DNA from: Desulfobacterales bacterium
Lineage (GTDB): Bacteria; Desulfobacterota; DSM-4660; Desulfatiglandales; Desulfatiglandaceae
Assembly: GCA_027027005.1 (NCBI GenBank)
Contig: JALVMN010000113.1
Span: forward strand, 1 to 41,535
Direction of reading: 5' to 3'
DNA: 41,535 nt
Made by a program: the position numbers and the translations under genes. Position 1 is the stretch's first letter, and every line of letters begins with the position of its first letter. The notes under the pieces are model-generated. The model searched no databases, was not told the origin of the DNA, and saw nothing but the letters and a program-made list of their open reading frames with translations. This document shows, one piece after another, positions 1 through 41,535 of the stretch.

Positions 1-2
1 TA

Positions 3-581
3 GAGATCAGGGGGCTATTGAGGCAGAAACAAAGGGAGGGGATTATCGTATCCTGGTCCCTGAACAGCCCCTACATCTCAGGTAAGGAGGAAAAGGGGGC
101 AGCCCCCCTGAAAAAGAGGATCCTTGCCGCACGGACATGTCAGGAAGAAGGATTTGCAGTTGGATTCCACTTTGACCCCATGGTCTGGTATCCCGGATGG
201 AAAGACGGCTACGAGAGGACCGTGGAGGTGTTGGCCCAACACATAGACCCTGCTCAGGTGGTGTGGATAAGCGTGGGATCATTCAGGTATCCTCCATCCC
301 TTAAACCCATAATCAGGGCCAGGCACCCACAGACCAGGATATTTGAAGGGGAGTTCATCAGGGCCCCTGACGGAAAAATGCGTTATTTTAAACCAGTCAG
401 AGTTGAGTTATACCAATTTATTAAAGAAAAGCTTGATGCCTGGAGTAAACGGCTCGGCCTCTATCTGTGCATGGAATCGAGTGATGTTTGGGAAAAGGCC
501 CTTGGGTGGTCGCCAGGCTCTTCAGACGGGCTTTCCCAATACCTGGACGATAGGGTTAGAATAATTTTTGGTTGGCATTAG
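3..581 (+). CDS. SplB-like radical SAM protein (spore photoproduct lyase family), 3' part
   Basis: The reading frame is open to the left edge, so the start and the radical SAM cysteine cluster lie outside the window. The visible ~190 residues match the C-terminal half of the spore photoproduct lyase (SplB/COG1533-type) family: a VSWSLNSPYI strand, a GFHFDPMVWYPGW segment, a WISVGSFRYPP segment, a GKMRYFKP segment and a final LYLCMESSDVWEKALGW segment. Family members use a [4Fe-4S] cluster and SAM; the founding enzyme reverses the thymine spore photoproduct, but homologues in non-sporulating bacteria are common and their substrates are mostly unknown. The TTG at 18 is an internal Leu codon, not a start. 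The gene ends 69 bp before the NifU-domain gene. Family is confident; exact role is not. Confidence 0.8.
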   Translation, partial: EIRGLLRQKQREGIIVSWSLNSPYISGKEEKGAAPLKKRILAARTCQEEGFAVGFHFDPMVWYPGWKDGYERTVEVLAQHIDPAQVVWISVGSFRYPPSLKPIIRARHPQTRIFEGEFIRAPDGKMRYFKPVRVELYQFIKEKLDAWSKRLGLYLCMESSDVWEKALGWSPGSSDGLSQYLDDRVRIIFGWH

Positions 582-584
582 CGC

Positions 585-611
585 TTGCTTTGTGATAGCA
601 ATTTATTTTTT
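585..611 (+). terminator. Weak hairpin with T-rich tail after splB-like gene
   Basis: TTGCT (585-589) can pair with AGCAA (597-601) around a 7-nt loop, followed by a T-rich stretch (602-611). The stem is only 5 bp and A/T-rich, so termination would be inefficient. It sits directly after the stop codon of the SplB-like gene. Confidence 0.25.
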
Positions 612-650
612 AGATTTGCTGATATTTTTTTGACAGGAGGTAAGAACACC

Positions 651-881
651 ATGACGCTAAAAGAGAAGGTCCAGGATGCCCTGGACAAGGTGAGGCCATC
701 GCTTCAGGCAGATGGTGGCGATGTTGAACTTGTGGATGTGGGAGACGACGGGATCGTGAAGGTGAAGCTGACTGGTGCGTGCGGCGGATGCCCCATGTCG
801 CAGATGACCCTCAAGATGGGGATAGAGAGGATTCTCAAGCAAAACGTCCCTGAAGTGCAGTCGGTAGAGGCTGTTCAGTAG
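651..881 (+). CDS. NifU C-terminal-domain Fe-S scaffold protein
   Basis: A 76-aa protein consisting of a single NifU C-terminal (Nfu) domain. The domain carries the cluster-binding CxxC (Cys44, Cys47 in ACGGCPMS) that assembles or transfers [4Fe-4S] clusters to apo-proteins in the cytoplasm. The ATG at 651 is preferred because AGGAGG (635-640) lies 10 nt upstream; an upstream in-frame ATG at 585 would add a T-rich-encoded leader with no family match. Stand-alone Nfu proteins of 70-80 aa are usual in anaerobes. It lies 89 bp before the hydroxyacyl-CoA dehydrogenase gene on the same strand. The window encodes several Fe-S enzymes (MiaB, IorA, FrhB-like) that could be clients, but no partner is implied specifically. 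Confidence 0.92.
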
Positions 882-970
882 CCTTTCCCGGGGTCTAGAC
901 TCACGAGAACGGCAAGACAATCCCTAAAAGAATAGATAATATCAAAATTACTAAGTCGGAGGAGGTGCGT

Positions 971-1831
971 ATGGAAATCAAGAAGATCGGTGTAGTTGGA
1001 GCTGGGACCATGGGCCACGGTATTGCCCAGGTGGCTGCCCAGATTGGCTGCGACGTGGTAATGAGGGACATTGAGCAATCCTTCGTGGATCGAGGCCTGA
1101 AAAATATCGATAAGTTTCTTTCTAAAGGTGTGGAAAAGGGCAAACTGGACCCTGCCCAGAAGGATGAAATTATGGGCAGGATAAAAGGGACCACTGACAT
1201 GTCAGACCTCAAGGACGTGGATTTCGTGATTGAGGCTGTCATCGAGGACCTTGATCTTAAAAAGCAAGTATTCAAGGAACTTGACGAACTCTGCCGACCT
1301 GAGGTGATCCTTGCATCCAATACCTCTTCCATGTCCCTCACAGAGATCGCCTCTGCCACCAAAAGGCCTGACAAGGTGGTGGGAATGCACTTTTTCAATC
1401 CAGTCCCCCTCATGAGACTGGTGGAAGTGATAAGGGCCTATTTCACCAGCGATGAGACAGTGGCCACCACTACTGATCTTGCAAAAAAGATGGGGAAGGT
1501 CACTGTGGAAGTGAAGAAGGACTCCCCTGGCTTTATCGTTAACAGGATAATGATCCCCCACATGCTTGAGGCCATAAAGATAGTTGAAGAAGGTATTGCC
1601 TCCATCGAGGATGTGGATATTGCCGTGAAAAATGGGCTTAACTATCCCATGGGCCCCTTCGAACTCATGGACCTCACAGGTGTTGATATTGCTTATTTTG
1701 TGACAGAATACCTCCACAAGGAACTCAACAAGGAGCTTAAGTGGGTGGCTCCAACTCTTCTCAAGAACATGATCAAGGCAGGCAGGCTGGGCAGGAAGAC
1801 CGGTGGAGGCTGGTACGATTATAGTGAGTAA
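971..1831 (+). CDS. hbd: 3-hydroxybutyryl-CoA dehydrogenase
   Basis: A 286-aa NAD(P)-dependent 3-hydroxyacyl-CoA dehydrogenase that oxidises 3-hydroxybutyryl-CoA to acetoacetyl-CoA, or the reverse. The N-terminal Rossmann fold starts with GVVGAGTMGHGIAQ (dinucleotide-binding loop, residues 8-20). The catalytic region has NTSS (117-120), His140 in GMHFFNPVPLMRLVEVI, and Glu152. The C-terminal dimerisation domain begins near NYPMGPFELMDLTG. The length is that of the short clostridial Hbd/PaaH type, without a fused crotonase. ATG 971 is chosen because GGAGGAGG (958-965) is well spaced; the GTG at 965 lies inside that ribosome-binding site. It supplies the one beta-oxidation step missing from the thiolase/crotonase cluster at 27.8-36.6 kb, though it is transcribed separately. 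Confidence 0.95.
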   Translation: MEIKKIGVVGAGTMGHGIAQVAAQIGCDVVMRDIEQSFVDRGLKNIDKFLSKGVEKGKLDPAQKDEIMGRIKGTTDMSDLKDVDFVIEAVIEDLDLKKQVFKELDELCRPEVILASNTSSMSLTEIASATKRPDKVVGMHFFNPVPLMRLVEVIRAYFTSDETVATTTDLAKKMGKVTVEVKKDSPGFIVNRIMIPHMLEAIKIVEEGIASIEDVDIAVKNGLNYPMGPFELMDLTGVDIAYFVTEYLHKELNKELKWVAPTLLKNMIKAGRLGRKTGGGWYDYSE

Positions 1832-1882
1832 ACGACTCCCAAAAAAGGGCATGGGACCGGAAAAACGGCCTCTGAAAATTAA

Positions 1883-1917
1883 GGCAGCCGCCCGGAAGAG
1901 GGCGGCTGCCATTTTTT
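1883..1917. terminator. Bidirectional rho-independent terminator
   Basis: GGCAGCCGCC (1883-1892) pairs perfectly with GGCGGCTGCC (1901-1910); an extra C-G pair (1893/1900) gives an 11-bp stem with a 6-nt loop. Six Ts follow on the plus strand (1912-1917), and the plus strand is A-rich before the stem (1876-1882), giving a T-rich tail on the minus strand. It lies between the convergent hbd gene and the small ribosomal-type gene and can serve both. Confidence 0.93.
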
Positions 1918-1930
1918 CATAAGCAAGCGC

Positions 1931-2020
1931 CTACTTGTTCTTGTGGCGCATCTTTTTTCTCATCTTTCTATATTTATGTTTCCTGATCTTTTTTCGTCTT
2001 TTTTTGACAACACTTCCCAT
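1931..2020 (-). CDS. 29-aa basic protein, bS22 / AURKAIP1-COX24-like
   Basis: A very short gene found by reading the minus strand. It encodes 29 residues starting MGSVVKKRRKKIRKHKYRKM and ending RKKMRHKNK, about 60% Lys/Arg. The GSVxKKRRKKxxKHK pattern is that of the AURKAIP1/COX24 domain family, which includes the mycobacterial ribosomal protein bS22 and mitochondrial mS38; these peptides thread into the small ribosomal subunit near the decoding region. A GGAGG ribosome-binding site (plus-strand 2031-2035) is 10 nt upstream of the ATG, a TTGACA promoter lies just before it, and a strong hairpin terminator follows the stop, so it appears to be a complete single-gene unit. Family match is from memory of the pattern; the coding evidence is strong. 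Confidence 0.88.
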   Translation of the reverse strand: MGSVVKKRRKKIRKHKYRKMRKKMRHKNK

Positions 2021-2051
2021 TAAATTGTGACCTCCAGCAAAATCTCAGAAA

Positions 2052-2081
2052 TTTTTACTACATTGGGCTCGGAAGTGTCAA
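2052..2081 (-). promoter_or_regulatory. Sigma70-type promoter for the bS22-like gene
   Basis: On the minus strand TTGACA (2076-2081) is followed after 18 nt by TAAAAA (2052-2057). Transcription would begin near 2045, leaving a leader of about 25 nt with the GGAGG site before the ATG at 2020. The -35 is perfect, the -10 matches 4 of 6. Confidence 0.6.
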
Positions 2082-2192
2082 GTTGAAAATTGGCGGGATT
2101 GTGGGGGAAGTGCGGGTTGATATTTGAGGGGATAAAACATTGGTTTACATAATATATCTTATCAGACTCAATAAAAGCCTCTCACAAAACCA

Positions 2193-3092
2193 CTAAGCCA
2201 TGTTTTTCTTGGCCGGTTTCAACTCAATGCCCTTGCTTCGATAGAGTTCCTGATCGGCCTTTCTCAACATCCTTTCCATTTCTTTTTCAGTAGAAAAACT
2301 TCCCACACCAAAACTAACATCTAGGGAACACCGTCTCTGTATGGCCTGGTTGATGCGCTCTCCTATCGTGCGAGCTGTCTTTTCATCTGCGTCTATGAGG
2401 ATGATTGCAAATTCATCCCCTCCGTACCTATAACCGGAATCTACGTCCTCGCGAATATTGGAGTTTATGATGTTGGCCACCTCTTTTAGTAGGTTGTCGC
2501 CTGCCAGATGACCATATGTGTCGTTATAGGCCTTGAATTGATTGAGGTCCATGAGAATCACGGACAGATCAGTTTTCTGCCTCCGAGCCCTGTTTATCTC
2601 CTCTTTGAGCCTGGCGTAAAAATGCCGCTGATTATATAGGCCTGTCAATGAATCAGTAATGGAGAGACGGTTCAACTCCCTTTTTATATCTCGCTCAACA
2701 ATGGCCCGCCTAATCTTTGCCTCAAGCTCTTCCACCCTAAAGGGCTTGTTGATAAAGTCAGTGGCTCCTGCGTTGATAACGTCCACATATCCATATCCCT
2801 TGGCCATCCCTGTCATGGCTATAATGCAGATCTCAGGGTATTCTTGTGCCACGATCCTTATGAGCTCCATGCCGTCCATTTCCGGCATCCTCATGTCAGT
2901 AACCAAAAAGGTGATGTCATCATTTTTGAGGATTTTCAGGGCCTCTGGACCTGATTCTGCGGTCTGGGCGTTAAAGCCCAATTGGACCAAGGTATGGGCG
3001 AGGCTCTCTCTTACCGGAGGTTCGTCATCCACCACCAGGATGAACTCGTTGGCATAGTTGATATTACTAAGAGAATCTCGGCATTGACTCAA
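2193..3092 (-). CDS. Response regulator with GGDEF diguanylate cyclase domain
   Basis: A 299-aa cytoplasmic two-domain protein. Residues ~17-130 form a receiver domain: acidic pocket VVDDE, phospho-acceptor Asp66 in VTDMRMPEMDG, conserved Lys116 in FINKPF. Residues ~140-295 form a diguanylate cyclase domain with an intact GGDEF active site (224-228), preceded by TDSLTGLYNQRHF. It probably makes cyclic di-GMP when phosphorylated. The product-inhibition I-site (RxxD, nine residues before GGDEF) reads EDVD, so feedback inhibition may be altered. The start is a TTG whose last two bases and next A overlap the miaB stop (TTGA), so translation is probably coupled to miaB. No cognate kinase is adjacent. 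It is the last gene of the long minus-strand run. Confidence 0.9.
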   Translation of the reverse strand: MSQCRDSLSNINYANEFILVVDDEPPVRESLAHTLVQLGFNAQTAESGPEALKILKNDDITFLVTDMRMPEMDGMELIRIVAQEYPEICIIAMTGMAKGYGYVDVINAGATDFINKPFRVEELEAKIRRAIVERDIKRELNRLSITDSLTGLYNQRHFYARLKEEINRARRQKTDLSVILMDLNQFKAYNDTYGHLAGDNLLKEVANIINSNIREDVDSGYRYGGDEFAIILIDADEKTARTIGERINQAIQRRCSLDVSFGVGSFSTEKEMERMLRKADQELYRSKGIELKPAKKNMA

Positions 3093-4432
3093 TTGAGGCC
3101 CCTCTCTTTCACCGGCTGGCCAACCAGCGAGTTCCTGTTAGCCCTTACAATCTTAACTTTAACTTCGTGTCCTATCATACCGTTATCTAACGGAAAATTA
3201 ACAATTTTGTTTGTGGGTGTCCTCCCCATGAACTGGCCTGGTCTCTTGCTTGGGCCCTCAACCAGGACGGAAACCACGTCTCCCACCATCTCTTTGTGCT
3301 TCTTGAACGTCATCTCTTTCTGGTATTCCTGCAATATGGAGAGCCTTTCGGCCTTCTCCTCTTCAGGGACCTTTGGGCCCATAGATGCCGCCAGCGTGCC
3401 CTCCCTGTCCGAATATTTGAAGGAGAAGAGCCCGTCAAATCCAGCCTCTCTTATGAGGTCCATGGTTTTCTGAAAGTCATCCCGCCCTTCCCCCGGGAAA
3501 CCCACCATCACGTCACTGGTTATTGCTATGTCAGGCCGTACTTGCCTTAGTTTTTTCACCAGGCCCAGGTAATGTTCCCTGGTGTACCCCCTTTTCATGA
3601 GCTTCAAGACCTTATTGGAGCCTGCCTGAAAAGGCAGGTGGATATGGGGGCACAGGGGCTCCACCTGCACAAAACATGAGATAAGGCTATCTGAGAGGTC
3701 CTTGGGGTGTGAGGTGGTGAAACGAAGCCTCAACAACCCCTCCAGCCTCCCCACCTCTTGAATCAGTCTTGGGAAGTCCCATTTATCTTTATCGGTCACC
3801 CACAGGTAGGAATTAACATTTTGTCCCAGAAGTGTTACCTCCTTTACGCCTTGGTGGATAACTTCCTTAATTTCCTTGATAATTTCATGCGGAGGCCTGG
3901 AGACCTCCCGACCCCTGACGTAAGGGACGATACAATAGCTGCAAAAGTTGTTACACCCCTGCATGATGGATACAAAGGCAGTGACCCGCCCCTCGAAATA
4001 GCCGGGGCAGTGCTCCGGCTCTGGAGGGGCATGATCCAATTGGAGGGCTAGCAGTCTGTCTCTGGTTTCAAGGATCTTGCTTACGGTTTCCTTTATCTCG
4101 GCAATTTGTCTTGGACCCATTACAAAGTCCAAGGATGGGAATCTCTCCATCAAGGCCTCGCCCTTTTCTTGAGCAAGGCAACCAACCACTCCAAGTATCA
4201 TCTCGGGCCTTTTTTTCTTGAGCTTAGACAACCTTCCGATCAAAGTGGATGCCTTTTGCTCTGGCTTTGCCCTGACTGTGCAAGTGTTGACCACAACCAG
4301 GTCTGCCTCTTCAGCAGACCCAGACCTCTGCCAACCCATATTGAGCAGGCACTGGGTAATATAGTCAGAATCATACACGTTCATCTGGCAACCAAATGTA
4401 TGTATGAAAAACTTCATGTTCGTCTTTAGCAT
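3089..4432 (-). CDS. miaB: tRNA-2-methylthio-N6-dimethylallyladenosine synthase
   Basis: A 447-aa radical SAM methylthiotransferase that converts i6A37 to ms2i6A37 in tRNAs reading UNN codons. The N-terminal UPF0004 domain has the three auxiliary-cluster cysteines (Cys15 in TFGCQMN, Cys51 in NTCTVR, Cys85 in VGCLAQ). The radical SAM cluster is CNNFCSYC (Cys160, 164, 167), and the C-terminal TRAM domain covers about the last 65 residues. Length and motif set fit MiaB better than MtaB or RimO. The ATG at 4432 overlaps the stop of the upstream DUF4911-like gene (ATGCTAG) and follows GAGG, implying coupling; a second ATG at 4417 (MKFFIHTFG) is an alternative start. The downstream GGDEF gene overlaps its stop. 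Confidence 0.95.
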   Translation of the reverse strand: MLKTNMKFFIHTFGCQMNVYDSDYITQCLLNMGWQRSGSAEEADLVVVNTCTVRAKPEQKASTLIGRLSKLKKKRPEMILGVVGCLAQEKGEALMERFPSLDFVMGPRQIAEIKETVSKILETRDRLLALQLDHAPPEPEHCPGYFEGRVTAFVSIMQGCNNFCSYCIVPYVRGREVSRPPHEIIKEIKEVIHQGVKEVTLLGQNVNSYLWVTDKDKWDFPRLIQEVGRLEGLLRLRFTTSHPKDLSDSLISCFVQVEPLCPHIHLPFQAGSNKVLKLMKRGYTREHYLGLVKKLRQVRPDIAITSDVMVGFPGEGRDDFQKTMDLIREAGFDGLFSFKYSDREGTLAASMGPKVPEEEKAERLSILQEYQKEMTFKKHKEMVGDVVSVLVEGPSKRPGQFMGRTPTNKIVNFPLDNGMIGHEVKVKIVRANRNSLVGQPVKERGLN

Positions 4433-4677
4433 CCATCCTCGCAGATCTGCACAGGGACACCCTCTCCTCTCAATCCGGAGAGGAGTCCCAAAACCAGTTC
4501 CTCACACCCCGGGGCCACAAACAGTTCAAGTAAGGCTTGCATGGGATCGATGGTTCGGACCAAGGCCATACCATCGTACGATTCAATAGTGGTTCGGAGG
4601 TAATTTATTTCCCTCCTTATGGTCTTAATCCTCAGCCTCGTGCTCTTCACCCTTGGAACTTTGCTGGTCTTTCTCAT
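4426..4677 (-). CDS. Small protein resembling DUF4911
   Basis: About 83 residues from ATG 4677 (an ATG at 4689 and a GTG at 4650 are alternatives). After a basic N-terminus it has REINYLRTTIESYDGMALVR, then TIDPMQALLELFVAPGCEE and a short C-terminal helix. This pattern resembles the DUF4911 family of small uncharacterised bacterial proteins often found next to miaB; the assignment is from memory. No catalytic motif is evident. The gene begins inside the 3' end of the NAD kinase gene (about 50 bp overlap) and ends inside the start of miaB, so it is almost certainly co-translated with both. A role linked to tRNA modification or Fe-S handling is only a guess from position. Confidence 0.72.
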   Translation of the reverse strand: MRKTSKVPRVKSTRLRIKTIRREINYLRTTIESYDGMALVRTIDPMQALLELFVAPGCEELVLGLLSGLRGEGVPVQICEDGC

Positions 4678-5548
4678 AGGTGGCCCCACCCCACATCAAC
4701 TTTTGCCGCAGGATCTGGAAGTAACTGTAATCGGGTGGTTTAAGCAACTTTATTTTATCACGGGATTTGGTGATTATCACCCTGTCATCCTTGAAAAGAT
4801 CAAAACCCACCTGTCCATCAAAAGTAAGCACCACACTCTCTTCAAACTGATGCTTCCCACCCATTGTTATCTCCACCCTGGCAGAATCAGGGATTAGCAG
4901 GGGGCGGTTGGTGAGGGTAAAAGGGCATATGGGAGTAATAATCATTGCCTCCATGGTGGGGTAGAGTATGGGCCCGCCTGCGGAGAGGTTGTAGGCCGTG
5001 GAGCCTGTGGGAGTGGAGATTATGAGACCGTCGGCCCTAAAGGTGGTAAGGAATTCGCCGTCTATGCTCACCTCCAGATCAATGATTCTAGCCAGGGTCC
5101 TCTTGTTGACCACCACATCATTTAGCACTTGAAAGCGGCATACCTCTCTATATTCTCGGATCACCGTGGTCTCCAGCATCAGTCGCTCTTGGACTTCAAG
5201 GCCCTCCCTGAGCATAAGCTCTATGGAGGGATAAAGTCGTTCCAGCGGGATCCCTGTGAGGAACCCAAGGCCACCCAGATTCACCCCCAGCAACGGCACA
5301 CCAAAGCGCCCTACTTTCCTGGCCGCGGCCAGGAGCGTCCCGTCTCCCCCCAAGACCACGGCCCAGTGCGCCCTTGGCAGCTCTTTTTCTTCTTTGAAAG
5401 GGGGATGGCAGGATGTAGCCACCGGCTCCATCTGGTTCAATAAGACCTCCACGTCCCTGTCCTTCAGCCACTTCTCCAGCCTTTTTGCTTCTTCCCATGC
5501 TGGAGAATGTCCGTACTTGGAGATTACGAGCACACGGGACTTTTCCAT
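4625..5548 (-). CDS. nadK: NAD kinase
   Basis: A 307-aa ATP-NAD kinase (PpnK family) that makes NADP+ from NAD+ in the cytoplasm. Diagnostic motifs are visible: GGDGTLLAAARK (residues 67 onward) for phosphate-donor binding and catalysis, a LGFLTGI segment, NDVVVN for the NAD site, and TPTGSTAYNLSAGGPI in the C-terminal beta domain. The last ~30 residues are polar and probably disordered; the gene for the DUF4911-like protein starts inside them. The start ATG follows AAGGAAAGG. It lies 85 bp after the adenine deaminase gene on the same strand. Confidence 0.95.
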   Translation of the reverse strand: MEKSRVLVISKYGHSPAWEEAKRLEKWLKDRDVEVLLNQMEPVATSCHPPFKEEKELPRAHWAVVLGGDGTLLAAARKVGRFGVPLLGVNLGGLGFLTGIPLERLYPSIELMLREGLEVQERLMLETTVIREYREVCRFQVLNDVVVNKRTLARIIDLEVSIDGEFLTTFRADGLIISTPTGSTAYNLSAGGPILYPTMEAMIITPICPFTLTNRPLLIPDSARVEITMGGKHQFEESVVLTFDGQVGFDLFKDDRVIITKSRDKIKLLKPPDYSYFQILRQKLMWGGATYEKDQQSSKGEEHEAED

Positions 5549-5594
5549 TTTGCCTTTCCTTGTCTGAATCTGCGGTTAGACCAAATCACCTGAA

Positions 5595-5610
5595 AATCCC
5601 CCAGGGGATT
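5595..5610. other. Short hairpin between ade and nadK
   Basis: AATCCCC (5595-5601) and GGGGATT (5604-5610) form a tight palindrome 24 nt after the adenine deaminase stop. On the minus strand it is followed by only TTTC, so it may be a weak terminator or an mRNA 3'-end stabiliser rather than a full stop. Confidence 0.35.
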
Positions 5611-5633
5611 AATCAAACCTCCCAACGATCCCT

Positions 5634-7385
5634 CTAACTCCGTCCAGGCAGAGGCGACTCAGAGGGGGCAAAAAGGGAAACATGGGCCATGGCCCTGGTG
5701 TCCACAAGCCCCCTGTCGGTCAACTTGAGTTCAGGGATTACCGGCAGGGCAAGGAATGAAAGGGCCATAACCGGGTCCTGAAGCCTTGAACCCAATTCTC
5801 GTAATGCATACCTTATGTGGTTGAGTTTAGAGACTACATCCTCAATCCTGCTCCATGTGATCAGGCCACCGATCTCAAGGGCCAGGGAGGCCACTACAGC
5901 TCCATCTCGAGCAACTGCTATGCCACCGCCCATGTCTTTAACGGCCATTGCGGCCACGAACATATCTCTATCATCTACGCCCGCCACCAAGAGGTTATGA
6001 GAGTCGTGGGCAATGGAGGAGGCCAGTGCCCCCCTCCTGAGACCCAGGCCCTTTACCAGGCCCAGGCCGATACGGCCGGAGCAGGTATGTCGCTCGATGA
6101 CCGCCAGCTTCACTATGTCCCTTTCGGGCCAAGCCACGACCCTGCCCTCTTCCACCTTCACCTCTTCCAGCAGGGATTCGGTGTAAATCTGCCCTTCCAC
6201 AATACCTATCACCCTGGCCTTACCTCCTCGGTAAGGGATGACAAAGGAGGCAGGAGAGATGGGGGCGATTTTCATTGAATTTGGAAACTCCGGTGGTCTC
6301 ACGTCTTGAAATAATTCTTCGTTCAACTCCCCCTCCCTTACCACCTGAACACCGGATTTGAATACGTGAATTATCCCCAAGGAGCCAATGTCATCCACCA
6401 CTACAATGTCGGCCATGTAGCCAGGGGCAACAGCGCCTTTGCGCTTCAAACCGTAGTAAGAAGCAGGATTCCTGGTAACAAGCCTCAACGCAAGGCCGGG
6501 CTCCAACCCGGAGTCCACGGCTTTTCTCACCAGGAAGTCAAGGTGGCCTCGTTCAAGGATGTCGGAAGGATTCAAGTCGTCGCTCACGAGACAGAATCTG
6601 TCCACATTAAAGCCGTTTACCAAGGAGATGAGCTCATCCAGGTTTCTGGCAGTGCTCCCCTCCCTGATCATGATGGTCATGCCTGACTCCAATTTCTCAA
6701 GGGCCTCATCCCTTGAGACAGTCTCGTGATCAGAGGCGATCCCTGTGGAGATGTAAGCCTGGAGTGGGTATCCGGACAACCCTGGACAGTGCCCATCTAT
6801 CACCCGGTCCTGGAACATGGCCACCTTTTCCAGGATATCTTCCTGGCAGGCCAACACCCCTGGGAAGTTCATCACCTCTGCAAGGCCCAGGACCCTGGGA
6901 TCTTGTCTCAGAACTGAGAGTTCTTCAGGTCCGAGGGTCGCCCCTGAGGTCTCCAACCCTGTGGCAGGCACGCAGGAAGGGGCCATAAAGTAGATATCGA
7001 ACGGGAGGCGGGAGCTTTGCTCCAACAGGAAGCGCACCCCCTCGATGCCCAGGACGTTTGCTATCTCATGGGGATCGCACACCATGGTGGTGGTGCCCCG
7101 GGGAAGCAGGGCCTGGGCCAACCTTGCAGGATGAAGCATGCTGCTCTCCAGGTGGATGTGGGCATCCATGAATCCGGGCAGGACCCAAGCCCCCTGCATA
7201 CTGATCTCCTTCCTTCCTGAGTAATCCTCTCCAAGCCCGGCTATGAATCCCCCTGAAATGGCCACATCCAGGCGCCTTTCTGAATTTGTGAAGAGATTCA
7301 AAATGCGGCAGCCCTTCAATACCATGTCTGCTGGTTCATCTCCCTTGGCAACCCGGATCAGGCCGCAGAGTTGTTGTGGCTTCAT
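5634..7385 (-). CDS. ade: Adenine deaminase
   Basis: A 583-aa amidohydrolase of the Ade/AdeC type that deaminates adenine to hypoxanthine in purine salvage. The metal-binding DAHIHLESSM near residue 75 and a second site TTTMVCDPHEIANVLG are visible. The DGHCPGLSG segment carries another metal-binding His, VSDDLNP is the late Asp-containing motif, and the C-terminal domain has HDSHNLLVAG. The length is normal for the family (about 570-600 aa). The gene follows the P-loop kinase gene with only 4 bp between them. It gives the cell a route from adenine to hypoxanthine, which complements the PNP and MTA/SAH deaminase genes at 14.7-16.9 kb. Confidence 0.95.
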   Translation of the reverse strand: MKPQQLCGLIRVAKGDEPADMVLKGCRILNLFTNSERRLDVAISGGFIAGLGEDYSGRKEISMQGAWVLPGFMDAHIHLESSMLHPARLAQALLPRGTTTMVCDPHEIANVLGIEGVRFLLEQSSRLPFDIYFMAPSCVPATGLETSGATLGPEELSVLRQDPRVLGLAEVMNFPGVLACQEDILEKVAMFQDRVIDGHCPGLSGYPLQAYISTGIASDHETVSRDEALEKLESGMTIMIREGSTARNLDELISLVNGFNVDRFCLVSDDLNPSDILERGHLDFLVRKAVDSGLEPGLALRLVTRNPASYYGLKRKGAVAPGYMADIVVVDDIGSLGIIHVFKSGVQVVREGELNEELFQDVRPPEFPNSMKIAPISPASFVIPYRGGKARVIGIVEGQIYTESLLEEVKVEEGRVVAWPERDIVKLAVIERHTCSGRIGLGLVKGLGLRRGALASSIAHDSHNLLVAGVDDRDMFVAAMAVKDMGGGIAVARDGAVVASLALEIGGLITWSRIEDVVSKLNHIRYALRELGSRLQDPVMALSFLALPVIPELKLTDRGLVDTRAMAHVSLFAPSESPLPGRS

Positions 7386-7389
7386 GGCC

Positions 7390-7992
7390 TTAGACCACCT
7401 CTTTTTTTATCACCCGCCACTCTTCTGTGAGGTCGGAGTTGGTATCAACCAAAAGGTGGGTAATGGAAAGGCCGGGGAAATTCTCTTTTAGGTCCCGGAG
7501 GTCCACTGGCTCGAATTTTCTAACATTGTTCATGTACGCCTGCTCGGTAAGGGCGTTGGATTCGTAGTTCTCCTTTGTGCGTTTGGAGATCCTTCGCAAA
7601 GAGACTTCCTTTGGGCACTGGGTTTGCTGGATAACAAAGGGCATGGAGTGGGTGTAGGCAACTTCTGCAGCCCTGCGCCTGAGGGCCTGGGTGACGAATG
7701 TGGCATCCAGGATTATCCCCATGCCCTTGCCTGCCAGCTCATGGGCCAACCTGAACATCTCGTCATAGACCAGGGTGCGTTTGTTCATGTTGGAGGCCAC
7801 TTTTTCGTCAAAGATGTCTTCGCCTTTCAGGACTTCCAGGCGGATCAGGTCAGTTCTCAGGATGGTGAGCCCCTTGAGTGCGCCGATTACCTCTGTGGTT
7901 TCAGTCTTGTATGAGGCAGGAAGACCACAAGCGATCAACACCACCTTTTCGGGGATCTCCTCCTCCATGAATTTCAAGAAAGGCTCGTTCAT
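7390..7992 (-). CDS. P-loop kinase-like protein (COG0645 type)
   Basis: A 200-aa AAA/zeta-toxin-like P-loop protein. The Walker A loop is GLPASYKTETT (residues 23-33). The LRTDLIRLE segment resembles the R-T-D motif of small-molecule kinases, and GIILDATFVTQALRR is the acceptor-side strand. The family (predicted kinase) is frequently fused behind an aminoglycoside-phosphotransferase-like domain; here the upstream neighbour (27 bp away) is exactly that domain as a separate gene. The two therefore probably act together on an unknown small-molecule substrate. It is followed at 4 bp by ade. The substrate cannot be told from sequence. Confidence 0.75.
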   Translation of the reverse strand: MNEPFLKFMEEEIPEKVVLIACGLPASYKTETTEVIGALKGLTILRTDLIRLEVLKGEDIFDEKVASNMNKRTLVYDEMFRLAHELAGKGMGIILDATFVTQALRRRAAEVAYTHSMPFVIQQTQCPKEVSLRRISKRTKENYESNALTEQAYMNNVRKFEPVDLRDLKENFPGLSITHLLVDTNSDLTEEWRVIKKEVV

Positions 7993-8019
7993 CTCTTACC
8001 CTCCTGCCTTTTGTGGCCC

Positions 8020-9015
8020 CTAATCCAGGTATGAATAGGCAAGCTGAAAGTAAGAGCTTGCCCGGGCCGCGGCCTTTTTCTTTTCTTCTTCACTTATGGC
8101 CGGGTCATCCAGTTGAAAACTTATCACCTTTCCCCTTACAAATGCCCGATAAACCTTATAGAAGGTCAAGAGCGGAAGACTCTCAGGGCCCTCTCGGGAA
8201 AGCTCTGCGTAAGTTTGCCACAGGAGACGTGAAAATTCCCCTCCGCCATAATATTCCAAGTCCATTAGGAGAAAGGCTGTGTCTGCTATCGTATCACTGT
8301 AGCGAAAGCGATCGTTGAATTCGATGCAGTCAAAGATTGCCACCCCTTCCCCGTAAAAGGAGATATGCTCCATATGGAGATCACCGTGGCAATCTCTTAT
8401 CCTACCGCCTTTTATTCTATCATGAAACAGCTCCGAGTTCCTGGAGTAGAACCCTTCGGTCCAGTGGCTAAGGGCATTGAATACATCCCTGTCTATGGTC
8501 TGGCCAACATATTTTTCAACCTGCTGGAAGTTTTCATCAGTATTTACCTTGAATACCTCTGGCAGACCGAACTTGTCGATCTCAGGGTTTCTTTCAGCGG
8601 TCTGGTGAAATCGGGCCAGCTTCTGGGCCAATAGGGTGAGGTGCTGGTTTGAAAGTCTCCCTTTTTCAAATAAGTTCTTCATCAATGACTCTTCAGGGAT
8701 CCTCTTCATCTTCACGGCATAGTCAACCACCCTGCCCTCTCCCTTTCCAAGGGTGTGTCTTCCATCGACCTCCCGCACAGGCAGCACACCAATGTAGAGG
8801 TCTTCTGACAGCCTGCGGTTCAGTTCCACCTCCCTTCGGCAATAATAATGCCTTTTTTCCAATGTGGTAAAATCCAGGAACCCGAAATTTACAGGCTTCT
8901 TTACCTTGTAAACAAAGTGGTCAGCCACAAAGACAAGAGAGATGTGTGTCTGGACAAGGGTCACAGACGAGGTGGTGTCAGGGAGATTTTCAGGATTCAA
9001 GAGATCCTCAAGCAT
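8020..9015 (-). CDS. Aminoglycoside-phosphotransferase-like protein (COG2187 type)
   Basis: About 331 aa, cytoplasmic. The N-terminal lobe has SLVFVADHFVYKVKKPVNF, with a Lys pair in the position of the ATP-binding lysine of APH-fold kinases. The catalytic loop is CHGDLHMEHISF (HGDLH, catalytic Asp), and IFDCIEFNDRFR is the metal-binding region. This is the COG2187 pattern, usually seen as the N-terminal half of a two-domain protein with a COG0645 P-loop kinase. ATG 9015 is preferred over the longer frame, which would run into the PHP gene; a TTG at 9024 with GAGAGG upstream is also possible. The substrate is unknown; antibiotic resistance should not be inferred from the fold name. Confidence 0.78.
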   Translation of the reverse strand: MLEDLLNPENLPDTTSSVTLVQTHISLVFVADHFVYKVKKPVNFGFLDFTTLEKRHYYCRREVELNRRLSEDLYIGVLPVREVDGRHTLGKGEGRVVDYAVKMKRIPEESLMKNLFEKGRLSNQHLTLLAQKLARFHQTAERNPEIDKFGLPEVFKVNTDENFQQVEKYVGQTIDRDVFNALSHWTEGFYSRNSELFHDRIKGGRIRDCHGDLHMEHISFYGEGVAIFDCIEFNDRFRYSDTIADTAFLLMDLEYYGGGEFSRLLWQTYAELSREGPESLPLLTFYKVYRAFVRGKVISFQLDDPAISEEEKKKAAARASSYFQLAYSYLD

Positions 9016-9043
9016 GTTGCCCAAAAATACCTCTCTTCCATCC

Positions 9044-9928
9044 TCAAAGGGAGATGCCGAATTGCTCTCCCACCTCTTTGGGCACCTCCACCATGCCGAT
9101 AATAACGGGATCTCCGTGACAGTCAGAGCCACCCGTCACCATGAGGCCGTGTCTTCTGGCAAAGGCCAGGTAGGCTGCCACCGTGTTTTGGTCATGTCTA
9201 GAGTGCCAAACCTCCAGCCCGTCCAGAAACGGGAGCATACTATCCTCTATGATGGCAAGTTGTTCTTCCAGATCAGTGGTCAATTTTACCAGGGAGGTGC
9301 CCCGAGGGTCATTGGGGTGGGCCAAAAACACCTTTCCTCCTGCCCCTCGTATCAGCCCTGAGGCCTCTTCCAGGGATACAGGCATCTTGGGAACATTGCA
9401 CTTGACAAGGTACCTGTCAAAGGCCTCCTGGATGCTTCCCACTATTCCCTTTCTTACTAGGTAACTGGCGATGTGCGGCCTTCCCAAGGCACCATCCACC
9501 CCCTCTTCCATCTCCTTCATGTCTTGGTTGGTCAACAAAGGCATGCCTTGCTCTTGAAATTCGCGGTTCAGATTCTCCATTATCTTTTGAGCCCTTTCCT
9601 TTCGAAACCGCCTCAGCGCCTTGGTCTTTTCCCTTATTCTCTTGTCCTCGGGGTCGTACTGATATCCAAGGAGATCAAGGGAGACAGCCTTCCCTCCCCT
9701 GTATGAGGGATGGGAAAAGGATATGTTGAGTTCCATGCCTGTGAGGTAAAGCAATCCGGTCTCCTGGGCCAGGCCACGGGCAGCCTCCTGGCACCCCACG
9801 GCATCGTGATCAGTGACCGAGATCAGCTTGAGGCCTCTTTCCCAGGCGTGTTGGAATATGGCAGGGAGTGCCAGTTTGCCGTCAGAGCAGTCCTTGGAGT
9901 GGATGTGGAGATCAATCAGAGAGCTCAC
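9044..9928 (-). CDS. PHP-domain phosphoesterase (TrpH/YciV-like)
   Basis: A 294-aa PHP-family metal-dependent phosphoesterase. The four PHP motifs can be followed: DLHIHSKDCSDGKL at the N-terminus, SVTDHDAVG, the FLAHPNDPRG segment, and a final SDCHGD. E. coli YciV (RNase AM) of this family removes phosphate from 3',5'-nucleoside bisphosphates and trims RNA 5' ends; the same could hold here but is inferred. The start is GTG 9928, with AGGAGG about 11 nt upstream, and it overlaps the iorB 3' end by 17 nt. Confidence 0.85.
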   Translation of the reverse strand: MSSLIDLHIHSKDCSDGKLALPAIFQHAWERGLKLISVTDHDAVGCQEAARGLAQETGLLYLTGMELNISFSHPSYRGGKAVSLDLLGYQYDPEDKRIREKTKALRRFRKERAQKIMENLNREFQEQGMPLLTNQDMKEMEEGVDGALGRPHIASYLVRKGIVGSIQEAFDRYLVKCNVPKMPVSLEEASGLIRGAGGKVFLAHPNDPRGTSLVKLTTDLEEQLAIIEDSMLPFLDGLEVWHSRHDQNTVAAYLAFARRHGLMVTGGSDCHGDPVIIGMVEVPKEVGEQFGISL

Positions 9929-10517
9929 GGATCAGTTGACCTCCTCGGTCCAGGGCCCGGCAATTTGATTCCAACTTTCCAGGAGGAATCACGGCGCCCA
10001 AGATTTCTTTGAGATGCTCGCTGCTCACAGGGAAGTCCTGAAGCTCGCACAGCGCCCCCAGCATCACCATGTTGAGCATGATGGGGCCCCCGAGTTCAAT
10101 TGCAGCGGTGGTTCCTTCAAGCCAATATAGCTCCTGGGCTTGGTTTTCCAATTTCTCCCTAATCCATTGGGGATCAGGATATTCCACATCGCCTGCAATC
10201 ACATTCAAAGGATAAATGGGCCTAGAATTTACAAGAAACACGGTAGAGCTCTGGGCATACTCAGGGGCGATCCTCAGGGTTTCCAAAGGCTCAAGGCCCA
10301 GGATAAAGTGAGCCCTGTTGGGTGGAATAATGGGGCCGTAAGCCTCGGTCTTGGAAAGCCTCACATGGCTCATTACCGGCCCGCCCCTTTGAGAGAGGCC
10401 GAATGTCTCACCTATGGTGACGCGGAAACCTTGCCTGACTGCCGCCCTTCCAAGGATCTGGGAGGCCAGTACATTTCCCTGCCCCCCCACTCCACTGATG
10501 ATAAGGTTTATCGGCAT
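9912..10517 (-). CDS. iorB: Indolepyruvate:ferredoxin oxidoreductase, beta subunit
   Basis: A 201-aa gamma-type domain of the 2-oxoacid:ferredoxin oxidoreductase superfamily. SGVGGQGN near the N-terminus is the family hallmark, followed by GETFGLSQRGGPVMSHVRLS. With IorA it would oxidatively decarboxylate aryl-pyruvates (indolepyruvate, phenylpyruvate, hydroxyphenylpyruvate) with CoA to aryl-acetyl-CoA and reduced ferredoxin. It lies 12 bp downstream of iorA and overlaps the PHP gene. The length is usual for IorB. Confidence 0.93.
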   Translation of the reverse strand: MPINLIISGVGGQGNVLASQILGRAAVRQGFRVTIGETFGLSQRGGPVMSHVRLSKTEAYGPIIPPNRAHFILGLEPLETLRIAPEYAQSSTVFLVNSRPIYPLNVIAGDVEYPDPQWIREKLENQAQELYWLEGTTAAIELGGPIMLNMVMLGALCELQDFPVSSEHLKEILGAVIPPGKLESNCRALDRGGQLIRELSD

Positions 10518-10529
10518 ATCCTTTCCCTC

Positions 10530-12431
10530 TTATCTTGCCTCTTTTAAGATGGCCCCTTGGGGACAAATTTCAGAACAAATGCCACACCCAACGCATATTA
10601 CATCATCAATCTTGGCCCTTCCTTGCTCTTTATCCCAGATGAGGCCGGGGCAACGAAAGATCCTGGTGCAGTACCTGCCACAGCCACACGCCTCGCCTAG
10701 GCATAGCTCTTGGTCCACCCTCATCAGGTAAGGGAATCCCCCTTCCTTGGCTTGAACCAGGGCACACTTCCTTTTGAGCACCATCACCCTTTGGCCGTCC
10801 TTTTTCATCAATTCGTAAAGGATTCGAGCAGTCTTTTTCATCTCATAGGGATCGGCCACCACCACCTCGATTCCCAAGGAACGGCACAACTCCACCATGT
10901 CTACGGGATCGGCCTCATGGCCCATGGCGGTCACCCCTGTTCCAGGATGAGGTTGAAACCCTGTCATGGCAGTGGCACTGTTGTCCAAGATCACCAGGAG
11001 GATGTCAGAGCCGTTGAACTTGGCATTGACCAGGGCCGGGATGCCTGCATGGTAGAATGTAGAGTCACCCACCACAGTAATTACTGGCTGGTCAAAGCCG
11101 AATCTCTCCAACTTTCCGTAGCCACAGGCCAGTCCGAGGCCAGAGCCCATGGCATGGACGGATTTCACCTGGGTAAACCCGGTGGGCCATATACCCATGG
11201 TGTAGCATCCAATGTCTCCCGATACAAAGCCCCTTCGCCTGTCCCACGCAAGGGCGGTCTTTATGGCGTAATAAGATCCCCTATGAGGACACCCTGGGCA
11301 GAACCCAAATTCCCTGGGTGGCACCTTTCCTTCGATGGCACGGGAGAGTTGCTCTGAGAGCCCGTCACGCCTCATGGGAAGGTGAAGGATCTCGCTAAAA
11401 AGTTCCATGATCCTTCCTGGCGTCAATTCTCCGTAAGGGGTAAGGTGTCCGCTCCCCCTGCCGTAGAACGATTTTATCCCCAGTTGACTTCCCAATTGAG
11501 AGGCGTAAGCCTTGACATGATTTTCCACAAACGGATCCACATCTTCTGCAAAGAGGACCTTGGGGGCAGTTCTTAGATGTCTTTCAAGGAACTTCACCGG
11601 CAGTGGCCAAACGGTACCGAGCTTCAGGACACCAACCCTCTCCTCGAGCCCCATTGTCTCCACTGCCTCCACCACATAATTCCAGGCACAGCCTGACGCT
11701 ATCACCAGCAATTCCGGGGCCTCGGGACCTTTGTAGCTGTTGAAATGGGATTCTTCAAAGAGACTTCGTGCCTTTTCAAGCTTTTGGTGCCTGGCCTCGT
11801 GCTTGGCAAGCACAGGAAAGGTATGAAATGGAACTGAAGGGTCGAAATAAGGCCTGCTGGAGGTTTCCTGCATGGGCCCAAACACCACATCAGCCCGCGT
11901 GTGGGACAGCCTCGACACGCTCCTCAGCATAACCACATTGGAGATGTGCTCTGAAAGTTCAAATGCCCACCTGGTCATCTCCAGGGCCTCCTGGGGGGTG
12001 CTGGGCTCTAGCAGAGGGATGTCTGCAAGCACTGCAAACAGCCTAGCGTCCTCCTCATTGGTGCTGGATATGCCGCCTGGATCGTCGCAGGATACCAGCA
12101 CCATCCCGCCTTTGGTCCCGGATAGGGTGAGATTTGTAAGAAAGTCAGAGGCCACATTTACACCGTTCTGTTTCATGCAGGCTATGGCCCTCAGGCCTGA
12201 GAAGGAGGCAGCAGTGGCAGCCTCCAGGGCAACCTTTTCGTTTACTGACCACTCCACATAGATGGGCAACTCTTTGGCTGCCTTTGCCAGGGTTTCTATG
12301 ATCTCTGAGGAGGGGTTGCCCGGATAACCTGCGCAAAATCTTACACCACCTTCCAGTGCTCCTCGTGCTATGGCCTCGTTTCCCTGGAGTAGCACCCTGG
12401 CCCCTGCCCTATCCATTACCACTGAGTTCAT
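10530..12431 (-). CDS. iorA: Indolepyruvate:ferredoxin oxidoreductase, alpha subunit
   Basis: A 633-aa TPP-dependent subunit. The N-terminal pyrimidine-binding domain has LLQGNEAIARGALEGGVRF and GYPGNPSSE. The TPP/Mg site in the second half has GDIGCYTMG, GDSTFYHAG and LDNSATAMTG. The C-terminal ~60 residues form a two-cluster ferredoxin domain: a canonical CVGCGICSEICP and, before it, a less regular set of cysteines (CLGEACGCGRYC then RCP). It is cytoplasmic and a partner of IorB. ATG 12431 overlaps the stop of the FrhB-like gene as ATGA, so the three genes are translationally linked. Substrate preference (aromatic versus branched 2-oxoacid) cannot be read from sequence with certainty. Confidence 0.93.
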   Translation of the reverse strand: MNSVVMDRAGARVLLQGNEAIARGALEGGVRFCAGYPGNPSSEIIETLAKAAKELPIYVEWSVNEKVALEAATAASFSGLRAIACMKQNGVNVASDFLTNLTLSGTKGGMVLVSCDDPGGISSTNEEDARLFAVLADIPLLEPSTPQEALEMTRWAFELSEHISNVVMLRSVSRLSHTRADVVFGPMQETSSRPYFDPSVPFHTFPVLAKHEARHQKLEKARSLFEESHFNSYKGPEAPELLVIASGCAWNYVVEAVETMGLEERVGVLKLGTVWPLPVKFLERHLRTAPKVLFAEDVDPFVENHVKAYASQLGSQLGIKSFYGRGSGHLTPYGELTPGRIMELFSEILHLPMRRDGLSEQLSRAIEGKVPPREFGFCPGCPHRGSYYAIKTALAWDRRRGFVSGDIGCYTMGIWPTGFTQVKSVHAMGSGLGLACGYGKLERFGFDQPVITVVGDSTFYHAGIPALVNAKFNGSDILLVILDNSATAMTGFQPHPGTGVTAMGHEADPVDMVELCRSLGIEVVVADPYEMKKTARILYELMKKDGQRVMVLKRKCALVQAKEGGFPYLMRVDQELCLGEACGCGRYCTRIFRCPGLIWDKEQGRAKIDDVICVGCGICSEICPQGAILKEAR

Positions 12432-13456
12432 GGGGCAGCCTCCTCTGACTTCTTACGCATCTGTCTGGCCTTTTTCCTTTTGCCTGCTGCAGCATCCATC
12501 AGGTGTGAGAGGACCTCTTGAGGATAGTCAGCCACTTCCAACGCTCCCTTGTTAACCATTGAATTCACCAGGTCTTCCCCCCTCTGTGTCCTTATCACAA
12601 CTGTATTCCACCCTTCCCTCCCTTCCAGGGTCCCCACGGAAATGTCTGCCCCCTGGGCGGTCATGTCCTCACAAAGGAAGCAGCCGGATTGAATGTATTC
12701 CCTGATTTCCTGGAGTGGGAATTGATATGCCGCCTGATGGGTTTTTACCAAGAATACCTCAGCCGGGGGAGGTGGGATGTCAAATGAGATGGGTTCCCTT
12801 ACTCCTTTTTCATCCAGGTATCTCCTGAGCCCTTTGTGATCCAATGCCCAGGTGCAGAAGAGCCCGATTTTCAGCTCGATTCGTTCTCCAATGTCTATGT
12901 CGGGAACTTCCTTCATGCGATCTATTGCCTGGATCTGGCAAGGGAGGCCAACCACTGCCAAGCCTGTCTCGCCCTGCTTCAGGGCCAGGTTCAAGGCAGA
13001 AAGAGAACCAGAGGCGCTATATCTGGAACCTGCGCATGAGACCACCCTTCCCCGGTCCCTTGCAACTATTCCGTGGGGAGCGGTCCGTGTGCCTGGGGCA
13101 CTCAGCACAGCCGCCCTAATCAGGCCCTCATCCAGACAGAACATGAGGGAGGTGGTTACCACACCTCCGTATTGAACCTTGTCTTGGATCCCAGGGAGGG
13201 TGGTCCTGGCAGCCAAAATTCTCTTGAAAGGGCCGATCGGCCCGTCATTTTCTTGGCCTTCTTCACCGTGGATCCTGGGGCAAAGGCTTACACATCGCCA
13301 ACCATTTGAGACCTTGCATGTGTCCATGACAGCCACTGATCCGTCCACGAACTCCATGTAAGGGCAAAGACCCACGCATGCCCCGCACCCTACGCATATT
13401 CCCTTTTCCAGGACTTCTGATATCAGGCGTGCCTGACCTTGCAGTGTTTCCGGCAT
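12428..13456 (-). CDS. FrhB/FdhB-type Fe-S flavoprotein (F420 hydrogenase beta family)
   Basis: A 342-aa member of the coenzyme F420 hydrogenase/dehydrogenase beta-subunit family. Near the N-terminus CVGCGACVGLCP (Cys21, 24, 27, 31) binds a [4Fe-4S] cluster. The FrhB core follows with KVQYGGVVTT, GSRYSASGS, VGLPCQIQA and GLFCTW. A late GCFLCEDMTAQGADISVG supplies further cysteines. Family members bind FAD and pass electrons between Fe-S clusters and F420, NAD(P) or other acceptors. Placement as first gene of an operon with iorA and iorB (ATGA overlap) suggests that it links reduced ferredoxin from aryl-pyruvate oxidation to another carrier. AAGGGGG lies just before the ATG. Confidence 0.85.
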   Translation of the reverse strand: MPETLQGQARLISEVLEKGICVGCGACVGLCPYMEFVDGSVAVMDTCKVSNGWRCVSLCPRIHGEEGQENDGPIGPFKRILAARTTLPGIQDKVQYGGVVTTSLMFCLDEGLIRAAVLSAPGTRTAPHGIVARDRGRVVSCAGSRYSASGSLSALNLALKQGETGLAVVGLPCQIQAIDRMKEVPDIDIGERIELKIGLFCTWALDHKGLRRYLDEKGVREPISFDIPPPPAEVFLVKTHQAAYQFPLQEIREYIQSGCFLCEDMTAQGADISVGTLEGREGWNTVVIRTQRGEDLVNSMVNKGALEVADYPQEVLSHLMDAAAGKRKKARQMRKKSEEAAP

Positions 13457-13514
13457 CTAAGCCCCCTTTTGTTTGACTGTGTGATCAAGAGGACGGCTTT
13501 TCGGGCCAGGGGGC

Positions 13515-13544
13515 ATAATATGGAGAGGAGGCAGGTGGAGTCAA
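13515..13544 (-). promoter_or_regulatory. Sigma70-type promoter for the frhB-iorA-iorB run
   Basis: On the minus strand TTGACT (13539-13544) is followed after 18 nt by TATTAT (13515-13520); each hexamer matches consensus at 5 of 6. The start point would be near 13508, about 50 nt before the FrhB-like ATG. All downstream minus-strand genes to 2193 are spaced closely enough to be read from here. Confidence 0.7.
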
Positions 13545-13582
13545 CCATTTTAGGAGGTTGGTGTGACTAGAAGGGGCTAAAT

Positions 13583-14305
13583 CTAGGCATCGTCAGTGCC
13601 AGGGTTCATCTCCCTCTTATAGATTTTGTAATAGCGAAACACCTTGTTTATGTAATACCTGGTGGCCCTTATGGGAGGAATACCCTTATGCCTTCTCACC
13701 TTTGTGCTTCCGGCATTATAAGCTGCAAGGGCCAATTTTATATCCCCATTGAATCGGTCCAAAAGACGCCTGAAATACTTGACGCCGCCATGGATGTTAT
13801 GCACAGGATCAAAGGGTTCCACAACGCCCAACTCCTGGGCCGTGGCTGGCATCAACTGCATGAGGCCCTTGGCCCCCCTCTTGGACACAGCCTTGGGATT
13901 GTAGCCCGACTCGGCCATGATAATGGCCCTGATCAGGGCCGGATCCACCCCATACCTCTTTGCTGCCTCGTGAATAATATCTTCGAACGGGATCTTTGGT
14001 CGGGCATCAACCCGGTCATCAACCGGGACCGTTTCTTCAGCACTCTCTACGTCCTGCGGAGGGATATCGGCCTTGGTAAGGGAGGAATTACTGGGTCGAG
14101 CCTCGGCCGCCATCTCAATGGGCCTTGGGTCCTCTTGGGGCCCGACCGACTTGGAGGGAGCTGCTATGCCCACTGAAACGCTGCTGTTTTCCTGGACCAC
14201 TGGTTCCAGGCCAGGTGCAGCCAGCAAAAACATTACACATATTATCAATAGCAGTGTGCCGAGCACCCCGGCACCCCGCCCTCTCTTGAACCATTCTTCT
14301 TCCAT
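13583..14305 (-). CDS. Membrane-anchored lytic transglycosylase (SLT domain)
   Basis: About 240 aa from ATG 14305. A basic stretch and one membrane segment (GVLGTLLLIICVMFLLAAPG) at the N-terminus act as an anchor. A low-complexity periplasmic linker of ~70 residues follows, then an SLT lytic transglycosylase domain: YGVDPALIRAIIMAESGYNP with the catalytic Glu, GAKGLMQLMPATA, and the late LALAAYNAGSTKVRR. It cleaves peptidoglycan glycan strands with anhydromuramic-acid formation. The frame is open to 14428, but a strong promoter at 14334-14361 lies inside that extension and AAGGGG precedes ATG 14305, so the shorter form is chosen. A TTG at 14311 is an alternative. Confidence 0.88.
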   Translation of the reverse strand: MEEEWFKRGRGAGVLGTLLLIICVMFLLAAPGLEPVVQENSSVSVGIAAPSKSVGPQEDPRPIEMAAEARPSNSSLTKADIPPQDVESAEETVPVDDRVDARPKIPFEDIIHEAAKRYGVDPALIRAIIMAESGYNPKAVSKRGAKGLMQLMPATAQELGVVEPFDPVHNIHGGVKYFRRLLDRFNGDIKLALAAYNAGSTKVRRHKGIPPIRATRYYINKVFRYYKIYKREMNPGTDDA

Positions 14306-14333
14306 CTCCAACAAACCCCTTCTAACACTTTCT

Positions 14334-14361
14334 ATTCTAAGGCCATCCCCTGAAATGTCAA
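14334..14361 (-). promoter_or_regulatory. Sigma70-type promoter for the lytic transglycosylase gene
   Basis: On the minus strand TTGACA (14356-14361) is followed after 16 nt by TAGAAT (14334-14339). Transcription would start near 14327, some 22 nt before the ATG at 14305. This places the longer reading-frame extension upstream of the transcript. Confidence 0.7.
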
Positions 14362-14643
14362 CGGGATTTGGAAGTCCTGTCAACATTCTGCCAGAAGGCT
14401 CGTATTTATCAATACTAGCAGGGGCCATGCCATGTCTGTGGCATTTGGGCGACTGCGATTAACCTTCTGAATTATAAGGGATTTTTTGGGTAGCTTGCCT
14501 AACGGCCCATAGCGGTTGGCAAGGTTTTACACATTTTCTGGCGAGTTTCTTTCCCCACATGGTAAGATATTACACAATTCCTCAATTTGATCCCTACTAT
14601 GAACTTCGCCAATGGGGTCGTGGTGGTGGATTTAGCTAGAAGG

Positions 14644-14672
14644 TTGACTTTTGGCTTCAACTGGCCTAATGG
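14644..14672 (+). promoter_or_regulatory. Possible promoter for the PNP operon
   Basis: TTGACT (14644-14649), a 17-nt spacer, then TAATGG (14667-14672). The -10 is a moderate match. Start near 14679 would leave AAGGGG (14689-14694) and GTG 14703 in the leader, in keeping with the chosen PNP start. Confidence 0.4.
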
Positions 14673-14702
14673 GTGCTAAATTACTCTCAAGGGGTAATCG
14701 CC

Positions 14703-15533
14703 GTGGCTGCAGAGGAGGTGATTCAAGAGATTGATAAGGCAAGGGATTACCTTCTATCCCGTCTGCCCTTCGCACCCCTTGTGGGCATTATAACCGGCAC
14801 AGGCCTGGGCCCCATTACTGAAAAGATAGAAAGGATTGCAACTATCCCATACGGAGAGATACCCCACTTTCCCACCAGCACGAGTATCGGTCACAAGGGA
14901 CAGTTTCAGGCCGGCACCCTGGGGGGCAAGCCCGTGCTCGCCATGGAGGGGAGGATTCACCTCTTTGAGGGATACTCCCCTCAGCAGGTGGTATTCCCGG
15001 TGAGGGTGATGGCCCGCCTGGGCATCAAGTATTTGATGATATCCAGTGCTGCTGGAGGCCTCAACTCCACCTTTGAACCCGGCGATCTGATGCTTGTAAG
15101 GGACCAGATAAATCTTACTGGTCGCAGCCCCTTGGTGGGGCCTAACCTGGATGAGATGGGCCCACGCTTTCCAGACATGTCTGAGCCCTACGACACGGAC
15201 TTGATCAGGAGGGCAAAGGATGCAGCACTCAAACTAGGGATCCATTTGAAGGAAGGTGTTTATGTGGGGATAATGGGCCCGAATCTTGAAACCCCCAGTG
15301 AAACAAAGTTCTTGAGGATGATCGGCGGTGATGCGGTGGGCATGTCAACCGTGCTTGAGACCATAGCAGGGGTCCACTGCGGGTTGAAGGTGTGTGCCAT
15401 TGTGGTGGTTACCAATGTGAACATACCCGAGTGCATGCAGGAGATAGGCATACAGGATGTGATAGATACGGCCGGTGGGGCTGCCCCCATCCTGGCACGC
15501 CTTTGGGAAGAGATAATCGCAGGGTTGTCGTAG
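14703..15533 (+). CDS. Purine nucleoside phosphorylase, trimeric type (possible methylthioinosine phosphorylase)
   Basis: A 276-aa PNP/MTAP-family enzyme that splits a purine ribonucleoside with phosphate. Visible motifs: the phosphate-binding loop TGTGLG (31-36), a GHKGQF segment with the second phosphate-site His, SSAAGGLN, PNLDEMGPRFPDMSEPYD and GPNLETPSE with the base-binding Glu. The late VVTNVNIPE carries Asn at the position of human PNP Asn243, which selects 6-oxopurines; MTA phosphorylases have Asp there. The enzyme should therefore prefer inosine/guanosine-type substrates. Since the next gene encodes MTA/SAH deaminase, which makes 5'-methylthioinosine, a methylthioinosine phosphorylase role is plausible. 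GTG 14703 is chosen for its AAGGGG at 8-nt spacing; the frame extends to a GTG at 14673. Confidence 0.85.
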   Translation: MAAEEVIQEIDKARDYLLSRLPFAPLVGIITGTGLGPITEKIERIATIPYGEIPHFPTSTSIGHKGQFQAGTLGGKPVLAMEGRIHLFEGYSPQQVVFPVRVMARLGIKYLMISSAAGGLNSTFEPGDLMLVRDQINLTGRSPLVGPNLDEMGPRFPDMSEPYDTDLIRRAKDAALKLGIHLKEGVYVGIMGPNLETPSETKFLRMIGGDAVGMSTVLETIAGVHCGLKVCAIVVVTNVNIPECMQEIGIQDVIDTAGGAAPILARLWEEIIAGLS

Positions 15534-15590
15534 TGACGAGGCCTTAGGAAGCTTAACTCCTTGTTGTAAATGTTTTAAGGGGTAGAGGGG

Positions 15591-16919
15591 ATGGAACACT
15601 TCGATATTGTGATAAAAAATGCCACGATAATAACCATGAATCATGAAAGACAGGTGATCCAAGGAGGCTTCATCTGCACCAAAGGGGACAAGATCCAGGC
15701 ACTGGGCAAAGGTGATCCTCCTTCGGGTTCACATTCCACCGAGATAGACGCCCGAGGCGGGCTGCTGCTCCCTGGTCTCATTAATTGCCATACCCATGCC
15801 TCCATGACCCTTTTCAGGGGATTGGCCGATGACCTTCCCCTGATGGAGTGGCTTGAACAATACATCTTTCCAGTTGAAAGCCAGATGGACGGGGGCTTTG
15901 TAAAGGTGGGGGCACTCCTTGCATGCGCAGAAATGATAATGAGCGGGACCACCACATTTTGCGACATGTACCTCTTTGAGGACCAGGTGGCAGAGGCGGC
16001 TGCCGAGGCGGGTATGAGGTGTCTGGTGGGTGAGGTCCTCTACGACTTCCCTTCCCCCAACTACGGTCCCCTGGAGAAGGGATTTGATTACACCGAAGAG
16101 TTGATAAATAAGTGGCAAGGCCATCCCCTGGTCTCCATTGCCGTGGAGCCCCATTCCCTGTTTACCTGCAGCCCTGACCTTCTCAAGAGGGCAGGTGAGC
16201 TTGCAGAGAAATACCAGGTTCCACTCATAATCCACGTGGCAGAGACCCGGGCAGAGATACAGGAGGTGCAGAAGCGATACGGCAAGGGCCCGGTGGCCCT
16301 TCTCAAGGACCTGGGACTGTTGAAACCCAATCTCATTGCCGACCACTGCGTGCATCTTTCCCAAAATGAAATGGAGGAACTTGCTTCAGCAAGAGTCAGG
16401 GTGGCCCATAATCCTGAGAGCAACATGAAGCTTGCCTCTGGCGTGGCCCCGGTCCCTGAAATGATAAACCTGGGCATCCCGGTTGGGATTGGGACCGACG
16501 GGTGTGCATCCAATAATAACCTTGACATGCTCTCGGAAATGGACACTGCGGCCAAGCTGCACAAACTCCACAAGATGGACCCAACCGCCATTGATGCCCT
16601 CACCACCCTTGAGATGGGAACCATCAGGGCCGCCCAAGTCCAGGGGATGGACCACCTGGTAGGCTCCTTGGAAGTGGGCAAGAAGGCTGATTTCATCATA
16701 GTAGATGTTGACAAGCCTCATCTCATCCCCCTCTATAATCCTTACTCCCAGGTGGTGTATGCTGCCTCGGGCCATGATGTGAGCCACTCGGTCATAGACG
16801 GCCGCCTCGTGATGAAGGACCGCCAGTTGCTCACCCTTGAGCTGGATGACTTGATCAGGGCAGCCGGCAAGGAGGCCGAAAAGGTCAGGGCTTGGACAAG
16901 GTCTGCAAGGAAAGAATGA
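15591..16919 (+). CDS. mtaD: 5-methylthioadenosine/S-adenosylhomocysteine deaminase
   Basis: A 442-aa amidohydrolase (ATZ/TRZ family) that deaminates MTA and SAH to their inosine forms, relieving product inhibition of SAM-dependent enzymes. Metal-binding HTH is His67/His69 in LINCHTHASMTLFRGLADD. Further ligands are the His of HVAETRAE and HCVHLS, and GIGTDGCASNNNLDM with the metal-binding Asp. SLEVGKKADFIIVD is the usual C-terminal beta-domain motif. AGGGGTAGAGGGG lies before the ATG. It sits 57 bp after the PNP gene and overlaps the ATP-grasp gene by ATGA. The length is typical. Confidence 0.92.
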   Translation: MEHFDIVIKNATIITMNHERQVIQGGFICTKGDKIQALGKGDPPSGSHSTEIDARGGLLLPGLINCHTHASMTLFRGLADDLPLMEWLEQYIFPVESQMDGGFVKVGALLACAEMIMSGTTTFCDMYLFEDQVAEAAAEAGMRCLVGEVLYDFPSPNYGPLEKGFDYTEELINKWQGHPLVSIAVEPHSLFTCSPDLLKRAGELAEKYQVPLIIHVAETRAEIQEVQKRYGKGPVALLKDLGLLKPNLIADHCVHLSQNEMEELASARVRVAHNPESNMKLASGVAPVPEMINLGIPVGIGTDGCASNNNLDMLSEMDTAAKLHKLHKMDPTAIDALTTLEMGTIRAAQVQGMDHLVGSLEVGKKADFIIVDVDKPHLIPLYNPYSQVVYAASGHDVSHSVIDGRLVMKDRQLLTLELDDLIRAAGKEAEKVRAWTRSARKE

Positions 16920-17719
16920 CCTGTGATCAATCCCCGAAATCCTTTGTGGCCTTGGGAAGCAGGCTAAAGGGTGTCCCCGAGGTAGTTACTCTGGGGGTAA
17001 AACCCAACTTCCTGGACTATACCCCTAGAGAGCAAAGGCTCATAAAAGAGGCCGAGGTGATCCTGTTTCCCACCCTAAACTATGCCCAATTCTTCACCAC
17101 CCTGGGAAAGAGGATATTTCCGAGCCTGGAAACCTACCTTTATGCTGATGAAAAGATAAAGCAGACCACCTTGTTCTACATGCTTGGAATCCCCCATCCA
17201 AGGACACGGTTCTATTTTCCATTGCACCATTGCGAGATTCTGAAAGATTTTTCATTTCCCTTTGTGGCAAAACTGGCGCGAGGCTCTGCTCGAGGTCGGG
17301 GCGTGTTTTTGATAAAGGACCAGCGGGACCTTGAAATCTACCTAACTCGCACCAAGGTGGCCTACATCCAGGAGTATCTACCCCACGAAAGGGATCTCAG
17401 GGTGGTTCTCATCGGCTATGATCCTGTGATAGCCTACTGGAGGATAAGGGCAGAGGAGGAATTTCGCACCAACATCTCTTGCGGTGGGACCATTTCCTTT
17501 GATGCCATTGACCGATCCGGGGTGGAACTGGCCTGCAGGGTGGCCTGGGCCTGTAAATTCAACGATGTGGGCCTTGATCTCATCCACAGCGGCGGCAGGT
17601 GGTATGTGATTGAGGCCAACATGAAATACGGCCGCCAGGGGTTGAAACTCAAGGGGATGAAACTGAAAGAAATCTTTCGCCAAAAGCTTCTCACAGGGGA
17701 GCTCTTCAAGCAATGTTAG
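16916..17719 (+). CDS. RimK-like ATP-grasp protein
   Basis: About 267 aa from ATG 16916 (ATGA overlap with mtaD; AAGGA upstream). It has the ATP-grasp fold in RimK style: KQTTLFYMLGIPHPRTRF as the pre-ATP region, FPFVAKLARGSARGRGVFLI as the glycine-rich ATP loop with the Lys, AYIQEYLPHERDLRVVLIG, and a Mg-binding end VIEANMKYGRQGLK (Glu, Asn). Such enzymes ligate a carboxylate to an amine or thiol via acyl phosphate. The substrate is unknown. The stop overlaps the start of the penicillin-binding protein gene by 7 nt, so it is co-translated with it; a cell-envelope substrate is a reasonable guess but not shown. Confidence 0.8.
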   Translation: MTCDQSPKSFVALGSRLKGVPEVVTLGVKPNFLDYTPREQRLIKEAEVILFPTLNYAQFFTTLGKRIFPSLETYLYADEKIKQTTLFYMLGIPHPRTRFYFPLHHCEILKDFSFPFVAKLARGSARGRGVFLIKDQRDLEIYLTRTKVAYIQEYLPHERDLRVVLIGYDPVIAYWRIRAEEEFRTNISCGGTISFDAIDRSGVELACRVAWACKFNDVGLDLIHSGGRWYVIEANMKYGRQGLKLKGMKLKEIFRQKLLTGELFKQC

Positions 17720-20700
17720 GTAAAAAGACAAAGGCAGCACTTGTGTGCCTCGGCGTCTTCATCTTGGTGCCGCTGTTATATCTTGCCTATGTTTGGATGA
17801 GTGTCAGCACTGATGCAAAGGCGCGCATAGAAAAGGGAGTAATCCGTGAGGTCATCTTTTCTGAAACCCCTGTCTATTATGACGACGGCGTTACCCCCAT
17901 AGGGGTTTTCTTTGAAAAGACCCACCGTAAGTATGTCTCCTACCATGAGGTCCCCAAGATATTTATCAAGGCCCTGGTGGCAGCAGAAGATAAGAATTTC
18001 TTCAGCCATCCTGGCTTTGACATAAAGGCCATGGCTCGCGCCATGCTGGCCAATATCCGCGCTGGCAGGGTGGTCCAAGGCGGGAGCACCATAACCCAGC
18101 AGACGGCCAAGAACATCTTCAAGCGCCAAAAGCGCTCCTACGGGGCAAAGCTGAGGGAACTGATCCAGGCCATACTCCTTGAGATGCGTTATACAAAGGA
18201 AGAGATCCTGGAGATGTACATAAACCAGTTCTTTGTGACCGGCATAGGGAAGGGCCTTGGAATAGCAGCAGAGTATTTTTTTGACAAAGAGGTCAAGGAC
18301 CTGGACCTAGTGGAATCTGCCTTTATTGCGGGCTCCATCCAGGCCCCCAACCGCTACAATCCTTTTATCAAAAGGACCCAGGTGGAAAAGGAGCGGGCGC
18401 GACGCCTTGCAAAGGCCAGAAAAGACTATGTGCTAAAAAACATGTACAAGCTAAATTTCATAACCAAAGGGCAATACGAGGAGGCCAGGGCAAGGGAGGT
18501 CCCTTTCAAAAAGGGCAGGATCACCTACCGGCTTAATGTGGTCCTTGACTATATAAGGGAACAACTGGAGACGGACCATTTCAAGAACATCCTCGAAGAA
18601 CAAGGCATCAGCAATATAGCAACCAGTGGCATGAAGGTCTATACATCGGTAAACCAGGATCTCCAGGAACGGGTGACCGAGGCCCTCAGGAGACAGCTCA
18701 GTTACCTGGATGTCATGTTGAACGGGTATCCTTGGAACCATTCCCTGGCAGAAGTTGAAGAATCGGTCAAACTCCCAGGCCCAGAATCTGTGGATGAGGG
18801 TCTTCCCTTTCTGGTAAAGGTTGCCCAGGTTAGCACATCTCCTGGGCGTATGCACATGGTGGTATCCTGGGATACAGGCGGGGGAGTAATTGATGTAAAG
18901 GGGCTCTCAAGGATGGTGGAGGCCTGGGTGAAGTGGAAAAAAGGTCCATGGGCCACACCCAACAGCCGTGTCATGGCCTCTTTTCTCAGGCATTTCAAGC
19001 CAGGAGATCTTGTCATAGTTCGATATGTCAAGGACGGCTCAGGTCACGGCAAGCAATTGGTGCTAACTACATCCCCACAACTTGAAGGTGCCGTGATAGT
19101 CCTCAAAAATGGGATGATCAAGGCCATGGTAGGCGGCTATCGTAACAGGTTCTTCAACAGGGCCACTGACGCCAAGCGTCAGCTTGGCTCCATATTCAAG
19201 CCCTTTGTCTATACCGCAGCAATCCAACTGGGATGGAACCCACTGGATTCATTGCCGAACTACAAGGAGCTCTACAGGTTCCAGACCACTTCCTATGTGC
19301 CCAGGCCTGACCATCCGCCCAAGAGTTCAAGGGTATCCATGGCATGGGCAGGGGTGAAGTCCGAGAATCTGGCCACGGTCTGGCTGGTCTATCACCTCAC
19401 AGATCACCTAACCCTCAGGCAATTTAGGGAGGTTGCCAAGATAGTGGGACTTGCCCCTAGGTCCGTGGAGTCGTACCAGGATTATGCCGCCAGAATAAGG
19501 GATCAACACGGCATACTTGTAAACAGGCGCGCCTTGATGGAGGCTGCCTTTGAAATGGCAAAGAGGCAAATAGAATCAGACTTGATCTTTGAGGGCCAGG
19601 AAGAGGCCCTGGCTTATCTAGGGCCATTGCGCTACGATTCCTCAGGTCACGGCCTCAGCAGAGATGATCTTGAGGACTGGGATATCCTGAGGTATGACTT
19701 CCAGAGGCTCTTAAAGCTTCACGCCAATATGAAGACAGCCCTTGAACAAATAAAGGATTCTTTACCTGCGGCTACTTACAACTGGGAGCCACACGAAGAA
19801 CTCCTACCGGCTCCACCATCTTTTAGGAACTTCTACGTACACCGAACAGGCCCTGAGCAGGTCAGGATCCTCTATCTGGAAGGGGGGATTTCATCTGAGA
19901 TCTCATTCTTGGAGTCACTGAGCCAGAGGCCTGAGCTTTGGCACAGATTGCTTGAGGCAGAAGGTGATATATGGATAGACGCCCTGCTCCCTGCCAGCAC
20001 CATTGAGCAGCTCAAAGAACAGACAGATAAGAATTATAAGGGCCTTGCCTCCATGAGGCCCTATGACATGGAGGTCCTAAGGCATGTCAGGGATTTTAAA
20101 GTCCTTGTCAATCTATCATACCTTGTGTACCTTTCAAGAGGCTTGGGGATTGGCACGAGGCTTGAGCCGGTGCTCTCATTTCCCCTTGGGCCCAATGCCA
20201 TAAGCATCATGGAGGCAGCCCTTGCATATCAGACCATTATGACCGGAAAGAGATTCCGGCTCAATGACTCGGTGGGAATAGGAAGTGTGCCCATAATCAC
20301 CAGGCTGGAAGACAGGGATGGGGTAGTGCTCTGGGAATACAAGCCACAGCCCCAACAGGTGCTTTCCAGGACCACTTCTGCCTTGGTATGCGATATCCTG
20401 AGAAATGTAATGGCCCATGGCACTGGCCGAGGCGCAAGAGAAAGGGTGATGGTCAAGGTGACTCACGAAGACACGGTCCTCAGCATCCCCATACCACTCT
20501 TCGGCAAGACCGGCACGGCCAATCGATTCACAAATTCCAGCTTTATAGGCCTTGTCCCTTCCCCTGATGAGGACAGTGGCCAACTAAACCTTGAAAAGGG
20601 CTATGTGATTGGAACTTATGTGGGCTATGATGATAACCGCCCCATGAAGTCAGAACATGTTGCCATCTATGGCGCCTCAGGGGCACTTCCAATCTGGATC

Positions 20701-20961
20701 CAGGCTGCAAACGGGATCGTGAACAGCCCGGAATTCAAGGAGACACTGGATGTTGCAGAACTGGCCTTTGGATCCTCCCTGGACCTCCCCCGCCCCTTTG
20801 GGTCCCTTTCCAGGGTAAAAGTGGATCCCATATCAGGCCTTCCGCTGGAGGGTGAGGTCCGAGAGGAGGAGGGACCGGAGGTCTTGAGCAATGTGGAAAG
20901 AGCTTCCAACTCTTTAGCACTTAAGAGGGTCTTTGAACCCTTAAAAGAGGTGAAAAAATGA
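17713..20961 (+). CDS. Class A penicillin-binding protein (bifunctional glycosyltransferase/transpeptidase)
   Basis: A 1082-aa inner-membrane protein with an N-terminal membrane anchor (AALVCLGVFILVPLLYLAYVW). The GT51 glycosyltransferase domain has AAEDKNFFSHPGFD with catalytic Glu near residue 92, and QGGSTITQQTAKNIF. The transpeptidase domain has Ser493-x-x-Lys496 (GSIFKPF), Ser550-Glu-Asn552 (KSENLATVW) and Lys932-Thr-Gly (FGKTGTANRF). Motifs 2 and 3 are about 380 residues apart, roughly 200 more than in E. coli PBP1a; the extra part is charged and helical-looking (about residues 560-800). It polymerises and cross-links peptidoglycan. It overlaps the ATP-grasp gene before it and the lipoprotein gene after it (ATGA). 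Confidence 0.92.
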   Translation: MLGKKTKAALVCLGVFILVPLLYLAYVWMSVSTDAKARIEKGVIREVIFSETPVYYDDGVTPIGVFFEKTHRKYVSYHEVPKIFIKALVAAEDKNFFSHPGFDIKAMARAMLANIRAGRVVQGGSTITQQTAKNIFKRQKRSYGAKLRELIQAILLEMRYTKEEILEMYINQFFVTGIGKGLGIAAEYFFDKEVKDLDLVESAFIAGSIQAPNRYNPFIKRTQVEKERARRLAKARKDYVLKNMYKLNFITKGQYEEARAREVPFKKGRITYRLNVVLDYIREQLETDHFKNILEEQGISNIATSGMKVYTSVNQDLQERVTEALRRQLSYLDVMLNGYPWNHSLAEVEESVKLPGPESVDEGLPFLVKVAQVSTSPGRMHMVVSWDTGGGVIDVKGLSRMVEAWVKWKKGPWATPNSRVMASFLRHFKPGDLVIVRYVKDGSGHGKQLVLTTSPQLEGAVIVLKNGMIKAMVGGYRNRFFNRATDAKRQLGSIFKPFVYTAAIQLGWNPLDSLPNYKELYRFQTTSYVPRPDHPPKSSRVSMAWAGVKSENLATVWLVYHLTDHLTLRQFREVAKIVGLAPRSVESYQDYAARIRDQHGILVNRRALMEAAFEMAKRQIESDLIFEGQEEALAYLGPLRYDSSGHGLSRDDLEDWDILRYDFQRLLKLHANMKTALEQIKDSLPAATYNWEPHEELLPAPPSFRNFYVHRTGPEQVRILYLEGGISSEISFLESLSQRPELWHRLLEAEGDIWIDALLPASTIEQLKEQTDKNYKGLASMRPYDMEVLRHVRDFKVLVNLSYLVYLSRGLGIGTRLEPVLSFPLGPNAISIMEAALAYQTIMTGKRFRLNDSVGIGSVPIITRLEDRDGVVLWEYKPQPQQVLSRTTSALVCDILRNVMAHGTGRGARERVMVKVTHEDTVLSIPIPLFGKTGTANRFTNSSFIGLVPSPDEDSGQLNLEKGYVIGTYVGYDDNRPMKSEHVAIYGASGALPIWIQAANGIVNSPEFKETLDVAELAFGSSLDLPRPFGSLSRVKVDPISGLPLEGEVREEEGPEVLSNVERASNSLALKRVFEPLKEVKK

Positions 20962-22313
20962 AAAAATCAATGCTCGTCTCCCTGATGTTTTTGCTTGCCG
21001 TTGCCTCGTGCGTGCCTCTCCAAAGAGAAAGGCCTAGGGTGGCCATGATTCCGAGAGGGGCTGCTCCGCTAGCAGAACACCAAAGAGAGCGGTTGGAAAA
21101 CAGGGTGAAGGCACTGAGGGCCTTACTGGAAGATGGGGCCCTTGATCCTGATCAGTCCAGGCTGGCTGCCAATCTCATCAGGCTCTATGAAGAGATCGCC
21201 GAAAGGGTGGAGCCTTACAGGCCCCTTGAAAGGGATCTCCTGGCAGCGCTCTTGGAGTTGGAGGCCCGCTATTTTGAGCTGGCCACCAAAGAGGCCCTGG
21301 AGGCCAAAGAAGTGGTGAGCGAATTCCTGGAGGCCAGGGCCGAGATCTTAGAATTGTTTGTTTCGAAAAATTACGCAGGAGTGGTGGACCGCTGCGTCTC
21401 CTTGAAGAACCGTTACGGCGCCAAGGCCCTCGACCCGGAGCTTGAGGCCGTGCTTTCCATGGCATTAGCCCGCCAGGGATTGTATAAAGAGGCCATTGAG
21501 ATCGCAGAAAGGGTTATGGCCAGCAAACAAGACCTCCCAAATCTCACAACACTCCTCGCTGAAATACCCCTGTGGTATCTGGAATTGCAAGACAATGAAA
21601 AGGCCTTTGCTGCCTTTGAGCGATTCAGTAAGGTGGCTCACGAGTCCAGCAACCTTGCAAACAGGATCGGTGCCCGCGTCATGGCTGCTAGCCCGCAGGG
21701 GGTAATAATCTCTAAATATCCCCAACACCCTACTGAACAAAGTATGCTGAAACCAGATGAAAGAGTTGGAACTGAGACCCTGGAAGGCCTGATTCAGGAG
21801 GCATACAGGCTTTCAGATATGAAGAAATTTGAAGAGGCTAGGGAATTACTTTTGACCCAGCGAAACAAGTTTACAAACCCTTCGGAGCTTGAGGCCATTG
21901 ATCAGGCCCTGAGGATCATCGACCAGCGCGAGGAGCAGTACCTGGAGGCAAGGATAGCAGCCCTTTCGAGAGACAGGTTTACCTTGGAAAACGCCAGGCG
22001 CCTGGCCGAGGAGGAGCGCTACGACGAGGCAATTGCTGCCCTTGACCAGTTGCTTGCCCTTTCTCCTGGCAACAAAGAGGCAAAGGCCCTGAGAGACAGC
22101 CTGGTGGAAACCCACATAAACAAAGAAAGGAACAAGGCCGCCAGACTGTTTTTGGCTGCCAAGAATGTATCCGACCCCTTGAAAAAAGAAAGGTATTTGC
22201 GCTCCTGCCTCGAAATACTTAAAGGATTGGTTGATAAATATCCATCATCTCCCTTAATTCCTAGGATAAATTCACATATTGCAAAAGTTTCAAGAGAGCT
22301 TGAAAGATTGTAA
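20958..22313 (+). CDS. TPR-like lipoprotein
   Basis: A 451-aa predicted lipoprotein. The signal peptide MKKSMLVSLMFLLAVASC has a lipobox (VASC, Cys18). The mature part is almost wholly helical. Several TPR-like units are recognisable, e.g. DMKKFEEARELLL near the middle and ERYDEAIAALDQLLALSPGN in the last third. The ATGA overlap with the PBP gene indicates coupled translation. By analogy with the LpoA/LpoB lipoproteins that activate class A PBPs in enterobacteria, it may be an outer-membrane partner of this PBP; the helical N-terminal domain of LpoA is TPR-like too, but no direct homology was seen. The function is otherwise unknown. Confidence 0.78.
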   Translation: MKKSMLVSLMFLLAVASCVPLQRERPRVAMIPRGAAPLAEHQRERLENRVKALRALLEDGALDPDQSRLAANLIRLYEEIAERVEPYRPLERDLLAALLELEARYFELATKEALEAKEVVSEFLEARAEILELFVSKNYAGVVDRCVSLKNRYGAKALDPELEAVLSMALARQGLYKEAIEIAERVMASKQDLPNLTTLLAEIPLWYLELQDNEKAFAAFERFSKVAHESSNLANRIGARVMAASPQGVIISKYPQHPTEQSMLKPDERVGTETLEGLIQEAYRLSDMKKFEEARELLLTQRNKFTNPSELEAIDQALRIIDQREEQYLEARIAALSRDRFTLENARRLAEEERYDEAIAALDQLLALSPGNKEAKALRDSLVETHINKERNKAARLFLAAKNVSDPLKKERYLRSCLEILKGLVDKYPSSPLIPRINSHIAKVSRELERL

Positions 22314-22346
22314 TTCCCTCTATAGTCGAGCAGTGGGTGAAATGAT

Positions 22347-23279
22347 ATGGAGCCTCTGAGAGGGATAGAAGTGGTGGGGCTCGGCCAGGCCTGTGTGGAC
22401 TATCTTGGAATGGTTCCCGTGTTTCCACATGAAGACGGCAAGGTGGAGCTCGCCGAGATCCACACCTTCTGCGGAGGACCTGCCTCCACTGCCATGGTGA
22501 CCCTTGCAACGCTTGGGATAAGGACCTCGTTTCTGGGTTCCATCTCTGATGATCACTTTGGAAAGAAGATCCTGGAAAATCTAAGGCAAAAGGGAGTGGA
22601 CACCACCTGTCTCAAGGTTAGGCCAGGCTATTCGTCCCAGTTTGCCTTCATAGCCATATCAGGTGGGGGGCGAAGGACCATATTCTGGCACAGGGGGAGT
22701 GTGCCACCACTATCAGCCCAAGATGTAGATCTGAGGCTTTTCCCTGATTCAAGGGTCCTTCACATGGACGGCCTGATGATTCAAGCCTGCCTTGAGGCGG
22801 CCCGCCAGGCCAAGTCAATGGGTATCAAGGTGGTCATGGATGCCGGCACCTGGCGTGAGGGCAGCAGAGAGTTGTGTTCCACAGTGGATATCCTGATCGC
22901 CTCTGAGACCTTTGCCGCCCCGCTTGTGGGGGAAGATGCCCCGGTGCAAAAGGCCCTGGAGGCGCTAAAGTCCCTTGGGCCAGAAGTGGTGGTAATCACC
23001 CTGGGCTCTAGGGGAAGCGTAGGGCTTGGGCCAGAGGGCCTGGTAATGCAGGCAGCTTACCGGGTGGATGCCGTGGACACCACAGGGGCAGGCGATGTGT
23101 ATCACGGAGCCTATATCTATCCAATGCTCCAAGGAAAATCCATGGAATATTGCATGCGCTTTGCCTCTGCTGCGGCAGCCCTCAACTGCACGGCCATAGG
23201 CGCCCAAGGGGGGATACCCCGGTTAAGGCAGGTGGAGGAGCTTATGAACTCAGGGGGGCTGCTCCCTCAAGCAATCTAG
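22347..23279 (+). CDS. PfkB-family carbohydrate/nucleoside kinase
   Basis: A 310-aa ribokinase-fold kinase. VVGLGQACVDYLGMVP is the N-terminal substrate strand, TFCGGPASTAMVTLATLG the first PfkB signature, and VDTTGAGDVYHGAYIY the second signature with the catalytic Asp and anion hole. VVMDAGTW and VVVITLGSRGSVG are the nucleotide-fold strands. The substrate cannot be fixed from sequence: sugar, sugar phosphate or nucleoside are all possible. Placement downstream of the PNP/mtaD/PBP run (33 bp after the lipoprotein gene) would allow a salvage role. The last 38 bp overlap the tail of the convergent YprB-like gene. Confidence 0.88.
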   Translation: MEPLRGIEVVGLGQACVDYLGMVPVFPHEDGKVELAEIHTFCGGPASTAMVTLATLGIRTSFLGSISDDHFGKKILENLRQKGVDTTCLKVRPGYSSQFAFIAISGGGRRTIFWHRGSVPPLSAQDVDLRLFPDSRVLHMDGLMIQACLEAARQAKSMGIKVVMDAGTWREGSRELCSTVDILIASETFAAPLVGEDAPVQKALEALKSLGPEVVVITLGSRGSVGLGPEGLVMQAAYRVDAVDTTGAGDVYHGAYIYPMLQGKSMEYCMRFASAAAALNCTAIGAQGGIPRLRQVEELMNSGGLLPQAI

Positions 23280-24000
23280 CCCTCATCTCCTTATAGGCCA
23301 TCTCCATGAGGGGCTCCAGGTTTACGATGTCTGCTGTGTTGTAACGAATCAGTTCCCTCAGGGCCTCCCTGTCACCCCACTCGTGGGCCTTCCAGAGCAA
23401 GACCGCGTCAAAGCCATTCATCCCCTGGATGGCCTCTTCCCGCTGGATACCCAATTCTTGTTCAATTCGCTTCAGCCCTCCTTTGAAGCCGAGCCTGTTC
23501 AGGAGGTATCTTAGGTCTATGTGACCAGGAGGGAGATGGATGTGGGGGAACCACCTCCTTATAAACGGGAGATCAAAGGTGGAGCCATTGAAGGTCACCA
23601 CCAGATCGTATGATGAAATGGCAAGTTCAAATTGCTCAAGGTTTTTTCCGTTCACAAAGGTGCAGACCCTCTTTCCATCATACAACCCTATGACCGTAAT
23701 CTCGTCAACACCCTGGAATCCACCGCTGGTTTCAATGTCCAAGTACACCACCTTGTCCTTGAAGTCCTTGAATAGACGCCACATGTGGTCAGATGAAAGG
23801 CGGTCCTGGAAGAAGCGAATCTCCCTCTTGTGCCGTATGGATCTTTCCAGCTCGTAGCGGATCATACGATCCTTGGAAGGACTCAGTATGGTCCTCTTGG
23901 CCTCAATAAAATCATACCAGGTGTATATACCCTCTTCCCAAATCCTCTTTTCTGTCTTGGGGCCAATGCCCGGGATGTGAATAAAGGTGTTTTCCAACAA
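23242..24000 (-). CDS. YprB-like DnaQ-fold exonuclease
   Basis: A 252-aa protein of the YprB/RNase-H-like exonuclease family. An N-terminal helix-hairpin-helix-like piece (IPGIGPKTEKRIWEEGI) precedes the 3'-5' exonuclease core: YLDIETSG (metal-binding Asp/Glu), VTFNGSTFDLPFIRR (motif II Asp), and YNTADIVNLEPL (late Asp). It probably degrades or trims nucleic acids; the physiological substrate is unknown. The start is TTG 24000 with GAGGAG upstream, and no ATG is available near it. It lies 75 bp downstream of the isomerase gene. Its 3' end overlaps the opposing PfkB gene by 38 bp. Confidence 0.85.
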   Translation of the reverse strand: MLENTFIHIPGIGPKTEKRIWEEGIYTWYDFIEAKRTILSPSKDRMIRYELERSIRHKREIRFFQDRLSSDHMWRLFKDFKDKVVYLDIETSGGFQGVDEITVIGLYDGKRVCTFVNGKNLEQFELAISSYDLVVTFNGSTFDLPFIRRWFPHIHLPPGHIDLRYLLNRLGFKGGLKRIEQELGIQREEAIQGMNGFDAVLLWKAHEWGDREALRELIRYNTADIVNLEPLMEMAYKEMRARLLEGAAPLSS

Positions 24001-24075
24001 AGATAGTTACTCCTCTCCCCAGCGCGAATTAATCTTCATCGTATCAGTGAGGGCCACACCCATGCAAGGAGGATT

Positions 24076-24840
24076 TCAGGAATCAAGAAGGGCCTTTACC
24101 CTCTCGAGACAGCCTTGGACTTCATAGGGACGCAACTCCAGGGTGATGGTCCTGTTGTAACCGGTGTCCATCAGGCCTTTGAGCAGAGTGGAAAAATCAA
24201 TTATCCCCTTGCCAATGGGCAGGTGGAGATCGTCCCGGGGGGAGGAGCCACCCAGGTTGTCGTGGATATGGACATGCCGGATCTTGTGAGGAATCTCCTT
24301 GAAAAACAAGGGGGCCACATTGGAGGAATGAAGGAGTTGGGCATGGCCCAGGTCAAGGGTAATGCCTATCTGGGGGACCCTCTCAAATAGGGGAAGAAAA
24401 TCCTCCGGCACTTCACTTAGGTTTTCAAGGCATACCTCCACTCCAATATCATCTGCCGCCTCTACCACCTCTGCCAACAGATCCATCTTGAAAAGCAGCA
24501 CTTCAGGACGCACAAAGCGAGGATCCATCCAGAGGTGAATGGTCAGGAGTTCCATCTCCAGGCCAGGCATAATCTTTAGGAGCTTCAAGACCTTGGGATA
24601 ATAGTCTTCACGAAGTCCCTGGCTGTAATTGGGGTCCCCTTCCCTGGGGCCATGGCATAGATATGAGATACCCAAGGCTCGCTTCAATTCCATGAACTTG
24701 GAGACGTGTATGCCAAATCCATCAGGATCCACAATGGGGATCTCGGCAAACGAAAGCCCCATGTCATGGATTTTTACCACATCTTCAGGGCTCCTTGCAG
24801 TGGCCCCCAGTTGAATCCCTCTCGAAGCCTTGAAACTCAT
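24076..24840 (-). CDS. TIM-barrel sugar phosphate isomerase/epimerase-like protein
   Basis: About 254 aa from ATG 24840, with GGAAGG close upstream; the frame is open further, with an ATG at 24852 and a TTG at 24981. The xylose-isomerase-like/AP-endonuclease-2 barrel is seen from GIQLGATARSPEDVVKI through LLTIHLWMDPRF, VEVCLENLSE (metal-binding Glu), GITLDLGHAQLL (Asp, His), RHVHIHDN (His, Asp) and TITLELRP (Glu). These are the usual divalent-metal ligands. The exact substrate is not predictable; nuclease activity is less likely without the full Nfo motif set. It shares its direction with YprB downstream. Confidence 0.78.
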   Translation of the reverse strand: MSFKASRGIQLGATARSPEDVVKIHDMGLSFAEIPIVDPDGFGIHVSKFMELKRALGISYLCHGPREGDPNYSQGLREDYYPKVLKLLKIMPGLEMELLTIHLWMDPRFVRPEVLLFKMDLLAEVVEAADDIGVEVCLENLSEVPEDFLPLFERVPQIGITLDLGHAQLLHSSNVAPLFFKEIPHKIRHVHIHDNLGGSSPRDDLHLPIGKGIIDFSTLLKGLMDTGYNRTITLELRPYEVQGCLERVKALLDS

Positions 24841-25156
24841 CACCTTCCACATATAAGAAAACGAGTGAGATTCAGCTTCACCGATAAAGGGCGGTCGAGT
24901 AAAGTGATGCGCAACCGGCTCAAATGATGAGGTTATGTACAGAACATCCCTATCTAAAATTAATTTTTGTGCAATAGGCAAGGGGAACGGGAGGTTCCCG
25001 GAGCGGCCTTTTTTGGCCCCGTAGCCAGGATGGTGAAGGGGCCAGAAATGGCAGTGAGCGGAGCCACGGACGGCGCAGTGAGCGTAGCGAAGGGAATGTC
25101 CTGTTTCCCTGCCAAACTAGTTTCAAATCAGGCTATGCGGCATGCAAGATGCTCGT
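24841..25156. other. Intergenic region with hairpins and a short repeat
   Basis: About 315 bp between two minus-strand genes. It contains a hairpin GGGAAC/GTTCCC (24983-24988/24994-24999), a second one AGGGAA/TTCCCT (25091-25096/25105-25110), a GGCC-T6-GGCC element near 25005-25018, and the 10-mer GCAGTGAGCG twice (25051-25060, 25075-25084). No coding sequence was recognised. It looks like a transcript 3'-end or a dispersed intergenic repeat. Confidence 0.5.
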
Positions 25157-26359
25157 TCAATACTTGAACTTGCCGTTTTCGTAAATTAGCACTCTCTTGC
25201 CCCCTTTGAGGATGGCTGTAATCGTCTTCTTCTCTGTGTTCACAAGGTCCCAGTGGAGGGCAGAATCATTGAATCCCAGCCGCTCTTTTTTCTTTTGCGT
25301 TAGCCTGGAAGGGTCACCCGCATAAGTGTCACTGTATGAGGCCCCTAGGGCCAGGTGGCAATTGCCGTACCTGCCCCCGTAATTCTCATCGTAAAGGGTA
25401 TTTGCCATGAACTTGTTGATCCTGGAAAAACGCTTGTCAGTGAGGGAGAACTCCCCTACCCTGCTTGCACCTTTGTCCATCCTGATCTGCTTGATTAGAA
25501 ATTCCTGCCCCTTGTCTGCGTAGGCCCTGGTCACCCGGCCGTCCTTGAAAAGCAGCTTGACGCCTTCCACGTAGTTCCCCGTCCTGTAAGAAGGTTGATT
25601 TGCGTAATACACCCCTTGAGTGCCCCGCCAGTCAGGTGAGATGAAAAGCTCAAAGCTGGGGATGTTGTGGCCTGAGATACCCACCCACTTTCTCTGCTGA
25701 CCAGGGGTGATTTTGAGGTCCACATTGTCTGACTCCACATGGAGGTCTTGAATGGGCAGGGCATTCAGCCACTTCTTGATGGCTGTGGCCTCCTTGTAAA
25801 TGGAGTTCCATTGGTCCACAGGCTCTCTCTTGTCCAGATAGCATGCCTTGATTACCTGGACTGAATACTCCTCTAAGGAAAGTGAGGCCTCTTTGGCAAG
25901 GGCCTCTGTGGGATACATGCAGAGGGTCCAGCCGAACAACCCCTTTTCCTCCCTTTTGTTGAGTATGTCCCTTAGATACTTTTTTGCCACGGCCACTTTG
26001 CCTATCCTTTTGGGGTCCACATCTTTTAGATGCCTCAGACTTGCCGGTGCATAGAGGTAGATCCCTCCGTTGAGGGCCTGGTAGAGTTCCTTTTCTCCAG
26101 GGACCTTGAAGGTCAACTGACTTGTGTTTGAGAGTTTGTAAAAGTTATGCTCCATGGTGGGGTTCATCAGGGCCCTGGTGACCACATTCATCCCCAGCCC
26201 CAGCAGCTTTTCCTGAACCACTTCAGCAAGGGGCAATGCAGGAAGGTCGAACCTCAAAAGCACGATATCGCCCTTTTTAAACCTCCCTTTTCTGGCGGTA
26301 GTGAGCCCCCACCAGAGCACATCTGCATATTTTTCAAGTTTTTTCCTGGTAAATTTCAC
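25157..26359 (-). CDS. M29-family aminopeptidase (AmpS/aminopeptidase T type)
   Basis: A 400-aa thermophilic metalloprotease-family (M29) aminopeptidase, cytoplasmic. The N-terminal domain starts KLEKYADVLWWGL. The metal-binding C-terminal half has GNYVEGVKLLF (Glu), GRYGNCHLALGASYSD (His) and FNDSALHWDLV (His and Asp), matching the dinuclear-metal ligands known for this family. It would remove N-terminal residues from peptides. The start is GTG 26359, with AGGAGGAGAG just before it. The gene follows the PUA-like gene by 147 bp; no strong promoter was identified in that gap. Confidence 0.88.
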   Translation of the reverse strand: MKFTRKKLEKYADVLWWGLTTARKGRFKKGDIVLLRFDLPALPLAEVVQEKLLGLGMNVVTRALMNPTMEHNFYKLSNTSQLTFKVPGEKELYQALNGGIYLYAPASLRHLKDVDPKRIGKVAVAKKYLRDILNKREEKGLFGWTLCMYPTEALAKEASLSLEEYSVQVIKACYLDKREPVDQWNSIYKEATAIKKWLNALPIQDLHVESDNVDLKITPGQQRKWVGISGHNIPSFELFISPDWRGTQGVYYANQPSYRTGNYVEGVKLLFKDGRVTRAYADKGQEFLIKQIRMDKGASRVGEFSLTDKRFSRINKFMANTLYDENYGGRYGNCHLALGASYSDTYAGDPSRLTQKKKERLGFNDSALHWDLVNTEKKTITAILKGGKRVLIYENGKFKY

Positions 26360-26506
26360 TCCGCTCTCCTCCTGATTATCGTATTCATTTTCATTACTGC
26401 CTATAGCACAAGGCCATCCACAAATACAACAGCAAGATCGGTTTTCATGGGCAAGGGGCCACGGTGTTCGGAGGAAGGGAAACGAATTTAATCAGATTGG
26501 AGCTGG

Positions 26507-26926
26507 TTAGAGGTCATGAAAATAGCTCTGGGTGAAAAGCTTCTTGGGGAGTTGTGAGCGAAGCTCGTGGCCGTCCCAAAAGCCCAGGCCAAGGACAAAA
26601 TCACGCTCCAGGCAAAGGATCACATATCCTTTCTCCATGTCCAAGGCCTTGCTTAAAGCTTGCCCTTTGAGCAGAAGGGAAAGTTCCTCTGTGGAGATTT
26701 CCACCCTTGCTCTCTTTGCCTCTTTTCCGAAAAGCTGGATGAAACGGGTAGAGGGTTTTATGAACCTTCCAACCTGACTGAAGGCCCGGAGCCCAGTTAG
26801 ACTCACCTTCAGGGTGGCGGCATCCGAGATGTTTCTGCTTTTCTTTAGAAGCCACCAGGCCTTTTCCTGCTTGAGCAAAAGGTAGTCATTGAAGAGGTGC
26901 TCGGGTATGCCGAAGCGATCTTCCAT
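26507..26926 (-). CDS. PUA-like RNA-binding protein (RsmF C-terminal domain, stand-alone)
   Basis: About 139 aa. It begins with a MEDRFGIPEHLFNDYLLL segment and ends with CLERDFVLGLGFWDGHELRS followed by a QLPKKLF segment. This is the pattern of the PUA-like RNA-binding domain found at the C-terminus of RsmF-type m5C methyltransferases and also as a separate protein (COG3270, NOL1/NOP2/fmu family). Here it follows the methyltransferase gene in another frame, 22 bp after its stop. The frame is open leftwards, but that part is only a shadow of the methyltransferase gene. ATG 26926 is used; GTG 26938 and TTG 26965 are alternatives. It probably guides the methyltransferase to rRNA. A frameshift splitting one gene is the other explanation. 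Confidence 0.75.
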   Translation of the reverse strand: MEDRFGIPEHLFNDYLLLKQEKAWWLLKKSRNISDAATLKVSLTGLRAFSQVGRFIKPSTRFIQLFGKEAKRARVEISTEELSLLLKGQALSKALDMEKGYVILCLERDFVLGLGFWDGHELRSQLPKKLFTQSYFHDL

Positions 26927-26948
26927 GTAGGTCAGCACGAGACGCCTG

Positions 26949-27854
26949 TCATCCTGGCTTGCCAATCTTGGCCATGAAGAATCCCACTGAATCGATGTGA
27001 TGTGGGTAGAATCTTGCAGTATTCCGGGCTCTTTTGTCATATTGCTTGCCTCTCCACTCTGTAATTCCAGGCTGCATGGGGACATCCAACTCAATGGGGA
27101 GCAGTCGAGCCTCCCTCTCGCGGAGGAGATGAGAGACCACTGCCTCATTCTCTTCGGGGTTATAGGTGCAGGTGGAATAAAGAAGCACACCTCCAGGACG
27201 GAGGAGATCAAATCCGCGCAACAATATCTTCTTCTGGAGATCAGGGAGCCTCTCTTTCTCAGGGGTCTCTTTATACCTATGGCCTGGTTTTGTCTTGCGA
27301 AAGGTCCCCTCCCCTGAGCAGGGAACATCGGCCAAGACCAGGTCAAACTTGTGCTTCAACGGAAACTGCTGGGCCTGATATCCGGTTATAATGCTATTGG
27401 TTACCCCCAGTCTTGCGAGATTGTACCCCAGAGACACATGCCTCTTGGGATACAGTTCGTTTGCCACTATCAGGCCGCTGTTTCCCATGAACTGGGCCAT
27501 GTGGGAGGTCTTCCCCCCAGGTGCTGCACAGAGGTCAAGCACGTATTGGCCCGGCCCAGGATTCAGGACCATGGAGGCGAGGGATGAGGTGAGGGCCTGG
27601 ACATGAATGTAGCCCAGGTGAAACTCCAGCAACTTCCCTGGTTTTTCGAGCCCGGGGGCCAGAAAGAGGCAGGATTCATTGGCAAGGGATGGGATCAGTT
27701 GGATCCCCTTTGCCTGAAGGGAGTCCACCACTTGGGCAGTGTCACACTTGAGCGTATTGACCCGAAGGTGGGTGGGGATGGGGTGGTGGAGGATCTCCTG
27801 GAAGGCGTCAAAGTCCGGAATAAAGGATGAATAGGACTCAAAGAAACGGTCCAT
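26949..27854 (-). CDS. RsmF/NSUN-type RNA (cytosine-5) methyltransferase
   Basis: A 301-aa SAM-dependent m5C methyltransferase of the NOL1/NOP2/Sun family. The SAM-binding LDLCAAPGGKTSHMAQ, the catalytic motif LADVPCSGEGTFRK and the second conserved cysteine in YSTCTYNPEENEAVV are all present. It lacks the C-terminal PUA-like domain of RsmF, which is encoded by the next gene. The target (16S rRNA or tRNA) is not certain. The start ATG overlaps the acyl-CoA dehydrogenase stop by one base (TAATG), so it is translated from the same message as the beta-oxidation genes, probably by chance of operon structure. Confidence 0.9.
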   Translation of the reverse strand: MDRFFESYSSFIPDFDAFQEILHHPIPTHLRVNTLKCDTAQVVDSLQAKGIQLIPSLANESCLFLAPGLEKPGKLLEFHLGYIHVQALTSSLASMVLNPGPGQYVLDLCAAPGGKTSHMAQFMGNSGLIVANELYPKRHVSLGYNLARLGVTNSIITGYQAQQFPLKHKFDLVLADVPCSGEGTFRKTKPGHRYKETPEKERLPDLQKKILLRGFDLLRPGGVLLYSTCTYNPEENEAVVSHLLREREARLLPIELDVPMQPGITEWRGKQYDKRARNTARFYPHHIDSVGFFMAKIGKPG

Positions 27855-28996
27855 TACTTGCCAATGATGTGTTTTGCTATCACCCGACGCTGGATCTCTG
27901 ATGTCCCCTCGTAGATGGTCAACACCCTGGCATCCCGGTAATATCTTTCAACGGGAAATTCCTTTGTGTAGCCGTATCCTCCGTGGATCTGGAGTGCCTT
28001 ATATGCAACGCGGTTGGCCATCTCAGAGGCAAAGACCTTGGCCATGGAGGCTGCGGCGGTATAGTTCTCGCCACGGTCCTTCATGGCAGCGGCATTGAAG
28101 GTGAGGAGTCTCGCAGCCTCTATCTCAGTGGCCATGTCTGCGATCATCCACCTCAGGCCTTGAAATTGTGAGATGGGCTTGTTGAATTGGACCCGTTCCC
28201 TGGCGTAAGAGACCGCAGCGTCAAGGCATGCCTGGGCGAGCCCCACAGACTGGGATGCGATCCCTATCCTGCCCCCGTCAAGGGAAGCCATGGCAATCAT
28301 GAACCCGTCTCCTTCATTGCCCAGGAGGTTTTCTGCAGGCACGCGGCAGTCTTCGAATATCAGCTCAGTGGTATCAGAGGAGCGAAGCCCCATCTTTTCC
28401 TCCTCTTTCCCGACTGAAAATCCGGGGGTTCCCTTTTCCACAACAAATGCACTGATACCCCGGTGGCGCTTGTCGCGGTCCGTGTAAGCCGTAACCACCG
28501 TTACATCGGCGTTCTTCCCGCTGGTGATAAACATCTTGGTGCCGTTAAGGATATAGTAATCCCCGTCCCTTACAGCCGTGCTACGCTGGCTGGTGGGATC
28601 CGAGCCTGCCCAGGGTTCTGTGAGGGCAAAGCAGCCCAGCTTCTCTCCTGCAGCCAGGGGCTTGAGGTATGTTTCCTTCAGATAATCGGACCCGAAGAGG
28701 TAAATGGGGCCACATGCCACGGAGTTGTGTACTGACATGATTACGGCCGTGGAGGCATCAGCATAGGCAATTTCCTGAAGCGCCACAGAATAGCTCACAG
28801 TATCAACACCGGCCCCGTTGTATTCAGGGGGCACATTCATGCCCATGAGGCCCAACTCGCCCATCTTTTTTATGATCTCGGTAGGAAACTCGCCGGTTCT
28901 GTCCCTTTCGGCGGCCGTGGGCATGATTTCCTCTCTTGCAAAGTCACGCACCATGGCACGAATCATTCTCTGCTCTTCGGTCAGATGATAAGCCAT
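27854..28996 (-). CDS. Short-chain acyl-CoA dehydrogenase (butyryl-CoA type)
   Basis: A 380-aa FAD-dependent acyl-CoA dehydrogenase, the standard length. The ACD signature CFALTEPWAGSD, MFITSGKNADV, and the C-terminal ALQIHGGYGYTKEFPVERYY can all be read. The catalytic base is Glu363 in IYEGTSEIQRR, the position used by short- and medium-chain enzymes (isovaleryl- and long-chain enzymes place it elsewhere). It oxidises butyryl-CoA or a similar acyl-CoA to the enoyl-CoA, with electrons going to electron-transfer flavoprotein; no etfAB is in the window. It lies 60 bp downstream of the XRE-cupin gene. Isobutyryl-CoA as direct substrate is an alternative. Confidence 0.92.
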   Translation of the reverse strand: MAYHLTEEQRMIRAMVRDFAREEIMPTAAERDRTGEFPTEIIKKMGELGLMGMNVPPEYNGAGVDTVSYSVALQEIAYADASTAVIMSVHNSVACGPIYLFGSDYLKETYLKPLAAGEKLGCFALTEPWAGSDPTSQRSTAVRDGDYYILNGTKMFITSGKNADVTVVTAYTDRDKRHRGISAFVVEKGTPGFSVGKEEEKMGLRSSDTTELIFEDCRVPAENLLGNEGDGFMIAMASLDGGRIGIASQSVGLAQACLDAAVSYARERVQFNKPISQFQGLRWMIADMATEIEAARLLTFNAAAMKDRGENYTAAASMAKVFASEMANRVAYKALQIHGGYGYTKEFPVERYYRDARVLTIYEGTSEIQRRVIAKHIIGK

Positions 28997-29056
28997 TCCG
29001 TTATAACCTCTCGATCCACTCAGGAATCTGTTTCAAGGCTGGAGTCCGCCCAAGAC

Positions 29057-29605
29057 TCACGGGGTGTAAAGCACCACAAGGAGCTCTGCCTTTTCGTCAC
29101 TGAGGTTTCTCAACTTATGGATTATGGAGGAATTAAAGTGAATGCATTGCCCTGAGTCCAAGACATTGCGGTTTTCTCCCACCATAACCTCCACCTTGCC
29201 CTTCAGCACATAGATAAATTCCTCGCCCGGGTGCTGATAGCTTACTCCCTTGTGATGCGACTTGGGGTCAATAAACACCTTGAAGGCCTTCAAGTGCTTG
29301 TGTCTCGCCTCAGGGGTAAGGGTCTCGTAGGTGTAAGCCTCGGTTCTCTTCTGGTAGTCGTCGTCCACCTTCTTCCCAACCCGCGCCCTTTCCTCCCTCA
29401 GGAGGAGGCTGGAATCTATCTCCAGGGCCTTGGACAACTGAAGGATCACGGCCACAGGTGGGATGATTTCCCCCTTTTCAATGCTGGAGATATACTTGGG
29501 TGTGAGCCCTGTCTCGTTTGCAAGGTGTTTGAGGGTGAGTTTCTTCTCACGCCTCAATTTCAAGAGCCTCTTTCCTATGGGTTGTGATTTTTTCCTTGGC
29601 GCCAT
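29057..29605 (-). CDS. XRE-family regulator with C-terminal cupin domain
   Basis: A 182-aa transcription factor. Residues ~10-65 are a Cro/C1-type helix-turn-helix (LTLKHLANETGLTPKYISSI, then EKGEIIPPVAVILQLSKALE). Residues ~105-180 are a small cupin barrel (HPGEEFIYVLKGKVEVMVG, and GQCIHFNSSIIHKLRN) with His and Glu residues that could bind a metal or ligand. The ATG 29605 has GGAGGGAG just upstream, whereas the longer open frame to 29647 has none. Lying between the mutase/meaB genes and the acyl-CoA dehydrogenase gene, it is a natural candidate for controlling this cluster in response to an acyl-CoA-related or other small ligand. That role is inferred. Confidence 0.9.
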   Translation of the reverse strand: MAPRKKSQPIGKRLLKLRREKKLTLKHLANETGLTPKYISSIEKGEIIPPVAVILQLSKALEIDSSLLLREERARVGKKVDDDYQKRTEAYTYETLTPEARHKHLKAFKVFIDPKSHHKGVSYQHPGEEFIYVLKGKVEVMVGENRNVLDSGQCIHFNSSIIHKLRNLSDEKAELLVVLYTP

Positions 29606-29668
29606 AATCTCCCTCCGAAAGGCATGGGGCAAGGCCCCAACGAGCAATGGAAAGTACCCGCCAACGGC

Positions 29669-29920
29669 TCAATAAGTTTTCATATAACCTCTATTCTTGT
29701 AGAGGCAGTACATCCGGTATATGAACCCGGCCAGCAGTGCTGCACTGATCAGGATCATGAAGCTTGCTGCAAAGAAAGTAAGGATAAACCATTCAGGGTT
29801 TTGAAGGCTATAGGAAGACCAAAGGAGCGAGACACCAAAGAGAAGAAAAAAACAGCAAGCAAGCGAAAGCATTATCTGCTTGAGCCATTCCAATACGATG
29901 GAGCGAAAGATTGCGAGCAT
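29669..29920 (-). CDS. Small two-helix membrane protein
   Basis: An 83-aa protein with two hydrophobic segments, about residues 17-34 (MLSLACCFFLLFGVSLLW) and 45-66 (FILTFFAASFMILISAALLAG), joined by a short polar loop; the tail is basic (RMYCLYKNRGYMKTY). I do not recognise a family. AGGAGAG precedes the ATG, and only 5 bp separate it from the meaB stop, so it is clearly co-transcribed with meaB and the mutase genes. The function is unknown. Confidence 0.7.
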   Translation of the reverse strand: MLAIFRSIVLEWLKQIMLSLACCFFLLFGVSLLWSSYSLQNPEWFILTFFAASFMILISAALLAGFIYRMYCLYKNRGYMKTY

Positions 29921-29925
29921 CTCTC

Positions 29926-30900
29926 CTAGGCCTTTTTGAACTTATTGAGTTTGGGGAGCACCAGTGTGTCGCAAGCGCTGTAAGGGTCCAGCCTCCCTTC
30001 CACTATGGCGTCCACTGCCCTTTCAAACTCCCCGGTCTCTGTGAGTTCTGAGAGAACCTCCTGGATTAGCCTGTTCTTCACCATGTCCACAAGTTCCTCG
30101 TGCACCTTGTTGCGTTGCTTGCGGCTCAGCAAGGTGCCCGAGCTCTCCATCAAGTACTTCTTGTGATCCTCAATGGCATCCAGAAGCTCCTTCACGCCCT
30201 TATCAAATATGGCCTCGGTCTTGAGAATGGGAGGTCTCCACTTGCCTTCGTCCTCATACTTCTTCTGGTCCATGTCCAGCATCAGCCTCAGGTCTGATAG
30301 GGTCTTGTCAGCCCCCTCCCTTTCAGCCTTGTTGATCACGAATATGTCCCCTGCCTCCAAGATACCGGCCTTTATGGCCTGAATGTCGTCGCCCATCCCT
30401 GGGATTACCACTATTACAGTGGTGTGGGCACTCTTTACCACATCCACCTCATCTTGGCCCACCCCTACGGTTTCCACCAGGATGTAGTCCTTGCCCATGG
30501 CATCCAACACATCTATGGCGCTTCGCGTGGATTGGGTGAGTCCCCCAAAATGGCCCCGGGTGGCCATGGAGCGGATGAATACGCCAGGGTCCATGCTGTG
30601 GCGCTGCATGCGCACCCTGTCTCCCAAGATGGCGCCACCACTGAAGGGGCTGGTAGGGTCCACAGCGAGCACCCCGACGGTCTTCCCCTGTTTCCGCAAG
30701 TGGGCCACCATCTGGTCCACCAGCGTGCTCTTGCCTACTCCCGGGGCCCCGGTAATGCCCACCACATAGGCCTTACCAGTGTAAGGGTAAAGCGCCTTCA
30801 GTACCTCCCGCACCTCGGGGATGCCATCGTCTATGTCCCTTATGAGCCTTGCTACTGCCCTCACATCCCCGGCTACAACTTTTTCAACAATATCATGCAT
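29926..30900 (-). CDS. meaB: MeaB/ArgK-type GTPase, B12 mutase chaperone
   Basis: A 324-aa G3E-family P-loop GTPase. Walker A is GITGAPGVGKSTL (about residues 48-60). DPTSPFSGGAILGDRVRM is the ArgK/MeaB signature, VETVGVGQDEVDVV holds the switch/Walker B region, and FVINKAERE is the base-recognition NKxE-like motif. MeaB proteins gate cobalamin loading and protect B12-dependent acyl-CoA mutases from inactivation. It lies 5 bp after the mutase small-subunit gene, as expected for a dedicated partner. The older name ArgK (arginine transport kinase) should not be applied. Confidence 0.94.
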   Translation of the reverse strand: MHDIVEKVVAGDVRAVARLIRDIDDGIPEVREVLKALYPYTGKAYVVGITGAPGVGKSTLVDQMVAHLRKQGKTVGVLAVDPTSPFSGGAILGDRVRMQRHSMDPGVFIRSMATRGHFGGLTQSTRSAIDVLDAMGKDYILVETVGVGQDEVDVVKSAHTTVIVVIPGMGDDIQAIKAGILEAGDIFVINKAEREGADKTLSDLRLMLDMDQKKYEDEGKWRPPILKTEAIFDKGVKELLDAIEDHKKYLMESSGTLLSRKQRNKVHEELVDMVKNRLIQEVLSELTETGEFERAVDAIVEGRLDPYSACDTLVLPKLNKFKKA

Positions 30901-30905
30901 GAATT

Positions 30906-31316
30906 CTAGGTTCCTCTAGGCTTAACATTCTCTTCCACCCATCTAACGATCTCATCCAATGGGGTTCCAGGTCCAAATATCTCCTTTATACCCAGTGCCT
31001 TGAGCTTTGGGATGTCGTCATCAGGGATGATGCCGCCGCCGCAGACCACAATGTCATCTGCCCCCCTTTCCTTGAGGAGCTCAAGCACCCTGGCAAATAG
31101 ATAGTTGTGGGCGCCGGCCAGGCTTGAGAGCCCTATCATGTCCACATCCTCTTGAATGGCGGCTTCCACTATCTCCTCGGGGGTCTGGTGAAGGCCCGTA
31201 TAGACCACCTCATAGCCTGCATCCCGGAACGCCCTGGCAATCACCCTGGCGCCCCTGTCGTGTCCATCCAATCCAGGCTTTGCGACCATTATCCGTAGCT
31301 TTCTCTTTTTCTCCAT
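30906..31316 (-). CDS. B12-binding small subunit of acyl-CoA mutase (IcmB-like)
   Basis: 136 aa from ATG 31316, with GAGGAG just upstream; the frame is open to 31448, inside the large-subunit gene, without a good start. It has the cobalamin-binding signature LDGHDRG (DxHxxG, with the lower-axial-ligand His), then GLSSLAGAH (SxL) and VVCGGGIIP (GG). This is a stand-alone B12 domain, the size of IcmB (about 136 aa), whereas typical bacterial methylmalonyl-CoA mutase carries this domain fused. It forms the holoenzyme with the 561-aa subunit 40 bp upstream. Substrate specificity lies in the large subunit. HcmB and McmA2-type small subunits look similar, so this gene alone does not settle which mutase it is. 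Confidence 0.92.
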
Positions 31317-31356
31317 AAGCTCCTCTTCAGCCCAAATTGTAACCTTCACAGATTCA

Positions 31357-33042
31357 TCAATAGATCCCAGGATCCCTGTACTCACCAAAGACCTTTCTGA
31401 AGACGTCGCAGACTTCCTGCAAAGTGGCATATGCCTTGACAGCATCAATAATGGGTTGCATCACATTCAGGTTGTTGACGCAGGCCTCTTCCACCTTTTC
31501 AAGACATTCCCTGACCTTGGCCTGGTCGCGCTCAGCCTTAATCCGGTTGGTCTTCTCTATCTGGAGGCGCTCCACCTCCTCGTCTATTTCCAGCACCTCT
31601 ACAGGAATATCTTCTTCCATGACATACTTGTTCACTCCCACCACTATCCTTTCATTTTGGTCTATCTGCCTTTGGTAGTGGTAGGCGGAGTCGGCAATCT
31701 CCTGTTGGGGATAGTTCTTTTCAATGGCGGCCAACATGCCTCCCATGTCATCTATCTTTTGGATTATATCAAAGGCCTCCTCCTCCATCTGGTTGGTGAG
31801 GGCCTCCACAAAGTAGGAACCTCCCAGGGGATCAATGGTATTGGCCACACCTGATTCTTCGGCGATTATCTGCTGGGTCCTAAGAGCAATGGTGGCAGCC
31901 TCTTCCGTGGGGATGGCGAGCACCTCGTCCAAAGAGTTGGTGTGAAGCGACTGGGTGCCTCCCAATACTGCGGCCAGGGCCTCCAAGGCGGTGCGCACCA
32001 CATTGTTGTATGGCTGCTGGGCGGTGAGAGAGCAGCCGGCAGTCTGGGTATGGAACCTGAGCCACCATGACCTGGGATTCTTGGCCTTGAAGCGTTCCTT
32101 CATGATCTTGGCCCACATTCGGCGGGCGGCCCGGAACTTGGCAATTTCTTCAAAAAAATCCATGTGGCTGTTGAAGAAGAAGGAAAAGCGCGGGGCAAAT
32201 TGGTCCACATCCAGGCCCCTATCAATTGCCGCCTGCACGTATGCAATGCCATCTGCAATGGTAAAGGCCAGCTCTTGAACCGCTGTGGAGCCTGCCTCCC
32301 TTATGTGGTAGCCGCTGATACTGATGGTGTTCCAGCGGGGCACCTCTTTGGTGCCGAACTCCACGGTGTCGGTTATGAGCCGAAGCGAAGGCTCAGGAGG
32401 GCACATGAATGTCTTCTGGGCAATGAACTCTTTGAGCATGTCGTTCTGGATGGTGCCGCCTATGACTCTACGGTCAATGCCCCGGTTTTCGGCCATTGCT
32501 ATGTACATACCCCAGATTACAGGAGCGGGCGGATTGATGGTCATAGAAGTGGTTATCTGATCAATGGGTAACCCCTCAAACAGGTCTTCCATGTCCACCA
32601 AGGTGTCAATGGCCACCCCGCACTTGCCGCACTCCCCCCTTGCCCTGGGGGAATCGGTGTCGTAGCCCATGAGAGTGGGCATGTCAAAGGCCGTGGATAG
32701 CCCTGTTTGCCCGGCATTTACCAGTAGGTGAAACCTTCGGTTGGTGTCTTCGGCAGTGCCGAGGCCGGCAAACATGCGCATAGTCCAAAGCCTTCCCCGG
32801 TACATGGACGGCTGGATCCCCCGGGTGAACGGATATTGGCCTGGAAAGGCCAGGTCCCTCATGAAGTCGTGGTCTTTTATGTCTTCAGGGGTATAGATGC
32901 GCTTTATCTCTCTGTCAGAGACCGTAGAGAATCGCTTCAACCTTTCAGGCCTTTTAGCAAAGACCTTTTCAAGTTCCTGTTGCCATTTTTCCTGGGCTTC
33001 CTTGATATCTTTGAAGATCTTTGGGTTAAATGTAGAGGCCAT
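31357..33042 (-). CDS. Acyl-CoA mutase large subunit; predicted isobutyryl-CoA mutase (IcmA-like)
   Basis: A 561-aa TIM-barrel subunit of a B12-dependent acyl-CoA mutase. Family features are clear: [65 protein letters not shown] with the catalytic-site His246, and [10 protein letters not shown]. The two residues that define substrate are Phe91 (in TMRMFAGLG) and Gln209 (in FIAQKTF). Methylmalonyl-CoA mutase has Tyr89 and Arg207 there, with the same 118-residue spacing; isobutyryl-CoA mutase has Phe and Gln, and 2-hydroxyisobutyryl-CoA mutase Ile and Gln. An isobutyryl-CoA <-> butyryl-CoA isomerase is therefore predicted. GGAGGTG precedes the ATG. No methylmalonyl-CoA epimerase or carboxyltransferase gene is nearby. 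Confidence 0.88.
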
Positions 33043-33126
33043 GGGACACCTCCATGGGTAATGGGTGGTTTCTTGGGCCAGCCCCCCAGGGTCAAGCTGG
33101 TGAGGCCGGCACTTCAGCCTCCAGGG

Positions 33127-33915
33127 TTACGGTAACTCCCCCTTGAATTCGGGCTTCCTCTTCTCGAGGAATGCGCTGAGCCCCTCCTTGCCGTCAGGGC
33201 TGGTCATGCAAATGGCAAAGTTATCTGCCTCCAAGTAGCAGCCCGAGCGGAGATCCACATCCAGTCCCCTGTCGATACACCGCTTCACTGCCTTCATGGA
33301 GACCCTTCCCTTGGTGGCAAGGAGATCGGCGGTCTTCATGGTTTCCTCCCATAACTGCTCATGGGGGAAGACCTTGTTCACGAGACCGATTTCCTTGGCC
33401 TCCTGGGCAGAGATGATCACCCCTGTCATGCAGAGTTCTTTTGCCATTGCCTTGCCCACAAGGCGTGCCAGACGCTGGGTCCCTCCAAAGCCAGGGATGA
33501 TCCCCAGGTTGATCTCGGGCTGGCCGAACTTGGCCTTATCAGAGGCATAGATGAAGTCGCAGGCCATGGCGATTTCGGTGCCCCCGCCCAGGGCAAAGCC
33601 ATTGACGCACGCTATTACAGGAATGGCCAATGCCTCCAACCTGAAGAGCATGTCTTGGCCGTCACGGGAAAACTTCCTGGCCTCAAGGGGTGAAAGATTC
33701 ACCATTACCGAAATGTCTGCGCCGGCCACAAAGGCCTTTTCCCCTTCACCGGTAAGGACCAAGACCTTGATGGCCTTGTCGGCCTCGATTTCGTCCAGGG
33801 CCTGACCCACCTCCTTTAATACGTCAGGATTAATGGCATTCAAGGCCTTGGGGCGATTGAACTTGATGATGGCAATGGGTCCCTTTTTCTCGAAGATTAT
33901 GTTTTCGTAAGCCAT
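33127..33915 (-). CDS. Enoyl-CoA hydratase (crotonase)
   Basis: A 262-aa crotonase-fold enzyme that hydrates crotonyl-CoA to 3-hydroxybutyryl-CoA. The oxyanion-hole segments KAFVAGADIS and NGFALGGGTEIAMACD are present. The two catalytic glutamates are Glu114 (GGTEIA) and Glu134 (GQPEINLGIIPGFGGTQ), separated by 20 residues as in the rat enzyme (144/164), so it is an active hydratase rather than an isomerase. The length is normal. It lies 84 bp before the mutase large subunit and 107 bp after the first thiolase, all on one strand. Confidence 0.93.
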   Translation of the reverse strand: MAYENIIFEKKGPIAIIKFNRPKALNAINPDVLKEVGQALDEIEADKAIKVLVLTGEGEKAFVAGADISVMVNLSPLEARKFSRDGQDMLFRLEALAIPVIACVNGFALGGGTEIAMACDFIYASDKAKFGQPEINLGIIPGFGGTQRLARLVGKAMAKELCMTGVIISAQEAKEIGLVNKVFPHEQLWEETMKTADLLATKGRVSMKAVKRCIDRGLDVDLRSGCYLEADNFAICMTSPDGKEGLSAFLEKRKPEFKGELP

Positions 33916-33935
33916 AGTCCACTCCTTTTATCTCT

Positions 33936-33961
33936 TGATGTGTTTGCCTGATGTGTTTGCC
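33936..33961. repeat. 13-bp exact tandem duplication
   Basis: The unit TGATGTGTTTGCC occurs twice in direct succession (33936-33948 and 33949-33961) in the gap between the crotonase and thiolase genes, about 20 bp upstream of the crotonase start. It may be a slippage duplication or a tandem binding site. Confidence 0.8.
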
Positions 33962-34022
33962 TCCAGACTCAATTTAGTTTAATCCCCTCATCCCTAACGA
34001 AAAGGGGCTGATTGGCTATTTC

Positions 34023-35306
34023 TTATACCCGTTCCAGGGCAATGGCCATGCCCATACCACCCCCTACGCAGAGGGACGCAAGGCCCAGTTGGTGCCCCTT
34101 CCTCTCCATTTCTTTTGCCAGGGTAAGGATTATGCGGGCCCCTGTGCACCCGATGGGATGACCAATGGAGATACCACTGCCAAGCACATTTACCTTTTCC
34201 ACATCTAGGCCCAACTCCCTCATGCAGGCTATGGCCTGGGCTGCAAAGGCCTCGTTTAATTCTACCACACCAAAGTCATCAATGGTTAGGCCTTCCTTTT
34301 TGAGCAGCTTTCTTACGGCGGGCACAGGGCCCAGCCCCATGAACGCAGGGTCAAGGCCGGCAGAGGTATACGCCCTAACCTTTGCCAATGGGGTGAGGCC
34401 CAACTCCAGGGCCTTCTCAGCAGTCATGAGCAGCAGGGCTGCTGCTGCGTCATTGATACCAGAGGCATTTCCAGCGGTAATGGTCCCGTCCTTTTTGAAT
34501 GCAGGCCTGAGCCTTGCCATCTTTTCCACACTGGTATCCATGGGCCTCTCATCGGTGTCAAACACGATGGGATCCCCCTTTCGCTGCGGGATCACTACCG
34601 GGACGATTTCTTCCTTGAATATGCCTTCTGCAATCGCCTTCCTGGCCCTCTGGTGACTCAGGGCGCCCAGCTCGTCCTGCTCCTCCCTGGAGATCCCGTA
34701 TTTTTCAGCGATATTTTCAGCAGTTATGCCCATGTGGTAGCCGTAGAAGATCTCAAAGAGACCGTCCATGATCATGAGATCCACCAGATCCGTGTTGTTC
34801 ATCCTCGCACCCCAGCGGGCCGCAGGCAGGGCATAGGGAATCATGCTCATGTTCTCCATTCCTCCTGCCAGCACCACCTCTGCCTCTCCCGCCCTGATGG
34901 CCTGGGTGGCAAGGGCCACGGCCTTCATACCAGAGGCACATACCTTGTTGACGGTAAATGCCGGTGTCTCCTTTGATATCCCCCCCCTTATCATGGCCTG
35001 CCGGGCCACATTCTGGCCCTGTCCTGCCCCCACCACATTGCCCATTATGACCTCGTCTATCTGGATGGGCCTGGCTGAGTCATCGTAGTCATACCCCTCT
35101 TTTTCAAGGTCAATCATTCCGCCCCCTTTCAATTTGTCGGGCTCTGCCTCCACCAAATCAGGACCGGCCTCGGGCTTCAAATTTACTCTTTTCAGGGTTT
35201 CCTTCAACACAATGGCACCCAGTTGAACCACCGGGGTATCCTTCAAGGTGCCGCCGAAATTTCCAACAGGTGTCCTGACTCCAGATACGATCACAACATC
35301 CCTCAT
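34023..35306 (-). CDS. Acetyl-CoA acetyltransferase (thiolase) with an N-domain insertion
   Basis: 427 aa from ATG 35306, with GAGGAGAG upstream; a TTG at 35324 overlaps that site. The thiolase active site is complete: nucleophilic Cys in NKVCASGMKAV, VELNEAFAAQA, GHPIGCTGAR with the catalytic His, and the final Cys in LCVGGGMG. Compared with the neighbouring thiolase it has about 37 extra, mostly acidic residues between the first helix (ETLKRVNLKPE) and IDEVIMGNV. It cleaves acetoacetyl-CoA, or a longer 3-ketoacyl-CoA, to acetyl-CoA. It lies 72 bp downstream of the second thiolase gene. Chain-length preference is unknown. Confidence 0.93.
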   Translation of the reverse strand: MRDVVIVSGVRTPVGNFGGTLKDTPVVQLGAIVLKETLKRVNLKPEAGPDLVEAEPDKLKGGGMIDLEKEGYDYDDSARPIQIDEVIMGNVVGAGQGQNVARQAMIRGGISKETPAFTVNKVCASGMKAVALATQAIRAGEAEVVLAGGMENMSMIPYALPAARWGARMNNTDLVDLMIMDGLFEIFYGYHMGITAENIAEKYGISREEQDELGALSHQRARKAIAEGIFKEEIVPVVIPQRKGDPIVFDTDERPMDTSVEKMARLRPAFKKDGTITAGNASGINDAAAALLLMTAEKALELGLTPLAKVRAYTSAGLDPAFMGLGPVPAVRKLLKKEGLTIDDFGVVELNEAFAAQAIACMRELGLDVEKVNVLGSGISIGHPIGCTGARIILTLAKEMERKGHQLGLASLCVGGGMGMAIALERV

Positions 35307-35378
35307 GGTTCTCTCTCCTCTCAACTCAAGTTTTTTACCCCCTATCCAGGAAGGTGATATCTAGCTTTCTAAAGCGTT

Positions 35379-36566
35379 CTAAATGTTGTAGACCACCAGG
35401 GTGACGGCCTCTCCACCACCGAGGCAGAGGCTTGCCTGTCCTACTTCAGCGCCCCTGTCTTTCATGGCATAGATCAGGGTGGTGAGCACCCTGGCCCCGC
35501 TGGCCCCGATGGGATGCCCCAGGGCCACGGAGCCGCCGTGGACATTCACCTTCTCAGGGTCAATGCCCAACTCCCTGTTGATGGCAACAGACGAGGAACT
35601 GAATGCCTCGTTGATTTCGTGGAGGTCCACATCTTCCACCTTTAGGCCATCCTTTGCCAAGACCCTTGGGATTGAGTATATGGGGGCCACCAGAACATAT
35701 TTCATGTCTATACCTGCAGAGCCTTGTGCCCCTACCTTTACCAACGGCCTGCACCCAAGGGCTTGCGCCTTTTCCTTTTCCATCAGGACCAGGGCAGATG
35801 CCCCGTCGCTGATCTTGGAGGCATTGCCGGCCGTGACCCTCCCATCCTTTTTGAAAGCAGGTCTCAGGCGGGCCAGGGCCTCAGCGCTCGTCTTGGGTTT
35901 TCTCAAAGGAACTTCGTCGGTGTCAAAAAGGATAGGCCCTCCTTTTTTCACCTGCACCTCAACTGGCACTATCTCCTGCTTGAATTTACCCTGCTCAATG
36001 GCCTTCCAGGCCTTTTCATACGAAGCCAGGGCAAAGGCATCCATGTCCTCCCGGCTCACATTATATTTGTCAGCCACCAACTCCGCGCTCATTCCCATGT
36101 GGAAGTCGTTTACATGGTCCCACAATCCATCATAGACCATTGCGTCCACCGCAGCGCCGTTACCCATCCTGTAACCGCCCCTGGCCTTCAACAGCATGTA
36201 AGGACAGAGGTTCATGTTCTCCTGTCCCCCTGCCACCACCACATCCGCATCTCCGCACTTGATGGCCTGGGCTGCCAGCATGACCGCCTTGAGACCTGAG
36301 CCACACACCTTGTTTACCGTGATGGCACCAACATCCCACGGCAACCCCGCCCTTACCATGGCCTGTCTGGCAGGATTTTGGCCTTGGGCGTGGGGCAATA
36401 CACATCCCATTATTACCTCATCCACCTCTTCTTGGTTGATGCCGGCCCGGTTTATGGCCTCTTTAATCACCAGGGCCCCGAGATCAACGGCGCTGACCGT
36501 ACTCAAGGTGCCTGCAAAATCCCCGATGGGGGTTCTGCACGCACTCACTATTACCACTTCCCGCAT
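35379..36566 (-). CDS. Acetyl-CoA acetyltransferase (thiolase)
   Basis: 395 aa from ATG 36566, with AGGAG upstream; the frame runs to 36623, but that part overlaps the leader. The active-site Cys is in NKVCGSGLKAV. HEINEAFSSSSVAINRE replaces the more usual NEAFAAQ with a serine run; then come GHPIGASGAR (His) and LCLGGGEAV (Cys). It is a degradative/biosynthetic thiolase of normal length, acting on acetoacetyl-CoA. It is the first gene behind the promoter at 36626-36655. Two tandem, clearly different thiolases suggest two chain-length or branch specificities rather than a recent duplication. Confidence 0.93.
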   Translation of the reverse strand: MREVVIVSACRTPIGDFAGTLSTVSAVDLGALVIKEAINRAGINQEEVDEVIMGCVLPHAQGQNPARQAMVRAGLPWDVGAITVNKVCGSGLKAVMLAAQAIKCGDADVVVAGGQENMNLCPYMLLKARGGYRMGNGAAVDAMVYDGLWDHVNDFHMGMSAELVADKYNVSREDMDAFALASYEKAWKAIEQGKFKQEIVPVEVQVKKGGPILFDTDEVPLRKPKTSAEALARLRPAFKKDGRVTAGNASKISDGASALVLMEKEKAQALGCRPLVKVGAQGSAGIDMKYVLVAPIYSIPRVLAKDGLKVEDVDLHEINEAFSSSSVAINRELGIDPEKVNVHGGSVALGHPIGASGARVLTTLIYAMKDRGAEVGQASLCLGGGEAVTLVVYNI

Positions 36567-36625
36567 GCCCTTTCTCCTTGTTTGCGTTGATATTAAAGGG
36601 GTAGACAAGCCCAAAAGTCGCAAGA

Positions 36626-36655
36626 GTTATATATGTTGCAGGCTTTTCTAGTCAA
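36626..36655 (-). promoter_or_regulatory. Sigma70-type promoter for the thiolase/mutase cluster
   Basis: On the minus strand TTGACT (36650-36655) is followed after 18 nt by TATAAC (36626-36631), each 5 of 6 to consensus. A start near 36618 leaves a ~50-nt leader before ATG 36566. This is the likely head promoter of the acyl-CoA mutase and beta-oxidation genes. Confidence 0.65.
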
Positions 36656-36752
36656 GTATTATAAAGGGGAAGCTTTTTGTTGACAGGAACTCGTCCTTGA
36701 AGCAATAAGAGAAATTTGCGTTCAAACAGTATGGAGTGCCAGGAGGTCAATT

Positions 36753-38072
36753 ATGAATCCCATCGCATTGGAGTTGAACAAGGTCATCCAAGAGGCCAAT
36801 CCACACATCCTGGAGATGCTATCGGAAATGGGAAAGGGTCTGTTCTTCCCCAAGGGGATCCTATCCCAGAGTGCAGAGGCAAAACAGAAGGCCCACAGAT
36901 TCAATGCCACCATCGGCATGGCCAAAGAAAAGGGTGGGACCATGTACCTTCCCTCCATTATGAAAAGGATTGCGGGGCTCAGGCCCGAAGAGGCCCTCAC
37001 CTATGCCCCCTCCTTTGGGATCTTGCCCTTGAGGGAGGCATGGCAGGAAAGTCTTTACCAGAAAAATCCCGCGCTAAAAGGCAAGCGCATCAGTCTTCCG
37101 GTAGTCACCAATGCCATCACACATGGATTGAGCGTGGCTGCAGACCTTTGGGTGGACGCCGGCGACCCTGTGGTGCTTCCTGACAAGATGTGGGGCAATT
37201 ACAATATGATATTCAGCGTGAGAAAAGGGGCGGAGATAGTTCAATATCCCCTGTTCAATCCTGAGGGAGGATTCAATCTTGAAGGCTTCCGGGAAACCCT
37301 AAAAGAACACTCGGCAGAGAAGAAAAAGATTGTCGTTATCCTAAATTTTCCTAACAACCCCACCGGCTATTCCATCACTCATAGGGAAGCAGAGGGGATC
37401 TGCGCCATTATTAAAGACCTGGCCCAAGATGGCGTCAATGTGGTTGCAATAACTGATGAGGCCTATTTTGGGCTGTTCTATGACGATGAGGTCATGAAAG
37501 AATCCATATTTTCCTTTATGGTGGACCTCCATCCCCGCGTGGTGGCTGTAAAGCTGGACGGGGCCACCAAGGAAGATTTTGTCTGGGGCCTGAGAGTCGG
37601 ATTCATCACCTTTGGGGCCATGGCAGGCGATCAGGAGGCCGCCTCCAGCATCTACGACGCCTTGGAAAAAAAGGCAGCAGGTGCGGTAAGGGGTTCCATT
37701 TCCAACGCCTCTCATCTCAGCCAAGAAATACTCCTCAAGGCCATGCAGGATCCAGACTATTCCGACCAGAAAAGGGCCAAGTACCAGGTCATGAAAGAGA
37801 GGGCCCTCAAGGTGAAAGAGGTCTTGAAGGATCCGAAGTATTCAGAGGCATGGGAGGTATACCCATTCAACTCGGGCTACTTCATGTGCCTGAGGCTCAA
37901 AAGCGTGGATGCGGAATCCCTCAGGGTCCACCTTCTGGAGCGCTACGGTGTGGGCCTCATCTCCCTCGGCAAATCTGACTTGAGAATAGCCTTTTCCTGT
38001 ATTGAAAAAGGGGAAATACGGGAATTATTTGATACAATACTTAAAGGCATCCATGATCTTCAGGAAAGATAG
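36753..38072 (+). CDS. PLP-dependent aminotransferase class I/II
   Basis: A 439-aa fold-type I aminotransferase. Cofactor contacts are visible: NFPNNPTG (Asn), ITDEAYFGLF (Asp and Tyr), the Schiff-base lysine probably Lys273 in DGATKEDFVWGLRVGF, and a C-terminal Arg in DLRIAFSCI for the substrate carboxylate. The N-terminal part (FNATIGMAKEKGGTMYLPS) recalls aromatic/aspartate-type enzymes of anaerobes. The amino donor is not predictable. It could feed 2-oxoacids to the IorAB enzyme or to branched-chain breakdown that ends in isobutyryl-CoA, but neither is shown. AGGAGG precedes the ATG. It is transcribed divergently from the thiolase cluster. Confidence 0.88.
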   Translation: MNPIALELNKVIQEANPHILEMLSEMGKGLFFPKGILSQSAEAKQKAHRFNATIGMAKEKGGTMYLPSIMKRIAGLRPEEALTYAPSFGILPLREAWQESLYQKNPALKGKRISLPVVTNAITHGLSVAADLWVDAGDPVVLPDKMWGNYNMIFSVRKGAEIVQYPLFNPEGGFNLEGFRETLKEHSAEKKKIVVILNFPNNPTGYSITHREAEGICAIIKDLAQDGVNVVAITDEAYFGLFYDDEVMKESIFSFMVDLHPRVVAVKLDGATKEDFVWGLRVGFITFGAMAGDQEAASSIYDALEKKAAGAVRGSISNASHLSQEILLKAMQDPDYSDQKRAKYQVMKERALKVKEVLKDPKYSEAWEVYPFNSGYFMCLRLKSVDAESLRVHLLERYGVGLISLGKSDLRIAFSCIEKGEIRELFDTILKGIHDLQER

Positions 38073-38152
38073 CGTTAGATTTTAGCAAGAATCCACCTGC
38101 CTCTCCTTTCCTGTCCTGCCTTTGGTACAAGTGCCAGGCTGTCTGCAGGACT

Positions 38153-38181
38153 TTGGCATAACAATTGAATATTGTTATGCA
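38153..38181 (+). promoter_or_regulatory. Perfect palindrome overlapping a likely cheW promoter
   Basis: GCATAACAAT (38156-38165), a 5-nt centre TGAAT, and ATTGTTATGC (38171-38180) form a perfect 10-bp inverted repeat. It overlaps a possible promoter: TTGGCA (38153-38158), 17-nt spacer, extended -10 TGTTATGCA (hexamer 38176-38181). There is no T-tract, so it is more likely a dimeric-repressor operator than a terminator. The cheW ATG is 53 nt beyond the repeat. Confidence 0.55.
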
Positions 38182-38233
38182 TGAGAGGTTTCACTGGACC
38201 CAGAAAACTTTTTGAGGGAAAGGAGAGCGTGTT

Positions 38234-38749
38234 ATGAGCGAGGCAGCAGCCATAAAGGACGAAGTCACTCCAGGGCAGATGCGGGATAAGGCTGGGAAAT
38301 ACTTGACTTTTTCACTGGCAGGCGAAGACTATGGAATCGCCATTCTCAAGGTGAAAGAGATAATAGGCATGCTTCCCATTACCCCGGTGCCCCAGGCCCC
38401 TGATTTCCTGAAGGGGGTCATAAATCTGAGGGGGCGTGTCATTCCTGTGACGGATTTGAGGCTGAAGTTCGGGATGGAGCCTCTGGATTACAACGAGCGC
38501 ACTTGTATCATTGTAGTAGAGATCTCAGGGAAGGAGACCAATGTGCTCATGGGCGTGGTGGTGGATTCTGTCTCCGAGGTCTTGAATATCAAGGCTGAAG
38601 ATATTCAGGATACCCCTGAATTCGGAACGCAAGTGAATACCGAGTACATCCAGGGTATAGCCAAGATGGACGGAGGCGTGAAGATATTGCTGGATATCGA
38701 CAAGGTGCTGAGCATAGAGGAAATAACAGACCTATCCTCCACCTTTTGA
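38234..38749 (+). CDS. cheW: CheW-like chemotaxis coupling protein
   Basis: A 171-aa single CheW domain that links chemoreceptors to the CheA kinase at the inner membrane. KYLTFSLAGEDYGIAILKVKEI, PDFLKGVINLRGRVIPVTDLR (with the conserved Asn-Leu-Arg-Gly), and LMGVVVDSVSEVL are diagnostic. A short N-terminal tail (~20 residues) precedes the domain. GGAGAG lies upstream of the ATG. No CheA, CheR or receptor gene is adjacent, so it is an isolated copy. Its last 18 bp overlap the 3' end of the opposing sensor kinase gene. Confidence 0.93.
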   Translation: MSEAAAIKDEVTPGQMRDKAGKYLTFSLAGEDYGIAILKVKEIIGMLPITPVPQAPDFLKGVINLRGRVIPVTDLRLKFGMEPLDYNERTCIIVVEISGKETNVLMGVVVDSVSEVLNIKAEDIQDTPEFGTQVNTEYIQGIAKMDGGVKILLDIDKVLSIEEITDLSSTF

Positions 38750-41535
38750 ATTCAACACCTTTCCCACGATTCTTAATAGTTCGTTGATTTCAAAGGGCTT
38801 GGGGATAAAACCCTCAGCCCCTTTTTCTTTCAATCTATTGGACAGATCCCTGTCTCCGAAGCCTGAGGCAATGAGGACCTTGGCCTCAGGGTTTATCCCT
38901 AAAATATCTTCCAGGCATTTCCCTCCGTCCATGGAAGGCATTGCATAGTCTAAGATCACCAGGGATATCTCTTTCATCCTCTCTTTGTAAATCCTGATGG
39001 CCTCTGCACCAGAGGTGGCTGAAATGGTATCATATCCTGCAGATCGGAGCATCTCTGATGCGGTTTGGACCAGGCTCTCTTCGTCATCCACCACCATAAT
39101 CAAGTGGCTCTTTTGGGCATTGAGTGGTAGGCGGACTTCTTGTCCTTCCTTTTGTTCAGGCGATTGCTCTTGTTCAGGGAATTGTCCTTGGGCCGCCTTT
39201 TGACCGGATAGGGCCGGGAAGTAGATCTTGAATGTGGTTCCCTTCCCTTTTTCGCTGTAACAGGTGATGTAGCCGTTGTGCTCCTTTACAATGCCGTAAA
39301 CCATTGCCAGGCCCAGCCCAGTTCCCTTGCCCACCTCTTTGGTGGTGAAGAAGGGCTCATAGATACGGTTGAGGGTCTCTTTGTCCATTCCTTCGCCTGT
39401 GTCCGAGATGGAGAGCATTACATAGTCCCCTGCCACGGCCCCCAGGTGAGTCTTGGCATATTCTTCTGTGAGCGTTACATCGGCCGTCTCGATGGTAAGC
39501 CTCCCTCCCCCTGGCATTGCGTCCCTGGCATTTACAGCAATATTCATGATTACCTGTTCAACCTGTATGGGATCGGCCTCTATGGGACTTATCTCTTCTG
39601 CCAGGTGGAGTTCTATCTGTATCATCTTTGGAATGGTCCTTTTCAGGAGCTTTTCCATTTCCCTGATCTCACGATTCAGGTCCAAGGGTTGGCGTTTTGA
39701 TTCCACCTTGCGGCTGAAGGTGAGGAGCTGCCTTACCAGGTCCCTTGATTTCAGTGATATTTCCTCGATCTTCTTTAGCTTGTCAAAGTGGGGGTCGCCA
39801 GGTTGGCTCTCCATGAGCAGAAGCTGGGTAAAGCCCAAAATAGCCTGAAGGGAGTTGTTGAAATCATGGGCCACGCCGCCAGCAAGGGTCCCAACGGATT
39901 CCATCTTTTGTGCGTGGAGTATCTGGCGCTGGAGCATCTCGAGGTCGGTTACATCTTCGTAGGTTACCAGGAAGTCTCCTGTATGCAACTGGACCACCCT
40001 GAATTTCACGATTTTTTTGGTTCCATCCTTGGTGCTTACGGTGAAGGTCCTGGGCCAGACCCGATGTCGTCTGAGTTCCAAGAGCGCCTTTTTCCACTCC
40101 TCCACCACTCTCTGATATTCATCTTGGTCTGGAAAGGCCTTTTTTAGGAAACTCCGGCCATCAGGGATCTCGTCAAGGGTAAAACCGAAGATCTCTGTAA
40201 AGGCAGGGTTCACATACTGGTAGGTGGCGTCTTTGCCTACGAGGGCAACACCGAAGGGGGCGTGCTCCACCAGGGAACTGAAGCGCTCCCGCTCCCTCCT
40301 GAGCTCTTCTTCGGCCAGCTTCCTCTCTGTAATGTCTTTGAGCACAGAGAGTATGTGTGTTTTCCCGCCCAATTGTATTAGCTCGGCCGACCAGAGAACA
40401 TGACGCCTTTCCCCATCTTTACTCAGAAGGGTTACCTCGTAATCCCTGATCCTGCCATATTTCTCCAATAAGCTCTTTCCCTTTTCTCTTTGTTTGGGAT
40501 CGCTGAAGAGAGCTAGTTCCAGGGAAGTTCTCCCAATAAACTCGTCTTTGCTCATGCTGAACATCCGGCAGCATGCCTCATTGACTTCTATGTATCTTCC
40601 CTCTTCAAGGGTGGAGATGCACATGGGATGGGGGCTGGATGAAAAGGCCTTTGAAAATTTCTCCTCACTTTCTCTCAATGCTTGTTCCATCTGGATGTGC
40701 TTCGTTACATCCCTTACGATTGATTGATAGACCTTCCTGCCTTCAAGGGTGGACACAGTGGTGGTAATTAAACAATTCCTCTCTTTGCCCTCTTTGGTGC
40801 GGGCAATGAAGGGATAATCCTTTAAGGAACCCTTGACCTCCAGTTCCTTTTGCCACTCTCTTCTTTTTTCAGAGTTAGCCCACAGAGAAACAGCTCTCAG
40901 GCCGGGGAGTTCCTCCCTCTTGTAACCGAAGAGCCTGCACCATGAGTCGTTGACATCCAGGATTTCACCCTCTGCCGTTATCAATGATATGGCATCTCTT
41001 GAATTCTCAAAAAGGGTCCTGTATCGTCTTTCAGCTCTCTTCCTTGCCAAAATATTTCCCCATAAGGCCAAGATGATGCCTGAAAGCACCAGAATCGCAA
41101 TTATGCCTATTACCAACCAGGGCTTGATGCGCTCGTAGGGGCACACCACTTTGTTTGTGATCACGCTCCCTTGAGGCAGGCTCTCTTCTGGAATTCCCCA
41201 GCTTTTTAGGGCCTTCCAGTCGAACATGAAGACATTGGGTGAACTCTCCATCACGGGAATACTACTCACCTTTTCACCATTAAGGACCCTAACCGCAATC
41301 CTTGCAGCCTCCAGCCCGTGATACACAGGGGACTGGACCTTGCCCCCTACAACCCCGTATTGGAGCATGGAATCAATTACTCCATAGACCGGGACAGGGG
41401 AGCGCCTGGTAATTTCAGGATATATCTCTTTACATGGTGTATATTTTCCTACCTTGTCCTTAACCCAGATACAGAGAAGCACTATGGTATTTTGGGAGAG
41501 TCCATCCAGCCTTTTAAGCATCTCTTCTGTGGTCA
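38732..41535 (-). CDS. Hybrid sensor histidine kinase with ABC-substrate-binding sensor, three PAS domains and receiver (5' end outside window)
   Basis: The frame is open to the right edge; at least 933 residues are visible. Counting from the ATG at 41521: residues ~1-130 are the end of a periplasmic ABC-substrate-binding-like sensor (PVYGVIDSMLQYGVVGG, then a GLEAARIAVRVLNGE segment). A membrane helix lies at ~135-154. PAS domains cover ~165-275, ~285-400 and ~412-525. HisKA has His552 in GGVAHDFNNSLQAILGF. The ATPase has N-box NIAVNARDAMPGGG, DTGEGMD and GKGTGLGLAMVYG. After a Gln/Glu-rich linker, a receiver domain has Asp858 (LDYAMPSMDGG) and Lys in IPKPF. It senses an external ligand and phosphorylates its own receiver and possibly a separate regulator. 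The ligand is unknown. Confidence 0.93.
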   Translation of the reverse strand, partial: TTEEMLKRLDGLSQNTIVLLCIWVKDKVGKYTPCKEIYPEITRRSPVPVYGVIDSMLQYGVVGGKVQSPVYHGLEAARIAVRVLNGEKVSSIPVMESSPNVFMFDWKALKSWGIPEESLPQGSVITNKVVCPYERIKPWLVIGIIAILVLSGIILALWGNILARKRAERRYRTLFENSRDAISLITAEGEILDVNDSWCRLFGYKREELPGLRAVSLWANSEKRREWQKELEVKGSLKDYPFIARTKEGKERNCLITTTVSTLEGRKVYQSIVRDVTKHIQMEQALRESEEKFSKAFSSSPHPMCISTLEEGRYIEVNEACCRMFSMSKDEFIGRTSLELALFSDPKQREKGKSLLEKYGRIRDYEVTLLSKDGERRHVLWSAELIQLGGKTHILSVLKDITERKLAEEELRRERERFSSLVEHAPFGVALVGKDATYQYVNPAFTEIFGFTLDEIPDGRSFLKKAFPDQDEYQRVVEEWKKALLELRRHRVWPRTFTVSTKDGTKKIVKFRVVQLHTGDFLVTYEDVTDLEMLQRQILHAQKMESVGTLAGGVAHDFNNSLQAILGFTQLLLMESQPGDPHFDKLKKIEEISLKSRDLVRQLLTFSRKVESKRQPLDLNREIREMEKLLKRTIPKMIQIELHLAEEISPIEADPIQVEQVIMNIAVNARDAMPGGGRLTIETADVTLTEEYAKTHLGAVAGDYVMLSISDTGEGMDKETLNRIYEPFFTTKEVGKGTGLGLAMVYGIVKEHNGYITCYSEKGKGTTFKIYFPALSGQKAAQGQFPEQEQSPEQKEGQEVRLPLNAQKSHLIMVVDDEESLVQTASEMLRSAGYDTISATSGAEAIRIYKERMKEISLVILDYAMPSMDGGKCLEDILGINPEAKVLIASGFGDRDLSNRLKEKGAEGFIPKPFEINELLRIVGKVLNSKGGG

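Follow-up and report, generated by a model that had tools for sequence, protein, structure and literature searches.

The question raised by this locus is whether a reading frame of 29 codons, on a contig from a Desulfobacterales bacterium, encodes a small-subunit ribosomal protein of the bS22/mS38 family. The window (the whole stretch of DNA analysed, 41,535 nucleotides) had been described in an earlier note as holding a complete gene of this kind with a consensus promoter, a ribosome-binding site and a shared hairpin terminator, and the peptide had been proposed to extend the range of such proteins beyond actinobacteria.

Gene and expression signals

The frame runs on the minus strand from an ATG at 2020-2018 to a TAG stop at 1933-1931, and its 29 codons specify the peptide MGSVVKKRRKKIRKHKYRKMRKKMRHKNK, roughly 60% of which is Lys and Arg. 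The following features were annotated (window coordinates, strand, description and basis):

971..1831, plus strand: convergent neighbour, 3-hydroxyacyl-CoA dehydrogenase (Pfam PF02737 and PF00725; synteny)
1883..1910, both strands: bidirectional intrinsic terminator hairpin, common to the bS22 gene and the convergent 3-hydroxyacyl-CoA dehydrogenase gene (terminator scan)
1931..2020, minus strand: predicted bS22 (COX24_C family) coding sequence, 29 aa (profile searches and orthologues)
2031..2035, minus strand: Shine-Dalgarno sequence GGAGG, 10 nt 5' of the ATG (sequence)
2052..2060, minus strand: weak -10 region TAGTAAAAA, read as TAAAAA at spacer 18 or TAGTAA at spacer 15 (sequence)
2076..2081, minus strand: -35 hexamer TTGACA, perfect (sequence)
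2193..3092, minus strand: upstream codirectional neighbour, response regulator-GGDEF protein (Pfam; synteny)
3089..4432, minus strand: further upstream, UPF0004/radical SAM/TRAM protein, a MiaB-type tRNA methylthiotransferase (Pfam; synteny)

The ribosome-binding site was recovered as described earlier, and its 5-base core was found upstream of 39 of 40 distinct orthologous copies from the class. The promoter had been overstated: the -35 hexamer is perfect and is conserved among the same 40 copies (TTGACN in 31/40, TTGACA in 26/40), whereas the -10 region is weak and a sigma-70 scan of the window did not report the promoter-like site. Similar TA-rich -10-like motifs occur in relatives at roughly the same spacing. 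The shared terminator was confirmed as a hairpin of 11 pairs, 10 of them G-C, which is strong for the plus-strand gene (tail ATTTTTTCAT) and weaker for the bS22 gene (tail TTAATTTTCA), and analogous bidirectional hairpins lie at the equivalent place in relatives. An Rfam search of the window returned no matches.

Gene neighbourhood

The layout around the gene is fixed across the order, with the MiaB-type, response regulator-GGDEF and bS22 genes following one another codirectionally and then facing the convergent dehydrogenase gene and/or a NifU-domain gene. By dehydrogenase identity, the closest named relatives were Deltaproteobacteria MAG Ww165 (84%) and strain NaphS2 (83%), the latter of which also carries the bS22 gene; these matches would place the window in the Desulfobacterota order to which NaphS2 belongs. 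Outside the order, none of the window's neighbour genes was found within 1.5 kb of bS22 in the families and phyla that were sampled. An operon with ribosomal genes was looked for and none was found; in the order, bS22 comes after the MiaB-type and response regulator-GGDEF genes and has a promoter-like site of its own. The response regulator-GGDEF gene stands between the other two order-wide, a linkage without apparent reason. Positions 3-581 (plus strand) encode a truncated spore photoproduct lyase-like protein (PF20903), of which the contig end leaves the C-terminal part; the lineage is not known to form spores.

Selection on the reading frame

A very short frame of low complexity invites the explanation that it is a chance Lys/Arg-rich ORF whose resemblance to bS22 comes from composition alone. 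Using a profile built solely from peptides of other classes and phyla, the window peptide scored 44.0 bits, and none of 5000 same-composition shuffles came near this value (maximum 14.4). Across the 40 distinct class copies, mean pN was 0.096 and mean pS 0.98 (ratio 0.098), a codon-level signature of purifying selection. Entropies at the three codon positions were 0.33, 0.27 and 1.21 bits, so that variability at the third position exceeded that at the first and second 3.6- to 4.5-fold, and stop codons broke the alternative frames in 12 to 38 of the 40 copies. Chance is excluded because of the shuffles, the codon-position pattern and the synteny; the conserved Shine-Dalgarno and -35 elements and the presence of the gene in most relatives also speak against it. 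The chance explanation is already refuted by this conservation pattern, and we give it practically no weight. The complete 29-codon gene of the earlier note is borne out by the exact ORF, selection, synteny and orthologues.

Assignment to the bS22/mS38 family

The earlier note had ascribed the peptide pattern to the bS22/mS38 family and had proposed a search with the COX24 profile. This search was run and supported the family: the peptide reached 26.6 bits with Pfam COX24_C/DUF1713 (PF08213), above the gathering cut-off of 23, and a six-frame search of the whole genome matched a single locus (24.4 bits, E 1.2e-4). With the NCBIfam bS22 equivalog NF047430 the score was 30.2 bits, just below the curated cut-off of 34; the score by itself therefore does not justify the equivalog label, and the assignment rests on other evidence. 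Four close-clade orthologues from the same order straddle that cut-off (39.8, 35.6, 33.7 and 33.0), and members from other Desulfobacterota families and one from Chloroflexota scored 39 to 63 bits.

Structures in the PDB were searched using a profile built jointly from the window peptide, related peptides and bS22 of actinobacteria. Actinobacterial bS22, which is itself represented in this profile, was matched with E down to 1e-13, and mitochondrial mS38 with E of about 3e-5 to 3e-4. The window peptide alone matched mS38 (6xyw) at E 0.009 and actinobacterial bS22 at E 1.6e-4 to 0.5. An alignment of Desulfobacterota, one Chloroflexota and two actinobacterial bS22 sequences left M1, S3, V4, K6, R8, K16, K19 and R25 invariant. 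Membership in the bS22/mS38 family (COX24_C, PF08213) is supported at the level of sequence by the Pfam result, the NCBIfam result (several orthologues above the cut-off), the PDB profile matches and the conservation.

Comparison with known members of the family places the peptide on the bS22 side. The alignment showed the N-terminal GSVxKKRRK motif, the KxRK core and a Lys/Arg content above 50% that mark bS22. Actinobacterial bS22 (Mycobacterium smegmatis, M. tuberculosis, Cutibacterium acnes; NF047430; PF08213/DUF1713) is likewise small, begins MGSV-x-KKRRK and is about 60% basic, and it aligns with the window peptide end to end, without internal gaps, at 48-52% identity. The two differ in length (29 residues in the window, 33 in actinobacteria), the window C-terminus being 4 residues shorter, and mycobacterial K15 is replaced by H. 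The C-terminal domain of mS38 (AURKAIP1/COX24) shares the Pfam domain, and the PDB profile match covers about 27 residues of it. Mitochondrial mS38 is extended at its N-terminus by a long segment and a targeting sequence, and the bridge it makes is specific to mitochondria (PMC6582356), whereas the window ORF consists of the C-terminal-type domain only, with neither an N-terminal extension nor a mitochondrial targeting sequence.

The bS22 of Flavobacterium johnsoniae and Borrelia burgdorferi occupies the same pocket and is similar in overall nature (PMC10618245). In sequence, these forms are probably further removed than actinobacterial bS22, because their PDB chains were not retrieved by the combined profile at E up to 10. 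The eL41/aL41 proteins are also short basic helices in an equivalent pocket (PMC10618245, PMC10085706). No sequence match to them was obtained in the combined-profile PDB search. Homology between eL41/aL41 and bS22 is disputed.

That the peptide is an independently evolved, eL41-like filler of the same rRNA pocket, non-homologous to bS22, gains some ground from the different basic helices that occupy the pocket across lineages (PMC10618245, PMC6582356) and from a small residue alphabet, which makes convergence easier than usual; the score just under the NCBIfam cut-off and the shortened C-terminus also count against the bS22 assignment. We regard this origin as extremely improbable given a position-specific match over the full length, including the eight invariant residues, and intermediates, scoring up to 63 bits, that link the peptide to bS22 of the M. 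smegmatis type.

Predicted position in the ribosome

In solved structures, a 16S pocket formed by h2, h27, h44 and h45 houses bS22 as a basic helix, whose contact with 23S H67 or H68 makes an additional subunit bridge (PMC10618245, PMC10085706); the binding of mS38 to h44, close to the decoding site, is similar (PMC6582356). Our reading, to which we assign a probability of about 0.93, is that the gene encodes the bS22 of a NaphS2-related Desulfobacterota bacterium, a helix in the h27/h44/h45 pocket, with ribosome binding and the exact contacts carried over by homology. The predicted helix would sit beneath the decoding site, between 16S h27, h44 and h45, would brace upper h44, and on subunit joining would meet the large subunit at 23S H67/H68, as in the solved bS22 and mS38 ribosomes. 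Neither a ribosome structure nor ribosome proteomics for the window's clade was found in the literature and structures searched.

A bS22-related basic peptide might instead have its main role away from the ribosome, acting as an antimicrobial or binding nucleic acids, for instance, and C. acnes bS22 does inhibit bacterial growth as a free peptide (PMC10085706). The same study places bS22 at a fixed ribosomal site, the gene is usually single copy per genome and under very strong constraint, no export signal is visible in the peptide, and no immunity or export gene adjoins it. We consider an off-ribosome role very unlikely and retain the ribosomal reading.

The 16S pocket regions were compared in 15 Desulfobacterota genomes with readable 16S, and they were conserved in the six that carry bS22 and in the nine that lack it; the pocket being conserved equally without bS22, this comparison speaks neither for nor against the assignment. 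No signature separating bearing from lacking genomes was found in h27, h44, h45 or the 5' regions of these 15 sequences. Six 16S columns do split the two groups, a result that carries no weight with few sequences and gaps ignored. The 16S of the window's own genome was searched for and was not found.

It has been proposed that bS22 serves leaderless translation (PMC6582356). Unlike the actinobacterial hosts, bacteria of the window's lineage also retain bS21. It was present in the window's genome, and mutual exclusion of bS22 and bS21 was rejected (bS21 in 39/40 genomes with bS22 and 37/40 without). A leaderless-translation role fits the order poorly, because the 16S 3' end of relatives is CACCTCCTTT (an intact anti-SD), a Shine-Dalgarno sequence precedes bS22 and bS21 is present. 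Hosts of this kind weaken the published proposal of a role specific to leaderless translation.

Distribution

Using the bS22 model, bS22 was detected in 51 of the 61 closest relatives (E up to 1, a few weak rows included). A COX24_C search at E up to 0.1 recovered it from 66 of the class's 85 genomes, 60 of them scoring above the Pfam cut-off. There is as a rule one copy per genome. Together with the fixed synteny and the pN/pS of 0.098, this presence is the behaviour of a core gene. At least one apparent absence (G052) is an assembly gap, residues 16-30 being kept beside a run of N. A 99% complete genome (G103) gave no COX24_C match in a genus that is otherwise positive and that includes the bS22-bearing G175; a recent loss in G103 is possible.

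In an even sample of the phylum, 90 of 297 genomes matched (85 above the cut-off), clustering by family. Named positives were Desulfarculaceae, Syntrophorhabdus/Syntrophorhabdales and an Anaerolineae genome, in whose phylum 30 of 151 genomes matched. Desulfosporosinus, Heliophilum and most tested Bacteroidetes gave no COX24_C match (one Bacteroidetes genome gave a weak partial match below the cut-off), and the Bacteroidetes negatives mean little because bS22 is known there and COX24_C misses some bS22.

The extension of range was upheld in part. The gene does occur outside actinobacteria; the novelty of this does not stand, bS22 having been seen in F. johnsoniae and B. burgdorferi ribosomes (PMC10618245, PMC10085706), and the NCBI model already recognises it in other Desulfobacterota families and one Chloroflexota genome. 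Further bS22 proteins were predicted to emerge given their short length (PMC10618245), and within a partial coverage of the literature no paper pairing bS22 with Deltaproteobacteria was found. What is added here is a bS22 member in the NaphS2-like order lying at the annotation cut-off, the patchy distribution, and co-occurrence with bS21 in Shine-Dalgarno-using bacteria. In this anaerobic order bS22 is thus predicted to be a regular, probably core, ribosomal component with copies around the NCBI annotation cut-off, and family-by-family presence and absence within one phylum offers natural comparisons for bS22 function.

Mitochondria carry mS38. COX24_C matched 0 of 289 genomes in the class of G564, presumed solely from the label 'Sphingomonadales' to be Alphaproteobacteria, which suggests, if that label is right, that mS38 did not come from alphaproteobacteria by simple inheritance. 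A broader and more tentative idea, which we rate somewhat below even odds, is that bS22 is an ancient ribosomal protein of bacteria, patchy and repeatedly lost or transferred (Desulfobacterota, Chloroflexota and Actinomycetota, with distant forms in Bacteroidota and Spirochaetota), and that mS38 may not be of alphaproteobacterial origin, the latter because no copy was found in the presumed Alphaproteobacteria.

Two variations were noted among the collected sequences. For whole bS22 groups, TTG (or GTG) starts fit best (L136, L140, L143, L145, L148 and L149 in Desulfobacterota families; L160 in Chloroflexota), and such genes would easily escape annotation. A GSVLKWR variant of GSVxKKR occurs in L125, L126, L128, L131, L142, L147, L150-L152, L155, L157, L159, L161 and L163, and L125 and L126, the two loci examined, have the gene directly 3' of a metallophosphoesterase-like gene.
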